Shown here piece after piece: positions 1 through 64,000 of a stretch of 64,000 nt of DNA. Origin of the DNA: Roseateles sp. XES5 (GTDB lineage: Bacteria; Pseudomonadota; Alphaproteobacteria; Rhizobiales; Rhizobiaceae); NCBI RefSeq assembly GCF_020535545.1, contig NZ_CP084754.1, forward strand, positions 434,001 through 498,000, read 5' to 3'. Numbering within the stretch: the first letter of the stretch is position 1; every line of letters starts with the position of its first letter. A model generated the notes under the pieces. It was not told the origin of the DNA. It worked only from the letters and a program-made list of their open reading frames with translations, and ran no database searches. Both the position numbers and the translations under genes were made by a program.

Positions 1-51
1 TCGCAGCCGATGGCGCCGCACGCCCTGGCATCGGATCGGCGGGAGGTGGTC

Positions 52-1548
52 ATGCCGGACAACAACGCAGCAACGACAAACAACGACGAACGACTGCTGG
101 CGAGCCACGGCTACCGGCAGGAGCTGGATCGCGGCCTCAGCCTGTGGTCATCGTTTTCCGTGGGCTTTGCGACGATTTCACCGGTCGTCGGCATCTATTC
201 GGTGATGTCGCTCGGGGCCATCAGCATCGGCCCCTCCTGGGTCTGGATCGTTCCGCTGTGCCTCGCCCTGCAGTTCACCGTCGCCCTCGTCTATGCCGAA
301 CTCTCCTCGCAATACCCGCTTGCCGGCGGCTGCTACCAATGGGTCCGCCATCTCGTCGGCGACCGCCTGGCATGGTTCACCGGCTTTCTCTATCTCGCTT
401 CGGCGCTCGCCTCACTGACCACCGTGTCCTATCTCGGCGGTTTCTGGCTCGGTCTCTTCGTCACCGGATCGCCGCCCTCCGCCGATGCCCAGATCGTCTG
501 CGGCGCGGCGCTGCTGGCTCTCGGCCTCATCGTCAATCTGCTCGGCATCAATCCGCTCAAATATTTCGTCAATGCGGGCATCGTCGCCGAGGCAATCGCG
601 TCGATCGGCATCGGCGTCGTGCTCCTCCTCTTCTTCCGCAACCACTCCTTCGACATCCTGTTCACCAGCATGGGCGCCGAAGCGGCATCGGGCGGTTCCT
701 ATTTCAGCGGCTTCCTGACCGCGCTGGCCGTCGGCGGCTGGGCGTTCCTCGGCTTCGACGCCTGCTCGCAGATTTCCGAGGAGACGACCGATGCCCGGAT
801 TTCCGTTCCGCGCGCCATCATCCGTTCGATGCTGGTCGTCGGCGGCACCGTGATGCTCACCGCATTCGCCGTCACCCTGTCCTACAAGGATCCGGCCGCT
901 GTCATCAGCGGACAGATCATCGATCCCGTCACCCCCGCCGTGGTGGATGCGCTCGGCGCCTGGTCGGAACGGCCCTTCGTCGCGGTGGTTCTGGTCGCCT
1001 TCATCGCCTGCGTCGTTTCCGTGCAGACCTATATCGGCCGCGCTATCTTCGGCATGGCGCGGGACGGCATCCTGCCCGCCTCCGCGCTCCTGCGCCGCGT
1101 CGACCGTCGTAAGGTGCCGATGGCCGCCATGGTCTGCAGCACCCTGATTGCCAGCTTCGGCCTGGTGCTCGGCCTCAATGCCACGGCGGTCGGCACCTTG
1201 ATCGCCTTCGGCAGCGGCGGCTTCTTCTTCGTCTTCCTGATCGTCACGGCAAGCGCGCTGGTTGCTCGCCTCTCCGGCCGGTGGAACCCTGCGAAGGGCG
1301 TTTTCCAGCTTGGCCGCTGGAGCCTTCCCGTCAACGTCGTCGCCACGCTCTGGCTTGGCTTCGAGGCCGTCAACGTCGCCTGGCCGCGCGAACTGCTCGC
1401 GCCTCCCGGCGCTCCCTGGTTCCAGGTCTGGGCCGTCGTGCTGGTCTTCTCGGCGCTCTCCGCCTTCGGCCTGCTCTATCTCGCAATTGCCAAACCGCAC
1501 CGACGCATTCCGGGCGCCAGCAGTTTTTCGACGGCGCCCCTACCGTGA
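52..1548 (+). CDS. APC-superfamily amino acid/amine permease
   Basis: Inner-membrane secondary transporter of about 498 residues, the usual length for the amino acid-polyamine-organocation family. About twelve hydrophobic segments are visible. The N-terminal part carries the family's glycine-rich first helix region (GFATISPVVGIYSV) and, later, a GFDACSQISEET stretch typical of family helix 6. An in-frame ATG exists at 10, but the ATG at 52 is preceded by GGGAGGTGG at good spacing and is preferred. The next gene, an iron-containing alcohol dehydrogenase, follows 55 bp downstream on the same strand, so the pair may import and oxidise an amine- or alcohol-type substrate. That pathway idea is inference; the substrate cannot be read from sequence. 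Confidence 0.85.
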   Translation: MPDNNAATTNNDERLLASHGYRQELDRGLSLWSSFSVGFATISPVVGIYSVMSLGAISIGPSWVWIVPLCLALQFTVALVYAELSSQYPLAGGCYQWVRHLVGDRLAWFTGFLYLASALASLTTVSYLGGFWLGLFVTGSPPSADAQIVCGAALLALGLIVNLLGINPLKYFVNAGIVAEAIASIGIGVVLLLFFRNHSFDILFTSMGAEAASGGSYFSGFLTALAVGGWAFLGFDACSQISEETTDARISVPRAIIRSMLVVGGTVMLTAFAVTLSYKDPAAVISGQIIDPVTPAVVDALGAWSERPFVAVVLVAFIACVVSVQTYIGRAIFGMARDGILPASALLRRVDRRKVPMAAMVCSTLIASFGLVLGLNATAVGTLIAFGSGGFFFVFLIVTASALVARLSGRWNPAKGVFQLGRWSLPVNVVATLWLGFEAVNVAWPRELLAPPGAPWFQVWAVVLVFSALSAFGLLYLAIAKPHRRIPGASSFSTAPLP

Positions 1549-1603
1549 GGAAGCCTGCCGCCGGCGCCGCCCATCCACCCTCAAGCAATGTCCCGGAAAG
1601 ACC

Positions 1604-2782
1604 ATGAGCAATCTCCACTACTGGAACTACCCGACCGAAATCCTCTGCGGCAGCGGCGCCATCGAACAGGTGCCGCACCGCTGCCGGATATCCGGTGCAA
1701 GGCACCCCCTGCTGGTCACGGATTCCGGCCTCCTGGCGCTGCCGCCGCTGCGGCAGGTCCGCGACGGGCTCGACAAGGCCGGCATCCGCTATGGCCTGTT
1801 CCACGATCTCTCGGGCAACCCCACCTTCGAGGAAGCGCTTGCCGGCGCCGCAGTTTTTGCCGCCGGAGACCACGACCTCATCATCGCGGTCGGCGGCGGC
1901 AGCGCGATCGACGTGGCGAAGGGCATCGCCCTTGCGAGCCGCGATCCCCGCGGACTGGAGCGGTTCGAGTGGAGCCAGCTTATTGCCCATTATCCGACGC
2001 TGGCGGATTTCCCGCAACTCGGCCTGCCGCCTTTGCTCGTCATACCGACGACCGCGGGCACCGGTTCGGAGCTCGGCCGGGAAGCCGTGCTCACCGACAC
2101 GGCACGGGGCATCAAGAAGGTCGTCGGCCATCGGGAATTGCTGGCGGCCTGCGTCTTTCTCGATCCTGATATGACGACAGGCCTGCCGCCTGCCCTGACC
2201 GCCGCGACCGGCATGGATGCCCTGACGCACCATCTCGAATCGCTGTTCTCGCCGCTTCATCACCCGATGTCGGCGGGGATCGCCATGGAGGGTGTCCGAC
2301 TTGTGCACACCTATCTCGAACGCGCGGTCCGCGACGGCAACGACCTTGAAGCCCGCGAAGGCATGCTGGTCGCCTCGGCAAGCGCCGCCGTCGCGTTCCA
2401 GAAGGGTCTTGGCGGCGTGCACGCCCTCGCCCACCCCATCGGCGCGCGCCATCATCTTCACCACGGCCTGCTGAACGCGGTGTTGCTTCCCTACGTGATG
2501 GTCGTCAATCGCCCGGCCCTCGAAGAGACCACGGCCCGTATCGCACGCTCTATCGGTCTTCCGGGCGCGGGCTTCGACGGCCTCATGGCCTGGCTTCTGG
2601 AGCTGCGCGCGCGTATCGGCATTCCCGCCACGCTCGCCGATCTCGGCCTCGACAGCTCGGATGCGGAATGGGTGGGCGAGCAGGCGCTCGCCGACATATC
2701 CTCCTCCGAGACGAACGCCATGCCGCTGACCGCGTCCCAATATGCTTCGATCTATCGGGCGGCCGTGGCCGGCAGGCTCTAA
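1604..2782 (+). CDS. Iron-containing alcohol dehydrogenase
   Basis: A 392-residue group III (Fe-dependent) alcohol dehydrogenase that would oxidise an alcohol or reduce an aldehyde with NAD(P). The family signatures are clear: GGGSAIDVAKGIAL for nucleotide binding, TTAGTGSE, and the metal-ligand histidines in AMDALTHHLES-like and AHPIGARHHLHHG segments in the second half. The ATG at 1604 (MSNLHYWNYP) sits at the expected N-terminus; the in-frame extension upstream runs through the permease gene and is discarded. It probably forms an operon with the preceding permease and converges with the ABC transporter operon 28 bp away. The substrate is unknown; 4-hydroxybutyrate-type and other group III enzymes look alike at this level. 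Confidence 0.88.
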   Translation: MSNLHYWNYPTEILCGSGAIEQVPHRCRISGARHPLLVTDSGLLALPPLRQVRDGLDKAGIRYGLFHDLSGNPTFEEALAGAAVFAAGDHDLIIAVGGGSAIDVAKGIALASRDPRGLERFEWSQLIAHYPTLADFPQLGLPPLLVIPTTAGTGSELGREAVLTDTARGIKKVVGHRELLAACVFLDPDMTTGLPPALTAATGMDALTHHLESLFSPLHHPMSAGIAMEGVRLVHTYLERAVRDGNDLEAREGMLVASASAAVAFQKGLGGVHALAHPIGARHHLHHGLLNAVLLPYVMVVNRPALEETTARIARSIGLPGAGFDGLMAWLLELRARIGIPATLADLGLDSSDAEWVGEQALADISSSETNAMPLTASQYASIYRAAVAGRL

Positions 2783-2810
2783 TCGCGACAATCGGGATAC
2801 GGGAGGACGA

Positions 2811-3617
2811 TCACGCGGAGCGGATCCCGCCCCTGCCGTCGAACGGGCCGTCGCGATCGGCCTGTCCCGCGACGAGGTCGAAGCACTCCCGTTTCAGGGC
2901 GACGATGTGGGGATCGTTGCGGCGGCGGGGACGAGGGATATCGACATCGATCACCGAGCGTATGCGGCCGGGATTAGCCTCCAGCACGATCACCCGGTCG
3001 CCCAGATAGAGCGCCTCCTCGATGTCGTGCGTCACCACGACGACAGAGAGGACGCGGTGCTGCCAGATGCGCAGCAACTCGTCCTGCAGGCGAAGGCGCA
3101 GAAGAGAGTCGAGCGCCCCAAAGGGTTCGTCCATCAGCAGGATTTCCGGTTCCGACACCAGCGCCCGCGCAATCGCCGCGCGTTGCGCCATGCCGCCCGA
3201 GAGCTGCTTCGGATAGGCGTCGATGAAATCGGAGAGGCCGACGAGATCCACATAGTGCCTGATGCGGTCGCGCTTTTCGGCGCGGGGCAGCTTTGCCCGG
3301 TCGAGCGCGAGGCCGACATTCTCCGCCACGGTAAGCCAGGGAAAGAGACGATGATCCTGAAACACCATCGAAATGCGCCGCGCCGGATCGGCCCCGCCCT
3401 CGCCCGCCACCGCGATGCGGCCTGAATAGTCGCGATCAAGCCCAACGATGAGGCGCAGCAGCGTCGACTTCCCGCAGCCCGACGCGCCGAGCACGCCGAC
3501 GATCTCTCCCTTGCCCACCTCGAAGCTGACGTCGTGCAGCACCTCGCGCGGGGCGCCGTTGAAACGGAATATCTTGCCGACACGGTCGATGGTCAGGGAA
3601 GCGGCGGGTGCGGTCAT
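2811..3617 (-). CDS. ABC transporter ATP-binding protein, NitT/TauT (SsuB/TauB) type
   Basis: A 268-residue cytoplasmic ATPase of a nitrate/sulfonate/taurine-type importer. It shows Walker A GASGCGKSTLL, the Q-loop, signature LSGGMAQRAAIARAL, Walker B ILLMDEPFGALD and the switch histidine VVVTHDIEEAL. A longer in-frame ORF extends upstream, but the ATG at 3617 (MTAPAASLTIDRV) gives the canonical length. It is the last gene of a six-gene minus-strand operon starting near 8269: flavoprotein, ferredoxin, binding protein, two permeases and this ATPase. The cargo is probably an organosulfur or aromatic anion by family, not demonstrated. Confidence 0.88.
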   Translation of the reverse strand: MTAPAASLTIDRVGKIFRFNGAPREVLHDVSFEVGKGEIVGVLGASGCGKSTLLRLIVGLDRDYSGRIAVAGEGGADPARRISMVFQDHRLFPWLTVAENVGLALDRAKLPRAEKRDRIRHYVDLVGLSDFIDAYPKQLSGGMAQRAAIARALVSEPEILLMDEPFGALDSLLRLRLQDELLRIWQHRVLSVVVVTHDIEEALYLGDRVIVLEANPGRIRSVIDVDIPRPRRRNDPHIVALKRECFDLVAGQADRDGPFDGRGGIRSA

Positions 3618-3621
3618 GGTT

Positions 3622-4398
3622 TCAGTCCTTGGTCCAGGGCGACAGACGGGCGGCGAGACGGCGGCAGGCGCGGTGCAGCGCGACGCCGCCGGCAGCGAGC
3701 GCGAGAACGCCGACGAGCACGATATCCATGCGGAACTGATCGCGGGCGCTGGCGATGTAGCTGCCGAGGCCACGGCCGTTGCCGATGGCATATTCGGCGC
3801 CGATCGTGCCGATCCAGGCGGAGAGAGCGGCGATCTGGATGCCGATGGCGATGTTCGGCAGCGCCGCGGGGAAATGGAGTTGCAGCAGCCGCGTGCGGCG
3901 CGACAGGCCGAGCGTTGCCGCAGCTTCCTTCAGGGCGACGGGCGTCGCCCGCATGCCCTGCTCCGCCGCGAGAAACAGCGGGAAGAAGGTCGAGAGCGCC
4001 GTGAAGACCAGTTTCGTCGTTTCTCCGTTGCCGAACCAGGCGGTGAACAGCGGAATCCAGGCGAAGACGGCGATCTGGCGCAGGGAATGCACGGTCGGCG
4101 CAAGGGAGAGCGCGGCAACCCGCAGCAGCCCGCAGGCCGTCCCAAGGGCAAGGCCGAGCACGGCACCGACGATCCCGCCGGCAAAGACGCGAAGCAGGCT
4201 GGCGCCGAGCGCCGCCCAGATCTCCCGCCCGTCGGGATCGGCGAAGGGCGCGCTCAAAACCGAAAGCGGCGAGATGAAAAGCGGACTCTCCACCACGTGG
4301 CCAAGGGCAAGACCGCTCCAGAGAGCGAAGAGGCCGAGGGGAAGCCATGCTCCCTTCGGCACGACGGACAGCGGCCGGAAGTATCCGGGATCAGCCAT
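3622..4398 (-). CDS. ABC transporter permease, SsuC/TauC-like (second copy)
   Basis: A 258-residue inner-membrane permease with about six hydrophobic segments and the cytoplasmic EAA-type loop (ALKEAAATLGLSRRTRLLQLHFPAALPNIAIG). The ATG at 4398 (MADPGYF) overlaps the 3' end of the upstream permease by 8 bp, a sign of translational coupling; the longer ORF start at 4473 would overlap much further. Two different permeases in one operon imply a heterodimeric channel. The next gene is the ATPase, 4 bp away. Confidence 0.85.
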   Translation of the reverse strand: MADPGYFRPLSVVPKGAWLPLGLFALWSGLALGHVVESPLFISPLSVLSAPFADPDGREIWAALGASLLRVFAGGIVGAVLGLALGTACGLLRVAALSLAPTVHSLRQIAVFAWIPLFTAWFGNGETTKLVFTALSTFFPLFLAAEQGMRATPVALKEAAATLGLSRRTRLLQLHFPAALPNIAIGIQIAALSAWIGTIGAEYAIGNGRGLGSYIASARDQFRMDIVLVGVLALAAGGVALHRACRRLAARLSPWTKD

Positions 4399-5254
4399 GG
4401 CGCCCCTCCCCCGCAAAATGCCTTTCGAGACGGCGCAGCGCGAGGTCGAGCGTAAAACCGGCCGCACCGACAACGATCATGCCGACGATGACGATATCAA
4501 GCTGGAAGAGGGTGCGACCCCAGACCATCATGTAGCCGATGCCATCGGTCCCGGCGAGCATTTCGACGACGATCAGCGAGACGAAGGCCTGCGCGGTGGA
4601 CAGGCGAAGCCCCGTGAAGAAGAAGGGCGCAATGGCCGGGAGAGTGAGCTTCAGGAACCGGGTCGCCGGCTTGAGATCCAGCACATCCGCGACGTCCTTC
4701 AGGCGCGGCGGTATGGTGCGCACGCCCTCTGCAATGCTGATGGCCATGGGCACGAAGCAGGCCTTCGCCAGGATGACGGTCTTCAGCGATTCCTCGATAC
4801 CGAGGAGGAGGATGAGGATGGGCAGCCAGCCGAGCGAGGGAACGGTGGCAATCGCCCGGAAGGTCGGGCCGAGATAAGCATCGGCCTGCCTTGAGAAGCC
4901 GATGACGAGGCCGAAGACAAAGCCGAGCGTCGCACCGAAAAGAAGGCCCCTGGCGATGCGGACGACGCTGACCGCGATACTCGCCGCAATCTCGCCGCTG
5001 CCGGAAAGATCGAGAAAGGTCTGGAACACCCAGGCGGGCGGCGGAAGCACCTGCGGCGAAACCCACTGCCGCGCGGCGGCGATCTGCCAGAGCAGGCCGA
5101 TGGCGGCCGGAAGCGCAAGCGCCAGCGCCACCTGCCCCGAAACCCGTGCGCCGCGGCCCGCCCATCGGTCGAGCCGGGCGAGGATGGCGGCCGGCGCCGC
5201 CACTCCTTTCGAGGCGGCACCCGCATCGCCGGGCTGGAATTCGATCGATGCCAT
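4391..5254 (-). CDS. ABC transporter permease, SsuC/TauC-like (first copy)
   Basis: A 287-residue inner-membrane permease of the BPD_transp_1 family. It has a cytosolic N-terminus of about 35 residues, then roughly six membrane segments, and an EAA loop (AEGVRTIPPRLKDVADVLDL). It lies 15 bp downstream of the binding-protein gene and overlaps the next permease by 8 bp. It should pair with that second permease and the ATPase at 2811-3617 to form the importer. Confidence 0.86.
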   Translation of the reverse strand: MASIEFQPGDAGAASKGVAAPAAILARLDRWAGRGARVSGQVALALALPAAIGLLWQIAAARQWVSPQVLPPPAWVFQTFLDLSGSGEIAASIAVSVVRIARGLLFGATLGFVFGLVIGFSRQADAYLGPTFRAIATVPSLGWLPILILLLGIEESLKTVILAKACFVPMAISIAEGVRTIPPRLKDVADVLDLKPATRFLKLTLPAIAPFFFTGLRLSTAQAFVSLIVVEMLAGTDGIGYMMVWGRTLFQLDIVIVGMIVVGAAGFTLDLALRRLERHFAGEGRHG

Positions 5255-5269
5255 CCGCCTCTCTCCGTC

Positions 5270-6325
5270 TTACTTCTTGTCCGCGCCGGCCGCGTCGCGG
5301 TCGGCCCAGAACCCGTCCAGCTCCTGATCGGCAATGGCCTTCTCGACATAGGAAGCGTCCGCCCAGGTGGCGAGGTCGACATCGCGGCGCGTCAGCTTCT
5401 GCTCCTTGTTGAAGGCAAGGCCGCTTTCGTAGCGGGCCGTGAAGAAAGCATCGAGGCGGGGATTGTATTTGCCCTTCAGCGCCGTGCCCTCGTTCGCCTT
5501 CGTGATGACGTCGACGGGCGTACCGGCGCGCGACCAGATCTGGAAGACCTCGTCGCGGTTCTTCTCGTCCGACACCCAAGTCGCGGCCCGCACAAAGCCG
5601 TTGACGACCTTCTGCGTCGCCTCCGGGTAAGCCTTGCGGAAGGCGTCGGTGACGAGGAACGCGCCGAAGCCGTCACCGCTCGCCCCAGCGGCCGATGACT
5701 TGTAGAAGACCTTGGCGAGACCCTTCTTTTCCAGCGGCAGCAGGAAGTCCGCGCCGAACACCGCATCCACACTCTTGGCGGCGATCGCGGCGAGCTGGTC
5801 GGCGTTCTTAAGGTCGACGATCGTCACGTCGGCTTCGGAAAGGCCGGCATTCTTCAGCGCCTGGATCAGGGCCCAGTGGATGATCGTCGCCTTCTGGATG
5901 GCGATGCGTTTGCCCTTGAGGTCGGCGACCGACTTGATCTCCACATCCGGGCGCGCGGCGCCGAAGATCGTGGTTCCGCCATAGGACGCGACGATCACCG
6001 TATCGAGGCCGTTCGCCTTGCCGATGATGTTCGGCACCGCGCCATAGGCGGCGAAATCGAGCTGCCCGTTGGAGAGCGCCTCGTTGATCGCCGGGCCCGT
6101 GCCGGTGAAATAGGTGAACTCCACCTTGGTGGGCGTGCCCTTGAATTCGTCGGCGATGAACCCTTTCGCATCGGCGACAGCCAGGAGGCCGACGCCGAAG
6201 GGCGTGCCGAAGCCGAAGCCGACATCGCCGAAGCGGATGGCTTCCGGGGCGTCCTCGGCCCTCAGCGGCGCTGCGGCGAGAAGGACGGTCGCGGCGACGA
6301 CGAGGGAAGTCAGGAACTTGCGCAT
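5270..6325 (-). CDS. ABC transporter substrate-binding protein, NitT/TauT family
   Basis: A 351-residue periplasmic solute-binding protein. The ATG at 6325 begins a clear Sec signal peptide (MRKFLTSLVVAATVLLAAAP, cleavage near AEDAPEA). The mature part has features of SsuA/TauA/NMT1-like proteins: GTGPAINEALSNGQLDFAAYG, DLKGKRIAIQKATIIHWAL and a KNADQLAAIAAKSVDAVFG lobe. The in-frame upstream extension is low-complexity shadow coding. It follows the ferredoxin gene by 28 bp. Coupling of a binding protein to a flavoprotein/ferredoxin pair suggests that the imported compound is reduced or oxidised by them (inference). Confidence 0.88.
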   Translation of the reverse strand: MRKFLTSLVVAATVLLAAAPLRAEDAPEAIRFGDVGFGFGTPFGVGLLAVADAKGFIADEFKGTPTKVEFTYFTGTGPAINEALSNGQLDFAAYGAVPNIIGKANGLDTVIVASYGGTTIFGAARPDVEIKSVADLKGKRIAIQKATIIHWALIQALKNAGLSEADVTIVDLKNADQLAAIAAKSVDAVFGADFLLPLEKKGLAKVFYKSSAAGASGDGFGAFLVTDAFRKAYPEATQKVVNGFVRAATWVSDEKNRDEVFQIWSRAGTPVDVITKANEGTALKGKYNPRLDAFFTARYESGLAFNKEQKLTRRDVDLATWADASYVEKAIADQELDGFWADRDAAGADKK

Positions 6326-6353
6326 GTATGTCTCCAGTCTGGGAAGGATGGTG

Positions 6354-6692
6354 TCAGGGGATGATCGAGCCGTTCTCGAAAATCCGGTAGCTGAGGTCGC
6401 CGCCGGTGCCGCGCGGCTTGGCGTTCTTCCAGCCCATCTCGCGGCGGAAGCTGCCGAGAAGGCCGCGCTCGGCAAGCTCGGCCTCCGGCCGGCCTTCGAC
6501 GGCGTCGGCGAGCGGTGAGACATAGAGCGCATCGGTCGGACAGAAGAGCTCGCAGAGGAAGCAGGTCTGGCAGTCCCCCTGCCGCGCGATGACGGGAATG
6601 CCGTCCGCCACCGCGTCGAACACGTTGTCGGGGCAGGCCTCGACGCACAGGTCACATTTGACGCAGCGCTCGGCGCTGACGATTTCGATCAT
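6354..6692 (-). CDS. 2[4Fe-4S] ferredoxin (AprB-like partner)
   Basis: A 112-residue iron-sulfur protein with two cluster motifs near the N-terminus: CVKCDLCVEACP (about residues 10-21) and CQTCFLCELFCP (about 42-53). A C-terminal tail of about 50 residues lacks cysteines and could wrap around a partner, as the AprB tail does around AprA. Its ATG overlaps the stop of the upstream flavoprotein gene by 4 bp (ATGA), so the two are almost certainly co-translated subunits. Electron transfer to or from the flavoprotein FAD is the likely role. Confidence 0.85.
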   Translation of the reverse strand: MIEIVSAERCVKCDLCVEACPDNVFDAVADGIPVIARQGDCQTCFLCELFCPTDALYVSPLADAVEGRPEAELAERGLLGSFRREMGWKNAKPRGTGGDLSYRIFENGSIIP

Positions 6693-8269
6693 GATGCGAT
6701 GCTTTCTTTCTGCAATTCGGGTTCGTAGACCGCCCAGGGCGTGTCGAGCCCCCCGCTCTCGATGCGAACGGCGAGCGTCGGATCGGTCTCGGCGAAGTCG
6801 GTGCGACGGTGGACGCCGCGGGTCTCGCGGCGCAGAAGCGCGCTTTCCGTCACCCAGCGGGCGGTCGCGATCAGGGCCTCGGCTTCGCGAATGCGCGCGG
6901 CGTCGTGGCCGGTGCCGGCGCGGCGCCAGGTCTCGTCCTGCCAGAGGCTTTCGAGAACCGCCCTGTTGCCGGCGAGGCTTTCGCCGCTCCGGAAGAAGCC
7001 CTTTTCAAGTGGGAGTGTTTCGCCCCTGATGCGGTCGATGACGGCGCGGATCTCCACCTCCCGGCCGGGGCCTTCTATGACGGGCTGGCGCTGGCGCGCG
7101 GACCGCACCCGCCGCGTTGCATGGTGGGCGCCGAGCCGTCTTGCGAAACCCGCCGCGCCTTCGCCGGCCCACGATCCCGTGGCGAGCGCCCAGGCCGCAT
7201 TCGGGCCGCCGCCGCCGCTCGTGGCGCCCGCCATGGCCTGGCGGGTGGCGGCATCGCCCGCCGCGAAAAGGCCGCGTATGCCGGTCGCCGTATGGTCGTC
7301 GATGACGATGCCGCCCGTGCCCCGCACGGTCCCCTCATGGCGCAGGGTGATTTCGAACCGGTCGCGGAACGGATCGATGCCCATCCGGTCGAACGGCGCG
7401 AAGATGTTGGGCTGGCCCTTGCGGAAGCCCTGCTGAAGACGCTCGGACGCCTTGTCGAGCACCGCATAGACCGGCCCATCCAGGAGGTTGCGGGCGACAT
7501 TCTGGCGGTCGCCCGGCAGATGGATTTCGTTGCCGGCGGCATCGGAGAACGTGCCCCAGAAATAGACCACGCCCTTGGTGACGCTGGAAAAGACCGGCGA
7601 TATGCCGTACTGGCCGGAAAATTCCATGCCTGACAGCGTCGCCCCTGCCTCCGCGGCCATCAGATAGCTATCGCCCGTCAGGTTGTTGGTGCCGAGCCCG
7701 CCGCTGAGAAAGGCGCAGCCGCCTGCAGCAATGACGACGGCCCCGGCGCGGATTTCCACGTCCTCGCCGGACCGGCGGCGTCTCGCCCTGAGGCCCGCGA
7801 CCGCGCCGTCATCGGCAAGAAGCAGTTCCTCGACCGGCGTGTGATCGACGATACGCACACCGGCCTTGATCAGGCGCTGGCGCATGAAGCGCAGGAAATC
7901 CGGGCCGCGCAGCATGCCGCGATAGGGACGTCCGTCCTCGTAGGTCGGGAAATCGTAGCCCCAGGCGGCGAACGCATCGAGATTGGCGCGCGCCTGGTCG
8001 AGAACGTCCTCCACCACGGACCGGCGCACGAAGCCGAGCCCACGATTGACGCGCTGCGCCACGGTCGCTTCACGCTCCTTCGTGCCGCGCAGGGTATCGC
8101 TGATCGTGTTGTTGCCCGCCGCCATCGCGCCGCTGGTGCCGACATAGCCCTTGTCGATGAGGATGACGGAGGCGCCGGCCTGATGCGCGTTCCAGGCCGC
8201 AAGGCAGCCCGCCGGACCACCGCCGATGACGGCAACGTCGACCGTTGCCGTTGAAGAATGACGCATCAT
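6689..8269 (-). CDS. FAD-dependent oxidoreductase, fumarate reductase / AprA-like flavoprotein
   Basis: About 526 residues. An N-terminal dinucleotide-binding fold (VAVIGGGPAGCLAAWNAHQAG) precedes a capping domain and a C-terminal FAD segment (GIRGLFAAGDAA, then a glycine-rich GGGGPNAAWALATG loop). This is the FAD_binding_2 family that includes fumarate reductase, L-aspartate oxidase and adenylylsulfate reductase alpha. The tight pairing with a small ferredoxin most resembles AprAB-type architecture, but I cannot claim APS reduction. The start is uncertain: ATGs at 8269 and 8266 both give MRHSSTATVDV, and a TTA-rich leader precedes them. First gene of the six-gene operon. Confidence 0.83.
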   Translation of the reverse strand: MMRHSSTATVDVAVIGGGPAGCLAAWNAHQAGASVILIDKGYVGTSGAMAAGNNTISDTLRGTKEREATVAQRVNRGLGFVRRSVVEDVLDQARANLDAFAAWGYDFPTYEDGRPYRGMLRGPDFLRFMRQRLIKAGVRIVDHTPVEELLLADDGAVAGLRARRRRSGEDVEIRAGAVVIAAGGCAFLSGGLGTNNLTGDSYLMAAEAGATLSGMEFSGQYGISPVFSSVTKGVVYFWGTFSDAAGNEIHLPGDRQNVARNLLDGPVYAVLDKASERLQQGFRKGQPNIFAPFDRMGIDPFRDRFEITLRHEGTVRGTGGIVIDDHTATGIRGLFAAGDAATRQAMAGATSGGGGPNAAWALATGSWAGEGAAGFARRLGAHHATRRVRSARQRQPVIEGPGREVEIRAVIDRIRGETLPLEKGFFRSGESLAGNRAVLESLWQDETWRRAGTGHDAARIREAEALIATARWVTESALLRRETRGVHRRTDFAETDPTLAVRIESGGLDTPWAVYEPELQKESIAS

Positions 8270-8612
8270 TTCGCACATCCACAGCCGCATTAATTACATA
8301 AAAACTATGGATTAAATGCATCTAGAACGAGGAACGAATTCCCAATTTGTCCCGCGGTTGGAACAAAAAATTCCGACGAAGGCGCTTCTGGAGTTACCCC
8401 GCATTTTCGCTGCGAGCCCAAGGATGCGCCGCCCACTCCACGGCCACGGCTATTCCATGAACGTCGAAACGAAGCCGCAGTTTCACCGTGTCGGCAGAGG
8501 CAGACCGCCTGCTGTCGGCGTGCTATAGAACCACGCGCGGCAGGCAGACGGGGCCTTTCAGCAAGCCTCTCCGACCTGCCCGTTCCGTCCTGATTTCGTG
8601 GAGACAATCGGC
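8270..8612. promoter_or_regulatory. Divergent intergenic region upstream of flavoprotein operon and ureohydrolase
   Basis: A stretch of 343 bp without a credible gene. The first 100 bp beside the flavoprotein gene is AT-rich and probably holds that operon's promoter. Two GGAA...TTCC inverted motifs sit close together here (GGAACGAATTCC near 8330-8342 and GGAACAAAAAATTCC near 8358-8373). They may be operator half-site pairs, but I know no regulator for them. The remainder is GC-rich with no hairpin I would call. Confidence 0.35.
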
Positions 8613-9581
8613 ATGCGCGAGACCTTTCATCAACCCGTCGATGCCGCCAAGGTGCCCCGGTTTGCCGGCCATGCTACATTCATGCGGCTTCCCGCCGTTC
8701 CGTCCCCGAAGGGTCTGGACATTGCCCTTGCCGGCATTCCCTGGGACGGCGGAACGACCAACCGGGCGGGTGCGCGCCATGGTCCCCGCGAGGTCCGCAA
8801 CCAATCGAGCCTGATGCGAAGCACGCACCACGTGTTCAAGACGGAACCGTTCCGCATCGCCAATATCGCCGATGTCGGCGACCTCGCGGTGAACCCGATC
8901 GACCTGCTGGACGCCCTTCGGCTAATCGAGGAAGGCGCTGCCGACATCGTCGGTGCGGGCGCGCTTCCTCTGTGCGTCGGCGGCGATCACCTGACCACCC
9001 TGCCCGTGCTGCGCGCGGTCGCGAAGCAAAGGCAGGTCGGCTTGATCCAGTTCGACGCGCATTCCGACACGAACGACACCTACTTCGGCAACAACCCCTA
9101 CACGCATGGCACGCCCTTCCGGCGTGCGATCGAAGAGGGGCTTCTCGATCCGCGCCGCATCGTGCAGATCGGTATTCGCGGGTCGATCTACGCGCCGGAC
9201 GAACATGACTGGGCGCTGGCTCAGGGAATTCGCATCATCTACATGGAAGAGTTCGATCGCCGCGGCGCCGACGACGTCATGGCCGAAGCGCGCGCGATCG
9301 TCGGCCAGAACCCGACCTATGTGACCTTCGACATCGACGCCATCGATCCATCGATGGCGCCGGGCACCGGCACGCCTGAAATCGGCGGGTTCACGACGCG
9401 CGAAGCCCAGCAGCTTGTCCGGCTGCTCGATGGCCTGAACCTCGTCGGCGCGGATGTCGTGGAAGTCTCCCCGCCATTCGACCTTGCCGGCATGACCTCG
9501 ATTGCCGGCGCGACCATCCTGTTCGAACTGATGTGCGTCCTGGCAAGGCAGATCGAAAAGACGCGGCAAACCCCAAAATAG
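8613..9581 (+). CDS. Ureohydrolase (agmatinase / guanidino-acid hydrolase family)
   Basis: A 322-residue arginase-superfamily enzyme that would hydrolyse a guanidino compound to an amine plus urea at a binuclear manganese site. The metal-ligand motifs are all present: GGDHL (His), FDAHSD (Asp-x-His-x-Asp) and TFDIDAIDPSMAPGTGTPE (Asp-x-Asp). The ATG at 8613 is preceded by GTGGAG at about 9 bp; an in-frame GTG at 8598 overlaps that site and is less likely. Agmatinase, guanidinobutyrase and guanidinopropionase cannot be told apart by eye. It is a single-gene unit followed by a strong hairpin. Confidence 0.87.
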   Translation: MRETFHQPVDAAKVPRFAGHATFMRLPAVPSPKGLDIALAGIPWDGGTTNRAGARHGPREVRNQSSLMRSTHHVFKTEPFRIANIADVGDLAVNPIDLLDALRLIEEGAADIVGAGALPLCVGGDHLTTLPVLRAVAKQRQVGLIQFDAHSDTNDTYFGNNPYTHGTPFRRAIEEGLLDPRRIVQIGIRGSIYAPDEHDWALAQGIRIIYMEEFDRRGADDVMAEARAIVGQNPTYVTFDIDAIDPSMAPGTGTPEIGGFTTREAQQLVRLLDGLNLVGADVVEVSPPFDLAGMTSIAGATILFELMCVLARQIEKTRQTPK

Positions 9582-9735
9582 AAAAGCCTGCCGCGGGAGG
9601 AGGTGCGGCAGGCTTTCAAAGGATGATCGGCAACCGGGAGGAGGGGTGCTGCCGATCCGATGCGATCCATCCAGGGAGGAGGAGAGGATGGATCACGATT
9701 GAAGTTCTGGGAGGAGGATGAACTTCATGAGGGGA
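9575..9735 (-). ncRNA. Anti-Shine-Dalgarno small RNA with four CCUCCUCCC hairpin loops (alpha-r14 / cuckoo-like)
   Basis: Read on the minus strand this 160-nt interval folds into four successive hairpins, each exposing CCTCCTCCC or a close variant in its loop. Stem arms in plus coordinates are 9701-9707/9720-9726, 9664-9672/9686-9694, 9625-9632/9650-9657 and 9583-9594/9605-9616. The last, 12 bp and perfect, is followed on the minus strand by CTTTTCTATTTT, a classical Rho-independent terminator, which fixes the orientation. CCUCCUCCC-loop RNAs are known in alphaproteobacteria (rhizobial alpha-r14/Smr14 and the Rhodobacter CUCCUCCC RNAs) and act by pairing with ribosome-binding sites. Four loops in one transcript is more than the two or three I recall for described members. 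The 5' end is not mapped. Confidence 0.72.
9583..9616. terminator. Bidirectional hairpin terminator between ureohydrolase and sRNA
   Basis: A perfect 12-bp stem (AAAGCCTGCCGC and its complement) with a 10-nt loop starts two bases after the ureohydrolase stop. On the plus strand it ends in TTT only. On the minus strand it runs into TTTTCTATTTT, so it is the 3' end of the sRNA and probably also stops ureohydrolase transcripts. Confidence 0.75.
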
Positions 9736-9894
9736 ATATGCCGATTGCACGCCGCAACGAGTAGACCGGATCCTGCATGACTGCCTTGTACATTGCGCAC
9801 GTCAATCGCGCCGCTGCCGTGACGTATCTGGCCCATAGTGCTTCCTTCCATTCAGCGGAAAAGATCACACCATCAAACTCCGGGATCAAACACC

Positions 9895-9995
9895 TAGAGC
9901 ATGTTAGGTTCAGATTGAACCAGACATGCTCTAAATTCTTTTGTTTTCGTTTGTCTTTCGGGAAAACCGGTTCCCACTTTTCCCTGACAAACTCC
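9895..9995 (-). repeat. RIME1-like interspersed repeat, copy 1 (inverted orientation)
   Basis: About 101 bp built of two palindromes. One is TAGAGCATGT...ACATGCTCTA at 9895-9933. The other contains GGGAAAACCGGTTCCC-type pairing at about 9959-9975. It is nearly identical, in reverse complement, to the copies at 34287 and 47740. The size and structure match the rhizobial intergenic mosaic element RIME1. It lies between the sRNA and rhaI. Confidence 0.8.
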
Positions 9996-10033
9996 AGGGG
10001 AACCGCCGCCGAAGCCGGCATTCCGAAACACCT

Positions 10034-11326
10034 CTAGACGATACCGCCGCCGCCCGCCGCCGAGGCCGGGCGCGCCGCCGCGACGTTCGCCCGGTAGCCG
10101 CTGGCACGATAGGTGGCGAGCGGATCGATTGCGCCACCGGCGCGGCGGCGGGCTTCGGCGAGGACCGGCTCCACATCCGTGCGGTAGGCGCGCTTCAGTG
10201 TTTCCGTCGCCATCAGCGCGTCGTTGCCGTCCTGGTAGCCGGTGAGTGCCACACGGTCGACGAGGAGAGCCTGCGCATAGGCGCGGCGGATTTCGTTCGC
10301 GCTGTTGATGAGGCTTTCGATCGGGTCGGTGACGTTGTGCGACTGGTCGATCATATGGGCGGGATGGAAGTCTTCGACGCCGCGCGTCTCCGCATCCACC
10401 AGTTCGTTGAAGACGAGGAACAGGCGGTAGGGTTCGATGGCGCCGGCATCGAGGTCGTCGTCGCCGTATTTGGAATCGTTGAAGTGGAAGCCGCCGAGCT
10501 TGCCGAACTGGATGAGGCGGGCGACGATCATCTCGATATTGGTGTTCGGCGCATGATGGCCGAGATCGACGAGGCATTGGGCCTTCGGACCCAGCGTCTG
10601 CGCGATCAGGTAATTCGTGCCCCAGTCCTGCACGACCGTCGAATAGAAGGCCGGCTCGTACATCTTGTGCTCGGAGAAGAGCTTCCAGTCATCGGGCAGG
10701 CCCTTGTAGATCTCTGCCATGGCGGCGAGATAGCGCTCGAAAGCCCGGGTGAAATTGCTCTGGCCCGGGAAATTGGAGCCGTCGCCAACCCAGACCGTCA
10801 GCGCCTTCGAACCGATGGCCTTGCCGATCTCGATGCATTCCAGATTGTGCTCGACGGCCTGGGCGCGCGTTGCGGCATCCGTGTGGCTGAGCGAACCGTA
10901 TTTGTAGGAATGCGTCTGGCCGGGCGCGTCGGAGAAGGTGTTGGAATTCATCGCGTCGAAGCCGAGGCCGAGGGCATCGCCCTTGGCCTTCAGCTCTTTC
11001 TGATCGGCCTTGTCCCAGGGAATGTGGAGCGAAACGCTGGGTGTGGCGCGCGTCAATTGCTGAATGACGGCACAATCGTCCAGCTTGTCGAAGATGCCGC
11101 GCGGCTCGCCGGCGCCGGGAAAGCGCGCAAAGCGGGTGCCGCCCGTGCCGACGCCCCAGGAGGGAACGGCGACGAAGAACTGCTCGACCTTGCGGGTGAC
11201 CGCGTCGATGTCGATGCCGCGGCGGGCGAGGTTTGCGCCGAGCGCCTCGTAGTCCTCCTTCAGCGCCGTCGCCCGCTTGTCGTTTTCCTGCGCGACGACA
11301 TCCTGCGCGATCCTGAATTCAGCCAT
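10034..11326 (-). CDS. rhaI: L-rhamnose isomerase (Rhizobium type)
   Basis: A 430-residue cytoplasmic TIM-barrel isomerase that converts L-rhamnose to L-rhamnulose. The barrel carries likely metal-ligand acidic and histidine residues (SEHKMYEPAFYSTV, LVDLGHHAPNTNIEMI and FHFNDSKYGDDDLDAG). It belongs to the xylose-isomerase-like group called RhaI in Rhizobium rather than the enterobacterial RhaA family. It lies 24 bp downstream of rhaD in a two-gene operon divergent from rhaRSTPQUK, as in R. leguminosarum. The start at 11326 (MAEFRIAQDV) is preceded by GGGAGG. Confidence 0.9.
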   Translation of the reverse strand: MAEFRIAQDVVAQENDKRATALKEDYEALGANLARRGIDIDAVTRKVEQFFVAVPSWGVGTGGTRFARFPGAGEPRGIFDKLDDCAVIQQLTRATPSVSLHIPWDKADQKELKAKGDALGLGFDAMNSNTFSDAPGQTHSYKYGSLSHTDAATRAQAVEHNLECIEIGKAIGSKALTVWVGDGSNFPGQSNFTRAFERYLAAMAEIYKGLPDDWKLFSEHKMYEPAFYSTVVQDWGTNYLIAQTLGPKAQCLVDLGHHAPNTNIEMIVARLIQFGKLGGFHFNDSKYGDDDLDAGAIEPYRLFLVFNELVDAETRGVEDFHPAHMIDQSHNVTDPIESLINSANEIRRAYAQALLVDRVALTGYQDGNDALMATETLKRAYRTDVEPVLAEARRRAGGAIDPLATYRASGYRANVAAARPASAAGGGGIV

Positions 11327-11350
11327 TCCGTCCTCCCTGACCCACGCGCA

Positions 11351-13447
11351 CTAGCGCGGGAAACTCTGCGCGTTGCCGGCATCCACGTTGATGATGTTGC
11401 CCGTCGACTTAGCCGAAAGGTCCGATGCGAGGAAATAGATCGCCTCGGCGATGTCTTCCGGGAAGACGTTGAGCTTCAGCATGGAACGCTTGCGATAATG
11501 CTCTTCCAGTTCGCTTACCTCGATCCTGGACGAGGCGGCGCGCTGCTCGCGCCATTCGCCGCCCCAGATCTTCGAGCCCCGCAGCACCGCATCGGGATTC
11601 ACCGTGTTGACACGGATGCCCGCCTCCGCACCCTCGAGCGCCAGGCAGCGCGCAAGGTGGATTTCAGCGGCCTTGGCCGTGCAATAGGCCGAGGCGTTCG
11701 GCGACGAGGCAAGACCGTTCTTGGAGGCGACGAAGACCACGTTGCCGCCGAGATTCTGCCGGCGGAACAGGCGGAACGCCTCCCGCGAAACGAGGAAGTA
11801 ACCGGTCGCGAGAATCTCGATATTCCTGTTCCACATCGAAAGCTCCGTGCTTTCGACCGGGGCCGAGGAGGCGATGCCGGCATTGGAGACGAGAATATCG
11901 ATCCCGCCGAATTCGACGCAGGCATCAGCGAAGGCGGCAATGACGCCCGCTTCGTCCGTCACGTTGAGCGTGACGGTGCGCACGGCGTCGCCGCCATATG
12001 TCTTCGCAAACGCCGCACCGACCTCGGCCAGGGCATTGGCGTCGATATCGGCCAGCACCACGCAGGCGCCCTCGCCCGCCAGCCGCTCGGCCGTTGCCCG
12101 GCCGATGCCGCCGGCGCCGCCCGTCACGAAAGCGACGCGGCCGGCAAGGCTCTTCGGCTTCGGCATGCGCTGCAGCTTTGCTTCCTCCAGCAGCCAGTAT
12201 TCGATATCGAAAGCCTCCTGCTCCGGCAGGCCCTGATAGTCGGAAACCGTCGAGGCGCCGCGCATCACGTTGATGGCGTTGACGTAGAACTCGCCGGCGA
12301 TGCGCGCGGTCGCCTTGTCCTTGGCAAAGGAGAACATGCCGACGCCGGGAACGAGAAAGATGACTGGATTCGGGTCGCGCATGGCAGGCGAATTGCCGCG
12401 CTTGCAGGTCTCGTAGTAGCGCGTGTAGTCGGCGCGGTAGTCTTCCAGCGCCGCGTCGAGGCCGGCGATCACCGCGTCCACATCGGGTCTGGCCGGATCG
12501 AAATCGACGATCAGCGGGCGGATCTTGGTGCGCAGGAAATGGTCCGGGCAGGAGGTGCCGAGCGCGCCGAGCGGCTTCAGGTCGTTGGAGTTGACGAATT
12601 CGAGCACGGCGGCCTGGTCGTCGAAATGGCCGAGCTTGCGCTCGCCCTTGCCGATGCGGCCACGGATTTCCGGCATCAGCTTCGCGGCGACGGCCCGGCG
12701 CTCGGCTTCGCCAAGGCTCGTGGCGACGGCCCCGCCGAAGATCGTCTTGCCGTCCGTCTCCCTGGCGAACCATTCAATCGCCCGGTTGATGATGTCGAGC
12801 GTCAGCAGGTAGCAGTCCTTGGCGTCGTCCGCCCAGGTGAAGAGGCCATGGCTTTCGAGCACGACGCCCTTGGCCCCGGGGTTTGCCTTGACGAAGGCCG
12901 CAAGATCGAGGCCGAGCTGGAAGCCGGGACGGCGCCAGGGCAGCCAGCCGATCTCCTCGCCGAAAATCTTCGCCGTCAGCGCCTTCGAGTTCTTCGAGGC
13001 GGCGATGGCAATGATGGCGTCGGGATGCATGTGGTCGACATGGGCGAACGGCACGAAACCGTGCAGCGGCGTATCGATGGAGGCGGCGCGCGGATTGAGG
13101 TTGAAGGTGCAGTGCGGCAGGAAGCCGACCATGCGGTCCTCGTCCTCGACACCCTTGTAGAGACCCTTCAGCGCTTCCAGCTTTTCCATGTAGAGGGTGG
13201 CGAAACCGTCGAGCTTGATCGTGCCGACATCGCCGCCCGAGCCCTTCACCCACAGGACCGGGACCTTCTCGCCCGTCAGCGGATCGGTTTCCTGCACCTT
13301 GGCCGAAGTGTTGCCGCCGCCGTAATTGGTGATGCGCTTGTCGGCGCCGAGGAGATTGGAGCGGTAGAGCAGCTTGCCGGGCTCGTCGAGCCTTGCGGCA
13401 TGGGCGTCGTCCCAACGGTTTTCGAGAAGGCGGGGCTGACCCGTCAT
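11351..13447 (-). CDS. rhaD: Bifunctional rhamnulose-1-phosphate aldolase / short-chain alcohol dehydrogenase
   Basis: A 698-residue two-domain enzyme. The N-terminal part (about 1-430) is a class II aldolase/adducin fold that would cleave rhamnulose-1-phosphate to dihydroxyacetone phosphate and L-lactaldehyde (ESHGLFTW, VDHMHPDAIIAIA with zinc-ligand histidines). The C-terminal part (about 435-698) is an SDR with TGGAGGIGRATAERLAGEGA and a YCTAKAAEI active-site segment that would oxidise lactaldehyde. The chosen ATG at 13447 (MTGQPRLLEN) follows GGGAGGATGTC. Fusion of both activities is normal for this family. Confidence 0.9.
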   Translation of the reverse strand: MTGQPRLLENRWDDAHAARLDEPGKLLYRSNLLGADKRITNYGGGNTSAKVQETDPLTGEKVPVLWVKGSGGDVGTIKLDGFATLYMEKLEALKGLYKGVEDEDRMVGFLPHCTFNLNPRAASIDTPLHGFVPFAHVDHMHPDAIIAIAASKNSKALTAKIFGEEIGWLPWRRPGFQLGLDLAAFVKANPGAKGVVLESHGLFTWADDAKDCYLLTLDIINRAIEWFARETDGKTIFGGAVATSLGEAERRAVAAKLMPEIRGRIGKGERKLGHFDDQAAVLEFVNSNDLKPLGALGTSCPDHFLRTKIRPLIVDFDPARPDVDAVIAGLDAALEDYRADYTRYYETCKRGNSPAMRDPNPVIFLVPGVGMFSFAKDKATARIAGEFYVNAINVMRGASTVSDYQGLPEQEAFDIEYWLLEEAKLQRMPKPKSLAGRVAFVTGGAGGIGRATAERLAGEGACVVLADIDANALAEVGAAFAKTYGGDAVRTVTLNVTDEAGVIAAFADACVEFGGIDILVSNAGIASSAPVESTELSMWNRNIEILATGYFLVSREAFRLFRRQNLGGNVVFVASKNGLASSPNASAYCTAKAAEIHLARCLALEGAEAGIRVNTVNPDAVLRGSKIWGGEWREQRAASSRIEVSELEEHYRKRSMLKLNVFPEDIAEAIYFLASDLSAKSTGNIINVDAGNAQSFPR

Positions 13448-13649
13448 GACATCCTCCCTGGTCTGTCCAATCACGGAATGCCAGTGCGGCCTTCCGTCTC
13501 CTTTGTCGGAGCTATGACGCATCTCGACTCGCAATGTCAATCATTTTTGATCATTAAAGATCATTGTGCAGTGCAATATGATCTTTTTTGATCGTTTATG
13601 ATTGACAGGATAAGTTGGATGCGAATAAATCATACTTAGGAGGAGCCCC
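13448..13649. promoter_or_regulatory. rhaD/rhaR divergent promoter region with TGATC-rich operator
   Basis: An AT-rich 200-bp spacer between the divergent rhaDI and rhaR transcripts. From 13541 to 13607 it has a cluster of similar half sites: an inverted pair TGATC-N6-GATCA at 13548-13563, then ATGATC, TTGATC and ATGATTG within 13578-13605. Repeated short TGATC-like sites are a plausible binding pattern for the DeoR-family RhaR encoded alongside. The RBS of rhaR (TAGGAGGAGCCCC) ends the region. Confidence 0.6.
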
Positions 13650-14462
13650 ATGCACGAACGCGAACGCCATCGCATCATTTTGAGCGCTATCCAGGAAAAG
13701 CCCGTCGTGACGGTGCAGGATATCGCCGAACTGACCGAGGCATCCGAAGCCACCATTCGCCGCGATATCGCGGCCCTGCACGTGCAGGGCAAGCTGCGCC
13801 GCGTGCGTGGCGGCGCCGAGGCCGTGCATCCCCCGCAGCTCGGCAATCTCGCGGCGCGTCCGTTCAAGGTATCCGAATCGATCAACATCGATCGCAAGCG
13901 CGCAATCGCCCGCCGAGCCGTGGAGCTTTGCGAGGAAGGCGACTCGATCATCATCAACGGCGGCACCACCACATTCCAGATGGTGCATTTCATGTCGGCC
14001 CGCCGCCTGCAGGTGATGACCAATTCCTTCGCCATCGCCGAACATCTGGTGAAACATTCCAAGTGCACGGTGAGCGTTCCGGGCGGTGCGATCTACCGCG
14101 ACCAGAGCCTCATCCTCTCGCCCTTCGACAATGACGCGATCCGCAATTTCTATGCGCGGCGCATGTTCATCGGCGCGCAGGGCGTCAATGCGCTCGGCAT
14201 CATGGAGGGGGACGCGCTGGTCATCCAGAGCGAGCAGAAGCTGATGCGCCAGGCGGAAGAGCTGATCGTCATGGTCGATTCCAGCAAGTTCGAGCGGCGT
14301 TCCAGCCTCATTCTCTGCCCGCTGGAGAACGTGACCACGATCATCACCGACGACAGGATTTCGGACGAGGCGGCCGCCATGGTCGCCCATGCCGGCATAA
14401 GGCTCATCACGGTGAAGCCGATGGCTTCGACCGAGAGGGAGGATTCCACCTCGGCGGCCTGA
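13650..14462 (+). CDS. rhaR: DeoR-family transcriptional regulator of rhamnose catabolism
   Basis: A 270-residue repressor-type regulator. An N-terminal DeoR helix-turn-helix (residues about 5-60, EASEATIRRDIAALHVQGKL) is followed by a DeoRC sugar-phosphate-sensing domain (INGGTTTFQMVHFM, VMTNSFAIAEHL). The ligand is probably a rhamnose pathway phosphate ester. It starts the rhaRSTPQUK operon and is divergent from rhaDI. It carries a strong GGAGGAG ribosome site. Confidence 0.9.
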   Translation: MHERERHRIILSAIQEKPVVTVQDIAELTEASEATIRRDIAALHVQGKLRRVRGGAEAVHPPQLGNLAARPFKVSESINIDRKRAIARRAVELCEEGDSIIINGGTTTFQMVHFMSARRLQVMTNSFAIAEHLVKHSKCTVSVPGGAIYRDQSLILSPFDNDAIRNFYARRMFIGAQGVNALGIMEGDALVIQSEQKLMRQAEELIVMVDSSKFERRSSLILCPLENVTTIITDDRISDEAAAMVAHAGIRLITVKPMASTEREDSTSAA

Positions 14463-14512
14463 CAAGACGGGCGGCCGGGAGGAGTGAACGTTTCAACACT
14501 GGGAGGAAAACC

Positions 14513-15508
14513 ATGAAACTGACCACGAAACTGCTCGCCGGCGCGGCGATCGCCCTTGCCGCCATGGTGTCCACAGCCAATGCCGCGGACATGAAGATCG
14601 CCCTTCTCGTCAAGTCGCTCGGCAACGGCTTCTTCGAGGCCGCCAACAAGGGCGCGCAGGAAGCCGCCAAGGAACTCGGCGGCGTCGAGATCATCTATAC
14701 CGGCCCGACCACGACGACGGCCGAAGGCCAGATCGAAGTCATCAACTCGCTGATCGCCCAGGGCGTCGATGCCATCGCGATCTCCGCCAACGATCCGGAT
14801 GCGGTCGTTCCGGCGCTGAAGAAGGCGCAGCAGCGCGGCATCAAGGTCATCTCCTGGGACTCCGGCGTGGCGCCGGAAGGCCGCATCATGCACCTCAACC
14901 CGTCCTCCAACGAGCTGATCGGCAAGATGTGCCTGCAGCTCGCCAAGGATCACCTGCCGGACGGCAAGGGTGACTTCGCGATCCTCTCGGCGACGACGAC
15001 CTCGACCAACCAGAACACCTGGATCGAGGAGATGAAGAAGCAGATCAAGGACTTCCCGGGCCTCAACCTCGTCACGACCGTCTATGGCGACGACCTGGCC
15101 GACAAGTCCTACCGCGAAGCCAACGGTCTCCTGACCTCGCAGCCGAACGTCAAGGTCATCGTCGCACCGACGACCGTCGGCGTTCTCGCCGCCTCGCAGG
15201 CCGTCAAGGATGCCGGCAAGATCGGCGAGGTCTACGTGACCGGCCTCGGCCTGCCCTCGGAAATGGCCGGCGCCATCAAGTCGGGCGCAACCAAGGAATT
15301 CGCCATCTGGAACCCGATCGACCTCGGCTATTCCGCCACCCAGATCGCCTATCACCTCGTCAAGGGCGACACGGACGGCGCGCCGGGCTCGGAAATCGAA
15401 GCCGGCCGCATGGGCAAGATCAAGGTCGGCGACAATGGCGAAGCCGCCATGGCCGATCCCTTCGTCTACGACGCCTCGAACGTCGAAGAATTCGCGAAGA
15501 TTTTCTGA
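14513..15508 (+). CDS. rhaS: Rhamnose ABC transporter substrate-binding protein
   Basis: A 331-residue periplasmic binding protein of the ribose/rhamnose (CUT2) class. It has a signal peptide (MKLTTKLLAGAAIALAAMVS, cleaved near ANAAD). The mature domain starts MKIALLVKSLGNGFFEAAN and carries the family hinge stretch GVDAIAISANDPDAVVPAL. It is the first gene of the importer and has its own strong RBS (GGGAGGAAAACC). Its codon use is the most biased in the window, as expected for an abundant protein. Confidence 0.92.
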   Translation: MKLTTKLLAGAAIALAAMVSTANAADMKIALLVKSLGNGFFEAANKGAQEAAKELGGVEIIYTGPTTTTAEGQIEVINSLIAQGVDAIAISANDPDAVVPALKKAQQRGIKVISWDSGVAPEGRIMHLNPSSNELIGKMCLQLAKDHLPDGKGDFAILSATTTSTNQNTWIEEMKKQIKDFPGLNLVTTVYGDDLADKSYREANGLLTSQPNVKVIVAPTTVGVLAASQAVKDAGKIGEVYVTGLGLPSEMAGAIKSGATKEFAIWNPIDLGYSATQIAYHLVKGDTDGAPGSEIEAGRMGKIKVGDNGEAAMADPFVYDASNVEEFAKIF

Positions 15509-15522
15509 GCCTTCCAAACCTT

Positions 15523-15550
15523 CCCGGCGGCTTCGGTCGCCGGGTCTTTT
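15523..15550 (+). terminator. UUCG-capped stem-loop plus U-tract between rhaS and rhaT
   Basis: A 9-bp stem (CCCGGCGGC with GTCGCCGGG, one G-U pair) is closed by a TTCG tetraloop and followed by TCTTTTCCCC. It begins 14 bp after the rhaS stop. In binding-protein operons such hairpins usually act as partial terminators or 3' stabilisers that keep the binding protein far more abundant than the ATPase and permeases. Confidence 0.75.
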
Positions 15551-15570
15551 CCCCTTTTCCGGTGTGGGTG

Positions 15571-17106
15571 ATGACGAGCGCTGCAGCTTCCATGATGGCC
15601 GCAAGGGCCGAGGCGTTGGAAACGCCCGTTCTGGAGATGCGCGGCATCTCGCAGATCTTTCCCGGCGTGAAGGCGCTCGATGGCGTCGATATCGCGCTCT
15701 ATCCCGGCAAGGTCACCGCGCTTATCGGCGAGAACGGCGCGGGAAAGTCGACGCTGGTGAAGATTCTCACCGGCATCTACCGCCCGAACGAGGGCGAGAT
15801 CGTCATCGACGGCAAGCCCGTCGCCTTTGCCAATGCGCAGGCCGCCATCGATGCCGGCGTCACCGCGATCCATCAGGAGACCGTGCTCTTCGACGAACTG
15901 ACGGTCGCGGAAAACATCTTTCTCGGCCATGCACCGCGCACGCGCTTCGGCCTCATCGACTGGAAGACCATCAACGAGCGTGCCCGCGCGCTGATGCACC
16001 GGCTCGAAAGCAATATCGACCCGACGATCAAGCTGAAGGATCTCTCCATCGCCCAGCGGCATCTGGTGGCCATCGCCCGGGCGCTTTCCGTCGAGGCGCG
16101 CATCGTCATCATGGACGAGCCGACGGCAGCCCTCTCGCGCAAGGAAATCGACGATCTCTTCCGCATCGTCGAAAACCTGAAGAGGCAGGGCAAGGCGATC
16201 CTCTTCATCAGCCACAAATTCGACGAGCTCTACGAGATCGCCGACAGCTACGCCGTCTTCCGCGACGGGCGCATGGTCGGCGCGGGCCTGCTCCGGCAGA
16301 CGCCGCAGGAAGAGATCGTGCGGCTGATGGTCGGCCGCGACGTGCACGACGTCTTTCCGAAAAGCCCGGTCGCCATCGGCGAAACCGTGCTCAAGGTCGA
16401 GGGCTATTGTCACGACACGGAATTCCGCGACATTTCCTTCGACCTCCGGCGCGGCGAAATCCTCGGCGTCTACGGCCTCATCGGCGCCGGGCGGTCGGAA
16501 CTCTGCCAGTCGCTGTTCGGCATGACCGTGCCCGCCTCGGGAAAGACCGTCCTCGACGGCCGCGAGATCGTCATCCGCTCCTCCGCCGACGCCATCGCCG
16601 CGGGCATCGTCTATGTGCCGGAAGAGCGCGGTCGCCATGGCCTGGCGCTGGACATGCCGATCTACCAGAACATGTCGCTACCGTCGCTCGCCCGCACCTC
16701 GGTGCGCGGCATCCTGAAGGCGGCCAGCGAATTTTCGCTCGCGCGCAAATATGCCGAACGGCTGGACCTTCGCGCCGCCGCGCTCTCCGTGCCGGTCGGC
16801 ACGCTGTCGGGCGGCAACCAGCAGAAGGTCGTCATCGGCAAGTGGCTCGCCACCAAGCCCAGGGTCATCATCCTCGACGAGCCCACCAAGGGCATCGACA
16901 TCGGATCGAAGGCGGCAGTGCACGCCTTCATCTCGGAACTCGCCGGCGAGGGTCTTTCCATCATCATGATCTCCTCCGAACTGCCGGAAATCCTCGGCAT
17001 GTCGGATCGCGTGATGGTGATGCGCGAAGGGCTGATGGCCGGCGTCTACGAGCGCACGGGCCTGACGGCGGAAACGCTGGTGCGCGCGGCGACCGGCAAT
17101 GCATAA
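15571..17106 (+). CDS. rhaT: Rhamnose ABC transporter ATP-binding protein (duplicated ATPase)
   Basis: About 511 residues with two tandem ABC domains, as in RbsA/XylG-type CUT2 ATPases. The first has Walker A GENGAGKSTLV and Walker B IVIMDEPTAALSRKE; its signature region is degenerate (LSIAQRHLVAIARAL). The second lacks a canonical Walker A (GLIGAGRSEL) but has signature LSGGNQQKVVIGKWL and VIILDEPTKGIDIG, a normal asymmetry for this class. The start is uncertain: ATG at 15571, in-frame GTG at 15562, or ATG at 15592 closer to the conserved start. Confidence 0.9.
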   Translation: MTSAAASMMAARAEALETPVLEMRGISQIFPGVKALDGVDIALYPGKVTALIGENGAGKSTLVKILTGIYRPNEGEIVIDGKPVAFANAQAAIDAGVTAIHQETVLFDELTVAENIFLGHAPRTRFGLIDWKTINERARALMHRLESNIDPTIKLKDLSIAQRHLVAIARALSVEARIVIMDEPTAALSRKEIDDLFRIVENLKRQGKAILFISHKFDELYEIADSYAVFRDGRMVGAGLLRQTPQEEIVRLMVGRDVHDVFPKSPVAIGETVLKVEGYCHDTEFRDISFDLRRGEILGVYGLIGAGRSELCQSLFGMTVPASGKTVLDGREIVIRSSADAIAAGIVYVPEERGRHGLALDMPIYQNMSLPSLARTSVRGILKAASEFSLARKYAERLDLRAAALSVPVGTLSGGNQQKVVIGKWLATKPRVIILDEPTKGIDIGSKAAVHAFISELAGEGLSIIMISSELPEILGMSDRVMVMREGLMAGVYERTGLTAETLVRAATGNA

Positions 17107-17112
17107 GGGCGG

Positions 17113-18108
17113 ATGACGATGCAGCGTCTCTTCAAGAACCGTGAACTCCTGCTGGCGCTGATCATCCTGGTGATGATCGCCGGCTTCGCGACGCGCGCGG
17201 CCGGTTTCGCAGCCCCCGCCAATCTCGCCAATATCTTCAACGACACGTCGATCCTGATCATCCTCGCGCTCGGCCAGATGACCGTCATCCTGACAAAGTC
17301 GATCGACCTTTCGGTTGCCGCCAACCTTGCCTTCACCGGCATGGCCGTCGCCATGCTGGACGCGGCCTATCCCGGCCTGCCGCTGGCGCTGCTCATCCTG
17401 CTTGCCATCGGCATCGGCGCGGCGCTGGGGGCGATCAACGGCTTCCTCGTCTGGCTGCTGCAGATCCCGCCCATCGTCGTGACGCTCGGCACGCTCACCA
17501 TCTATCGCGGCATGGCCTTCGTGCTGTCGGGCGGCGGCTGGGTGAACGCGCACCAGATGACGCCGGATTTCCTCAACCTGCCGCGCCTCGTCGTGCTCGG
17601 CCTGCCGATCCTCTCCTGGCTGGCCATCGCCATCGTGCTCATGATGTGGTTCGTGCTGATGCGCACCCCCTTCGGCCGCGCCGCCTATGCCTCGGGCGGC
17701 AACCCGACGGCAGCGATCTATGCCGGCATCGACGTCGGCCGCGCACGCTTCCTCGCCTTCATGCTGTCAGGCGCGCTGGCCGGCCTCTCGGGTTATCTCT
17801 GGGTGTCGCGTTATGCGGTCGCCTATGTCGACATCGCCGCCGGCTTCGAACTCGACAGCGTCGCGGCCTGCGTCATCGGCGGCATTTCGATTGCCGGCGG
17901 CATCGGCACGGTCATCGGCACCGTGCTCGGCGCGCTCTTCCTCGGCGTCATCAAGAACGCCCTGCCCGTCATCGGCATCTCGCCCTTCGCCCAGATGGCG
18001 ATTTCCGGCGTCGTCATCATCCTCGCCGTCGTCTTCAACGCCCGCGCCGAGAAGAAGAAGGGCCGCATCATCCTGCGTGACCGTGCCGCCAAGGAGACGC
18101 CCGCATGA
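17113..18108 (+). CDS. rhaP: Rhamnose ABC transporter permease
   Basis: A 331-residue inner-membrane permease of the ribose/AraH type, with about eight to ten hydrophobic segments. It has the family motif near the centre ([20 protein letters not shown]) and a late [19 protein letters not shown] stretch. It starts 6 bp after rhaT and overlaps rhaQ by 4 bp (ATGA). The two similar permeases should form a heterodimer. Confidence 0.9.
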
Positions 18109-19109
18109 ACCCGGAAACCGCAATCCGCCGCCAGATTCCCGACCGGCTCGGCACACCGATGAAGCGGCTGCTCGCGAGCTGGGAGGTGCTGCTGTTCTGC
18201 GTGGCGGTCCTCATCTTCATCGCCAATTCGCTGGCCTCGCCCTATTTCCTCGATGCCTGGAACCTGTCCGACGCGACGTTCAACTTCACCGAAAAGGCGC
18301 TGATCGCCTTCGCCATGGCGCTGCTGATCATCGCCGGGGAGATCGACCTTTCCGTCGCCGCGATCATCGCGCTCGCCTCCACCGCCATGGGCGCGGCGGT
18401 GCAGATGGGCGTCGGCACGCCGGGGCTGGTCGCCATCGGCATCGGCACCGGCCTTGCCTGCGGCGCGTTCAACGGCCTGCTCGTCGCCGGCCTCAAGCTG
18501 CCCTCCATCGTCGTCACCATCGGCACGATGAGCCTCTTCCGCGGCATCTCCTACATCGTGCTCGGCGACCAGGCCTATGGCAAATATCCGGCCGATTTCG
18601 CCTGGTTCGGACAGGGTTACGTCGTCTGGGTGTTCTCCTTCGAATTCGTGCTCTTCCTCGTCATGGCCGTCGTCTTCGCCGTTCTGCTGCACAGGACGAA
18701 TTTCGGCCGCCACGTCTACGTCATCGGCAACAATGCCATGGCCGCCCGGTTCTCCGGCATTCCGGTCGACCGGGTGAAGTTCATCCTCTTCCTCCTCACC
18801 GGCCTGATGAGCGGCATCGCCGCCGTCTGCCTCACCTCCCGCCTCGGCTCCACGCGCCCCTCGATCGCGCAGGGCTGGGAACTGGAAGTGGTGACGATGG
18901 TCGTGCTTGGCGGCGTTTCGATCCTCGGCGGGGCGGGCACCATCGCCGGCGTCGTCATCGCCGCCTTCGTCATGGGCCTCGTCACCTTCGGCCTCGGCCT
19001 GCTCAATGTGCCGGGCATCGTCATGTCCATCTTCATCGGCCTGCTGCTGATCGTCACCATTGCCCTGCCGATCGTCGCGCGCCGGGTCAAACATGCGAGG
19101 AAAGCCTGA
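18105..19109 (+). CDS. rhaQ: Rhamnose ABC transporter permease
   Basis: A 334-residue permease homologous to RhaP, with a cytosolic N-terminal stretch of about 25 residues. It carries [20 protein letters not shown] and [18 protein letters not shown], the same conserved positions as RhaP. Both ends overlap neighbours (ATGA with rhaP, TGATG with rhaU), indicating translational coupling through this part of the operon. Confidence 0.9.
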
Positions 19110-19423
19110 TGGAACGGCATGCCTTCACCATGAAGCTCCACCCCGGCATGGAAGCGGAATACAGGAAACGCCACGATGCGATCTGGCCCGAGCTGGTCGA
19201 TCTTCTCCATGAGGCCGGCGCTTCCGACTACTCCATCTACCTCGACCCCAGGACCAATATCCTCTTCGGCATCCTCACCCGGCCGGCCGACCACACCATG
19301 GCGGCCCTGCCCGAGCACCCCGTGATGAAGCGCTGGTGGGCGCATATGGCCGATATCATGGAGACCAACCCGGACCGGTCTCCCGTCCAGACCGACCTCG
19401 TTCCCGTCTTCCACATGCCATGA
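19109..19423 (+). CDS. rhaU: L-rhamnose mutarotase
   Basis: A 104-residue protein of the RhaM/RhaU family that interconverts alpha and beta anomers of L-rhamnose so that the isomerase receives its preferred form. It has the family's usual length and conserved features: [20 protein letters not shown] at the N-terminus, the HDAIWPEL segment with the catalytic histidine, and the C-terminal [12 protein letters not shown] with paired tryptophans. Its start overlaps the rhaQ stop (TGATG) and its stop overlaps the rhaK start (ATGA). Confidence 0.93.
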
Positions 19424-20787
19424 CCGCCTATCGCCACATCGCCGTTCTCGACATTGGCAAGACCAATGCCAAGGTCGTCGTCCTCGACGCCGCGACGGGC
19501 GCGGAAATTGCCGTCGCCCGGATGGCCAACATGGTCCTCACGGACGGTCCCTACCCGCACTATGACGTGGAAGCGCTCTGGGCCTTCACGCTCGACGCCT
19601 GCCGCCGCTTCGCCAGGACGCCCGGCTTCGACGCCATCTCGATCACGACGCACGGCGCCTCCGCCGCCCTGCTCGACGCCGGCGGCCGGCTCGTCCTGCC
19701 GGTGCTCGACTACGAACACGACTATCCGCAGGCGATCCGCGACGCCTATGACGCGATCCGCCCGCCTTTTGCTGAAACGCGCTCGCCGCGCCTGGCGATG
19801 GGCCTCAATGTCGGGGCGCAGCTGCACTATCAGAAGACCATGTTCGCGGAAGCCTTCGCCAAGGTCGCGACCATCGTCACCTACCCGCAATACTGGGCGG
19901 CACGGCTGACCGGCATTGCGGCGAACGAGGTGACCTCGCTCGGCTGCCACACCGACCTCTGGGACCCGCAAGCCGGCACCTATTCCGCGCTGGTCGACAG
20001 GCTCGGCATCCGCCCGCTGATGGCGCCGATCCGGCCGGCCTTCGACGCGCTCGGCCTGGTCCTGCCGGAGATTGCCGAAACCATCGGGGCCGAAGTCCCG
20101 GTCTATTGCGGCATCCACGATTCCAACGCCTCGCTGCTGCCGCATCTTCTGGCCCGGCAAGCGCCGTTCTCGGTCGTCTCGACCGGCACATGGGTGATCA
20201 ACTTCGCCGTCGGCGGCGATCTGGATCATCTCGATCCGGGGCGCGACACGCTCGCCAATGTCGACGCCTATGGCCGCGCCGTGCCGTCCTCCCGCTTCAT
20301 GGGCGGGCGCGAGTTCGAGATTCTGTCGGCGGAGATCGGGCCTGCCACACAAGAGGACATCGCCGCCGCGCTGCCCGCGGCGATCGCGGCGGGGCTGATG
20401 CTCACGCCCAATGTCGCGCGGGGCTCCGGTCCGTTTCCCGGCCATGAACGACGATGGCTGAATGCGGAGGGCGCAAGCATCGCCGCGCGCCACGCCGCCG
20501 CCTGCCTTTATCTCGCGCTGATGAACGAGGCCTGTCTCGGCCTGATCGGCGCCAAGGGTCCGACCATCGTCGAAGGGCCCTTCGCGACGAACAGGCTCTA
20601 CCTCACCTTGCTGGCCGCGCTGAGCCAGCGCCCGGTCATCGCCATGCCGGGCTCGACGGGCACCAGCCAGGGCGCGTCCCTGCTGGCCGGCATCGCACCG
20701 GCCACGGGGCCGCAAACCCATGTCGCGCCGTCGACCATCGCCGGACTGGACGCCTATCGAAGGATCTGGCTGTCGGCCCTCGCCTAG
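19420..20787 (+). CDS. rhaK: FGGY-family sugar kinase (rhamnulokinase)
   Basis: A 455-residue carbohydrate kinase that would phosphorylate L-rhamnulose for RhaD. It has an N-terminal phosphate loop ([17 protein letters not shown]), a substrate segment with catalytic-type aspartate ([15 protein letters not shown]), and adenosine-binding glycine-rich stretches ([15 protein letters not shown]). R. leguminosarum rhaK is required for growth on rhamnose and for transport activity. The TAG stop codon is the first three bases of a truncated RIME-like repeat, so the repeat junction defines the C-terminus. Confidence 0.9.
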
Positions 20788-20813
20788 AGTTTGTCAGGGA
20801 AAAGTGGGAACCG
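20785..20813 (+). repeat. Truncated RIME1-like repeat, copy 2
   Basis: Only the first 29 bp of the element (TAGAGTTTGTCAGGGAAAAG then TGGGAACCG) are preserved; the sequence then diverges. Its leading TAG is the rhaK stop codon. The remaining 270 bp up to 21085 contains no credible gene; in-frame readings there are low-complexity. Confidence 0.65.
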
Positions 20814-21084
20814 CGTTTGCCGCCGGTTCAAGGGCATTGTCTGGCCGTGCGCGCAATTCCACCCCGGCCTTTCAGGTCCGTCCTTTACCGGCCGCGATCT
20901 TGCCGCTATCCGGCTTCCAGTTCGCATCGGGCGCGCATCCCGCCACAACGGCTGGATGGATTCGAGAGACCTGCATATACCCTCGACCATCTTGCCGCAG
21001 TGCAAAATTCTTCCGAATGAATGGGGGGCTTCCGCCGTCCCCCATCTGCCCACCACTTCAAACGAAATCAATTTCAGGCAGACG

Positions 21085-22185
21085 ATGACCTTTCCCACGA
21101 TACAGCTTCCCGCCCGTCCCCTCGCCCTGAAGCGCGGGGTCATTTCCACCCCGCTCGCCTACTATTTTTCCACGCCGATCCTGCTCGCCATCGCCGTCTT
21201 CATGGTGGTGACGGAAGGTCCGGGCATTCTGCGCGATTATACGATCAGCCAGAATCCGCTCGTCATCGACGGCAATATCGGCGGCAGCTGCACGACACGC
21301 AAAGCCATCTTCACCACCTGCGAAGTGGATCTTTCCTACGAGCATGGCGGCCAGCGCTATGAGAAGGATGTGGAGGTCATGTTCGTCGATTTCCACACCG
21401 GCGACTACGAGGCGGGCCTCGTCGTCTCGGCGGATCACCCCGATCTCGCGACCATCACGCTCGGTCTGGATATGCTCTGGAACAGGATCATCACGCTGGC
21501 GGCATTCACCCTGCTGCTGGGCGGCGGCGGCCTGGCGATGATCTTCCTCGCCATTCGCATCCTGCGCGTCCGCGGTCAGCTACGGCATCCAAAGCCCCTT
21601 GCCGTCATCCCGGTCGAAATCACCGGCATGGACAAGAAGCGGGGGCGCCTGGCGATCACCTATGCCGACCGGCTGAGCGAAGGAAAGACCAAGCGCGTCG
21701 CCTTCACCCGCCTTGAAGCCGGGCAGGAACCGATCATCGTCGGCGATGCCGGCAGCAATGCGGTGGCGCTCGCCGTACGGCATGGCAACACGGCGCTTCC
21801 CGTTCTGCTCGATGACCGACTGGAGCGGATCGAGATGTCGGACAAGGAGCGCGCCGATGCGCTTGCCCAGCTTTATGGCTCGACCGGAACGAGCGACCAT
21901 CGGGCCGCCGCGGCTCCTCTCCCGCCGGCAAGGACGGGCCTATCGCTGGCGCGCAGGCTTGGCCTCTTCGTCATCGTCGTTCTCCTCCTGATCGGCGGCA
22001 TTTTCGGCTACTGGCTCTGGTACGTGACGAGCGCGCCCTCGCAGTTCACCTCCCCGGGAATGGACATCAACAACATGATGCCGGAGGCGCTCAACACATG
22101 GGGCTGCGGCCAGTTGCAGAGCCGTTTCGGCGATGGCCCGGCGCCCTTCGGATGCACGGCCGTGGACTACCGGAGCTGGAAATGA
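21085..22185 (+). CDS. Membrane protein of unknown function
   Basis: 366 residues. I do not recognise the family. A first hydrophobic helix lies at about 25-45 (LAYYFSTPILLAIAVFMVV). A periplasmic-type stretch follows with two cysteines (CTTRKAIFTTCEVDLSYEHG). A second helix is at about 135-155, then a cytosolic domain of about 130 residues, and a third helix at about 290-312 (LFVIVVLLLIGGIFGYWLWY). The ATG at 21085 precedes the first helix directly; earlier in-frame codons read through junk. It overlaps the next gene by 4 bp, so the two probably work together. Confidence 0.7.
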   Translation: MTFPTIQLPARPLALKRGVISTPLAYYFSTPILLAIAVFMVVTEGPGILRDYTISQNPLVIDGNIGGSCTTRKAIFTTCEVDLSYEHGGQRYEKDVEVMFVDFHTGDYEAGLVVSADHPDLATITLGLDMLWNRIITLAAFTLLLGGGGLAMIFLAIRILRVRGQLRHPKPLAVIPVEITGMDKKRGRLAITYADRLSEGKTKRVAFTRLEAGQEPIIVGDAGSNAVALAVRHGNTALPVLLDDRLERIEMSDKERADALAQLYGSTGTSDHRAAAAPLPPARTGLSLARRLGLFVIVVLLLIGGIFGYWLWYVTSAPSQFTSPGMDINNMMPEALNTWGCGQLQSRFGDGPAPFGCTAVDYRSWK

Positions 22186-22892
22186 TGAAGCGCATCGTCG
22201 CCGCGCTGCTTGCGCTGCTCCTTCCCGCGCAGGCCGCCCTGCCGCAAACCGAAGACGAGGCGCAGGCGCGCAAGGCGCGCTCCATCCTGCAGCTGCAGGC
22301 GGAGGGTGTGCCGACCATCGCACACCTTCCGACCATCGAGACGGAGCGCGACAGCACGCGCCGGGAAACACGAGCGGTGGTGGAACGCGCCATCGCGCTT
22401 GCGATCGTCGCCGTCAAGGGCGAGACGGGCGACCACGACATGGGCCAGGCGCTGATACGGCAGTTCAAGGCCGAGGGTTTCTTCACGCCGAAGGAACAGG
22501 CATTCATGAATGAGCCGACACCATCGGACCAGGAGCGGACAAACTTCGCCTGGCGTTACGAGGGCGTGCATGTGCTGCTATGGGCACTGGGGATCAATGA
22601 GGATCTCGGCCGCCCCGACAAGATCTGCGACGTCGCGAAGATCGCCGAGACCCTGCGCGAACTGGGGACGGACGGGCTGATGCAGCGCGCCCGGCTGCGG
22701 AACCAGGATGTGCTGCTCGACGCCGCCGACCTGATCTACCGCTACGATTGGGCCGTGGTGGACGCACGCATCAAGGGTGAGGCGCCACCGGCCGGCCTGG
22801 ATAGCGGCGTCGTCTATGAACGCCACTACACGCTCAACTGGCTGATCGGCTACATGGACCAGGAATGGGACGACATTTCCACGGATACATGA
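22182..22892 (+). CDS. DUF4272-like secreted protein
   Basis: 236 residues with a likely signal peptide (MMKRIVAALLALLLPAQAAL). The mature part reads like the DUF4272 family: RKARSILQLQAEGVPTIAHLP, RYEGVHVLLWALGI and DLIYRYDWAVVDAR. The function of that domain is unknown. The start overlaps the upstream membrane-protein stop by 4 bp (ATGA). DUF4272 proteins are usually cytosolic, so the apparent signal sequence is unusual. Confidence 0.65.
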   Translation: MMKRIVAALLALLLPAQAALPQTEDEAQARKARSILQLQAEGVPTIAHLPTIETERDSTRRETRAVVERAIALAIVAVKGETGDHDMGQALIRQFKAEGFFTPKEQAFMNEPTPSDQERTNFAWRYEGVHVLLWALGINEDLGRPDKICDVAKIAETLRELGTDGLMQRARLRNQDVLLDAADLIYRYDWAVVDARIKGEAPPAGLDSGVVYERHYTLNWLIGYMDQEWDDISTDT

Positions 22893-22968
22893 AGCCGTCG
22901 GCAAGAGACTTGCCGACACGCGTTCGGCGTGTTCAATCGCTCTTCCAGCTTTTCAACGAGGTGCATTC

Positions 22969-23331
22969 TTGAGGGATGAAATCGAACTCCCGGTGCAAAA
23001 GCAGCTTGAGGCCTACAACGCCCGAGACATCGACGCCTTCATGCCGTGGTGGGCGGAGGACTGTGAGTATTATGCCTTTCCCTCCACGCTCCTGGCGCGG
23101 AATGCGGCGGAAATCCGCGAACGCCACCTCGAGCGTTTCAGGGAGCCCGATCTGCACGGAAGGCTTCTCAGCCGCATCGTCGTCGGGAACATCGTCGTCG
23201 ATCACGAGACGGTCACGCGAACCTTTCCGGAAGGAAAGGGCGAGGTCGATGTCATCTGCATCTACGAGGTCGAAAACCGCAAGATCGTCAAGGCCTGGTT
23301 CAAGATGAGCGAACGCCGGCTCTTGCCGTAG
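22969..23331 (+). CDS. NTF2-like / SnoaL-type small protein
   Basis: 120 residues with the pattern of the nuclear-transport-factor-2-like fold: VQKQLEAYNARDIDAFMPWW at the start of helix 1, then WAEDCEYYAFPSTLLARNAAEIRERHLERF, and a closing strand IVKAWFKM. Members include steroid isomerase-like and polyketide-cyclase-like enzymes and non-enzymatic binders; no specific role can be assigned. The start is a TTG at 22969 supported by GAGGTG about 6 bp upstream; no ATG or GTG fits. Confidence 0.7.
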   Translation: MRDEIELPVQKQLEAYNARDIDAFMPWWAEDCEYYAFPSTLLARNAAEIRERHLERFREPDLHGRLLSRIVVGNIVVDHETVTRTFPEGKGEVDVICIYEVENRKIVKAWFKMSERRLLP

Positions 23332-23373
23332 AAGGCGCGCAGCCCTTCAAGCAGCCCGGACGGCCTTGCAAGC

Positions 23374-24486
23374 TCAGTCCAGGGTCCGCCGAAAGCGCGT
23401 CAGGGCCAGGGCGCTCAGGATGACGACCATCGCCGTCAGGGCAAGGAAATCCCCGGCGATATCGGCAGGCGCTGCGCCCTTCAGCATGACGGCGCGCACC
23501 ATGCGCAGGAGATGCGTGATCGGCAGGACCTCTCCGAGCCATTGCGCCCAGACAGGCATGCCGCGGAAGGGGAACATGAAGCCGGAGAGCAGCACGGAGG
23601 GAAGGAAGATGAAGATGGAAAGCTGCATGGCCTGCATCTGCGTGCGCGCCACCGTGGAAATAAGATAGCCGAGCAGCACGAGCGCCAGCACGAACAGCAG
23701 CACGCAGAGGAAGAGCAGCAGCGGCGAGCCGACAAAGGGCACGCCGAAGATGAGCTTGGCCGCGCCGAGCACCACCAGCCCCTGCACCGCACCGATGCCG
23801 ATGAACGGGGTGATCTTGCCGATCATGATCTCCGCGGGCGTCGCAGGCATGGCGAGCAGGTTTTCCATCGTGCCGCGCTCGATCTCCCGCGTCAGCGCCA
23901 TGGCCGCCATCATCACAAGCGTCATCTGCAGGATCACGCCGAGCAGGCCGGGCACGATATTGTACTGCATGATGCCCTCCGGATTGTAGCGGCTATGGGC
24001 GACGATCTCGAGCGCGTGCGGCGGCGTCTCGCCCAGTTCCTTCGCCAGGAAGCTGTTGGCCACCCGGCCGAGCGCCGCGACGGCGCCGGATGAGGCCGCC
24101 GGATCGGCGGCGTCGGCTTCGACGAGCAGTTGCGGCCGGTCGTTGCGCAGGATCCGCCGGCCGAAATCCGGCGGGATGAGGATGATGAAGGAAACCGCGC
24201 CGCGGGCGAGCAGCCGGTCGGCCTCCGCCGCCGTGACATTGGCATGGGTGATGTCGAAATAGCCCGTCACCTCCAATGCGGTGGACATGGCCTGTGTGAA
24301 CCGGTCCTGCACCGGGGCGACGAGCGCCGTCGGCAGGTGGCGCGGATCGTTGTTGATGGCGAAACCGAAGAGGAGAAGCTGCATCAGCGGCACGACGAGC
24401 ATCATGGCGAAGGTGACGCGGTCGCGCCGCATCTGGATGAACTCCTTGCGCAGGATTGCGCCCAGCCGATGCAAGGAAAGGATCAT
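23374..24486 (-). CDS. ABC-2 type transporter permease (YhhJ-like)
   Basis: A 370-residue exporter permease. It has one N-terminal membrane helix (VTFAMMLVVPLMQLLLFGFA), a large periplasmic loop of about 130 residues, then about five helices, the architecture of ABC2_membrane_3 proteins such as YhhJ/YbhR. It is the last gene of a TetR-HlyD-ATPase-permease operon and overlaps the ATPase gene by 4 bp. Such systems export drugs or other hydrophobic compounds. A single permease implies a homodimer here. Confidence 0.85.
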   Translation of the reverse strand: MILSLHRLGAILRKEFIQMRRDRVTFAMMLVVPLMQLLLFGFAINNDPRHLPTALVAPVQDRFTQAMSTALEVTGYFDITHANVTAAEADRLLARGAVSFIILIPPDFGRRILRNDRPQLLVEADAADPAASSGAVAALGRVANSFLAKELGETPPHALEIVAHSRYNPEGIMQYNIVPGLLGVILQMTLVMMAAMALTREIERGTMENLLAMPATPAEIMIGKITPFIGIGAVQGLVVLGAAKLIFGVPFVGSPLLLFLCVLLFVLALVLLGYLISTVARTQMQAMQLSIFIFLPSVLLSGFMFPFRGMPVWAQWLGEVLPITHLLRMVRAVMLKGAAPADIAGDFLALTAMVVILSALALTRFRRTLD

Positions 24487-25397
24487 CGCATATTGTCCTT
24501 CGACTGATCCATCAGGCGGATGAAGACATCTTCCAGGCTGGTCTCTGCCGGCCGCGCCTCGACCTTCTCCGCCGCAAGCGCCGCCATCAGGGCGGCGCGG
24601 TCCGTGCCCGTGACGTGCAGCGCCGTGCCGAAGGGCTCCACCTGCTCGACGCCCGGCGCCTTGCGCAGGCGCGCGGCAAGCGCACCCGGCCGCTCGGTTT
24701 CGACCAGCAGGGTGACGAGGCCGGCATTGCCGATCACCTCCCGCGTCGTGCCCGAGGCGACGAGACGGCCATAGGCGATGTAGTTGATGCGGTGGCAGCG
24801 CTCCGCCTCGTCCATATAGTGGGTGGAAACCAGCACCGTCATGCCGTCAGCGGCGCGGGCGTGGATCTCGTCCCAGAACTGCCGCCGTGCCTTGGGGTCC
24901 ACCCCGGCGGTCGGCTCGTCGAGCAGCAGGAGACGCGGCTTGTGCATGATGCAGGCGGCGAGCGCCAACCGCTGCTTCCAGCCCCCCGAAAGACTGGCGG
25001 CGAGCTGGCGCTTGCGCGAGGTGAGCCCGAGATCGGCCAGCGTATCGGCGACGGCCTGGCGCGGCAGGCCATAGAGCCCGGCGACGAAGACGAGGTTTTC
25101 CTCGATGGTAAGGTCCTCGTAGAAGGAGAAGCGCTGCGTCATGTAGCCGACCTGCCGGCGGATCTGGCGCTGGTCGCGGCGCACGTCGAGGCCCAGCACC
25201 TCGCCCTCCCCCTTGTCCGGTGTCAGCAGCCCGCAGATCATGCGGATGCAGGTCGTCTTGCCGGAACCGTTCGGCCCGAGAAAGCCGGCGATCTCGCCTT
25301 CGGGCACCGTCAGCGCGACATCGTCCACGACCGTGCGTCCGTCGAAGGATTTCGTCAGGCCGCGCACGGCGACAACGGGAGGAGCGATATCCGTCAT
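24483..25397 (-). CDS. ABC-2 exporter ATP-binding protein
   Basis: A 304-residue ATPase with Walker A GPNGSGKTTCIR, signature LSGGWKQRLALAACI, Walker B LLLLDEPTAGVDPKARRQFW and switch VSTHYMDEAERC. The signature has W where most families have M or Q, as is common in YbhF-like exporters. The C-terminal 80 residues form the usual regulatory extension. It overlaps both neighbours by 4 bp, which indicates co-translation with the permease and membrane-fusion protein. Confidence 0.87.
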   Translation of the reverse strand: MTDIAPPVVAVRGLTKSFDGRTVVDDVALTVPEGEIAGFLGPNGSGKTTCIRMICGLLTPDKGEGEVLGLDVRRDQRQIRRQVGYMTQRFSFYEDLTIEENLVFVAGLYGLPRQAVADTLADLGLTSRKRQLAASLSGGWKQRLALAACIMHKPRLLLLDEPTAGVDPKARRQFWDEIHARAADGMTVLVSTHYMDEAERCHRINYIAYGRLVASGTTREVIGNAGLVTLLVETERPGALAARLRKAPGVEQVEPFGTALHVTGTDRAALMAALAAEKVEARPAETSLEDVFIRLMDQSKDNMR

Positions 25398-26335
25398 GGT
25401 TCCCGCCGCACCTCGACGATCTGGCCCGGCTTCAGCTTCGCCGCGCCGTCCGGACGCGCCTCCACCCGGTAGACCAGCTTCTGCCGCGCATCACGCGAAT
25501 AGATGACCGGCGGCGTGAACTCCGCCTCGTCGGCGACATGGGTCACGATAGCGGAAAGCGGCGGGCAGCCGTCGCAACTGACGGCAAGCTTCGTATCCGT
25601 GCCGATTGCGGCAAGATCGCCCTCCCCCACATAGAGCCGCAGCTTGATCGCCCCCTCCGGCAGGAAGACAAGGATCGGCATGGATGGGCCGGCGATCTCC
25701 CCCGCATGGCGCACGATCTCCATCACCGTTCCGTCGGCGGGCGCAACGAGCCGGCGCTGGTCGAGGGTCCAGCGCGCAGCATCCCGGCCGGCGGCGGCCT
25801 CGCGCACGGCAGCGCGCGCCGCCTCGATCTGCTTTTCCCGCGCCGGCAGCCCCGCGACTGCGAGACGCGCCCTCGCCTCCGCGACGGCCGCAGCCGCCAT
25901 GTCGGCGGCTGCCTGCGCTGCATCATATTGCGCCTGCGAGCTCGCCCGCTCCTGCACGAGCCGTTTCTGCCGCGCCGCTTCCTTTCCGGTGCGCACGGCA
26001 TTGGCCTCGGCGGAGGCGGCCATGGCCTCGATAACCGCAAGCTCTTCGACGCGGCCACCTTCGCCAAGGTTCGCAAGCTCGCTTTCGGCGCGGCTCAGCG
26101 CCGCCTCGGCCGCGGCAAGCGCTATTTTCGCATCCGCCTCATCGACCGCAGCCAGCGGCGCACCCTTGCGAACCCGGTCGCCGGGATGAACGGGGATTTC
26201 GACGATGCGCGCGGTGGCGAGCGGCGTGACCGCAACATATTCACCCTCGACATATCCCGTCGCGAGTGGAGACGGCGTCCCACAGGCGGCAAACAGGCTG
26301 GCGACCAGCGGGATCGCACAAAGAAGGTCAGCCAT
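25394..26335 (-). CDS. HlyD/YbhG-family periplasmic adaptor lipoprotein
   Basis: 313 residues. The N-terminus is a lipoprotein-type signal (MADLLCAIPLVASLFAACG) with a plausible lipobox LFAAC. It is followed by a biotinyl-lipoyl hairpin domain split by a long coiled coil (about residues 80-190, rich in A, E, R) and a beta-barrel. The ATG at 26335 was chosen because it starts the signal; it overlaps the TetR gene by 8 bp. It should bridge the ABC-2 exporter to an outer-membrane channel encoded elsewhere. Confidence 0.83.
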   Translation of the reverse strand: MADLLCAIPLVASLFAACGTPSPLATGYVEGEYVAVTPLATARIVEIPVHPGDRVRKGAPLAAVDEADAKIALAAAEAALSRAESELANLGEGGRVEELAVIEAMAASAEANAVRTGKEAARQKRLVQERASSQAQYDAAQAAADMAAAAVAEARARLAVAGLPAREKQIEAARAAVREAAAGRDAARWTLDQRRLVAPADGTVMEIVRHAGEIAGPSMPILVFLPEGAIKLRLYVGEGDLAAIGTDTKLAVSCDGCPPLSAIVTHVADEAEFTPPVIYSRDARQKLVYRVEARPDGAAKLKPGQIVEVRREP

Positions 26336-26960
26336 TTTCGGCCTCCAGGATAGCATCCAGGTTGAAGAGCAGCCGGCGCGCGATGGCGCGCGTGGCGGCA
26401 GGTGGATAACCGTTCCAGTCCATGCGTCGCTGCACGACGGGTGCGGCCAGACGGAAATAGGCTGCCTGGCCGACGATGGAAAACACCGCGAGCTTCACGT
26501 CCTCGGACTCCGCCGGCTTGCCCGTGGCCATCGACCAGATGTGACAGAGCGCCCGATGCCGGCTTTCGATCAGCGTATGATAGAGCCGGTCCGGGATGGG
26601 ACTGTTCGGTTGCGTCAGCTCGCGCAAGAGGAACGCGACGACCGGTTCGGCGGCCGGCGCCGTGAGGAAGAGAACCATGCGGCGCAGCAATCGTCGCAGA
26701 ATCTGCCGGGCACCGGCCGGCGTGAGCAACGCGGTTCCCCGCAGCACGCGGGCGACCTGCCCGATCCGCGCCGCGACGAAATCCGCACAGGCAAGCCTGA
26801 GCTCGTCCTTGCCGCCGAAATGATAGGCGATGGAGGAAATATTCGTGCCGGCCTCCGCGGCGATGGCGCGGGTCGACGCCGCGGCGAAGCCTTCACGGCC
26901 GAACTGCCGCAGCGCCGCCTGAATGAGGCTGGTCCGTGTCGGATGCTCGGTTTCCTGCAT
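26328..26960 (-). CDS. TetR/AcrR-family regulator with CerR-type C-terminus
   Basis: A 210-residue repressor. The N-terminal TetR helix-turn-helix occupies about residues 9-55 (FAAASTRAIAAEAGTNISSIAYHFGGKDEL), where the SIAYHFGGK stretch is the classical recognition helix. The C-terminal half resembles the CerR/DUF1956 ligand domain. It is the first gene of the efflux operon, so it very likely represses itself and the exporter until an inducer binds. Confidence 0.85.
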   Translation of the reverse strand: MQETEHPTRTSLIQAALRQFGREGFAAASTRAIAAEAGTNISSIAYHFGGKDELRLACADFVAARIGQVARVLRGTALLTPAGARQILRRLLRRMVLFLTAPAAEPVVAFLLRELTQPNSPIPDRLYHTLIESRHRALCHIWSMATGKPAESEDVKLAVFSIVGQAAYFRLAAPVVQRRMDWNGYPPAATRAIARRLLFNLDAILEAENG

Positions 26961-26974
26961 GCGTCACCAATTCA

Positions 26975-26988
26975 ATCAATCGATTGAT
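26975..26988. promoter_or_regulatory. Palindromic operator candidate for the TetR-type regulator
   Basis: A perfect 14-bp palindrome ATCAATCGATTGAT lies 14 bp upstream of the TetR start codon, overlapping where its promoter must lie. TetR proteins typically bind such palindromes next to their own gene. Assignment is by position and symmetry only. Confidence 0.6.
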
Positions 26989-27088
26989 CTACTATCAGCC
27001 ATAGTGAAGCGGATGTCGAGTCGTTTGCGCTTATGCAATGCAGAATGGAGGCTGCCGGCACCGTCGTGGCCGGCCTTCACGAAGAGGA

Positions 27089-27724
27089 CTACCACCGCAG
27101 CCAGCGGCGTCCCAGCAGCGCGCCGGCGGCGGTCACGCCGGCGATGGCGATCGTGTACCAGACGACGAGGAACAGTGGACTGTCGTCGGGGCAGTGCCAT
27201 GCATAAATCGCTGCGGCGATGGCGCCTGCGGCAAGCCCGGCCGCAGCACCGGCTGCCGTCGGATCTTGCGGCGCCCCTTTTTTCAAGGCCCAGAACAGGC
27301 CCGCCAACGGTGCAAGCGACAGAACAGGCACGAAGAACAGGCAAAAGAGGGCATTGCGGCCGATGAGGCTTGCTCCCCACGCATCCGACGGCAGCGCGAC
27401 CAGTTCAGCGATGACCGCGATGGCGACCATCAAGACCGGCACGACAAGAAGAAGGGCAGGACGACGCGTCTCCGCCCCCGGACGGCCGACGCGCATGGCG
27501 AGCCGTGCGGCAAAAACGGCGAGCACGAGGGTGACGGCGATCTTGAACAGCACGCGTGCGGTCTCGAAGACGCTCGCCATATTGTGCCTGAGACCAACCG
27601 TGCCAACGAGCAGAACGGCCGAGACGGCGATGCCCGCGCCAAGTGCAAGCGCCAGCGCACGGCCGTAGCGCATGCCGGCGGGCGCGTCTTGCGTCATCAG
27701 CGTGATCAGGTCGTCGGTCTTCAT
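27089..27724 (-). CDS. NrsF-family anti-sigma factor (DUF1109)
   Basis: A 211-residue inner-membrane protein with six predicted helices, beginning MKTDDLITLMTQDAP, a typical NrsF N-terminus. It has cysteine and histidine near the last helices (YAWHCPDD). In Caulobacter, NrsF holds the ECF sigma factor SigF at the membrane and releases it in response to metal or oxidant stress. Here it starts 1 bp after the ECF sigma gene, so the two are a cognate pair, and it sits beside a bufferin cluster, which is the expected target. Confidence 0.85.
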   Translation of the reverse strand: MKTDDLITLMTQDAPAGMRYGRALALALGAGIAVSAVLLVGTVGLRHNMASVFETARVLFKIAVTLVLAVFAARLAMRVGRPGAETRRPALLLVVPVLMVAIAVIAELVALPSDAWGASLIGRNALFCLFFVPVLSLAPLAGLFWALKKGAPQDPTAAGAAAGLAAGAIAAAIYAWHCPDDSPLFLVVWYTIAIAGVTAAGALLGRRWLRW

Positions 27725-27725
27725 C

Positions 27726-28280
27726 TCATTCGCTCCGATAGAGGGCGGCCAGCGATTTCAGCGCCCGGTGGAGGGCGACACGCACGGCGACCTCCGTCAT
27801 CTTCAGTCGCACCGCCGTTTCGCGGATACCGGCCCCTTCGATGGAAATCGAGCGGACGATATCGCGTTGCGGATCCTTCAGCCGCGCCAGAACGGTTTCC
27901 GTATCCAGCCGGTCGGCGGCCTCGTGCGTCTCGTCCCCGGCCTCCAGGAAATCCGCGACATCGTCCAGCGGCACGTTGCCATGCCGGCCGCGGCGACGCA
28001 GGCTGTCGACCAGCTTGTTGCGCACGATGGTCGTCAGCCAGGGACCGAGGGGGCGGGCCGGGTCCCAGGTCCCCCGTTTGAGGTGAATGGCGAGCAGCAC
28101 CTCCTGCACCACGTCCTCCGCCTCGCTTGCCGGCGCGCCGTACTGATCGCAGCGCCGCCTTGCCATGCTGCGAAGATGCGGCGTCACGGCGACCAGGAAA
28201 CGGTTATAGGCCTGCGCGTCGCCCTTCATGGCGAGACGCAGCCAAGCCGCCCATTCCTCTTCGCGTGCCGACTGTTTCAC
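27726..28280 (-). CDS. ECF sigma factor, SigF-like
   Basis: About 184 residues with region 2 (AEDVVQEVLLAIHLKRGTWD, then a LGPWLTTIVRNKLVDSLRR core) and region 4 (IRETAVRLKMTEVAVRVALH), the length and layout of group ECF16/SigF sigma factors. I chose the GTG at 28280 because AGGAG lies 8 bp upstream; an in-frame GTG at 28307 lacks a ribosome site. It is followed 1 bp later by nrsF and is divergent from the bufferin operon. A candidate ECF promoter in front of it matches the one in front of the bufferin precursor gene. Confidence 0.85.
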   Translation of the reverse strand: MKQSAREEEWAAWLRLAMKGDAQAYNRFLVAVTPHLRSMARRRCDQYGAPASEAEDVVQEVLLAIHLKRGTWDPARPLGPWLTTIVRNKLVDSLRRRGRHGNVPLDDVADFLEAGDETHEAADRLDTETVLARLKDPQRDIVRSISIEGAGIRETAVRLKMTEVAVRVALHRALKSLAALYRSE

Positions 28281-28291
28281 TGTTGCAGCTC

Positions 28292-28319
28292 CTACGCCGG
28301 GAGACACGTTTTTGTTACC
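28292..28319 (-). promoter_or_regulatory. Candidate ECF promoter of the sigma/anti-sigma pair
   Basis: Minus-strand GGTAAC-N17-CGTAG. The same spacing and nearly the same elements occur on the plus strand at 28431-28458. The -10 overlaps the AGGAG ribosome site, so a transcript from here would have almost no leader. Either the start codon is used leaderless, or this is a cross-recognised site; hence moderate confidence. Confidence 0.45.
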
Positions 28320-28430
28320 GCTGGCCTGATGGAAAATCTACAGAATATACAACCAATTGATATTAAAAATCTTTTTCTTGTTTCTGGAGATACGGCGGCC
28401 GGAGGCTTCCGTCAAAACCGCATTGCGCCC

Positions 28431-28458
28431 TGTAACGAAGCGTCCCTCCCCTCCGTAG
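28431..28458 (+). promoter_or_regulatory. Candidate SigF-type ECF promoter of the bufferin operon
   Basis: TGTAAC-N17-CGTAG on the plus strand, 46 bp upstream of the bufferin precursor ATG. A GTAAC -35 is characteristic of SigF/ECF-type promoters. The element is mirrored on the opposite strand in front of the sigma gene with identical N17 spacing, which strengthens the call. Confidence 0.62.
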
Positions 28459-28504
28459 CCGTTCATGCACAGCCAATTGCGGCTGCTCAGAACGGAGACA
28501 GAGA

Positions 28505-28786
28505 ATGAAGACCACGATCGCCACCCTCGCTCTTGCCGGCTCGCTCGCGTCCGCGCTCGCCGCCATCGCCACACCCGCCGCCGCCGATGACGCCAAGGAA
28601 AAGTGCTACGGCATCGCCATGAAGGGTCAGAACGACTGCGCCGCTGGTCCGGGCACGACCTGCGCCGGCACTTCGAAGATCGACTACCAGAAGAATGCCT
28701 TCAAGCTGGTTCCGACGGGCACCTGCGTGTCGATGAAGACCCCGGATGGACACGGCATGCTGGAACAGGGTCCGGCGCCGGCCTGA
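28505..28786 (+). CDS. bufA: Bufferin precursor peptide (DUF2282, BufA1-like)
   Basis: A 93-residue small secreted peptide. It has a Sec signal of about 27 residues ([20 protein letters not shown]..., cut near AAADDAKEK) followed by a core with four cysteines at positions 34, 45, 53 and 74, in the contexts KCYGIA, NDCAAG, TTCAGT and GTCVSM. This is the DUF2282 pattern. In Caulobacter, bufferins of this family are copper-buffering RiPPs whose cysteines are converted to thiooxazole-type groups by the DUF692 enzyme encoded next. The order precursor-DUF692-DUF2063-DoxX is conserved here. Modification and copper binding are by homology only. Confidence 0.85.
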
Positions 28787-28852
28787 CGCATCGCCTCTCA
28801 CACCTACGGCGCCGCTCCGGCGCCGTTGCCCCCTCCTTCGGAAAGGCCCGCC

Positions 28853-29707
28853 ATGTTTCCCTCCACCCTTCCCCGCCGCGCCGGCGTCGGCTTCAAGCCC
28901 GAGCATTTCGTCGATATTCTCGCTGGGCCGCAGCCCGTCGGCTTCTTCGAGGTCCATGCGGAAAACTACATGGGCGCTGGCGGGCCGCCGCATGCCCAGC
29001 TCGGCAAGCTGCGGGAGGATTATGCGCTCTCCATCCATGGCGTCGGGCTTTCCATCGGTTCCATGCAGCCGCTCGACCGCGATCATCTCGCCCGGCTGAA
29101 AACCCTGTGCGACCGCTATCAGCCGGAGAGCTTCTCCGAGCATCTTGCCTGGTCGAGCCATGACAGCGTCTTCCTCAACGACCTCTTGCCATTGCCCTAT
29201 ACCGAGGAAACGCTCGCCCGCGTCACTGACCATATCGACGACGTGCAGACCGCGCTTGGCCGCCGCATGCTGCTCGAAAACCCGGCGACCTATCTGCTCT
29301 TTGCGGAAAGCACGATCGAGGAAACGGCTTTCCTTGCCGAAATCGCCCGGCGCACCGGCTGCGGCCTGCTGCTCGACGTCAACAATGTCTTCGTCGCCGC
29401 GACGAACCACAATCTCGACCCCGACGCCTATATCGCCCGGTTTCCGCTGGAGGCCGTGTGTGAAATCCACCTCAGCGGCCATTGCGAAACCGTGGACGAC
29501 GCCGGCGCCCCGCTCCTCATCGATAGCCACGATACGCCGGTGAAGGATCCGGTCTGGGCGCTCTATCAAGCCGTCCTTGCCCGCCTCGGCCCCGTCGCAA
29601 GCCTCATCGAATGGGACAACGATGTACCCGAATGGCCGGTGCTGCGGGCGGAGGCGGCGGCCGCCCAGCGCATGCTCGATGACGCCGCGCGGCAAAAGGC
29701 GGCCTAA
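28853..29707 (+). CDS. bufB: DUF692 multinuclear non-heme iron oxidative enzyme (BufB-like)
   Basis: 284 residues, a TIM-barrel enzyme of the MNIO family that oxidises cysteine residues in RiPP precursors. The N-terminus [12 protein letters not shown] is diagnostic. Likely iron ligands lie in [40 protein letters not shown] and [11 protein letters not shown]. The ATG at 28853 has a GGAAAGG site upstream; an in-frame TTG at 28826 is discarded. It is followed 3 bp later by its DUF2063 partner. Confidence 0.9.
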
Positions 29708-29710
29708 GCC

Positions 29711-30484
29711 ATGACCACCCAGGACGTGTTCGCCGCACGGCTCTTCGAGACGGCACCGCCGCCGGCCGGGCTGACATCCTGGAACGAAGCCGAGCCCCGG
29801 CGGCGCTACGATATCTACCGCAACAATATCTCGGCAAGCCTCGCGGGCGCCCTCGCCTCACGCTTTCCGGCGGCGGAAAGCATCGTCGGGCAGGACTTCT
29901 TTCGGGCCACGGCCGATGCGTTCATTCGCCTCCATCCGCCACGCTCCCCGGTGCTTCTTGCCTATGGCGAGGATTTCCCGGACTTCGTCGCCGCCTTCGA
30001 GCCGGCGCGCGACCTGCCCTATCTTGCCGACGTGATGCGGCTCGAGGCCGCGCGCGGGCGCGCCTATCATGCGGCCGATGCCCGGCCTCTCGATCCAGCG
30101 GCTTTGGCCGCAGTCGATCCTGCCTGTCTCGGCGCGCTCGTGCTCGTGCCCCATCCCGCCTTCTCGGTCCTTTCCTCGATCCATCCCATGGTGACGATCT
30201 GGGCGATGAATGCCGGCGAGCGCAGTCTCGAGCCCATCGATCCCTGGAAGGACGAACACGCCCTTGTCACCCGTCCGCATCTGACGGTCGAGGTTACGCC
30301 CCTGCCGGCGGCCGATGCCGCCTTCTTCCGCCACCTCGCCGGCGGGGCAAGCCTTGCGGAGGCTGTCGCCGGTGCGGCGGACGATCGTTTCGACCTTTCC
30401 CGAACCCTTGCCGTTCTGCTCCGCTCCGGGGCCTTCACGGCCATCAAGGAGGAGACCAACGATGACGACCGACACGATGCCTGA
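29711..30484 (+). CDS. bufC: DUF2063 partner protein of the MNIO enzyme (BufC-like)
   Basis: 257 residues. It begins with the short helical DUF2063 domain (RRRYDIYRNNISASLAGALASRFPA), sometimes labelled a putative DNA-binding domain. In MNIO systems this protein instead forms a complex with the DUF692 enzyme and helps recruit the precursor. The C-terminal half is RRE-like in position. It starts 3 bp after bufB, and its last 23 bp overlap the DoxX gene, so all three are tightly coupled. Confidence 0.86.
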   Translation: MTTQDVFAARLFETAPPPAGLTSWNEAEPRRRYDIYRNNISASLAGALASRFPAAESIVGQDFFRATADAFIRLHPPRSPVLLAYGEDFPDFVAAFEPARDLPYLADVMRLEAARGRAYHAADARPLDPAALAAVDPACLGALVLVPHPAFSVLSSIHPMVTIWAMNAGERSLEPIDPWKDEHALVTRPHLTVEVTPLPAADAAFFRHLAGGASLAEAVAGAADDRFDLSRTLAVLLRSGAFTAIKEETNDDDRHDA

Positions 30485-30935
30485 ACGCGCCTCCGCCCCG
30501 CGACGGAGCCTTTCCCAACAGGCGCTCGGGGCGCTCGAGCGCATACCGAACGACCTCATTGCGCTGATTGCCCGCCTTTCCATCGCCGCCGTCTTCTGGC
30601 AGTCCGGCCAGACGAAGGTGAACGGCTGGATGCTCTCCGACAACGCGCTCTATCTCTTCGAGAACGAATACAAGCTCCCGCTGGTCGATCCCTGGCTCGC
30701 CGCGCATCCCGCCGCCCTTGCCGAGCACCTCTTCCCGATCCTTCTGGTCATCGGCCTTGCCAGCCGCCTCTCCGCCTTGGCGCTCCTTGGAATGACGCTG
30801 GTCATCGAGGTCTTCGTCTATCCCGACGCCTGGCCCACCCACGGCACCTGGGCTGCCTGCCTGCTGTTCATCACAGCGCGCGGACCGGGCGTGATATCGC
30901 TGGATGCAATGATCGCAAGACGAAGCGGCGGCTAG
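30462..30935 (+). CDS. bufD: DoxX-family membrane protein (BufD-like)
   Basis: 157 residues with four membrane helices and the DoxX features LIARLSIAAVFWQSGQTKVNGW and LLVIGLASRLSALALLGMTLVIEV. DoxX proteins of bufferin operons are thought to support the oxidative maturation or redox environment; the exact role is unsettled. The ATG at 30462 lies inside the end of bufC, preceded by an AAGGAGGAG site, so the 23-bp overlap looks genuine. Confidence 0.85.
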   Translation: MTTDTMPERASAPRRSLSQQALGALERIPNDLIALIARLSIAAVFWQSGQTKVNGWMLSDNALYLFENEYKLPLVDPWLAAHPAALAEHLFPILLVIGLASRLSALALLGMTLVIEVFVYPDAWPTHGTWAACLLFITARGPGVISLDAMIARRSGG

Positions 30936-31114
30936 CCGCAAAGGGCGTGATCGCGATTGAAGGAAGCGCATGAACGGGACCCGCAGCCGCACAAGGAAGA
31001 ACAGCCGCGATTGCTTCGCTTTGCTGGAAAGACTTTCATGGCAATCCATGTAGTCGTTTTGCCGATTGCATCTACCCTGATCGTGGCCGGAGGAGGCCAC
31101 GAGAGGAGAAAACC

Positions 31115-32092
31115 ATGAAAACGACGATCGCATGGATCGGCGCGCTGATGCTGTCCGCCGCCATTCCCGCCTTTGCGCAGGATCCCGCCATCAAGGTGAC
31201 GCTGGTCGGTACGGGTGGGCCGGAATATTTCCCGGATCGCGCCGGCATTTCGACGCTTGTCGAGGCCAATGGCGAAAAACTGTTGTTCGATACCGGCCGC
31301 GGCGTAAGCCAGAGGCTCTACGAGACCCGCTTCAACCCGAAGGATGTCAGCCACATCTTTCTCAGCCATCTGCACAACGACCACTATGAAGGCCTGCCGG
31401 AGCTTTGGATGACGCCTTGGTTCCTGCTCGGCCGCGACCATGGCTTCGAGCTCTACGGTCCCGAGGGCAGCAAGGAGATGGTCGACGGCATGCGCCAGAT
31501 GTTCGCCCACGACCTCGAAAAACGCGTCAACAAGTTCAATCCGGTCGAGAACCTTGCGATCGACGTGGACGTGCTGAAGGACGGCGTGGTGTTCGAGGAG
31601 AACGGCGTGACGGTCACGGCCTTCCCCGTCGAACACAGCGATGGCAACCCGGCCTATGGTTTCCGCGTCGACTATGACGGGCACAGCGTGGTGCTCTCGG
31701 GCGACACGACCTACAGCGAGAATATCGTCAAGCACGGCACCGGTGCCGATGTGATCGTGCACAATGTCATCGCCTTCAGCGATCGCCTGAGTGCGCTTCC
31801 CGAAATGCAGGGCGTCCTCGCCAAGCTGACGACGCCGGAACAGGCGGCCAAGGTCTTCTCCGAGACCAGGCCGAAGATGGCCGTCTTCTCTCATATCGTG
31901 ACCAAGGAACTCGACGCCAAAGCGGTTCCGGAGGTTATTGTCTCCCGTACGCGGGCAGCCGGTTACGATGGCCCGCTGACCATGGGCAAGGATCGCATGG
32001 TCATCAGCATCGGCGATACGGTCGAGATTGCCGAGCCGCAGTCGCTGGACGATCTGCCGACGCTCGACACGAAGGGTCAGGCGTTCCCCTGA
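31115..32092 (+). CDS. Secreted metallo-beta-lactamase-fold hydrolase (RNase Z-like group)
   Basis: 325 residues. A signal peptide (MKTTIAWIGALMLSAAIPAF, cut near AQDPA) precedes an MBL domain with LVGTGGPEYFPDRAG, the metal motif HLHNDHYEG, a late VVLSGDTTYSEN and a final histidine in KMAVFSHIV. It resembles the ribonuclease Z/arylsulfatase-like branch, but a periplasmic location argues against tRNA processing. The substrate is unknown. It is a single-gene unit with GAGGAG upstream of the ATG, and converges on the CoA-transferase genes. Confidence 0.8.
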   Translation: MKTTIAWIGALMLSAAIPAFAQDPAIKVTLVGTGGPEYFPDRAGISTLVEANGEKLLFDTGRGVSQRLYETRFNPKDVSHIFLSHLHNDHYEGLPELWMTPWFLLGRDHGFELYGPEGSKEMVDGMRQMFAHDLEKRVNKFNPVENLAIDVDVLKDGVVFEENGVTVTAFPVEHSDGNPAYGFRVDYDGHSVVLSGDTTYSENIVKHGTGADVIVHNVIAFSDRLSALPEMQGVLAKLTTPEQAAKVFSETRPKMAVFSHIVTKELDAKAVPEVIVSRTRAAGYDGPLTMGKDRMVISIGDTVEIAEPQSLDDLPTLDTKGQAFP

Positions 32093-32118
32093 TCGCCGCT
32101 TGCGGCATATGCGACAGA

Positions 32119-32143
32119 CCGAGCGGGCGATAGACCCGCTCGG
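32119..32143. terminator. Hairpin between convergent genes
   Basis: A perfect 9-bp stem (CCGAGCGGG/CCCGCTCGG) with a 7-nt loop lies between the ends of the hydrolase and CoA-transferase subunit B genes. No U-tract follows on either strand, so it may be a Rho-assisted or 3'-protecting hairpin acting in both directions. Confidence 0.5.
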
Positions 32144-32180
32144 GAATGCTTGACCATCGCCGAAGCGATGGGCGGTCGTC

Positions 32181-32837
32181 TCAGAGCGCGACGGAGAAGT
32201 CGGCTTCCGTCTTGGCGCGTACATCCTCGACGGTCACGCCGGGGGCAAGCTCCACGAGGGTCAGGGCCTCCTCGCCACGCTTTGCCACGGTGAAGACGGC
32301 AAGGTCGGTGATGATGCGGTTGACCACGCCCTGGCCGGTCAGCGGCAGGGTGCACTGCGGCAGGATCTTGAGATCCTCGCTGCCGTCCTTCTTCTTGGCC
32401 ACATGCTCCATCAGCACGATCACGCGCTTGACGCCAGCCACCAGGTCCATGGCGCCGCCCATGCCCTTGACCATCTTGCCGGGGATCATCCAGTTGGCCA
32501 GATCGCCCTGGTCGGTCACCTGCATGGCGCCCAGGATGGACAGATTGATCTTGCCGCCGCGGATCATGGCGAAGCTGTCGTGGCTGCCGAAGATGGAGGA
32601 GCCGGCGATGGTGGTCACGGTCTGCTTGCCGGCATTGATCAGGTCGGCGTCCACTTCCGCATCGGTCGGGAAGGGGCCGATGCCCAGCATGCCGTTCTCG
32701 CTCTGCAGCCAGACTTCCTTGTCGGCGGGCACATGGTTGGCCACCAGCGTCGGGATGCCGATGCCGAGGTTCACGTAGAAGCCGTCTTCCAGCTCCTGGG
32801 CGGCGCGGGCCGCCATCTGGTCTTGGGTCCAGGGCAT
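32181..32837 (-). CDS. 3-oxoacid CoA-transferase, subunit B
   Basis: 218 residues, the usual beta subunit length. It carries [12 protein letters not shown] and the catalytic-glutamate context [10 protein letters not shown]. With subunit A it would transfer CoA from succinyl-CoA to acetoacetate or 3-oxoadipate (ScoAB, AtoDA and PcaIJ cannot be separated by eye). It overlaps subunit A by 1 bp (TGATG). Codon use is abnormal from about 32320 to the start codon: nearly all leucines are CTG and alanines GCC, unlike the last 45 codons and unlike subunit A. See the findings on mosaic segments. Confidence 0.9.
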
Positions 32838-33553
32838 CAGTTTGCTCCCACCTGTTCACGCGCCCGCACGGTGCGCTTCTCGATCCGCTTCTCGGCATTC
32901 GCCACCTCGATGAGACGCGAAACGTAGATGCCGGGCGTGTGGATATGGTCGGGGTCGATGATGCCGGGCTCGACCAGCTTCTCGACCTGGACGACGGTCG
33001 TATGCGCGGCGGTCGCCATGACGGGGTTAAAGTTGCGCGCCGTCTTGCGATAGACGAGGTTGCCGTCGGTATCGCCGGTATGGGCATGCACGAGGGCGAG
33101 ATCGGCGAAAAGACCGGTCTCCATGATGTAGAGTTCGCCGTTGAACTCGCGCACATCCTTGCCTGCGGCGATCTCCGTGCCGACGCCGGTCTTCGTGTAG
33201 AAGCCCGGAATGCCGGCGCCACCGGCGCGGATGCGCTCGGCGAGCGTGCCCTGCGGGTTGAATTCGATCTGAAGGTCGCCGGCAAGATATTGCTGCGCGA
33301 ACAGCGCGTTCTCGCCGACATAGGACGAGATCATCTTGTCGATCTGGCGCGTCTCCAGGAGGCGCCCGAGGCCGATGCCGTCGATGCCGGCATTGTTGGA
33401 GATGACCGTGAGGCCGCGAACGCCGGATTCACGCACCGCCTCGATGAGGGTTTCCGGAATGCCGCAGAGCCCGAAGCCCCCGGCCATGATGGTCATGCCA
33501 TCCTTGAGCAGCCCCGCCAGGGCCGCTGTCGCATCACTATAGACTTTCCGCAT
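32837..33553 (-). CDS. 3-oxoacid CoA-transferase, subunit A
   Basis: 238 residues with the alpha-subunit signature [19 protein letters not shown] and the oxyanion-type segment [29 protein letters not shown]. Start chosen at 33553 ([12 protein letters not shown]) with GGGAGGCAGC upstream; the longer in-frame ORF overlaps the divergent regulator. It is the first gene of a two-gene operon, 78 bp from the divergent PAS-LuxR regulator, which probably controls it. Confidence 0.9.
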
Positions 33554-33631
33554 GCTGCCTCCCGCAGAGCTGATTGCGAGAAGAGAGGCTACATCTTGAA
33601 CCCGAGCGCGTGTTAGCAGTATTTCTACTGC

Positions 33632-34231
33632 ATGACGCAATATGCCGCTTCCGTCAAAGGCTCCACCGAAAAGACGCATCTGCGCTTCGCGCTGGAGGAG
33701 ATTCCCGTGCCGATGGTCTATGCGACGCATCGCATCATCCGCGATTGCAACGTCGCCTTCGCCGACCTCTTCGGCTACGACCAGGCCGACCTGATCGACC
33801 GCAGTTTCGCCATTCTCTATCCGAAGATTTCCGACTTCATCCGGACCGGCAGGATGTGGCTGGACCACCTGCCGGGCAGCCGCAGCTACTATGACGAGCG
33901 CATCATGATGTCGGTGACCGGGCAACGGTTCTGGTGCCAGGTGACGGGCAAGAGCTTTCGCCACGACGACCCCTTCGCCCATGCGCTCTACTGCTTCCAG
34001 AGGCTCAACCGCCCAACCGCCGGCGCGCGGCTTTCCCTCAGCGAGCGGCAGCACCAGATCCTGACGCTGGTTTCCCAGGGAAAAAAGAATGCCGACATCG
34101 CCACCGAACTGAACCTGTCGGTGCGCACCATCGAATCCCATCGCGCCCGTCTGATGAAGATCGCCGGCTGCAGCAATGCAGCCCAGCTCATCACCTGGTT
34201 CATTCACGGCCCGTCCAAAGAAAACAGATGA
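33632..34231 (+). CDS. PAS-LuxR transcriptional regulator
   Basis: 199 residues. An N-terminal PAS-like sensor (about 20-125; PVPMVYATHRIIRDCNVAFADLFGY opens the fold) is followed by a LuxR helix-turn-helix (about 132-190; LSERQHQILTLVSQGKKNAD, ATELNLSVRTIESHRARLMK). No receiver domain. Divergence from the CoA-transferase operon suggests control of ketone-body or aromatic-acid catabolism in response to a small ligand or redox cue (inference). Confidence 0.85.
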   Translation: MTQYAASVKGSTEKTHLRFALEEIPVPMVYATHRIIRDCNVAFADLFGYDQADLIDRSFAILYPKISDFIRTGRMWLDHLPGSRSYYDERIMMSVTGQRFWCQVTGKSFRHDDPFAHALYCFQRLNRPTAGARLSLSERQHQILTLVSQGKKNADIATELNLSVRTIESHRARLMKIAGCSNAAQLITWFIHGPSKENR

Positions 34232-34286
34232 CGTTTATGTCGCCGAGCGTCGCCGGAGGAACGGCGTTGTGGTCAGAAGAGCGACC

Positions 34287-34389
34287 TAGAGTTTGTCAGG
34301 GAAAAGTGGGAACCGGTTTTCCCGAAAAGACAAACGAAAACAAAAGAAGTTAGAGCATGTCTGGTTCAATCTGAACCTGACATGCTCTA
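34287..34389 (+). repeat. RIME1-like interspersed repeat, copy 3
   Basis: A complete 103-bp copy. The first palindrome spans about 34303-34330 (GGGAACCGGTTTTCCC) and the second TAGAGCATGT...ACATGCTCTA spans 34351-34389. It is nearly identical to the copy at 47740 in the same orientation, and to the one at 9895 inverted. Its terminal CTA, read on the minus strand, is the TAG stop of the small gene at 34387-34587. Confidence 0.85.
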
Positions 34390-34587
34390 GTCGGCACGAA
34401 TGATGGGTTGCGGCGCATCTTTTTCGAGCGGATCGACAGGAGCGGCGTTTTCCAATCTGCGAACATTCAGCAAATGGTCTTTGATGGCTTGTATTGCCTC
34501 TCGTGGGTTCTTTCCTTGAACCCTTGCCAGACGGGCGACATGCATCGCCATCCGGAGCTCGGCTTCTTCCTTGGAGCGCTGAGGCAT
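34387..34587 (-). CDS. Small orphan protein, paralogue of the 38118-38318 product
   Basis: 66 residues starting MPQRSKEEAELRMAMHVARL. I do not recognise a domain. It aligns with the product at 38118 without gaps over its first 46 residues: both share EAE[LV]R-x2-M-x-VAR[IL]A, then EA[IM]-x-A[IV][KR][DN]HL, predicting two helices. The family therefore exists twice within 4 kb. The stop codon is contributed by RIME copy 3, so the C-terminal tail may have been altered by insertion. An ORF start at 34626 is possible, but this ATG aligns with the paralogue's. Confidence 0.6.
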   Translation of the reverse strand: MPQRSKEEAELRMAMHVARLARVQGKNPREAIQAIKDHLLNVRRLENAAPVDPLEKDAPQPIIRAD

Positions 34588-34924
34588 AACAATAATCCGC
34601 AGGATGAGTCCCGCTGAGACTCGCACTCTTCCCTTAATTGTGTCAAGTCAAGCTGACTTGATCCGCTTGGCATCTGTGTGACTTTTCATATTCGCATGAC
34701 GGAAGAATAGTCTCGTCGGCATGCTGGGGACAGGTGCGGGGAGCGCTCCCGCCAGCGTATGGAATACGCTAGGATGCGGGCAGCACCAACGCCCTCAACC
34801 AAGAAGCGCAAGCGGGAGGGGATCCTGTCTGTTAGACAAAAAAACATAATAAATTTAAGGGTATGCCTATCGAGAGCGTCAAGCTACCAGTGCAACGAAT
34901 AGTCCTTGTATTTGAGATGGTGGA
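34588..34924. promoter_or_regulatory. Intergenic region with two inverted repeats
   Basis: A 337-bp AT-richer gap. It contains TCAAGTC-N5-GACTTGA at 34643-34661 and AGCGTAT-GGA-ATACGCT at 34754-34770, both perfect inverted repeats of operator size. The second lies 154 bp upstream of the HTH gene at 34925. Either could be a binding site of that regulator. No ORF longer than a few tens of codons looks real. Confidence 0.4.
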
Positions 34925-35725
34925 ATGTCCGCGCGCGCCAATTTTGCCGACAACCTGAGACGCCTTTGTCTGACGAAAGGCAGCATCAGCGCGGCTTCGC
35001 GCGAAATGGGCGTCCACAGGGCTCAGCTGGAGAAATATCTCAGCGGCGAGCGCGAGCCGAGCGCCGCCGTCCGCAAGCACATTGCAGAGCATTTCGGCGT
35101 TGACGAGGCGACGCTCTTCCTGCCGCCCGAGCAGTTTACGATCGAACTTCCGAAGCCCAGCAAGATCCAGATCAGTGCCGAAGTGCGAAAAGCCGTGGCG
35201 CCGCTTCTGGACGAGCCTATCGCGTCGATTCCCAAGGGGATCTACCACATATACTTTACCGTCCCGGGCACCCCCGATCAACTTTACATGTCCACCATCG
35301 TTGTAACGCGGGTGGGAAATGCCACTCTGTTCAGGCGGCTGACGGGATGGGGGATAAAGCGGGATACCTATTGGGCGCGCTTTACCGGAGACCATAAAGG
35401 GATCGTCGTCGAACGCCTCAACGTTCTTTCCTTTGTCGCCGCCAATCAGCGCGGCCAGCATGAGCCGACATTGATGCGCTTGCACTGGCTTCCCGTCGCA
35501 TCCCCGCTCCTGGGCGGCCACGCGATGGTCCTGACACATTCCGGGGCATCGTTTTCCGCTGTCGTGATGCAGCCCGTACCGCCGAACACGAAGCTTCGCG
35601 ATGCGATACGGTCAGCACAACCGCGCGCCTCGAACGACCCGACCCTTCCGGTCCTCGTGCGGGAATTCATTCCGGCGATGCGGCGCGAACTCATCGAATG
35701 GATTCGCCGTGACGTCGCGGGATAG
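34925..35725 (+). CDS. XRE-like HTH regulator with an uncharacterised C-terminal domain
   Basis: 266 residues. The N-terminal helix-turn-helix (about 6-60: NLRRLCLTKGSISAASREMG, then HRAQLEKYLSGEREPS) resembles phage-type XRE domains. The remaining 190 residues form an alpha/beta domain I do not recognise, with a sensor-like stretch KGIYHIYFTVPGTPDQLYMS. The G+C content and codon choice are more relaxed than in the core genes nearby, suggesting acquired DNA. It is the only obvious DNA-binding protein near the small-peptide genes that follow. Confidence 0.7.
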   Translation: MSARANFADNLRRLCLTKGSISAASREMGVHRAQLEKYLSGEREPSAAVRKHIAEHFGVDEATLFLPPEQFTIELPKPSKIQISAEVRKAVAPLLDEPIASIPKGIYHIYFTVPGTPDQLYMSTIVVTRVGNATLFRRLTGWGIKRDTYWARFTGDHKGIVVERLNVLSFVAANQRGQHEPTLMRLHWLPVASPLLGGHAMVLTHSGASFSAVVMQPVPPNTKLRDAIRSAQPRASNDPTLPVLVREFIPAMRRELIEWIRRDVAG

Positions 35726-35728
35726 ACC

Positions 35729-35962
35729 TTACTGGGTGTCCGTGCGTTTGCGCCCGGCGAGAAGGTCATCGGCGGCGGCCTTCGCCATGCGCAACATGTA
35801 CTGAAGGTCCGAGGAATCCTCGTCCGCATATTTGGGTATGGCGCCATCGAGGAAGGCCACCAGCGCGCGAAGCTCCATGTTTTGTGCGTCGTCTATACTT
35901 GGCTCGCACTCCACAGGCTTTGCATAACGCCCATACGTCTTTGCCCAATAATCGCCTTCCAT
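35729..35962 (-). CDS. Small orphan protein
   Basis: 77 residues, MEGDYWAKTYGRYAKPVECE at the N-terminus, then a mainly helical acidic segment and a basic tail. I do not recognise it. The ATG at 35962 has GGAGGGAAGCC upstream, a convincing ribosome site, so it is likely expressed. It ends 3 bp from the HTH gene stop on the opposite strand. Confidence 0.5.
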   Translation of the reverse strand: MEGDYWAKTYGRYAKPVECEPSIDDAQNMELRALVAFLDGAIPKYADEDSSDLQYMLRMAKAAADDLLAGRKRTDTQ

Positions 35963-36074
35963 GGCTTCCCTCCACAAAGAGAATCATTTTCACTAAGCAA
36001 TGATTCTAGGCGACGATAAGCCGTTCGCAATTAAATATTTGATAAAGCGCGAGTTAAGTCAGGTATATACATTT

Positions 36075-36103
36075 CTTGCGCCAAAATGGCTCAATATCTA
36101 TTG
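36075..36103 (+). promoter_or_regulatory. Sigma70-type promoter candidate for the peptide/SagB unit
   Basis: CTTGCG-N17-CTATTG matches the rhizobial housekeeping pattern CTTGAC-N17-CTATAT at 8 of 12 positions, in an AT-rich stretch about 105 bp upstream of the peptide ATG. The long leader that results could carry regulation. Confidence 0.45.
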
Positions 36104-36207
36104 TGAAGCACGTAATCTTATATTTCGGCAGTAACACATCATTATCGTTTGCCCGGCAGCATTTCTCTTGCGGCGATTGGTCCGCCCAAGCTTGAAAGAG
36201 GATGACG

Positions 36208-36318
36208 ATGAGCACGAAAGTCACCAAGCCGATTCAGTCGAAGCCGAACCTCTCGGTAGCGCCGGTCAAGACGAACCCGAACTTCGTCACGCCGGGCATG
36301 ATGTATCGCGCCGAATAG
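36208..36318 (+). CDS. 36-residue peptide, candidate RiPP precursor
   Basis: A short gene missed by length-based callers. The peptide begins MSTKVTKPIQSKPNLSVAPV and ends KTNPNFVTPGMMYRAE. It has no cysteine, no signal peptide and no hydrophobic helix; it is rich in Lys, Pro, Asn and Thr and ends in an unusual TPGMMYRAE tail. GAGG lies 6 bp upstream of the ATG. It is followed after 8 bp by a strong hairpin and then, 40 bp from its stop, by a SagB-type oxidoreductase gene on the same strand. This layout (tiny peptide, hairpin, FMN oxidoreductase) is what a RiPP precursor would show, but the peptide family is not one I know. Confidence 0.6.
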   Translation: MSTKVTKPIQSKPNLSVAPVKTNPNFVTPGMMYRAE

Positions 36319-36326
36319 CCTTGGGA

Positions 36327-36352
36327 GGCCCGTCGCTTGAAGGCGACGGGCC
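36327..36352 (+). terminator. Stem-loop between the peptide gene and the SagB-type gene
   Basis: A perfect 10-bp GC-rich stem (GGCCCGTCGC/GCGACGGGCC) with a 6-nt loop TTGAAG. There is no U-tract, so it is probably an mRNA-stabilising or attenuating hairpin that sets a high peptide-to-enzyme ratio rather than a full terminator. It also sits where the ribosome site of the next gene would be. Confidence 0.6.
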
Positions 36353-36358
36353 GCCATC

Positions 36359-37432
36359 ATGCGCATTAGAGCATCTCGAACTCTCGTTTTTCAGCCCGAA
36401 GGGGACAATCTCGTAGCCTGCAACTTTCTGACGAAGAAGGTGTTTGAATGCAGCTACGACCTTCTCGGCTTTCTCCGAAACCTCTCCGACTGGACATCGC
36501 TGAAACGGGTCCGAAGAGCCGTACCAGGCTACTCCCTGGCCGAGCTGCGGCAAACGGTCGATGCTCTTCTTGATATGTCGGTCGTCGTCGAGGAAGGAAG
36601 CGCGCTTGCCGCGCGCGAGCAGGCACTGAACACCCATTGGAGATGGGGCCTTCCCACGGCATTAATGCATTTCACGGTCCAGGATCCGGAATTCCTGTCG
36701 CTCGATCAGGCCGAGGACCTGCAGCGCCGCAAGCTTGCCGCGGATGGCGCAATACGCCTCTACGACGAAAACGATCCTTGCAAGAGTATCGAACTGCCGA
36801 AGGTCGCGGGCATGAATGAACTCCTGAGGCTCATGCAGGAGCGGCGCACCAGACGCCAGGGCAGCTCCCGCGCGGTGCCTCTCTCAATCCTTTCCGAGTG
36901 TCTGTTTGCAGGCATGGGCATCACGGGGGAGACCGAAAACTGCGTCGGAAAGCTTCCACTCGGCATGACGCCGTCCGGCGGCGCGCGCAATCCCTACGAA
37001 GCCTATGTCCTCGTACGCAACGTCGAAGGGCTGGCCCCGGGCATCTACCACTATTCCGCAAAGCAACATTCCCTGGAATGCCGGATGGCCGGCCCCGTTC
37101 CCTCGTTCTCCGAACTGGTCGGAGGACAGGAATGGGCCGACACGATGCCGTGCATGGTGCTACTTTGCGCCAAGATGGATCGCACGATGTGGAAATATGC
37201 CGATGCCAACGCTTACCGTGTCGTCATGATCGAAGCCGGGCATATCGGGCAGAATGTTATGCTGGCCGCGACGCGACATGGTCTTACGGCCTGCCCGACG
37301 GCGGCGCTCCGGCATTCCTGGATTTCAGAACTCCTCGGATGCGAAAATCCAACCCATGCGCCGGTCTACGCATTGACGCTCGGCTACCCGACCGACGTAC
37401 CGGCAACGGGCGCGATGGCTCAATCCCTGTAA
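36359..37432 (+). CDS. SagB/ThcOx-type nitroreductase-fold oxidoreductase
   Basis: 357 residues. The N-terminal 110 residues form a small winged-helix-like or recognition-type domain (NLVACNFLTKKVFECSYDLL). The C-terminal nitroreductase domain (about 150-350) has RRTRRQGSSRAVPLSILSE for FMN phosphate, PSGGARNPYEAYVLVRNVEG and GLAPGIYHYSAKQHSLE, all typical of SagB dehydrogenases that oxidise azolines to azoles in thiazole/oxazole peptides. No YcaO cyclodehydratase is present in the window. The neighbouring 36-residue peptide lacks Cys but has Ser and Thr, so the reaction may differ from azole formation. No clear ribosome site precedes the ATG, suggesting coupling to peptide translation. Confidence 0.8.
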   Translation: MRIRASRTLVFQPEGDNLVACNFLTKKVFECSYDLLGFLRNLSDWTSLKRVRRAVPGYSLAELRQTVDALLDMSVVVEEGSALAAREQALNTHWRWGLPTALMHFTVQDPEFLSLDQAEDLQRRKLAADGAIRLYDENDPCKSIELPKVAGMNELLRLMQERRTRRQGSSRAVPLSILSECLFAGMGITGETENCVGKLPLGMTPSGGARNPYEAYVLVRNVEGLAPGIYHYSAKQHSLECRMAGPVPSFSELVGGQEWADTMPCMVLLCAKMDRTMWKYADANAYRVVMIEAGHIGQNVMLAATRHGLTACPTAALRHSWISELLGCENPTHAPVYALTLGYPTDVPATGAMAQSL

Positions 37433-37510
37433 AGCCTTGCAATGGCCGCATCAGCGATGCGAGGCCCGGGAGGTCGGGAGCGGCTGCCCGCCTGTGAGGC
37501 CGTGCAGCGA

Positions 37511-37969
37511 CTATTCGATGCGGCCAGCTAGGAACTCAAGGGTAAGCCGGTCAGGTTCGCCGGCGAAGAAGCGTTCGAGCGCGCGCCGGAATTGCGCCCC
37601 TCCTCCCGCCCCTGCAGCCTCACTGAACAGCGTCATCGACGAGCGAAACTTCAGATCGTCGGGCGAACTGAAAATCTCATGGGCGGAACGGTCGGGTATA
37701 TCGAGAACCACACGGGTCGCCTGTGCCAATCTGCCTGAAAGCACGGGATGCCGGAGATAGGCTCCAGCCTCTTCGATGGAGCCGAGACCATAGAACGTCG
37801 CAATGGAGGATCGTCCGAGCGCGCGTAGCTGCGGAAAGACGAACCACATCCAGTGGGTTTGCTTGCACCCCGCCCTCAGCTCCGCGAGAACCGCATCGAA
37901 GACAGGATCTTGCGCCTCGACGAAGCGAGAAAGTTCGAAAGGGTCATCCTCTGCCATCATCATCGCCAT
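37511..37969 (-). CDS. DUF1810 family protein
   Basis: 152 residues, the family's normal length, with FVEAQDPVFDAVLAELRAGC near the start, then KQTHWMWFVFPQL and an RHPVLSGRLAQATRVVL block. The conserved His-Trp-Met-Trp-Phe-Phe-Pro-Gln core is a hallmark of this calpastatin-like family, whose function is unknown. Start uncertain: MAMMMAEDD offers several ATGs without a good ribosome site. It is convergent with the SagB-type gene. Confidence 0.8.
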   Translation of the reverse strand: MAMMMAEDDPFELSRFVEAQDPVFDAVLAELRAGCKQTHWMWFVFPQLRALGRSSIATFYGLGSIEEAGAYLRHPVLSGRLAQATRVVLDIPDRSAHEIFSSPDDLKFRSSMTLFSEAAGAGGGAQFRRALERFFAGEPDRLTLEFLAGRIE

Positions 37970-38117
37970 CGACTACGAAATCAGACTGGCGGGCCACCGG
38001 TCCCGTCTCATTCCCGCCAGACGCTCTCGAAACGAGATGTCATGGATAAGTTCCGATAGTTGACTAATTCGCGAAAGTAAGGGACCCTTGGCATTATTCC
38101 TCCGCCGGGACCATCCG

Positions 38118-38318
38118 ATGATCCGTCATACGAAGCATGAAGCCGAAGTAAGACTGTCCATGGGCGTCGCACGTATCGCAATGCGCGGAGGACGAACGCC
38201 GCAAGAGGCCATGCACGCGGTCAGAAATCATCTCGACCTGATGAAGATCCTGGATCGTCCGGCAGCGCACGACGATGACACCACGGCAACGTATCGCAAA
38301 CGCAGCGTCGCCGACTGA
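38118..38318 (+). CDS. Small orphan protein, paralogue of the 34387-34587 product
   Basis: 66 residues beginning MIRHTKHEAEVRLSMGVARI. It shares the EAE[LV]R...VAR[IL]A and EA[IM]...[DN]HL pattern with the product at 34387 across its first 46 residues, and the two have the same length. No domain recognised; likely two amphipathic helices followed by a polar tail. The ATG at 38118 aligns with the paralogue; an in-frame TTG at 38088 is discarded. It ends 5 bp before the end of the convergent small gene at 38324. Confidence 0.55.
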   Translation: MIRHTKHEAEVRLSMGVARIAMRGGRTPQEAMHAVRNHLDLMKILDRPAAHDDDTTATYRKRSVAD

Positions 38319-38323
38319 GGAAA

Positions 38324-38524
38324 TTACTTCCGCACCTGAGCGCGCGCCTCTTTGCGGTCGAGGTCGCTGGACACGACGGCTGCCATTTCAATGAAATAAG
38401 CAAGCTCGCCATCGCGCTGCTTGGCTTGAGCGGCAAGCTGGACCAACATCTGCGTGATGTAGCTGGCGCCTGAAGGCGCGTTGGAATTGACGGGGGTGGC
38501 GTCCAAATTCAACTTGTTAAGCAT
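38324..38524 (-). CDS. Small orphan protein
   Basis: 66 residues: an unstructured N-terminus with Asn/Pro/Ser (LNLDATPVNSNAPSGASYIT) leading to an amphipathic helix (QMLVQLAAQAKQRDGELAYF). No signal peptide and no known family. GGGAG lies 7 bp upstream of the ATG at 38524, so expression is plausible. It lies between the peptide genes and the type I secretion operon and is transcribed in the same direction as the latter, 190 bp after its end. A secreted substrate or immunity-type partner is possible but unsupported. Confidence 0.5.
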   Translation of the reverse strand: MLNKLNLDATPVNSNAPSGASYITQMLVQLAAQAKQRDGELAYFIEMAAVVSSDLDRKEARAQVRK

Positions 38525-38712
38525 TTTGGCTCCCGAGTTGGTTGATGGGACTTCGACACACTCAACGATACAACAGGCCAAAGGTTGAGCAATTCTCATT
38601 AATCAATGATGAATACTTGCACGCAACATGCGGTACGCATAGCTGCATACAACCGGATTGATGCATTCGATTTTAGATCGTTAACAACCCTTCGTCGCAT
38701 GCCCACCCTGAA

Positions 38713-39330
38713 TCAGGGCAACAAATAGCACAGAACGATATTCTCGCCCGATGCCGGTGCGAGAAGGGCATTCAGCTTCCCCCTCAGGCGCCGACCGCCA
38801 AAACCGACGACAAAGCCGACTTCCAGGGGGCGATTTCCGTTGTCCTTCAGCGTCGCGGCAAGAGCGGCCACTTGCACATCGAGGGCAAGGCGAAGATCGC
38901 TGTTGATCAGCCCGGTCTCTCCATACGAGAACCGGGCCTGAATATAATCCAGCAGGGACTGGTTGTAGGCGAGGAGCCGCTTGTCCAGTCCGAGCGCAAA
39001 TGCAGGGCTTGGCGATGCACGCACGAGGTTCACGACGCCGAGTGGATCGGTGACCTTCCGCTCCGCTGCAAGCGCATCGAGCGCCCAACGCAAACAGTAA
39101 ACCCGCAGTAGCGACGTTGTATTCGCCGGTTCAGGTGCATCCGCCAGGACATCACCAATCACGGCACCGATCTTCTTCTGCTTGAGATCGGCGATCTCCC
39201 GCAGCACGCGCCAGTAGATCGCCTCAAGGCGAATACCACGGCGAACCTTACCGCCGTCGACGGCCCGGAAGACGAGTTCTGCATCGTCCGCCAACGGATG
39301 GTCGCTCACCTTGCTGGAGGAATGCTCCAT
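38713..39330 (-). CDS. Ribbon-helix-helix protein with PAS-like C-terminal half
   Basis: 205 residues. About residues 25-95 resemble the RHH_4 type ribbon-helix-helix (RRGIRLEAIYWRVLREIADL, KKIGAVIGDVLADA, then a Leu/Arg-rich helix). The second half (SPAFALGLDKRLLAYNQSLL) has a PAS-like rhythm. It is the last gene of the type I secretion operon, 3 bp after the membrane-fusion gene, and is probably a dedicated regulator. Similar RHH proteins accompany T1SS operons in other rhizobia as far as I recall. Confidence 0.65.
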   Translation of the reverse strand: MEHSSSKVSDHPLADDAELVFRAVDGGKVRRGIRLEAIYWRVLREIADLKQKKIGAVIGDVLADAPEPANTTSLLRVYCLRWALDALAAERKVTDPLGVVNLVRASPSPAFALGLDKRLLAYNQSLLDYIQARFSYGETGLINSDLRLALDVQVAALAATLKDNGNRPLEVGFVVGFGGRRLRGKLNALLAPASGENIVLCYLLP

Positions 39331-39333
39331 CGA

Positions 39334-40614
39334 CTACCGTTCCTGCATGGCCTCGGTACGCGCCTTGTTGATCGGCTTTAGTAGATACTGCAAAATGGTT
39401 TTGCGACCAGTCATGATATCGACGGACGCGACCATGCCTGGAATAATCGCATGAGATTTGCCGTCGCGGACGATTTCGGATTTTTCCGTCTTCACCTGCG
39501 CAAGATAATAGGTCTCGTTGGATTTCTCGTCGAACAGGGAGTCGGCGGAAACATTCGAGACTTCGCCATGCAGACCGCCGTAGATCGAGAAGTCGAATGC
39601 GGTGATCTTTACCAGCGCAGGCTGTCCGACCCGGATAAAGGCAATGTCCGTCGGAGAAATACGCGCCTCCACGAGCAGCGTATCCGATGTCGGCACCACT
39701 TCGGCAACAACCGTGCCGGGCTGCACATAACCACCGATCGTCGTGATCTCCAGCCGGTTGACCACGCCATCGACAGGCGAGCGCAGGTCGGTGCGCTCTA
39801 CACGGTCGGAAGCCCCGCGGACGGTTTCGTTGACGACCGAGAGATCGGCGAGTGCCTTGGTCTTTTCCGCGAGCGCCTCCTGCTGGAAGGAGAGCATCAG
39901 TTCATCCACCTGAAGCGACGCTTCCTTGATGGCCGCACGAACGCGATCGAGCGATTCTTTCAGCAGCCTCAGTTGTCCGGTCGAATCGGTGAGTTCCTTC
40001 TGCACACGGAGCAGATCGGTTTGCGGCGCCAGCTTGCGCTTGACCAGCGGCTCCAGCAGGCCCACTTCCTTCTCCGAAACGGCGATGTTCTTCTCGAGCC
40101 GGTCGATGTTGACCAAAGCTTCGTCAAGCTCCTTGCGTCGCTGAAGGTGGCGCTCCTGCAGGACCGAAAGCTTGTTCTGGAACGCGTCGCGCCGCGCCTT
40201 TAGCAACTGGGATTCGTTCGCACAGACTTCCGGACTGGTCTTGCTGACCTCGGTCGGGCACGTCATTGGCGAGAGCAGATCGCCGGCCTGCTCCATCTCA
40301 AGACGCGCGATCTGTACGCGCAATGCCCGGGCGCGCGCTTCCAGTTCCCCCAGCGTAGAGGTTGTCGCCGTATCGTCGAGCCTGACGATAAGATCGCCCT
40401 TCTTGACGATCTGGCCGAGTTTGACCGCGATTTCCTGGACGACGCTTGCCTCGCTCGCCTGGATGAGCTGCGTTCGGGAAATCGGGATGACCTTCCCCTG
40501 CCCGCGCGCGATCTCGTCCACTTCCGTGATCGCCGCCCACACGACGAAGAACACGATCAGCAGAGCAACCGAAACGAGGCTCATCCGTGCCCAGAAGGGA
40601 GGAGCATCCGTCAT
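39334..40614 (-). CDS. HlyD-family type I secretion membrane fusion protein
   Basis: A 426-residue periplasmic adaptor. It has one N-terminal membrane helix (ARMSLVSVALLIVFFVVWAA), a lipoyl-like segment (ARGQGKVIPISRTQLIQASE), a long coiled coil (about 90-290) and a C-terminal beta-barrel (GRKTILQYLLKPINKARTEA at the end is the HlyD/LapC closing motif). The start overlaps the ABC gene's stop by 4 bp (ATGA). It links the inner-membrane ABC exporter to the TolC-like protein of the same operon. Confidence 0.88.
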   Translation of the reverse strand: MTDAPPFWARMSLVSVALLIVFFVVWAAITEVDEIARGQGKVIPISRTQLIQASEASVVQEIAVKLGQIVKKGDLIVRLDDTATTSTLGELEARARALRVQIARLEMEQAGDLLSPMTCPTEVSKTSPEVCANESQLLKARRDAFQNKLSVLQERHLQRRKELDEALVNIDRLEKNIAVSEKEVGLLEPLVKRKLAPQTDLLRVQKELTDSTGQLRLLKESLDRVRAAIKEASLQVDELMLSFQQEALAEKTKALADLSVVNETVRGASDRVERTDLRSPVDGVVNRLEITTIGGYVQPGTVVAEVVPTSDTLLVEARISPTDIAFIRVGQPALVKITAFDFSIYGGLHGEVSNVSADSLFDEKSNETYYLAQVKTEKSEIVRDGKSHAIIPGMVASVDIMTGRKTILQYLLKPINKARTEAMQER

Positions 40615-42779
40615 GAGGGTCGGCCTGCTTTTTTCTGCAGTTCTTCAATGACTGCACCCTTTGGCCCGTCTGCGATGACACGACCTCCATCCAGGACGAT
40701 CAGCCTGTCGACAAGCTCAAGCATGCTGTAGCGGTGCGTCGAGATGATAATCGTCGTCTCCGGGCCGAAAGCGCTAGACAGGTTGCTGATCAACCGGCGC
40801 TCCGAGGCAAGGTCCATCGCGCCTGACGGCTCGTCGAGAAAGATGATCTTCGGCTTGGCAAGCAGCAGCCGTGCGATCGCCACCGCCTGGCGCTGGCCAC
40901 CCGAGAGATTGTTGCCACGCTCGCCGACCGGCATATCGTAGCCGCGGGGATGACGCGAAACGAACTCGTCGACCCCGGTGCGGCGTGCCACCTCGATGAT
41001 ATCCGTATCGCTCGCCTCCGGATTGGCCATGAGGAGATTGTCCTTCACGGAGCCGGAAAACAGGTCCGCGGACTGCGAAGCAACGGCAACGGCCGTGCGC
41101 ACCACCGCCGGATGATATTGGCGAATGTCGATGCCATCGATCAGGAGGCTGCCCGCGCTGGGGGGATAGAGCGCCCCCAACAGGCGCCCGATCGTCGTCT
41201 TGCCCGATCCGATGCGGCCGATCACGCCGACGCGCTCGCCCGGCCGAACTGAAAATGTCAGGCCATTAAGAACCTTCTGATCGGAGCCCGGATAGGCGAA
41301 ATCGGTTTGCTGGAAGCTGAATCCGCCTCTTTCGATATCGCGGTTCACGAACCCCGTCGCGCTTGGCAGATCCTCCGGCATCATCATGATCGAGTTCAGG
41401 ATGCGCAACGACAGGAGCGCCTGACGCAGGCGCGCCAGCGTCATGGCGATCTGTCCCATCGGCGCGACCGCACGTCCCGACAGCATGACCGCTGCGATAA
41501 TCGCACCCGAGGACATCCTGCCTTCGGAGAATTCATAGGCGCCGGCGAGAATAATGACCACGGATACGAGCTGCGCGACGAACTGCGTCCAGTTTGCCGC
41601 CGAAGCCGAGAGCTGCTTGATCTCTTCCGATGTCAGAGCCGCCTTCTTGGAGAGCTCGTGCCATCTGCGCAAAAGATTGCGCTCGGCCTTCAGCGACTTG
41701 ACAGTCTCTATCGTTGAAATCGTTTCGACCAGCAACGACTGTTTCATTGAGGATTCGTTCGCCGCGGCCGCCACGCGACGACCGATCCTGTGCTGCGCGA
41801 CAAGGCCGATCGCAAGCGCGAGAAGGAACGCGGCGGCAGGGATGACGACGATCCAACCCGCCACGAGGTAGATGACGATCAGGAACACGAAGACAAAGAT
41901 CGTGTCGATGAGAACGCTGATGGTGTTGGAGGTGAAGAATTCGCGGACAAACTCGTATTGCGTGACGCGGTTCGCATATTCACCCGTCTGCATCGGACGC
42001 GCCGACATGCTCGCGTTCAGGACCTTCTCGAACAGCAAATAGGAAAGCTTGAGATCCGCACGTCGTCCGGCATAATCGATCAAGGCTGCGCGTGCCGTCT
42101 TGAGGACGAGGTCAAAGATCACCGCACCCGAAACGCCGATTGCCAGGACCCAGAGCGTGGCCTTCGCATTGTTCGGCAGAATCCGGTCATAAACGTTCAT
42201 CGTGAAGAGCGGCGAGGTCAGCGCCAGCAGATTGATGAACAGCGCCGCAACGGCGACCTGCGCATAGGACCGCCAGAACGGGATCAGCGCGCTTACCAGC
42301 CAATGCTGGCGGACAATGGCGCCATCCATGCCGTCGACGGCGGATTTCATCGTATCCGCGCTGACGGCGCTAAAGGCAAGGATCGCCTTGACGTCATCCT
42401 TCTCCGGTCGACGCCCCTGCAACTGCGCGCGGAGCGCCTCGATATAGGAAGAACGCCCCGCGTCGTGGATCTCCAGCAACGTTGCCGCGGATCCGTCATG
42501 GAATAGAATGATGGCGGGAAGATCAAAGTTGTCGGCCGCCAGATCGCGCCAGCCAAAAGCGCGCACATCGAGACCGATGCGGTCGCTCAGACGCTGAACG
42601 TCCTCGAAGGATGGAAGGGTCTCATCAAAGGGGACCCCGGAGAACAGAACGACATCGGATCCAGGTCGACCGAGAAAGACCGCGATCCGCTGAAAGGCTG
42701 TTCTGAAAGTTTCCCTGCCGAACGGCATCGGCTCACGAATGTCGAACGCAGTGCCGGCCGCTTCCGGGGTCGGCTTCAT
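40611..42779 (-). CDS. Type I secretion ABC exporter with C39-like domain (LapB/HlyB class)
   Basis: About 722 residues. An N-terminal cytosolic domain (about 1-145) resembles the C39 peptidase-like domain, but no catalytic cysteine is visible in the expected position, so it should bind rather than cleave substrate. Six membrane helices follow (about 160-430), then an ATPase with Walker A GRIGSGKTTIGRLLG, signature NLSGGQRQAVAIARLL and Walker B IIFLDEPSGAMD. That class exports RTX adhesins or bacteriocin-like proteins with uncleaved leaders. Start uncertain among ATG 42779, ATG 42785 and TTG 42794; none has a strong ribosome site. Confidence 0.87.
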   Translation of the reverse strand: MKPTPEAAGTAFDIREPMPFGRETFRTAFQRIAVFLGRPGSDVVLFSGVPFDETLPSFEDVQRLSDRIGLDVRAFGWRDLAADNFDLPAIILFHDGSAATLLEIHDAGRSSYIEALRAQLQGRRPEKDDVKAILAFSAVSADTMKSAVDGMDGAIVRQHWLVSALIPFWRSYAQVAVAALFINLLALTSPLFTMNVYDRILPNNAKATLWVLAIGVSGAVIFDLVLKTARAALIDYAGRRADLKLSYLLFEKVLNASMSARPMQTGEYANRVTQYEFVREFFTSNTISVLIDTIFVFVFLIVIYLVAGWIVVIPAAAFLLALAIGLVAQHRIGRRVAAAANESSMKQSLLVETISTIETVKSLKAERNLLRRWHELSKKAALTSEEIKQLSASAANWTQFVAQLVSVVIILAGAYEFSEGRMSSGAIIAAVMLSGRAVAPMGQIAMTLARLRQALLSLRILNSIMMMPEDLPSATGFVNRDIERGGFSFQQTDFAYPGSDQKVLNGLTFSVRPGERVGVIGRIGSGKTTIGRLLGALYPPSAGSLLIDGIDIRQYHPAVVRTAVAVASQSADLFSGSVKDNLLMANPEASDTDIIEVARRTGVDEFVSRHPRGYDMPVGERGNNLSGGQRQAVAIARLLLAKPKIIFLDEPSGAMDLASERRLISNLSSAFGPETTIIISTHRYSMLELVDRLIVLDGGRVIADGPKGAVIEELQKKAGRPS

Positions 42780-42890
42780 CGCCATCGCCCACAAGATGGC
42801 GACGGCTCGAAGCGCTTTGCCACGACCAGCGAGACGTTCCAGTTCATACCAATCGGTCCGCGTCGAAGCATGCTTGCTGCTTTCGTACGG

Positions 42891-44324
42891 TTACTTCATC
42901 GTCGCCAGGAGATCCAACGGCAGGTCGTTCACTTGCCGCGAAGGCACGCGTCGATAGGTCTCTGCCGGAGCGGTTTCCGGGACATGGAACTCCGCACGCG
43001 CATAGGCTTCGGATTGCTTGGCGGGCGCAAGGTTCATGCTGCTGAGCAGCATGCCGCTGGCTGCCAGAATGCGGTACTCCGCGAAGCGCGCCGCATAGAC
43101 GGCCGTGCGCGAGAGGACATTGACGGTGTAGCGTGAATTCTGCGCGCCCAGGACGTCAAGCAACGAACGGCTGCCGACCGCGAGCTGCTCACGATAGGAC
43201 TTTACCAGGCTGCCGTTTGCAGCGGCCTGTTGTTGCAAGGTCGCGGCAAGCTCGGTTTGGCGAATGCGCCGGTCCCACGAAATACGGACGGCTTCTTCGA
43301 CTTCGCGGTAGCTTTGGTGAAGCACCAGACGCTGCTCGCTGGCGCGACGGATCTGCTCCTGCTCGTTGGCGATATCGATGCCGCCACGGTAGAGATTCCA
43401 CTTTGCAACGACACGCGCCTGAAGGCTGGTGCTGCGGCCGTCGCTTCCATCGATGTCCATGCCGGTGCGGGCGCGGCCTTCAAGCGATACGGTCGGCAAC
43501 ATGTCCGAACGCGCGGCCTTCACCATCGCGTCCGCCGCATCGATATCGGAGTTCGCGACTTTGATGCGCGCATTGTTCGCGCGGGCCAGACCGATGGCCT
43601 CGTCGAGGGATTTCGGCAGGGCCGCCGCCATGGAACCGGGCATCGTCGCATTGGAGAACGGCTTGCCAACGAGACGGAGGAACCGCGTCTTTGCGGCTTC
43701 CAGCTCTTCCTCGGCTTGCTTGATGCGCACCTTGGCAGCGAGCAGACGCTCCTCTGCCTGTTGGCGGTCGGCATCCGTCAAGGTGCCGCCGGAGATCAGC
43801 GAATTGATATCGCCGAGCATCTGCTGGTGAACCGCCGCGTTGTTGCGCGATTCCTTGACGATTTCGCCCTGAAGCATGATTTCGAGATATTCACGCACGA
43901 CCTGAAGACCGATCGTTTCGGAGCGCTCGAGAACACGGAACGAGGCGCTGTCGACGCGGGCGGCCTGGCGCTCCAGCTCGGCCCGGCGCGCACCGCCGTC
44001 AAAAAGCTTCTGCGTTATGGAAAGACCGACATCCGCGGGATAGAGCGGGTCATCGTCGAGACCGCCGAGACGACGGGACGGATTGTCGAGATCCTGAATG
44101 CCGGCACCGGCTTCCAGATCGATGCTGGGCAGATAAAGGCCCCGCGCCTGGCGAAGTTCGAATTCGATCGCTTCGCGATTTTCCATCGCCTGCCCGATTT
44201 CAGGATTGGACTCCAGCGTTACCGCCATCGCCTCCTTCAATGTCAGGGCATGTGCGTTGAGCGGCAAGAAGGCCACCCCTAACAACAGCGCTGCCGAAAC
44301 AGCTCCGATTACCGATTTGCGCAT
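42891..44324 (-). CDS. TolC-family outer-membrane channel of the type I system
   Basis: 477 residues with a signal peptide (MRKSVIGAVSAALLLGVAFL, cut near AHALTLKEA) and the repeated TolC helix pattern (LTLKEAMAVTLESNPEIGQA; AYNQ-like REQLAVGSRSLLDVLGAQNS). ATG 44324 has a GGGGGC-rich site; an in-frame upstream ATG at 44354 is discarded. It is the first gene of the four-gene secretion operon, a LapE/AggA-like position. No RTX substrate gene is next to it. Confidence 0.87.
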   Translation of the reverse strand: MRKSVIGAVSAALLLGVAFLPLNAHALTLKEAMAVTLESNPEIGQAMENREAIEFELRQARGLYLPSIDLEAGAGIQDLDNPSRRLGGLDDDPLYPADVGLSITQKLFDGGARRAELERQAARVDSASFRVLERSETIGLQVVREYLEIMLQGEIVKESRNNAAVHQQMLGDINSLISGGTLTDADRQQAEERLLAAKVRIKQAEEELEAAKTRFLRLVGKPFSNATMPGSMAAALPKSLDEAIGLARANNARIKVANSDIDAADAMVKAARSDMLPTVSLEGRARTGMDIDGSDGRSTSLQARVVAKWNLYRGGIDIANEQEQIRRASEQRLVLHQSYREVEEAVRISWDRRIRQTELAATLQQQAAANGSLVKSYREQLAVGSRSLLDVLGAQNSRYTVNVLSRTAVYAARFAEYRILAASGMLLSSMNLAPAKQSEAYARAEFHVPETAPAETYRRVPSRQVNDLPLDLLATMK

Positions 44325-44474
44325 GCCCCCAACCCCACTCAACACGCGCCGCATGCAAGGCCCTCATGCAATCGGCAGCGAAAATTCACTCTTCTGGAGA
44401 GTAAGCAGGCCCCGCTATGCGCATCAATCAGCGAGAGGGAAAATATCAGTAAAATACAATATTATACACAACTC

Positions 44475-44492
44475 TGTGGCGATTCCGCCACA
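44475..44492. terminator. Hairpin downstream of the L,D-transpeptidase gene
   Basis: A perfect 7-bp stem TGTGGCG/CGCCACA with ATTC loop, 12 bp after the transpeptidase stop. There is no U-tract in the minus direction, so termination is uncertain. The AT-rich sequence next to it (44440-44470) probably contains the promoter of the secretion operon. Confidence 0.4.
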
Positions 44493-44504
44493 TATTCCCG
44501 CGAA

Positions 44505-45128
44505 CTAACGTACAATAACTGGACTGCCAATATCCACCTTATTGAACAAGTCGATGACGTCGTCGTTTGCCATCCGAATACAGCCGGACGAAACGGCCTT
44601 GCCCAAGGTCCAGGGCTCGTTGGTGCCGTGAATTCTGTAAAGCGTATCGCCAAGATAGATTGCACGTGCGCCGAGGGGGTTTTCCAGCCCACCCTCCATC
44701 GAGGCCGGCAGCTCTCTTCCCTTCAAAGCCTCTCGGCTTACCATCTCAGCGGGCGGCGTCCAGACCGGCCATTCCGCCTTGCGACTGACCCTTTCCTTTC
44801 CCTTCCACACGAAACCCTCTCTGCCCACACCGATGATATATGCGCGCGCGGTCCCATCCCCGTTGACATAGAGCAGGCGGCGCCTTTGCGTATCGACGAT
44901 AACGGTGCCGCGCTTGAATTCTCCATCGTATACCACTGTCTGCGCGGCGACCGGCGCAGCGTTCAACCGTCCCGAAAGCTTATGGTTGTCGACAGATTTG
45001 ACGATCCACTTTCCGGTCCTGGCATCGAACTGGCGTGCGGTCTGTCCGGACAAGGCAGGGGATGTGAAAATGAGGACCGACAGAACGGCGGCAAGGCCAG
45101 ACCGGAAATTGGACCGAAACAGCTGCAT
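44505..45128 (-). CDS. L,D-transpeptidase (YkuD/ErfK family)
   Basis: 207 residues with a signal peptide (MQLFRSNFRSGLAAVLSVLI, cut near ALSGQTA). The YkuD domain spans about 80-205, ending in the catalytic segment IHGTNEPWTLGKAVSSGCIR with active-site His and Cys. It would make 3-3 cross-links in peptidoglycan or attach proteins to it. Several copies per genome are normal in rhizobia. ATG 45128 is chosen for GGGAG 8 bp upstream rather than 45149. Monocistronic, transcribed towards the secretion operon. Confidence 0.88.
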   Translation of the reverse strand: MQLFRSNFRSGLAAVLSVLIFTSPALSGQTARQFDARTGKWIVKSVDNHKLSGRLNAAPVAAQTVVYDGEFKRGTVIVDTQRRRLLYVNGDGTARAYIIGVGREGFVWKGKERVSRKAEWPVWTPPAEMVSREALKGRELPASMEGGLENPLGARAIYLGDTLYRIHGTNEPWTLGKAVSSGCIRMANDDVIDLFNKVDIGSPVIVR

Positions 45129-45258
45129 GGAAGAACTCCCAGTAGACATGCCTAATTTACATCGCCTATCGGTAGAATCCTACACATATCCGCAACGGCC
45201 GTTTTACGCGACTGCCTTATAACTCTCGCCATACCGGAATGCGGGAGACATGTGAACG

Positions 45259-46050
45259 ATGGGTATGCGCGAAATGCTGAACACCTTTTCCCTCCGTGGG
45301 GCCGCGAACACCTGGCTGGTCGGCGGCGGCGCGGCGGCACTCATGTTCGGCCTCGGCGCCGCGGTTGTCGGAAACGCATTCGGGCCAATGACATCCATCA
45401 CGAGCGTTACCGCGCTTGCAGGAACAGTCGCCGTCGGCGTCGCCCTGCCGCTCCTTTACACCTGCAGCCGGATGGCGAGGCGGATCGCGTCCCTGCGCCT
45501 GGAAGTTCAGCGTGCTGGCCAGCGCGACGGGCTCACGGCCTGCCTGAATGAGCAGACCTTCTCCGCGCTCGTCGATACCTATGCCGACCGGCGCACTGCT
45601 GGAAAGGATACCACGCGCGGAACCGTGGTCCTCATCCATCTGGATGAACTTCAATCCATCAACGACCGTTTCGGCCACAGTTGGGGCAACGACGCGCTCG
45701 TCAAGGTCGCGGCGGCCATCCGCGGAACCGTTCGTCAAGGGGACATCGTGGGCCGCGTATCCGGAAACCAGTTTGGCGTCTTCCTGCCTGGCGCGAACGA
45801 AACGGATGCAAAAGGCGTCGCCGAACGCATCCACACGAGCGTGACCGGCATCGCGTTTTTCCCCACAGGGATCCGGCACCCTCTTTCGATCCGGGCCGGC
45901 GCGGTGATCGTCGCCGATCAGGCGAAGTTCGACACCCTGCTCAAGGCAGCGGAAAGCACCCTGGAGTTGGCCAGAGGGCAGGACCAGGACTGGATCGTGT
46001 ACACATCGATTGGCGGATGGGCTGACCGCGAGCCGGTGCGGTTACAGTAG
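45259..46050 (+). CDS. Membrane-anchored degenerate GGDEF-domain protein
   Basis: 263 residues. Two membrane helices (about 20-38 and 50-68) precede a GGDEF-fold domain (about 90-250): RDGLTACLNEQTFSALVDTY, LIHLDELQSINDRFGHSWGN and GRVSGNQFGVFLPG. The signature loop reads SGNQF instead of GG[D/E]EF, so diguanylate cyclase activity is not expected. The protein may bind a nucleotide or act as a scaffold. Divergent from the transpeptidase gene by about 130 bp. Confidence 0.82.
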   Translation: MGMREMLNTFSLRGAANTWLVGGGAAALMFGLGAAVVGNAFGPMTSITSVTALAGTVAVGVALPLLYTCSRMARRIASLRLEVQRAGQRDGLTACLNEQTFSALVDTYADRRTAGKDTTRGTVVLIHLDELQSINDRFGHSWGNDALVKVAAAIRGTVRQGDIVGRVSGNQFGVFLPGANETDAKGVAERIHTSVTGIAFFPTGIRHPLSIRAGAVIVADQAKFDTLLKAAESTLELARGQDQDWIVYTSIGGWADREPVRLQ

Positions 46051-46166
46051 GCGCCCCTCTGGGCCCGGGCGCACGTTTCAAGCACCGCCGGGGTCAAAAT
46101 CCTCTTGAAAGACAAAACGCACACCAACAAACACGTCACCGTCATCGTATGATCAACGAATGGAAC

Positions 46167-46193
46167 CCCGCTGTCCGTCTTTGGGACGGCGGG
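46167..46193. terminator. Weak stem-loop after the GGDEF-like gene
   Basis: A 10-bp stem with one G-U pair (CCCGCTGTCC with GGACGGCGGG) and a 7-nt loop, 117 bp after the stop codon. No U-tract, hence only a tentative terminator. Confidence 0.35.
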
Positions 46194-46258
46194 CATTGAA
46201 AGCATCAGGCTGCCATTGTACTTAGAGTGCGGGCTTTCTAATGTTTTTGGGGGAATTC

Positions 46259-46615
46259 ATGGCTTCGATACGCGACGTACTCGCCACAGCAATTCTGCTT
46301 GTCGGGGTCGGGTCTGCGACGGCGGCCGATCTCGGCAACTATTCTCAATGCACGCTGGCGACGGGATCGACGCTGCTGAGCCAGCAGAGCAATGCGGCCT
46401 TGAGCGATGATGTCGTCCGGCTGATGAACGAGGCCGTCGGTGTCGCCGACGATCCCAAGTGGATCAGTTCCCGCCAGCAGGCCTTTACCTGGGCGTCAGA
46501 GACGAAGGTCGCCTGCGGCAAGGCCTATGGCTATCTCCAGGCGAACTATCGCGACGAGGACTGGATCAACAAGTGCGAATGCTTCCATTCGCGCATGCTG
46601 CAATACATGAATTGA
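46259..46615 (+). CDS. Small secreted protein of unknown function
   Basis: 118 residues: a signal peptide (MASIRDVLATAILLVGVGSA, cut near TAADLG) and a mature domain of about 94 residues with four cysteines (YSQCTLATG, KVACGKAYG and NKCECF). I do not recognise it. The ATG at 46259 has GGGGG 6 bp upstream; an ATG at 46241 overlaps that site. The cysteines suggest disulfides in the periplasm or outside. It lies 8 bp before the lipoprotein gene and is probably co-transcribed with it. Confidence 0.65.
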   Translation: MASIRDVLATAILLVGVGSATAADLGNYSQCTLATGSTLLSQQSNAALSDDVVRLMNEAVGVADDPKWISSRQQAFTWASETKVACGKAYGYLQANYRDEDWINKCECFHSRMLQYMN

Positions 46616-46623
46616 TATCGTCC

Positions 46624-47742
46624 ATGCGCGCTTTTTCTCGCTGTCGAGCTGTCCTCAGCGTTTGCCTGTTTTCGCTCGGGGTGCTGGCTGGCTGCCAATC
46701 CTCCGCACCCGACGTCCTTTCAAGCGCAGAGCAGGAAAACAAATCTGCAGCGTCCGCTTCATCGACCACGATGGGCAGCGGTAGCGCGCATATCGATCTC
46801 TTCATAGACCGCGCCATCGCAGGAAGCGCCAGCGACTACCGCGATGGCGCGATGCTGGCGGCGAAGGAACTCGGCGCCGGCGCACTGACGCTGACCGTCC
46901 ATGACCTGCCGGCGGGATCGGCCGACCTTTCGGGGCAAGTCTCGAAGGCCGCGGCCGGTGGCACGAAGTTCTTCGTCGGCTCGCCGTTCCTTGCCAAGGC
47001 TGTCGCGAGCGGCGCAAGCGGATCGGCTTTCGTCCTTCTTGCAAGCGAACCGGAGAGCGGTGGCGTCGCCATCGTTTCCGATGAAATCGACGCTCTTGTC
47101 GAAGTGTCGGCCTATGCTGCAGGTGCCGGTCGGACGAAGATCATGGCCGTCGCCGCACGGCCCCTCAGCGATACGGAGACGCAACGCTTGCGGGGCGGCC
47201 TGAAAAAAGCCGGCGTGACGCTGCTGGACATCGTCATCGACCCCAGCTCGCCGGCCGGCAAGAAGAGCCTTGCGAAACTGGGCGAAGCACAGGCGGTGCT
47301 GCTGATCGGCGCCGATGCACCCCGCGTCATCGCCCCGATCCTGCGGCAGGGCGGCGCGCTCGCCGCGGGTATTCCATTCCTCGGCACCGCGGCCTGGCCG
47401 GTCAGCGGGTACGGCGAACCCGCGCTCGAAGGTTCGATGCTGGCGCTTGTCGACCAATCCGCATTGCAACGCATCTCCAAGCGCTTCCAGGCGGCCTACG
47501 GTCGCTCGCTGTCGCTTGAAGCGGCCTATGCATTCGACGCTGTGGCGGTTGCCGCCGGCATCGTCCGTGCGAAAGGAGACCAGGGCCTGAGCAAGGACGC
47601 CCTCTACGCTGCCTCGGGCTTTGCCGGAGCGACGGGCACTTTCCGCTTCGATGCTCAAGGTCGCGTTGAGCGCCGTTTTGCCATCTACGGCCTGAAGCAA
47701 GGCAAACTCAGTCTGCTCGATCCTGCGCCGACGGGCTTCTAG
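46624..47742 (+). CDS. Periplasmic-binding-protein-like lipoprotein
   Basis: 372 residues. The N-terminus is a lipoprotein signal with lipobox GVLAGC (Cys about 24). The rest resembles a type 1 periplasmic-binding fold of the LivJ/LpoA class (Peripla_BP_6): YRDGAMLAAKELGAGALTLT, FVGSPFLAKAVASG, and a late SLSLEAAYAFDAVAVAAGIV. No ABC permease is nearby, so a sensory or cell-wall-enzyme-activating role is possible. The TAG stop is the first three bases of RIME copy 4, so the C-terminus is set by the repeat junction. Confidence 0.75.
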   Translation: MRAFSRCRAVLSVCLFSLGVLAGCQSSAPDVLSSAEQENKSAASASSTTMGSGSAHIDLFIDRAIAGSASDYRDGAMLAAKELGAGALTLTVHDLPAGSADLSGQVSKAAAGGTKFFVGSPFLAKAVASGASGSAFVLLASEPESGGVAIVSDEIDALVEVSAYAAGAGRTKIMAVAARPLSDTETQRLRGGLKKAGVTLLDIVIDPSSPAGKKSLAKLGEAQAVLLIGADAPRVIAPILRQGGALAAGIPFLGTAAWPVSGYGEPALEGSMLALVDQSALQRISKRFQAAYGRSLSLEAAYAFDAVAVAAGIVRAKGDQGLSKDALYAASGFAGATGTFRFDAQGRVERRFAIYGLKQGKLSLLDPAPTGF

Positions 47743-47843
47743 AGTTTGTCAGGGAAAAGTGGGAACCGGTTTTCCCGAAAAGACAAACGAAAACAAAAGA
47801 GTTTAGAGCATGCCTGGTTCAATCTAAACCTGACATGCCCCAG
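47740..47843 (+). repeat. RIME1-like interspersed repeat, copy 4
   Basis: A 104-bp copy, same orientation as copy 3 and about 93% identical to it by eye; the right-end palindrome arm has drifted (CATGCCCCAG instead of CATGCTCTAG). It begins with the stop codon of the preceding lipoprotein gene. Confidence 0.85.
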
Positions 47844-47904
47844 TGAGCGACCGGTCGTGCGACGCCCTTCCGGCTGGATCGAACAGGTGGGGTTTCTCAC
47901 GCGC

Positions 47905-49446
47905 TCATGCACCGCCATCGGTTGACGACCGCTCGTAAAGCACCGTCTCGTTGGACGCATCGATGCCGGTGAGGGTCAAATCATATCCCCAGAGACGGCG
48001 GATGTGAACGAGGGTGGCGTCCCGTTCGCTCTCGTCCAGAAGAATACCGTTCTTGACCAGATGCCGCAGCCGAAGACGACGGTCGCCGAGAAGATCGACA
48101 TCGACCACCTGGATATCGGGCCGCTGCGCGCCGGGATCGTAACTGCGGGCAAGTGCCGAGCGGACAGCGGCATAGCCGCGTTCGTCGTGGATAGAAGCGA
48201 CCTCGCAGAACCGGTCAGTCGCGCGGTCGGAGAGATGGAACAGGCGGAACCTGCGGATGAGCGCCGGGCTCAGATACTGCAGGATGAAAGATTCATCGCG
48301 GTGGTTTTCCCAGGCATCGATCAGCGTGCCCATCGCGTCGCCGTTCCCAGCGATATCGGGAAACCAGTCGCGATCCTCCCCTGTCGGTCTCGTGCAGATC
48401 CGCTCGATGTCCTGCATCATCGCAAAGCCCAGCGCATAGGGATTGAGCCCGGAAAAGCGCGGATCGTTGAAACCCGGCTGGAAAACCACATTCGCGTGGC
48501 TCGCCAGAAGCTCCAGCATGGCCCCCTCGCTCATCTGTCCCTTGTCGAACAGCCGGTTCATGATCGTGTAGTGCACGAAGGTGGCCCAGCCCTCGTTCAT
48601 CACCTGGGTCTGGCGCTGCGGGTAGAAGTACTGCGCGATCTTGCGCACGATGCGCACGATTTCGCGCTGCCAGGGCTCCAGCAGGGGCGCATGCTTCTCG
48701 ATGAAGTAGAGCAGGTTCTCCTCGGGAAGATGCAGGACTTTCCTGCGCTCCAGCGCCTCCCGCTCCGCCTCCTCGATATCGGCGGCTCCGGCCGCCGCAG
48801 GCAGGGTGCGCCAGAGATCGCTATAGGCCTGCTCCTCATATTCCAGGCGCTCGCGTGCCCGTTCCGTTACCTTGGCCGGAGAAAGCCGCGGCGGCCGGCG
48901 GTAGTGGAAGACGCCCTGATCCATCAGCGCATGGGCGGAATCGAGGATTTCCTCCACGGCGGCAATGCCATGTCGCTCCTCGCATTTGGCGATGTATTTC
49001 TTGGCGAAGTCCATGTAGCCGAGGATCGCGCCCGCATCCGTCCACTGGCGGAAGAGATAGTTGTTCTTGAAGAAATGGTTGTGGCCGAAGGCGGCGTGCG
49101 CCGTCACCAGCGCCTGCATCGGCATGGTGTTCTCTTCCATGAGGTAGGTGATGCAGGGGTTGGAGTTGATGACCAGCTCATAGGCCAGGCCCCGCATGCC
49201 CTTGCGGTAGAAATGGCTTTCGAAGGCGAAACGCTTGCCGAATGACCAATGCTGATACATCAGCGGCATGCCGATGGAGGAATAGGCATCCAGCATCTGC
49301 TCGGAGGAAATGACCTCGATCTGGTTGGGATAGACGTCCAGCCCCAGTTCGCCGACGGCGATCTCCTCGATGGCCTCGTAGGCGCGCGACAGCGTGGCGA
49401 AACTCCATTCGGAACCGGTGAACAGCAAAGTGCCATCGCGTGCCAT
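47905..49446 (-). CDS. SpoVR-family protein (YcgB)
   Basis: 513 residues, the usual length for SpoVR/YcgB. It has the family's N-terminal block (GLDVYPNQIEVISSEQMLDA), metal-type histidines in YQHWSFGKRF and AHAAFGHNHFFKNN, and MNEGWATFVHY. Its biochemical role is unknown, but it is almost always co-encoded with PrkA and YeaH in a stress or stationary-phase operon. ATG 49446 follows GGGGAGCGACC; it overlaps the end of yeaH. Confidence 0.9.
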   Translation of the reverse strand: MARDGTLLFTGSEWSFATLSRAYEAIEEIAVGELGLDVYPNQIEVISSEQMLDAYSSIGMPLMYQHWSFGKRFAFESHFYRKGMRGLAYELVINSNPCITYLMEENTMPMQALVTAHAAFGHNHFFKNNYLFRQWTDAGAILGYMDFAKKYIAKCEERHGIAAVEEILDSAHALMDQGVFHYRRPPRLSPAKVTERARERLEYEEQAYSDLWRTLPAAAGAADIEEAEREALERRKVLHLPEENLLYFIEKHAPLLEPWQREIVRIVRKIAQYFYPQRQTQVMNEGWATFVHYTIMNRLFDKGQMSEGAMLELLASHANVVFQPGFNDPRFSGLNPYALGFAMMQDIERICTRPTGEDRDWFPDIAGNGDAMGTLIDAWENHRDESFILQYLSPALIRRFRLFHLSDRATDRFCEVASIHDERGYAAVRSALARSYDPGAQRPDIQVVDVDLLGDRRLRLRHLVKNGILLDESERDATLVHIRRLWGYDLTLTGIDASNETVLYERSSTDGGA

Positions 49447-49457
49447 GGTCGCTCCCC

Positions 49458-50783
49458 TCACCGGCCGGGCCAGGCGGCCTTGTGCCGGGCAAAGAGTTTT
49501 CGGAACACCGGGTAGATATCCGCCGGCCTTGCGATGCGGGTCATCTGGAAATTTGCAATCGCGCCATCGACGACGCGATAGGCCCGCCAGAGCGCCGTGC
49601 CGTTGTCCGTCGCGCCGAAGATCTCGCTTTCCCGCTCGTCGATGATTTCGACATAGGCGTAGTACTGGCAGAGCTTCATCAGTTCGTCGCGCAAAAGCTG
49701 CGCGCAGCGTTCGGAATCGCCCGTCGCATTGTCGCCGTCGGAGGCCTGCGCGGCGTAGATATTCCAGAGGTTCGAGGGATAGCGATCAAGGATGATGCGC
49801 TGCATTTCCTCCAGCGCGGTGGAGACGACCGTGCCGCCACTCTGCTTGCTGAAGAAGAAGGTCTCCTCGTCCACCTCCCGCGCCTCGTCAGTATGGCGGA
49901 TGAAGATGATGTCGATGCGCTCGTAGCGCCGTTTCAGGAAGAGGTGCAGGAGCACGAAGAAGCGTTTCGCCAGATCCTTCTCCCGTTCGCCCATCGAGGC
50001 CGAGACATCCATCAGGCAGAACATCACCGCATTGGCATTGGGAAGCGGCTGGCGTTCGAAGCGGTTGAAGCGAACGTCGACGGGGTCGACATAGGCGATG
50101 CGCTTGCGCCGCTTCTGCAAAATCTCCAGTTCGGCGCGCAGCGCGGTAAGCCGCCGGCGCGCCGGCGCGGAAAGCTCAACGTCCGTCTCCAGCAAGGCGA
50201 TCTCGTCGGCGAGGGCCTGGCACTCCCGCTCGCTCGGGCGGTGCAGCGCAATGCGACGCCCGAAACTGTTGCGCATCGTGCGCCCGACATTGATGTTGCT
50301 CGGCGTTCCCGATGTCGTGAAGCCGACACGATGGGCCTTGTAGGTCACGGTCTCCTTGAGATTGAGCTTCACCATGTCGGGAAGCTCGAGATCCTCGAAG
50401 AAGAGATCGAGTACCTCGTCGCGCGAAAGCACGAACAGGAAGTCGTCTTCGCCTTCGCCCTGCCCCGGGCCGCGGCCGCTGCCCCTTCCGCTGCCGCTGC
50501 CGCTGTCGGGCTTGCCGATCCGGTCGCCGGCCGAAAAATGCTCGTTGCCGGGCAACACATATTGTCGTTCGCCGCTGGCGGAGGCGTTGCGGAAGCTCGG
50601 TTCGTCCGCACCACGTTTCGGCACCGGCACGCCATGGGCGGCATCGACGTCGGCGATCCTGTCGGATTTGACCCGGTCATTGATCGAGCGCTTCAGCTCG
50701 TCATGCACGCGCTTGATGAAGCGCTGCCTGTTGCCGAGGCTGCGATCCTTGGGGTTCAGCCGGCGATCGATGAAGTTCGGCAT
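49458..50783 (-). CDS. yeaH: DUF444 (YeaH/YhbH) family protein
   Basis: 441 residues with N-terminal FIDRRLNPKDRSLGNRQRFI, a Gly/Ser-rich low-complexity linker (GSGSGRGSGRGPGQGEGEDD) and a C-terminal von Willebrand A-like half with MDVSASMGEREKDLAKRF carrying the DxSxS metal site. In enteric bacteria YeaH/YeaG(PrkA) are co-regulated under nitrogen and stress conditions. Middle gene of prkA-yeaH-spoVR. Confidence 0.9.
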   Translation of the reverse strand: MPNFIDRRLNPKDRSLGNRQRFIKRVHDELKRSINDRVKSDRIADVDAAHGVPVPKRGADEPSFRNASASGERQYVLPGNEHFSAGDRIGKPDSGSGSGRGSGRGPGQGEGEDDFLFVLSRDEVLDLFFEDLELPDMVKLNLKETVTYKAHRVGFTTSGTPSNINVGRTMRNSFGRRIALHRPSERECQALADEIALLETDVELSAPARRRLTALRAELEILQKRRKRIAYVDPVDVRFNRFERQPLPNANAVMFCLMDVSASMGEREKDLAKRFFVLLHLFLKRRYERIDIIFIRHTDEAREVDEETFFFSKQSGGTVVSTALEEMQRIILDRYPSNLWNIYAAQASDGDNATGDSERCAQLLRDELMKLCQYYAYVEIIDERESEIFGATDNGTALWRAYRVVDGAIANFQMTRIARPADIYPVFRKLFARHKAAWPGR

Positions 50784-50829
50784 GGGTCAATCCCCGCAAC
50801 AGCTCCGCGACGGCCCCGCACCGACCTTG

Positions 50830-52779
50830 TCAGCCGGCCTTGTTGACGCGCATATACCAGTCGACCAGCCGCCGCACCTGCCGCACGGTATAGCCCCGCT
50901 CGGTCATGCGCGCGACGAAGTCGGCATGCTGCTTCTCCGTGGCGCTGTCCTTCTTCGAGCCGAAGCTGATGACGGGCAGCAGCTCCTCGGTGTTGGAGAA
51001 CATCTTCTTCTCGATCACCGTGCGCAGCTTCTCGTAGCTGGTCCAGGTGGGGTTCTTGCCCTGGTTGTTGGCGCGCGCACGCAGCACGAAGTTGACGATC
51101 TCGTTGCGGAAGTCCTTGGGGTTGGAGATGCCCGCGGGCTTCTCGATCTTCTCCAGCTCGGCGTTCAGGGCCGAGCGGTCGAAGACCTCACCGGTGTCGG
51201 TGTCGCGGTACTCCTGATCCTGGATCCAGTAGTCGGCGTAGGTGACGTAGCGATCGAAGATGTTCTGGCCGTACTCGCTGTAGCTCTCCAGATAGGCCGT
51301 CTGGATTTCCTTGCCGATGAACTCGGCATAGCGCGGGGCGATTTCCGAGCGGATGAAATCGATATAGTTCGCCTCGACCTCCTTGGGGAACTGCTCGCGG
51401 CGGATGGCCTGTTCTAGGATATACATGAGGTGGACCGGATCGGCGGCCACTTCCTTCGTGTCGTAGTTGAACGTCTCCGACAGCACCTTGAAGGCAAAGC
51501 GCGTGCTGATGCCGTTCATGCCCTCATCGACGCCGCCCGCATCGCGGTATTCCTGCAGGGACTTCGCCTTGGGGTCGGTGTCCTTCAGGTTCTCGCCGTC
51601 GTAGACGCGCATCTTGGTATAGGTCGGCGAATTCTCATGCGGCGTCAGGCGCGTGGCGACCGTAAAGCGGCTCAGGTTTTCCAGAACTTCGGGCGCGCAG
51701 GGGCTGTCGGACAGCTCGCTCTCGCGGATCAGCTTCTCGTAGATCTTCACTTCCTCGCTGACGCGCAGGCAGTAGGGCACCTTGACGATGTAGATGCGGT
51801 CCAGGAAGGCTTCGTTGTTCTTGTTGTTGCGGAAGGCCTTCCACTCGCTCTCGTTGCTGTGGGCCAGCACCACGCCATCGAAGGGGATGGCGCCAAAGCC
51901 CTCGGTGCCCTTGAAGTTGCCTTCCTGCGTGGCGGTCAGCAGCGGATGCAGCACCTTGATAGGCGCCTTGAACATCTCGACGAACTCCAGCAGGCCCTGG
52001 TTGGCCAGGCACAGGCCGCCGGAGTAGCTGTAGGCATCGGGGTCGTCCTGGGCATAGGTCTCGAGCTTGCGGATGTCCACCTTGCCCACCAGGCTGGAGA
52101 TGTCCTGGTTGTTCTCGTCGCCGGGCTCGGTCTTGGCCACACCCACCTGGCGCAGCACGCTGGGGTAGCGCTTGACCACCTTGAATTTCGAAATGTCGCC
52201 GCCGATCTCATCGAGCCGCTTGGTCGCCCAGGGCGATATGAGGCCGGTCAGACGCCGCTTGGCGATGCCGTATTTTTCCTCCAGCAGGTCGCCCATGCGC
52301 TCGCGACTGAAGAGGCCGAGGGGAGATTCGAAGACCGGACTGATCTTGCCATCGATGGCGAGCACATAGATCGGCTGCTCCTCCATCAGCTTCTTCAGCC
52401 GCTCGGCAAGCGAGGACTTGCCACCGCCGACCGGCCCGAGGAGATAGAGGATTTGCTTGCGCTCTTCGAGGCCCTGCGCCGCGTAGCGGAAATAACCGAC
52501 AATCCGCTCGATCGTATCCTCCATGCCGAAGAAATCGGCGAAGGAGGGATAGAGCTTGATCGTACGGTTGGCGAAGACGCGCCCAAGGCGTTCGTCCGTG
52601 CTGGTATCGACCAGCTTCGCCCCACCGATCGCCGCGATCATGCGCTCGGGCGCCGTCGCATACATGCCCGCATTGTCGCGGCACCCGAGGAGGTACTCCT
52701 GCAGGCTCAGCGTCTCGCGCGCTTCACTAGCGTAGGCCTTTGAAAACAGGTCGAAAACGTCACTGCCGTCGGTTCGCAT
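50830..52779 (-). CDS. prkA: PrkA serine protein kinase (YeaG), mosaic codon use
   Basis: 649 residues with an AAA-like domain (Walker A GPVGGGKSSLAERLKKL) and a C-terminal kinase-like region, the family's normal length. First gene of the operon. The protein reads as intact and conserved throughout, but the DNA does not: about 50970-51330 and 51700-52190 use almost only CTG for Leu, with AGC for Ser and GCC for Ala, whereas the intervening and flanking parts use the CTC/CTG/CTT mixture of the neighbouring genes. The transitions are inside the gene. See findings. Confidence 0.92.
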   Translation of the reverse strand: MRTDGSDVFDLFSKAYASEARETLSLQEYLLGCRDNAGMYATAPERMIAAIGGAKLVDTSTDERLGRVFANRTIKLYPSFADFFGMEDTIERIVGYFRYAAQGLEERKQILYLLGPVGGGKSSLAERLKKLMEEQPIYVLAIDGKISPVFESPLGLFSRERMGDLLEEKYGIAKRRLTGLISPWATKRLDEIGGDISKFKVVKRYPSVLRQVGVAKTEPGDENNQDISSLVGKVDIRKLETYAQDDPDAYSYSGGLCLANQGLLEFVEMFKAPIKVLHPLLTATQEGNFKGTEGFGAIPFDGVVLAHSNESEWKAFRNNKNNEAFLDRIYIVKVPYCLRVSEEVKIYEKLIRESELSDSPCAPEVLENLSRFTVATRLTPHENSPTYTKMRVYDGENLKDTDPKAKSLQEYRDAGGVDEGMNGISTRFAFKVLSETFNYDTKEVAADPVHLMYILEQAIRREQFPKEVEANYIDFIRSEIAPRYAEFIGKEIQTAYLESYSEYGQNIFDRYVTYADYWIQDQEYRDTDTGEVFDRSALNAELEKIEKPAGISNPKDFRNEIVNFVLRARANNQGKNPTWTSYEKLRTVIEKKMFSNTEELLPVISFGSKKDSATEKQHADFVARMTERGYTVRQVRRLVDWYMRVNKAG

Positions 52780-52968
52780 GGAACCCTCCCACAGTCACTG
52801 GACCGAACCGCTTCGGATGATTGCGGCATCTACATATTATACGAGAGAAACATGACTTTTGTTCCCCTCAAGATCGAAAAAGAAATCAAATTCGCGTGCG
52901 CACGCCATGGCGACAGGATTTGATCGCCTGCAGGATGCACCGTTCGCGTGGACTGTTGGGGTTGCCCC

Positions 52969-53235
52969 CTATTCCTGGTCGACCGGCTTGCCACTCTTCG
53001 GATCGATGTTGATCTCGACCTTCGCCTTGTCGCGCGTGCGATACTCGATCTCGTAGTAGCCGCGCTCATTCCACGACATATGGACAAGCCGCAGGAAGTC
53101 GGGGCGCCCCTCCACCGCCGCCAATATCTCGGATGGCTTCCTGCCATCCTCGGCGCGCGGTTTTGCGTCCTCAGCCATTGCCGGCGTCAGCGAGAGGGCG
53201 AGAACGCCAGCGACAATTGCGGTCCGCATTTCCAT
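52969..53235 (-). CDS. PepSY-domain secreted protein
   Basis: 88 residues: a signal peptide (MEMRTAIVAGVLALSLTPAM, cut near AEDAKP) followed by a single PepSY unit (SEILAAVEGRPDFLRLVHMS, then YYEIEYRTRDKAKVEINIDP and SGKPVDQE). PepSY proteins inhibit proteases or bind metal in the periplasm. ATG 53235 has GGAGG 5 bp upstream. Confidence 0.83.
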   Translation of the reverse strand: MEMRTAIVAGVLALSLTPAMAEDAKPRAEDGRKPSEILAAVEGRPDFLRLVHMSWNERGYYEIEYRTRDKAKVEINIDPKSGKPVDQE

Positions 53236-53300
53236 ATCGGCCTCCATCACATTGATCGGGATACCAAACGGAGCATCCGGCGGCAGGTTCCAACAAGAAC

Positions 53301-55307
53301 CTATTGCCCGTTCCGGAACAGACGTTTTTGATCGCCATTGTTGATCATGTTGAACTGGAGCACGTTACTCGCTTCGAGCTGGGCCGCCGGCACCGGCATT
53401 CCCACATAATATCCCTGAAGCTGGTTGATGCCATACTGCTGCATCAGCCGCTGATGTTCAATTGTTTCAACGCCTTCGACGAGAATCTTCACGCCGCGAT
53501 TGCGCAGCAGGCCGATGATGTCGAGCAACATCCTCTTGCCTTTCTCCGTGCCGCAGTCATGGAGAAAGGATCGATCGATCTTGACGGTGTCGAACTCGAT
53601 CAGGCGAAGCCACGAGAGCCCCGCGAACCCGGTTCCAAAATCGTCGAGCCAGACCTGAACGCCCAGGCTTCTCAGGTCGCTGATGCAACGAACGACATCC
53701 TGGTCGATTTCCATCTCGGCGCCCTCGGTGATTTCGAGAGCAAGCCGCCCGCCGGTCAGGGAGAATTCTTCCAATGTGGCTTCGACATAGTGGGCGAAAC
53801 CCGACTTCTTGAGTTCGATGGGTGAAACGTTGACGCTGGCAACCGGCACCAGATCGGTTGCCAGCAGGCTCTGGCACACCGTGCGAATGGCCCACCGGCC
53901 GAGTTCGATGATAGAACCTGTCCTCTCCGCAACCGGGATAAACTTGGCTGGCGATACGGGCGTTCCGTCCAGCATCCTCAAACGCATCAAGGCTTCGACC
54001 GCGTCCATCTTGCCGGTCTGGACGTTCCGGATCGGCTGATAGACGAGGGAGACAAGGTCTTGTTGAAGCGCGATCTTCAAGGTCGCGGCTATGTCCTCGC
54101 TGTCATCGGCAAATTGCGCGCTTTCAGGATCGAAGACCAGGAGGGTGTTGCGGCCGGCGGCCTTCGCGGCATAAAGCGCGCGGTCTGCTTCATAGATGAC
54201 CTTTTCGACCTGCTTGGTCGCATCCCTCGTATAGGACACGCCGACACTGACCGTGATGACGGTGGTGCCGTCCCGCCTGTGCTCGTGGGGCCAGGCCAAT
54301 GCCCGGACGGCGGCACACATGGTACCTGCCACCTCGGTGGCCCGTTCCAAAGTCTGCAACGGCGTGATGACGATGAACTCCTCTCCCCCGTACCGACCAA
54401 TGATCGAGCCGGAGGCAGAGGCGACGCGCCGCAGAAGGTGGGATACCGCGATCAGGCACCGGTCCCCTTCCAGATGGCCATAGCCGTCGTTGTAGTGCTT
54501 GAAATAGTCGACGTCGATGAGCAGCACGGCAAAGGGTATCCTGTGATCGTGCCAGCGCTGCCAGTGGTCCTGCAGAAGTTCATCGATTGCCCGTCTGTTC
54601 TTGAGGCCGGTCAACGGGTCGGTATTCGAGAGGTGCAGAAGGGCCTTGCCTCTCTCTTCCGCCGCAGCCTGCTGCAGGCTGGCTTCGAATGCGTTGAGGA
54701 AAACCTTGTAGCGCTCCCTGTTAAGCTGCAGGTTCACGTAGGACGTAAAGACAAAACACGAAATACAGAATGCGCCGAGGATCAATTTGTGAAGAAGCAG
54801 CATGGGCGCGAACAAAGCGAGAGCGCCGATGAAGATGAGCATGTTCGTTGCGGAAGCCGCAAGAGCGACCGGAAAGCGAAAACTGAAGAACAGATTGACG
54901 CTCATCATGAAGATCGCGCCAAAAACCATATAGTATGAAAACGCCTCCTTGATCGAGGTCATCTGGGCGGTGAGCAGCCACACGAGATAGGCTGCGAGAA
55001 CGGACACCGCCGCCGCAATATCGACCGCATCGGCCTTTGCCTTGCGGTAGAGCAGGAGCTCCAGCATGCACAGCGCGCTCACGCCCACCGCGCCCCGGCC
55101 GGCCATCGTGTACTGGACCACATCGCCGATAAACAGATAGTCCGTGAACGAGTAGGCAAGGTAGGCAGCGACTGCGATCCAGAGGCCGCTGCGCGTGGCG
55201 CTCTTTCGGCTGTCCTCGCTGTTCTGCTTGTACAGATGACGCAACTGTTCTTGCGAAAGCGGGGGCCGCGTGGTGGCGGCTGCGGTTTCGGCTAACACGT
55301 GCATCAT
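53301..55307 (-). CDS. Membrane GGDEF-EAL cyclic-di-GMP protein
   Basis: About 668 residues: six to seven N-terminal membrane helices (about 45-215, similar to MHYT/7TM sensory modules but without a motif I can name), then GGDEF (about 245-405) with GRYGGEEFIVITP intact, then EAL (about 415-660) with VEALMRLR, WLDDFGTGFAGLSWL, VKIDRSFL and VEGVET. Both active sites look complete, so the protein could make or break c-di-GMP. Start uncertain between 55325, 55307 and 55304. Confidence 0.88.
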   Translation of the reverse strand: MMHVLAETAAATTRPPLSQEQLRHLYKQNSEDSRKSATRSGLWIAVAAYLAYSFTDYLFIGDVVQYTMAGRGAVGVSALCMLELLLYRKAKADAVDIAAAVSVLAAYLVWLLTAQMTSIKEAFSYYMVFGAIFMMSVNLFFSFRFPVALAASATNMLIFIGALALFAPMLLLHKLILGAFCISCFVFTSYVNLQLNRERYKVFLNAFEASLQQAAAEERGKALLHLSNTDPLTGLKNRRAIDELLQDHWQRWHDHRIPFAVLLIDVDYFKHYNDGYGHLEGDRCLIAVSHLLRRVASASGSIIGRYGGEEFIVITPLQTLERATEVAGTMCAAVRALAWPHEHRRDGTTVITVSVGVSYTRDATKQVEKVIYEADRALYAAKAAGRNTLLVFDPESAQFADDSEDIAATLKIALQQDLVSLVYQPIRNVQTGKMDAVEALMRLRMLDGTPVSPAKFIPVAERTGSIIELGRWAIRTVCQSLLATDLVPVASVNVSPIELKKSGFAHYVEATLEEFSLTGGRLALEITEGAEMEIDQDVVRCISDLRSLGVQVWLDDFGTGFAGLSWLRLIEFDTVKIDRSFLHDCGTEKGKRMLLDIIGLLRNRGVKILVEGVETIEHQRLMQQYGINQLQGYYVGMPVPAAQLEASNVLQFNMINNGDQKRLFRNGQ

Positions 55308-55562
55308 GCCCCTGCCACCCACCATTTTTCAGCAGTTGCCCAACGCAATCCGCTCGCTGCTGGATAGCTGCACACGGGCACCACATCAACCGACAGCGCC
55401 CGAGCAACCCAAAAAGCTGGAAGAGTATCGCTCGGCTTCACTAACAGTTTCTAAAATTGGGATCACAAGGCGACCCTGACGCCAGCCTTGACGCTTGACC
55501 TCGACGAAAATGCTGAAGATTTTACCTAATCTTTTGAGTCTTTTTTCACGAGTGAGATTTCC

Positions 55563-56609
55563 ATGGCTGAACCCCTCTTTTCCCTCGATGGCCAAAGCCT
55601 GATCACACCCTACGCCGTCAACAACACGCTGCGCCCATCCCCGAGCCCGGGCAACGAGAGTGACCGCCTTCGAACGGCCGAGGCCGAGTTTGCGATCGTC
55701 ATCAACATCGCAATGCAGCGCTTCGATACGGGAAACAACCGGCCGCAAACGGTCAGGTGGTTGATCGACCAGCTACATGACATAAGGACGAAATTCGGCG
55801 ACGCCGTATGGCAGCAGCTCATCCCGCTCATTCAGGCCCATTCCTCGGCGAAGATTCTGCAGCAATGCCCGTTCACGCGCTGGTCCTATGAAAAACCGCG
55901 CGGTTATTCCGGCGATGCAACGCTCATCGACTTTATCTATGGCCATCCGGCTGTGGCGGACGACGTGGCCCGCTCCACCCGTCTCGGCCTGGAGATCTTC
56001 GAATGCACGATCAACGCGCCCGGCCCGGTGGCCGTAAGAGAACGTCGCGACATCCTGACCCGCCACGTCGATGAGACGGCCATTCGCGCAGGGTCGGACG
56101 CCGAGATATTGGCCATCGCCGCCGGCCACCTTCGCGAGGCGGAAACATCGGTCGCCCTGGCCGGAGGACGTCTCAAGCGCTGGGTTGCCCTTGACCAGGA
56201 TCCCCAAAGTATCGCCTCGATCCTCAGGCAATTCGAGGGAACCGCTGTCGAGCCGATCGATGGCTCCGTCCGCGGCTTGCTTATGCGCAAGCATCGGCTC
56301 GGCACGTTCGATCTCATCTATGCGGCAGGCTTGTACGACTACCTGACGGACAGGGTGGCGATCCAGCTCACGCGGATCTGCCTGGAAATGCTGAAACCCG
56401 GTGGCGTCTTCCTCTTTGCGAACTTTTCCAACGAGATGGCCGACGACGGCTACATGGAATCCTATATGAACTGGGAGCTTATCCAGCGGTCCGAGGCCGA
56501 CATGTGGCGGATTGCCAATGAAAGTGCGGCGGGAAACGCCTTCACCAAGACGATCTGGTTCGGCGCGAACCGCAACATCCTGTACAGCACCATAACGAAG
56601 CCGGCGTAA
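55563..56609 (+). CDS. SAM-dependent methyltransferase, PhcB-like
   Basis: 348 residues. The central block CPFTRWSYEKPRGYSGDATLIDFIYGHP is characteristic of proteins annotated as extracellular-factor 3-hydroxypalmitic acid methyl ester synthases (Ralstonia PhcB group). The Rossmann part follows (GRLKRWVALDQDPQSIASIL, FDLIYAAGLYDYL and EMLKPGGVFLFANFS). If the function holds it would make a fatty-acid methyl ester signal, but no PhcS/PhcR-type sensor is adjacent; instead it lies between two GGDEF genes. Confidence 0.75.
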   Translation: MAEPLFSLDGQSLITPYAVNNTLRPSPSPGNESDRLRTAEAEFAIVINIAMQRFDTGNNRPQTVRWLIDQLHDIRTKFGDAVWQQLIPLIQAHSSAKILQQCPFTRWSYEKPRGYSGDATLIDFIYGHPAVADDVARSTRLGLEIFECTINAPGPVAVRERRDILTRHVDETAIRAGSDAEILAIAAGHLREAETSVALAGGRLKRWVALDQDPQSIASILRQFEGTAVEPIDGSVRGLLMRKHRLGTFDLIYAAGLYDYLTDRVAIQLTRICLEMLKPGGVFLFANFSNEMADDGYMESYMNWELIQRSEADMWRIANESAAGNAFTKTIWFGANRNILYSTITKPA

Positions 56610-56622
56610 GCCTCGCCGGACC

Positions 56623-56647
56623 GGGCTGGCCGTTTGCTTGCCAGCCC
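56623..56647 (+). terminator. Stem-loop after the methyltransferase gene
   Basis: A perfect 8-bp stem (GGGCTGGC/GCCAGCCC) with a 9-nt loop, 14 bp after the stop codon. No U-tract follows. Confidence 0.45.
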
Positions 56648-56818
56648 ATGCCACGGGCGGAGCGACACCATCTTTCCGCGCCGCCGGGCATTTAGGAAAT
56701 CGAAGCAGTTTTCCGGCAGATTGGCTATGCAATGGCAGCGCCAGCCGCAGGCCGGTGCAGCGACGATCGGGGAGGCTCTGCACGAGCTGGTCCCTTCGGA
56801 AAGGCGGAAAGGTTATCC

Positions 56819-57712
56819 GTGTTCACGCAGCAGCAACTCACGTCGATCCTGTCTTCGCTTCCCGATCCCGCATTCATCCTCACCCGTAGCGGCCGCTATG
56901 CCGCCGTGTTCGGAGGAAAGGACCTCAGGCACTATCACGATGGCAGCCACCTTGTGGGGCGCAGCATGTTCGACGTGCTGAAGGAGGAAAAAGCCCGGTG
57001 GTTCGCCGCGCAGATCGAAAAGGCGCTGGAAAGCGGCGCCCTCCATATCGTCGAATACGAACTCGGTGGTCGTGACGTGAAGGGGGCCGGCGACGGGCCC
57101 GATCATTCCATCTGGTTCGAAGGCCGCGTTCAGGCGCTGGATTTTCTCGTGGAGGGCGAGGCAGCTGTCGTCTGGGTGGCCAGCAACATCACCGACAAGA
57201 ACGCAACCCAGCAGACGCTGCGGCAACTGAGCGAGACCGACGCTCTGACCGGGCTTTACAACCGTCGAAAGCTGATCGCGACCCTGGACGACCGGATGGC
57301 CGCCTTCGAGCGTGAAAAGGTTCCGACCTCCGTGCTGGTGTTCGACCTCGACAACTTCAAGCGCCTCAACGATGAAATGGGACATCACGCCGGCGATGCC
57401 GCGCTTGTCGAGATTGCAAGGCTCTGCCGCCAGCATCTGCGCGAAAATGACGTGGTCGCGCGATTTGGCGGAGACGAATTCGTGGTCGTCATGCCCGGCA
57501 CGCATTGTCGCGATGCCCTGGAAATCGCCGAGCGGCTTCGCAAGTCCGTTCCGGTGAGCCTGCGGGAAGCCGTGCGCTACGAGTCGACGATCAGCGGCGG
57601 CGTCAGTGAAATCTGTCCACCGGATCGCACATCCGGCGACATATTGAAGCGCGCCGATGAGGGGCTGTATCTGTCGAAACGGTCCGGCCGCAATCGGGTA
57701 TCGTCCCTCTGA
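56819..57712 (+). CDS. PAS-GGDEF diguanylate cyclase
   Basis: 297 residues from a GTG start at 56819, chosen because AAAGG lies 7 bp upstream. An N-terminal PAS domain (about 10-120; LSSLPDPAFILTRSGRYAAV) is followed by GGDEF (about 135-295) with SETDALTGLYNRRKLIATLD and ARFGGDEFVVVMPG intact. The I-site (RxxD upstream of GGDEF) is not obvious. Likely cytosolic; should synthesise c-di-GMP in response to a PAS ligand. Confidence 0.87.
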   Translation: MFTQQQLTSILSSLPDPAFILTRSGRYAAVFGGKDLRHYHDGSHLVGRSMFDVLKEEKARWFAAQIEKALESGALHIVEYELGGRDVKGAGDGPDHSIWFEGRVQALDFLVEGEAAVVWVASNITDKNATQQTLRQLSETDALTGLYNRRKLIATLDDRMAAFEREKVPTSVLVFDLDNFKRLNDEMGHHAGDAALVEIARLCRQHLRENDVVARFGGDEFVVVMPGTHCRDALEIAERLRKSVPVSLREAVRYESTISGGVSEICPPDRTSGDILKRADEGLYLSKRSGRNRVSSL

Positions 57713-57763
57713 CTGCCTGACCCATCAGCTTCTGGCGACCGGAGCGATCTGGAAACAGACGAG

Positions 57764-57787
57764 GCGGCTCATCAAAGGATGAGCCGC
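57764..57787. terminator. Bidirectional hairpin between convergent genes
   Basis: A perfect 10-bp stem (GCGGCTCATC/GATGAGCCGC) with an AAAG loop lies between the PAS-GGDEF stop and the phosphatase stop. Position and symmetry suit termination for both strands; U-tracts are absent. Confidence 0.55.
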
Positions 57788-57801
57788 AAGCGGACGCAAG
57801 G

Positions 57802-58590
57802 TCATCCGCGATGCAGGACCGCCAGCACCGAGCGATGCATTGCCTCGTTGGCCGCCATCAGCACCGTGTCGTATCGCGACGCGTCCGCCAGCGGCCGTCC
57901 CTCCCAGTCGGTCACGATGCCGCCGGCCGCCTCGATGATCGGCATTTGCGGCAGGATGTCGTAGTCGAAGACATTGCTTTCGACGAGAATGTCGATGCCG
58001 CCGAGCGCAAGCAGACCGGCGGCATAGCAGTCATGCGAGAAGCGGCTGAAGCGCACCTTTGCGGCGAGCGCCGCGAAACGGTCGTGACGCGTGCGGTCGA
58101 ACTGTTCCAAGGCGGACGTATAGAGAATGGCCTCGTCAAGCCGGGTTTTGTCGCTGGTCCGGATCGGTTCGCCGTTGAGCGTTGCAGCTGCACCGGTGCC
58201 GAGCCAGCGTTCGCCGGTGATCGGCTGGTTGATCAGGCCGAGAACGGGTCTGCCCCGGTACAGCAGCGCGATCTGGGTGCCGAAGGCGAGCGAGCCGGAG
58301 AGGAAGGATTTCGTGCCGTCGATCGGGTCGAGCACCCATACCCAATCCGCATCGGCCCGGCAGACGCCAAACTCCTCGCCCCTGATGCCGTGCTCCGGGA
58401 ACGCATCCTCGATCATGCGGCGCATGATCGTTTCCGCATCGCGGTCGGCGATGGTGACGGGACTGGCATCGGCCTTGGCATCGACCTCTATCCGCTTGCG
58501 GAACCAGGGGCGGATCGTCGCGGCGGCGGCATCCGCCATGGCATGGGCGAGCGCCAGAAAGGCCGGCGGGCAGGTGGTTTGCGCATTCAT
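57802..58590 (-). CDS. Inositol-monophosphatase-family phosphatase (HisN-like)
   Basis: 262 residues with the lithium-sensitive phosphatase motifs: EEFGV (Glu), WVLDPIDGTKSFLSG (DPIDGT metal site) and the C-terminal block NVFDYDILPQMPIIEAAGG (WDxAA region replaced by YDILPQMPIIEAAGG). HisN-type histidinol phosphatases and IMPases share these. Because it ends a sugar/phosphate-type importer operon, a role in dephosphorylating the imported compound is more likely than histidine synthesis (inference). ATG 58590 overlaps the upstream gene's stop by 4 bp. Confidence 0.88.
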   Translation of the reverse strand: MNAQTTCPPAFLALAHAMADAAAATIRPWFRKRIEVDAKADASPVTIADRDAETIMRRMIEDAFPEHGIRGEEFGVCRADADWVWVLDPIDGTKSFLSGSLAFGTQIALLYRGRPVLGLINQPITGERWLGTGAAATLNGEPIRTSDKTRLDEAILYTSALEQFDRTRHDRFAALAAKVRFSRFSHDCYAAGLLALGGIDILVESNVFDYDILPQMPIIEAAGGIVTDWEGRPLADASRYDTVLMAANEAMHRSVLAVLHRG

Positions 58591-59648
58591 CCGTCGTTCC
58601 TTTCGGCTTCCTGGGCGATATCGTCGAGCATGGTCCGGACCGTCTCCACCTGCCGGTGGGCGGCGGCGGCCTCGCGGCTCAGGCGCGGCGCAAGGTCCCC
58701 CGGTCCGAGATCGGTGAAGCTTGCGGTGCGGGCGGGAATGAAAGGATCCGGCGCATCCGACGGGCGGCGCAGGGCCGGGGCAAAATAGCCCTCCTCCTCC
58801 TCCAGACCGAAGGCGAGAACCTGCGGGCGATCTTCGCCGAGCAGAAGCAGGTCCACAAACATCGCCTGCATGGGCAGGTGGCCCTCGCCCGATACGCAAG
58901 CCAGATGCGCCCAACCGCCGCGATCCGGCTTGACGAGGCAATCCTTGACATGAACCTCTGTAATATAGGGCCCCTGCATCGCCAGCGCCGGAATGGGCAG
59001 CTCGTAGGCGTTGATCATGTTGCCGAAATCGAAGAGCAGGCTGAGACGCGGATTGGCGACCGCCTTGACGATGTGCACCAGCTCTTCCGATTTCAGATCC
59101 TCGTGCTGCTCCAGCGTATAGCGCAGTCGGCCCTTGGGATCGAAATCGGCAAGACGCCGGAGGTCGGCGATCGTCCAGGCGATGATCTGCGACACCCGCC
59201 CCTCGTAACGGGGATAGCAGCGTAGCGAGGTCGCATCCGTGGCAAGCGCGATGCGCACGGCGTCGGAAAGACCGGACCCCTCGGTAGTGCTGGTCTCGAC
59301 ATGGAGTTCCAGCCCGCGCGCCTTGAGCTGCGCGGCGAAAGCCGCCAGCGCGTCGCCGTCCATGCGGCTGAGGCTGGTGTGCTCTCCGTCGTCGACGTGC
59401 AGCTTGAGACCGCAAAGGCGCTGATCGGCGGCAAAATCCGCAAGCTGCAACGGTGTCATGTCGCCGAAGCGCATGTTGAGATGAAAGGCATAGGCATGGG
59501 CAAAGAGCGGCGCGCTCCGCGCGCGCGACGCAAGCCGGGTGCGGCTTGCCGGGTCAAGCGCGGCGATCGACTTGCGCCAGTCCGGCGGGTCAAGGCTCCA
59601 TGGCATTTCCGTCACGGTATCGGCTCCTCCGTCGTTCACGTTGCGCAT
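58587..59648 (-). CDS. TIM-barrel sugar isomerase/endonuclease IV-like protein
   Basis: 353 residues with the xylose-isomerase-like (AP_endonuc_2) layout: LKLHVDDGEH, LELHVETSTT, RYTLEQHEDLKSEELVHIV, LLFDFGNMINAY and YITEVHVKDC supply the usual Glu/Asp/His metal ligands. It is probably an epimerase, isomerase or dehydratase acting on the imported sugar or polyol. Start 59648 overlaps nothing and lies 3 bp from the ATPase gene; a GTG near 59615 with GGAGGA upstream is an alternative. Confidence 0.78.
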   Translation of the reverse strand: MRNVNDGGADTVTEMPWSLDPPDWRKSIAALDPASRTRLASRARSAPLFAHAYAFHLNMRFGDMTPLQLADFAADQRLCGLKLHVDDGEHTSLSRMDGDALAAFAAQLKARGLELHVETSTTEGSGLSDAVRIALATDATSLRCYPRYEGRVSQIIAWTIADLRRLADFDPKGRLRYTLEQHEDLKSEELVHIVKAVANPRLSLLFDFGNMINAYELPIPALAMQGPYITEVHVKDCLVKPDRGGWAHLACVSGEGHLPMQAMFVDLLLLGEDRPQVLAFGLEEEEGYFAPALRRPSDAPDPFIPARTASFTDLGPGDLAPRLSREAAAAHRQVETVRTMLDDIAQEAERNDG

Positions 59649-59651
59649 CCT

Positions 59652-60704
59652 TCAGGCGGCGAGGACCAGCAGATCGCGATCCGAGATGCTGACCTCGACA
59701 GCCGCGCCGACGGCCGGCGGCGGCCGGTCGGGCTGGTTGAACGTGTCGAGGGAAAGGCTCTGGTCGCCGACCATGACACGAATGCGGATCACCGAACCCA
59801 GGAAATGCACCTCGGCGATGCGGCCGGCAAGCACCACGTCATGCCCCTCGGCCCGGCCGAGCGCCACCGTTTCCGGCCGAAGCGCCAGGCTGATACGCTC
59901 GCCGGCGCGCGCCGACAGCGGCCGGTTCAGCGCGACGGGCACTTCGCCGAGGCGAACGCGGCCATTGGCCGCCTCCACCACATCGGCATCGACGAGATTG
60001 AGCGTGCCGACGAACTCCGCCACGAACCGCGTTGCCGGACGATTGTAGATCTCGAAGGGCGTGCCAACCTGGTCGGCAATGCCCTGGTGCATGACGACGA
60101 TGCGATCCGAGATGGAGAGCGCCTCTTCCTGGTCGTGCGTCACGAAGATCGTGGTGATGCCGAGTTCCTGCTGGATGCGGCGGATCTCCTCGCGCAGGCT
60201 GATCCGGATCTTGGCGTCCAGGCTGGAGAAGGGCTCGTCCAGCAGCAGCAGGCGCGGGGCCGGGGCCAGGGCACGGGCCAGGGCCACGCGCTGCTGCTGG
60301 CCGCCCGAAAGCTGGTGCGGCGCACGCTTGGCGGCGTGGGCCAGGCCCACCAGGTCCAGCACCTGGTGGATGCGGTCCTGGCGCTCGCCGCGGGCCAGAT
60401 GGCGCAGGCCGAAGCCGATGTTGTCGGCCACCGAGAGATGGGGGAAGAGGGCGTAGTCCTGGAAGACCATGCCGATCTGGCGCCGGTTGGCGGGAAGCGT
60501 CGTCACATCGCGCCCGTCGATGCGGATCGCGCCCGATGTCGGCGTCTCGAAACCGGCGACCATGCGCAGCACCGTGGTCTTGCCGCAGCCGGACGGACCG
60601 AGAAAGGAGACGAACTCGCCCTTTTCGATGCCGAGGGAGAAGTCTTTCACGACGCGCAGCGCGCCGAAGGATTTTTGCAGGTGATGGATATCGAGAAAGG
60701 CCAT
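59652..60704 (-). CDS. ABC importer ATP-binding protein (PotA/AfuC/FbpC type), mosaic codon use
   Basis: 350 residues: Walker A GPSGCGKTTVLRMVAG, signature QLSGGQQQRVALARAL, Walker B LLLDEPFSSLD, switch VTHDQEEAL and a C-terminal TOBE domain (ALRPETVALGRAEG). The ATG at 60704 follows GTGAGG at 8 bp. The segment around 60170-60480 is written almost entirely with CTG, GCC and GTG codons, unlike the flanking parts of the same gene; compare the scoB-like and prkA genes. Confidence 0.9.
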   Translation of the reverse strand: MAFLDIHHLQKSFGALRVVKDFSLGIEKGEFVSFLGPSGCGKTTVLRMVAGFETPTSGAIRIDGRDVTTLPANRRQIGMVFQDYALFPHLSVADNIGFGLRHLARGERQDRIHQVLDLVGLAHAAKRAPHQLSGGQQQRVALARALAPAPRLLLLDEPFSSLDAKIRISLREEIRRIQQELGITTIFVTHDQEEALSISDRIVVMHQGIADQVGTPFEIYNRPATRFVAEFVGTLNLVDADVVEAANGRVRLGEVPVALNRPLSARAGERISLALRPETVALGRAEGHDVVLAGRIAEVHFLGSVIRIRVMVGDQSLSLDTFNQPDRPPPAVGAAVEVSISDRDLLVLAA

Positions 60705-60706
60705 GG

Positions 60707-61495
60707 TCAACGCCTCACGGTGGAGAATTTGGAAAAGCGGGTGACGAGCTGGATCAGCCCCATGCAGGCCCAGGTGATGGCAAAGGCGAGGACAGCGAGC
60801 GCCGAGGGCTCATAGGCGCGGTTGCCGCCCATCCAGACCATGTAGGGGCCGAAGGAATTGACGTTGAGCAGGGCGGCGAAGACATATTCGCCGATGACGA
60901 TGGCGAAGGTCAGGAAGGCGCCCGACAGGACCGAGACGAAGACGTTCGGCAGGATGACGACGGCGAGGATGCGCGCCCAGCCCGCCCCGAGCGACTGTGC
61001 CGCCTCGGTGAGGCTGGCGATATCGATGGTGCGCAGGCCCGTGTCGACCGAGCGGTACATGTAGGGCAGCGCCAGCGTCGCATAGCCGAAGAGCAGCAGC
61101 AGGTTGGTGCCCCACCAGGTTCCCGTCAGCGGCAGGATCGAGGAGGTGTTGTAGATGCGGATATAGCCGAAGACGATGACGATGGGCGGAATGACCAGCG
61201 GCAGGAGCGTGATGAACTCGATGACGGGCCTGAGGCCGGGAAGCCGGAGCCGCACGAAATAGGCCGTCGGCACCACGAGCAGGATGCCGAGCACGATGGT
61301 CAGCAGCGCAAGCCCTACCGAATAGAGAAAGGTCTGCTGGAACTGCGGATCGGCGAGCACGATGCGATAGGCTTCGAAACTGTATTCGCCGCGCTTCATG
61401 CGCATCGAGAAATCGACCATGCCGGCAAGCGGCAGCAGGAAATAGAGGCCGCCGAGCGCGACGGCGAAGAGGGACCAGAAGCGCTTTCCCATCAT
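60707..61495 (-). CDS. ABC importer permease (PotC-like)
   Basis: 262 residues with six membrane segments and the EAA loop LTEAAQSLGAGWARILAVVI. Short N-terminus directly before the first helix (MMGKRFWSLFAVALGGLYFL). It overlaps the upstream permease by 4 bp (ATGA) and stops 2 bp before the ATPase start. The PotC/PhnV-type class transports small anionic or cationic solutes. Confidence 0.87.
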   Translation of the reverse strand: MMGKRFWSLFAVALGGLYFLLPLAGMVDFSMRMKRGEYSFEAYRIVLADPQFQQTFLYSVGLALLTIVLGILLVVPTAYFVRLRLPGLRPVIEFITLLPLVIPPIVIVFGYIRIYNTSSILPLTGTWWGTNLLLLFGYATLALPYMYRSVDTGLRTIDIASLTEAAQSLGAGWARILAVVILPNVFVSVLSGAFLTFAIVIGEYVFAALLNVNSFGPYMVWMGGNRAYEPSALAVLAFAITWACMGLIQLVTRFSKFSTVRR

Positions 61496-62376
61496 TTCAC
61501 CCACCGTTCGGCGCGCATGCGCAGCAGGATGTAGATGCCGTTGGCGACGGCGGTAAGCGCGATCATGCCGAAGGCAATGGCATAGCCGAGATGCGGATCG
61601 TTCAGCACGTCGCCGCGGATCTGCGCGAAGAGCACGATGGGCGCGATGGAGAGCGAGGAACCGGTGAGCGCGATGGCCGTGGCGACGGCGCCGAAGGCAT
61701 TGGCGAACAGCAGCGCCAGCGTGCCGAGCAGCGAGGGCCAGAGCACGGGCAGCGCCACCATCCGCCAGTATTGCGCGCCGGACGCGCCGAGGCTTTCGGC
61801 CGCCTCGCGCCATTCGCGGCGCAGGCCTTCCAGCGCGGGCGTGATGATCAGCACCATCAGCGGGATCTGGAAGTAGAGATAGGTGAGCGCCAGCCCCAGG
61901 AACGAGACGATATTGAAGCCGGAACCGTAGAGATTGATGCCGAACCAGTTGCGCAGCAGCATGGTCACGAAGCCGAGACGGCCGAGCGTGGCGATGAAGG
62001 CGAAGGCGAGCGGCACGCCGGCGAAGTTCGAGGCGACGCCCGAGAAGGTGATGATGCCGTTGCGAAGCCAGCGCGGCAGGTCGCCGAGCGTGATGGCGGC
62101 GGCGATGAGAAACCCGAAGAAGCAGCCGAGCGCGGCCGTCAGCAGGCTGAGTTCGATGGAGATCCAGAAGGCCGAGCGGATGGAGGGCGAGAGCAGCTTG
62201 CCGAGATTTTCCAGCGTCACCTGCCCTTGCGGGTTGCGGAAGGCACCGATGACGATGTTGAGTGTCGGCAGGATCAGGAACAGCGTGGCGAAGAGGAAGA
62301 ACGGGGCAACCCCGATCCAGTTGATGAGCTGCCGCGGCCGCAAGGCCGCCGGCAGAAAAGCGGCGCTTGTCGTCAT
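61492..62376 (-). CDS. ABC importer permease (PotB-like)
   Basis: 294 residues, about six membrane helices and the loop EAAESLGASGAQYWRMVALP. The ATG at 62376 (MTTSAAFLPAALRP) has GGGAAA upstream and gives a normal-length N-terminal segment; an in-frame TTG at 62418 is discarded. Follows the binding-protein gene by about 65 bp and overlaps the next permease by 4 bp. Confidence 0.87.
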   Translation of the reverse strand: MTTSAAFLPAALRPRQLINWIGVAPFFLFATLFLILPTLNIVIGAFRNPQGQVTLENLGKLLSPSIRSAFWISIELSLLTAALGCFFGFLIAAAITLGDLPRWLRNGIITFSGVASNFAGVPLAFAFIATLGRLGFVTMLLRNWFGINLYGSGFNIVSFLGLALTYLYFQIPLMVLIITPALEGLRREWREAAESLGASGAQYWRMVALPVLWPSLLGTLALLFANAFGAVATAIALTGSSLSIAPIVLFAQIRGDVLNDPHLGYAIAFGMIALTAVANGIYILLRMRAERWVK

Positions 62377-62440
62377 CGGATGTTTCCCGGGGAGGTTTGG
62401 CCGGAGGCGCACGGGCAAGCGGCGCCTCCGGCTCTGAAGG

Positions 62441-63556
62441 TTACTTCACGTTGGCGCCGACGACCTTGTCCCAGCCTTCGACGATGGCGCTCTTGTTGGC
62501 GTCGAGCGCCTCGACGGACGGGAAGATCGCCTTTTCATAGGCTTCGGCCGGCGGCAGCTTGTCGAGCAGGTCCTGCGGGAACTTCCCGGCCTTCAGCATG
62601 GCGTTGAAGCGGGCGGGATGGCAGTAACCCTTCAGCCAGCCGGTCTGGCCCTCGTCGGAATAGAGATATTCCATCCAGAGCTTTGCGGCGTTCGGGTGCG
62701 GTGCATAGGCCGAGATCGCCTGCACATAGACGCCAGCGACCACGCCCGTCGTCGGCACGATGACGTCCATCGGCGGGTTGCCGTTCAGCGCATCGCGCCA
62801 GGAGAGCAGGTTGTAGTCCCAGGCGGCGATGATCGGCGTCTGGCCCTGCGCGATGGTGCCGGCCTTGCCGAGGACAGGCACGAAATTGCCGGCCTTGTTC
62901 AGCTCGGCGAAGAGTTCCAGGCCCTTCTTGCCGGAATCCGCGCCCGGCTCTGCGCCGCGCGAAATACCGGCCGACATCAGCGCGAGGATCGCCTGCGCCG
63001 AGGACCGCGGATCGCCGGTGAGCGCGACGGAACCGGAATATTCCGGCTTGGTGAGGTCGGCCCAGTCGGCCGGCGGGGTCTGGATCAGGTCCTTGTTGAT
63101 GCCGAAGGCCATGACGCCGTAGTAGTCGCCGTACCAGTAGCCGTCCGCGTCCTTGATGTTATCGGGGATCTCGTCCCAGGTCGCGACCTTGTAGGGCTGC
63201 AGCAGGCCTTCCTTCGTGGCCGCCGGTGCAAAGGCGAGGCCGAGATCGACGACGTCGGGTGCCTGAGAACCCGTATTGCCCTTGTTGGAACGGATGGCTT
63301 CCAGCTCGTCGGCCGTGCCGGCGTCCGGGTTCAGCTCGTTGACGGTGATGCCGGGATACTTCGCCTTGAAGCCTTCGATGACGGCGCCGTAGTTGCACCA
63401 GTCGTGCGGCAGGGCGATGACCGTCAGCATGCCCTCCTTCGTGGCGGCATCGACAAGATCCTGCGGGGCCTCGGCGCGGGCAAGGCCCGGCAGCGCGGCG
63501 GCGATGGCAAGCGTGGAAACGAAAGCCGAGCGGGCGGCATGGGATAGGCGCGTCAT
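62441..63556 (-). CDS. ABC importer substrate-binding protein (AfuA/PotD-like)
   Basis: 371 residues with signal peptide (MTRLSHAARSAFVSTLAIAA..., cut near ARAEAPQ). The mature part carries SBP class F features: GMLTVIALPHDWCNYGAVIE, DVVDLGLAFAPAATKEGLLQ, IAAWDYNLLSWRDALNG and WMEYLYSDEGQTGWL. It lacks the tyrosine pair typical of ferric-binding proteins, so sugar phosphate, phosphonate or polyamine-type cargo is more likely than iron. ATG 63556 follows AGGAGGACTTC. First gene of a six-gene operon. Confidence 0.88.
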   Translation of the reverse strand: MTRLSHAARSAFVSTLAIAAALPGLARAEAPQDLVDAATKEGMLTVIALPHDWCNYGAVIEGFKAKYPGITVNELNPDAGTADELEAIRSNKGNTGSQAPDVVDLGLAFAPAATKEGLLQPYKVATWDEIPDNIKDADGYWYGDYYGVMAFGINKDLIQTPPADWADLTKPEYSGSVALTGDPRSSAQAILALMSAGISRGAEPGADSGKKGLELFAELNKAGNFVPVLGKAGTIAQGQTPIIAAWDYNLLSWRDALNGNPPMDVIVPTTGVVAGVYVQAISAYAPHPNAAKLWMEYLYSDEGQTGWLKGYCHPARFNAMLKAGKFPQDLLDKLPPAEAYEKAIFPSVEALDANKSAIVEGWDKVVGANVK

Positions 63557-63712
63557 GAAGTCCTCCTGTTTACCGTCTGTGACGGATGGTGAGCATTGGC
63601 TGTCAGTCGGTCTGTGCTTCCGGCCGCAATCGCGGTCCGTGCATTCCGGTTCCCCCGCACTCTGTCTGCGTCCTGAGGGGCTGCATCGGTGCGTTTCGTG
63701 TAGGTGCAGCAT

Positions 63713-63772
63713 GTAACAATTGGACAACAATAAAACGTCCATTATTATGCATTTGACTGTACCAATTTTGGA
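63713..63772. promoter_or_regulatory. Candidate MocR operator / divergent promoter region
   Basis: AT-rich 60 bp in front of the MocR-like gene. It holds a direct repeat (GTAACAATTGGA at 63713-63724 and GTACCAATTTTGGA at 63759-63772) and an inverted pair TGGAC-N11-GTCCA at 63721-63741. MocR-type regulators often bind paired direct repeats between themselves and a divergent target, here the importer operon. Confidence 0.45.
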
Positions 63773-63778
63773 GCCCCC

Positions 63779-64000
63779 TTGGCCAAGCAGCTTGAAGGCC
63801 CGATCCTGCCCTTTCTCCGCCTGGACGCGGGCACGGCGCTGCCGAAATTCCGCCAGGTGCAGGACCAGTTGCGCACCGCGATCCTGCAGGGGCATCTGCG
63901 GGCCGGCACGCGCCTGCCGGCAAGCCGCATCCTTTGCGAGGAGCTGGGCCTGTCGCGCCAGACGCTGGTGCGGGTGCTGGAGAACCTGAAGGCGGAGGGA
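63779..64000 (+). CDS. MocR-type GntR-family regulator (N-terminal fragment, truncated by window)
   Basis: The first 74 codons from a TTG start with GGAG 5-8 bp upstream. The reading is MAKQLEGPILPFLRLDAGTA, then KFRQVQDQLRTAILQGHLRA, then the helix-turn-helix SRILCEELGLSRQTLVRVLE. This is the winged-helix domain of MocR/PdxR-like regulators, which carry a PLP-dependent aminotransferase-like sensor after it; that part lies beyond the window. Divergent from the importer operon, which it probably regulates. Confidence 0.75.
   Translation, partial: MAKQLEGPILPFLRLDAGTALPKFRQVQDQLRTAILQGHLRAGTRLPASRILCEELGLSRQTLVRVLENLKAEG

Follow-up and report, generated by a model that had tools for sequence, protein, structure and literature searches.

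In this work, we describe a three-gene cassette, found mostly in the Hyphomicrobiales, in which the gene of a small peptide, a hairpin and the gene of a SagB-type oxidoreductase lie downstream of a gene for an XRE regulator. The cassette is a real, conserved minimal pair with its regulator, and it is undescribed as far as we searched: among open-licence PubMed Central papers, no paper on it was found in the part of the listings covered. The peptide and the SagB-type enzyme very probably form a substrate–enzyme pair of the RiPP type, a reading we favour because of their strict co-occurrence, the selection acting on the peptide, the cassette genomes in which no YcaO was found, and the tandem-core precursors that stand beside related enzymes. 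The window, that is, the whole stretch of 64,000 nucleotides that was analysed, belongs to a genome of 5.81 Mb in six contigs, and the features of interest in it are the following:

34925 to 35725, + strand: gene for an XRE-type HTH regulator of 266 aa (HTH_3 match just over the cut-off; homologue in 63 of 76 loci)
36197 to 36201, + strand: Shine-Dalgarno-like AGAGG of the peptide gene, read from the sequence
36208 to 36318, + strand: gene for the candidate precursor peptide of 36 aa, MSTKVTKPIQSKPNLSVAPVKTNPNFVTPGMMYRAE (conserved upstream ORF; purifying selection in relatives)
36283 to 36285, + strand: codon for Phe26 at position -11, the alternative candidate for the target residue (21 of the 33 distinct peptides are aromatic here)
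36304 to 36306, + strand: codon for Tyr33 at position -4, the first candidate for the target residue (30 of the 33 distinct peptides are aromatic here)
36327 to 36352, + strand: hairpin between the peptide and enzyme genes (folding z under -2 in 27 of 33 loci, over the 50 nt that follow the peptide stop)
36359 to 37432, + strand: gene for a SagB-type FMN oxidoreductase of 357 aa (PF00881; over the cut-off of TIGR03605, below that of TIGR04511)
36359 to 36643, + strand: N-terminal domain, residues 1-95, proposed from architecture to bind the peptide (RRE-like)
36836 to 37387, + strand: nitroreductase domain, residues 160-343 (PF00881)
37190 to 37198, + strand: Trp278-Lys279-Tyr280, invariant in 51 aligned rows

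The peptide ORF comprises 36 codons and a stop, and its ATG is separated by six bases from the AGAGG, which agrees with the initial annotation of a 36-residue gene with its own ribosome site. A second in-frame ATG at 36202 abuts the AGAGG and is a less likely start. The promoter-like element placed near 36075 by the same annotation is not supported: a scan for the sigma-70 consensus, which rhizobial promoters need not fit, gave no promoter on the + strand of 34500-37600.

The association of the peptide with the enzyme was followed in two collections. In a family sample of 297 genomes, the window's own included, the enzyme had matches at E <= 0.001 in 24 genomes: 17 strong (E <= 5.3e-81, own genome included), six weak and one, G263, at 37% identity. 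All 17 genomes with a strong match carry, directly upstream, a small ORF with a similar C-terminal pattern. When an alignment of 28 peptide rows was run against all six frames of the 297 genomes, exactly the same 17 were found at E <= 0.002, while 34 other family genomes gave weak matches only (0.029 to 0.98). Because the 28-row alignment holds peptides of several of the positive species, the independent part of this result is the absence of the peptide from the other 280 genomes. The second collection came from a scan of the contigs of named genomes (isolates and MAGs) with the enzyme alignment, which gave 76 loci; a single-protein query had matched nothing. A homologous ORF of 25-42 aa lies directly upstream of the enzyme gene on the same strand in 65 of the 76 loci, as judged by a profile of 33 distinct peptides; this ORF is in cis and upstream in all 65 and is never duplicated, and among the 15,770 small ORFs of the 76 loci the profile matched nothing else at E <= 1. 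Because these same loci supplied 31 of the 33 peptides used for training, the search was repeated with parts held out. A profile trained on 22 peptides recovered all 10 held-out loci without a match elsewhere; one trained on 11 recovered 6 of 21, with one match elsewhere at E <= 1. At the order level the peptide was found at 13 strong enzyme loci, several of which repeat genomes or species counted above; 12 of these peptides match at E <= 0.014, and that of L123, whose E is 1.6, was recognised by eye. Both enzyme and peptide are missing from the four other sampled genomes of the window's genus, and the cassette is therefore accessory there. The co-occurrence is thus beyond chance in the close family genomes and in the second collection, and it has the form expected of a RiPP system, a short precursor gene adjacent to its modifying enzyme and conserved with it. 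The initial annotation had made its proposed pair depend on such a small ORF beside homologous SagB-type genes, and on purifying selection of the peptide frame; the pair withstands both checks.

Purifying selection acts on the reading frame of the peptide. The 32 loci from Mesorhizobium, with 29 distinct sequences that code for 20 distinct peptides, give a pS of 0.20 and a pN of 0.047, with a dN/dS of about 0.21, and of the two shifted frames one has pN > pS and the other holds stops. Four loci of the Rhizobium group gave a pS of 0.39 and a pN of 0.048.

What else belongs to the cassette? ORFs up to 8 kb on each side, where the contig allows, were clustered by sequence, and the enzyme gene and the XRE-type HTH gene are the only ones that reappear in a constant position from lineage to lineage. 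Of the 76 loci, 63 have a homologue of the HTH gene, which in 62 lies upstream on the same strand; at L088 it is downstream on the other strand, and the peptide is retained. The 13 loci lacking it are L055, L096 and L102, all three cut short, L103 and nine others, all distant ones. Many other neighbour families are common only within Mesorhizobium, and two larger clusters occur at scattered positions. The flanking DUF1810, RHH, LuxR-type and CoA-transferase-type genes of the window, each found at 0 of 76 loci at E <= 1e-5, were rejected as members of the cassette, and an 82-aa ORF on the minus strand (35729-35977) has homologues at none of the 76 loci at E <= 0.01. The clustered neighbour ORFs of the 76 loci contain no exporter or protease conserved with the cassette. 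The pair of the initial annotation has to be widened, as the conserved unit includes the upstream XRE regulator. The profile of the HTH proteins matches solved structures over the HTH part only, and the C-terminal domain has no match to a solved structure. An anti-phage function was discarded, PADLOC having returned only a weak HTH match (E 0.036). We infer that the XRE protein may be a regulator of the unit or a sensor of its product.

The intergenic hairpin is general. In the window, its arms GGCCCGTCGC and GCGACGGGCC (36327-36336 and 36343-36352) pair perfectly over 10 bp, as had been noticed before, and the 50 nt after the peptide stop fold with an MFE of -27.6, where shuffled sequences average -17.3 (z -3.85). 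The same region has z below -2 in 27 of 33 loci, with a median of -4.1, compared with 6 of 32 control regions after the enzyme stop and 3 of 32 inside the enzyme gene. Of the six loci remaining, in L077, L079 and L086 the hairpin is not distinct from its GC-rich surroundings, in L073 and L100 it lies further downstream, and in L064 the gap is of just 10 nt. A T-run follows the hairpin in some loci (L070, L076, L083); the window has none. The hairpin suits, without proving, partial termination or protection of the transcript end, either of which would leave more precursor than enzyme. Before the ATG of the SagB-type gene there is no Shine-Dalgarno-like sequence, in line with the earlier view that it has no clear ribosome site. 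Pairing of the 3' end of the peptide gene with the enzyme start codon, which an 8-bp inverted repeat would allow in the window, was rejected because it is not conserved: it reaches at least 7 bases in 1 of 65 loci, and its mean is 4.4 against 3.8 expected.

This arrangement could also be that of a cis-acting leader, in which the nascent chain stalls the ribosome near the stop of the small ORF and so sets hairpin formation and oxidase expression, the substrate of the oxidase being something else. The constant upstream position of the single ORF on the enzyme's strand, the anchoring of its conserved residues to the stop codon and the strong hairpin past the stop in most loci would all agree with such a leader, although a RiPP operon would show the same position and hairpin. 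We nevertheless consider it improbable, as the enzyme belongs to a peptide-oxidase family and stalling leaves unexplained the tandem-core or long ORFs found in the same place beside related enzymes. The retention of the peptide at L088, with the HTH gene on the other side, also speaks against it, but bears on the regulator only.

These related loci were assigned their precursors by eye, repeats excepted. The tiny peptide is missing from 11 of the 76 loci, two of which (L096 and L102) are cut by the contig edge; the other nine have a different precursor-like ORF nearby. Tandem-core ORFs stand just upstream of the enzyme at L087 (RIVFSTG, five times), L094 (RIVFATG, four times), L092 (RMLWATG, three times) and L097 (RMPYC, twice). 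Three of these four records are titled Caulobacteraceae, and a cytochrome P450 is encoded further upstream at L087 and L094 (from Pfam) and at L097 (by eye). L102, though cut, retains three in-frame SPFVAA units. At L084, L095 and the plasmid records L025 and L028 the upstream ORF is of about 105-117 aa with a short tail at its end, and L093 has a similar-looking ORF downstream of the enzyme. L101 and L104 carry a short upstream ORF with a Gly-Gly pair and a radical SAM protein, together with a PF02441 flavoprotein at L104. In G263, whose enzyme is 36-37% identical, the upstream ORF has repeated AMHHP units, with aromatics mainly in the last segment (tail). Tandem cores, a mark of RiPP precursors, are ill suited to a regulatory leader. 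When 37 enzymes were placed in a tree, the 20 rows with tiny peptides formed one group (94/99), with the repeat and long-leader types around it; 12 of the 34 inner branches of this tree are poorly supported, and its PflD-like row is on a very long branch.

The enzyme of the window is a single match in its genome (E <= 0.001), and the only Pfam domain found in it is PF00881 (69.7 bits), so it carries no MNIO fusion. It passes the curated cut-off of TIGR03605, the SagB peptide dehydrogenase domain (101.3 bits, cut-off 78.4), as the SagB-type label given to it at the outset implies, and stays below that of TIGR04511, a maturation dehydrogenase (143.5 bits, cut-off 240); all 51 aligned enzymes of this study match TIGR04511. 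In the putative peptide modification systems of the TIGR04510/TIGR04511 kind, which likewise contain a dehydrogenase of the SagB-related family, a TIGR04510 cyclase stands beside true TIGR04511 members (L175), and none was seen near this cassette. The invariant Trp-Lys-Tyr motif includes the Lys-Tyr pair, here Lys279-Tyr280, which we take to be catalytic in McbC-type enzymes.

The domain ahead of the nitroreductase domain is proposed to bind the peptide. Searches with it against Pfam, and with its alignment against the PDB, gave weak matches only, some of them to winged-helix proteins and none significant, so an RRE assignment from sequence was rejected; for the same reason docking of the peptide on this domain is put forward from the architecture of BmdC and ThcOx. 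An N-terminal domain preceding the oxidase domain is already known in these two enzymes. BmdC has a 96-residue RRE-like domain, a wrapping loop of 45 residues and then the oxidase domain, according to the available text of PMC8795117, whose authors suggest that BmdC originated in a RiPP cluster, and in ThcOx the oxidase domain is preceded by two peptide-clamp domains, as described in the accessible part of PMC5108345. The enzyme of the window fits BmdC in length and in domain order, its N-terminal domain and linker standing where BmdC has the RRE-like domain and the loop. BmdC, the oxidase of the bacillamide NRPS, differs in acting on an NRPS-bound thiazoline, unlike the peptide proposed here.

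Might the peptide be a part of the enzyme rather than its substrate? It could be a small subunit or activator of an oxidase that has another substrate, like the B protein of cyclodipeptide oxidases. The strictly one-to-one co-occurrence of peptide and enzyme would fit this, and in AlbAB the second subunit completes the FMN site, as the available text of PMC11055893 reports. Unequal expression, as suggested by the hairpin, the large drift of the N-terminal half of the peptide among the 33 sequences and the tandem-core precursors beside related enzymes all argue against it, and we regard a subunit as quite improbable.

SagB-type oxidases are usually read as azole-forming enzymes. With SagB, McbC and ThcOx the enzyme of the window shares the FMN nitroreductase domain, but the substrates of those oxidases are azolines made by a YcaO-type cyclodehydratase on Cys, Ser or Thr, and neither the cyclodehydratase nor these residues are conserved here. 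YcaO (PF02624) was found in 7 of the 17 cassette genomes and not in the other 10, and is missing from 7 of the 14 of good quality. None is encoded near the window enzyme among the surrounding ORFs searched or read, nor is one conserved beside the cassette among the clustered neighbour ORFs of the 76 loci. The absence of YcaO asserted in the initial annotation holds around the enzyme; the genome has a single YcaO on another contig, among other genes. The 33 peptides have no conserved Cys, Ser or Thr column, Cys occurs in 5 of them, and 22 have any of the three within the last 12 residues. Because of the YcaO-less genomes and the missing column, azole formation by the cassette appears unlikely, and the cassette lacks these two marks of a TOMM. 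A YcaO encoded elsewhere could still make azolines on the peptide for the enzyme to oxidise, and the single YcaO of the window genome, the match to the SagB domain model and the retained Lys-Tyr pair would allow for it. The same counts that speak against azoles, in genomes and in peptides, make this pathway in trans very improbable. The earlier suggestion of a different oxidation fits the YcaO-less genomes, and also the conserved aromatic of the peptide.

Which residue would then be oxidised? Counted from the C-terminus over the 33 distinct peptides, whose conserved residues keep a fixed distance from the stop codon, F is found at -11 in 18, G at -7 in 25, M at -6 in 13, F or Y at -4 in 28 (unadjusted), N or D at -3 in 24 and K at -2 in 26, while -5 is variable, often H, C, Y or M. 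Two peptides end in FSR, one residue short; allowing for them, an aromatic is present at -4 in 30 of 33 and at -11 in 21 of 33, and at least one of the two positions is aromatic in all 33. Leu occupies -4 in the remaining three. The most conserved core position is therefore the aromatic one, but -3 and -2 are about equally conserved. Methionine, which had been suggested as an oxidation site, is not conserved.

Our best single guess, to which we give an even chance or slightly better, is that the enzyme dehydrogenates an aromatic residue. It is favoured because every peptide has an aromatic at -4 or -11, because the enzyme has PflD-like kin, and because of the chemistry of PflD and AlbAB. The PflD nitroreductase domain makes Z-dehydrophenylalanine in the pfl RiPP cluster, presented as free of YcaO in the available part of PMC12636437; its authors state there that other such nitroreductases could form other dehydro-amino acids, and that nitroreductases of YcaO-less RiPP clusters are rare and functionally uncharacterised. 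AlbAB, an FMN enzyme of the nitroreductase fold, dehydrogenates the C-alpha/C-beta bonds of Phe and Leu residues (PMC11055893, in the text available); as described there, it differs in having a small cyclic dipeptide as substrate, a separate B subunit and no peptide-binding domain. A literature search on indigoidine oxidase domains gave nothing. L172 has a cluster of the pfl kind, with an ORF ending in AAIFDQQQQIQARMD, a PF05114-PF00881 fusion and, where the HEXXH enzyme is expected, a 384-aa ORF with no Pfam match. The window enzyme is 36% identical to the PflD-like nitroreductase domain of L172 over 177 residues (95.9 bits, BLASTP). The A3 family profile gives this domain 140.9 bits; against solved structures, in searches with the same alignment in different settings, the scores are 126.6 for 3eo7, 80.3 for ThcOx, 52.9 for BmdC and 46.9 for McbC. 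By score the enzyme is thus closer to the PflD-like domain than to the solved azoline oxidases, a kinship that does not place it in the same subfamily. The best-scoring solved relative, 3eo7, is a putative nitroreductase.

The pfl and pos clusters resemble the cassette in that a nitroreductase domain of the SagB kind acts on a RiPP precursor with no YcaO in the cluster, as far as the available text of PMC12636437 goes. As described there, PflD is fused to an MNIO and lacks an N-terminal domain of the kind seen here; its precursor is long and of the NHLP type, and PflD acts on it alongside a HEXXH enzyme, a GNAT and transporters, whereas the cassette has one enzyme, a peptide of about 30 aa and a regulator. 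The OS3 cluster of Pseudomonas sp. Os17, which is the pos cluster of PMC12636437, combines a SagB-type gene with a small precursor and lacks homologues of sagC and sagD in the account available from PMC7726476; it differs in having a precursor of 85 aa, a GNAT, efflux genes and a gene of the peptidase-like kind. When the SagB-type gene was lost, the mobility of the precursor did not shift, and according to the authors a change of -2 Da would not show (PMC7726476, same part). The IFDT of PosA resembles the cores IVFST, IVFAT and MLWAT around the aromatic, a resemblance and not a test.

The conservation of -3 and -2, on a par with that of the aromatic, is unexplained by dehydrogenation and counts against it. 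The peptide may then be a RiPP substrate modified at another site or by another reaction, on Asn/Asp at -3, the variable -5, Gly at -7 or the C-terminus. The Gly, Asn/Asp and Lys counts, similar to those of the aromatic, would support this; the window's own subgroup has R-A, R-I or R-P at -3/-2, and the nearest enzyme domain of a kind whose chemistry is published makes dehydroPhe, which leaves another site unlikely, though not negligible.

We propose that the 36-residue gene encodes a ribosomal precursor peptide, and that the SagB-type enzyme alone is dedicated to modifying it. Roughly residues 1-22, NLSV at 14-17 among them, would form the leader and dock on the N-terminal domain of the enzyme, and the C-terminal core would enter the FMN site, where two hydrogens would be removed from C-alpha and C-beta of Tyr33 or Phe26, giving dehydro-Tyr or dehydro-Phe. 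By limiting read-through, the hairpin may keep the peptide in excess over the enzyme, and the XRE regulator may control the cassette and perhaps sense its product. We infer these steps, namely docking, reaction and site, hairpin effect and regulator role, and we lean slightly towards the explanation as a whole, a RiPP precursor with a sole dedicated oxidase dehydrogenating its conserved aromatic. Against it stand the Leu at -4, the AMHHP cores of G263, the distance of the PflD-like domain, the Os17 result and 3eo7 as the top solved relative, as well as the N-terminal domain with no significant match to a peptide-binding domain and the lack of an exporter or protease conserved with the cassette.

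What could the cassette mean for these bacteria? It provides a large and clean set of YcaO-less RiPP nitroreductases in rhizobia and related bacteria. For a whole branch of the SagB-type family it points to the likely substrate, and it extends this branch to tandem-core precursors with comparable cores. As precursor, enzyme and regulator are the only widely conserved parts, the reaction is testable with two genes in E. coli. A small modified peptide may here also be tied to a regulator of its own. Tentatively, and with more doubt than we attach to the mechanism, it could be a self-contained peptide signal of the Hyphomicrobiales, a new one-enzyme class of RiPP in which an oxidase with its own peptide-binding domain converts Tyr or Phe to a dehydro-amino acid and the XRE protein reads the finished peptide. 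If this is true, no YcaO or other partner would be needed, and sister lineages would use such an enzyme on tandem-core precursors, partly beside a P450.

Besides the cassette, two further gene groups stand out in the window: another RiPP cluster, which belongs to the bufferin type and spans 28505-30935 on the + strand, and a set of type I secretion genes.

27726-28307, - strand: sigma factor beside the bufferin-type cluster, opposite to it
28505-28786, + strand: 93-residue ORF containing Cys and with a signal-like N-terminus
39334-44354, - strand: complete-looking type I secretion set, recognised by family models

In the bufferin-type cluster, MNIO_BufB scored 387.6, above its cut-off of 310, and the scores of the HvfC-like and HvfX-like proteins were below theirs. 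Every score of the HlyD, ABC and TolC families in the secretion set exceeded its cut-off; this set follows the cassette at a distance of 2-7 kb, is encoded on the other strand and shows no sign of being part of the cassette. The only YcaO gene of the window's genome is found at L106 (G000:C1:1013000-1025000), near an ABC transporter ORF and another ORF whose end appears nitroreductase-like by eye, and together with these neighbours it perhaps forms an azole pathway of its own.

Several loci with related SagB-type enzymes carry other ORFs beside them. Upstream ORFs of about 105-117 residues, common to Rhizobium plasmids and Bacteroidota, occur in L025, L028, L084 and L095; they resemble the long-leader kind of precursor for a SagB-type enzyme, and no family matches above cut-off were found for them.

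5540-5881: upstream ORF, L025 (pTi6.2 of Rhizobium rhododendri)
7667-7984: upstream ORF, L084
7603-7956: upstream ORF, L095

Two Bacteroidota clusters (L104, 8001-11018, and L101, 7493-9930) combine the SagB-type enzyme with a radical SAM maturase, L104 having in addition a PF02441 flavoprotein; their candidate precursors end in Cys (L104) and Cys-Asn (L101). In G263, a genome of the window's family, a 282-residue ORF (L177, 5048-7083 region, - strand) directly precedes the SagB-type gene; this ORF contains AMHHPGTAMHHPAVAMHHSGAVDRGWGP repeats and has AYIAPYFAYPYYPYGY as its tail. Tandem-core precursors lie upstream of the SagB-type enzyme in L087, L092, L094 and L097 (repeat units RIVFSTG, RMLWATG, RIVFATG and RMPYC), with a P450 at three of the four; such pairs of tandem-core precursor and SagB-type enzyme are a candidate separate RiPP family.
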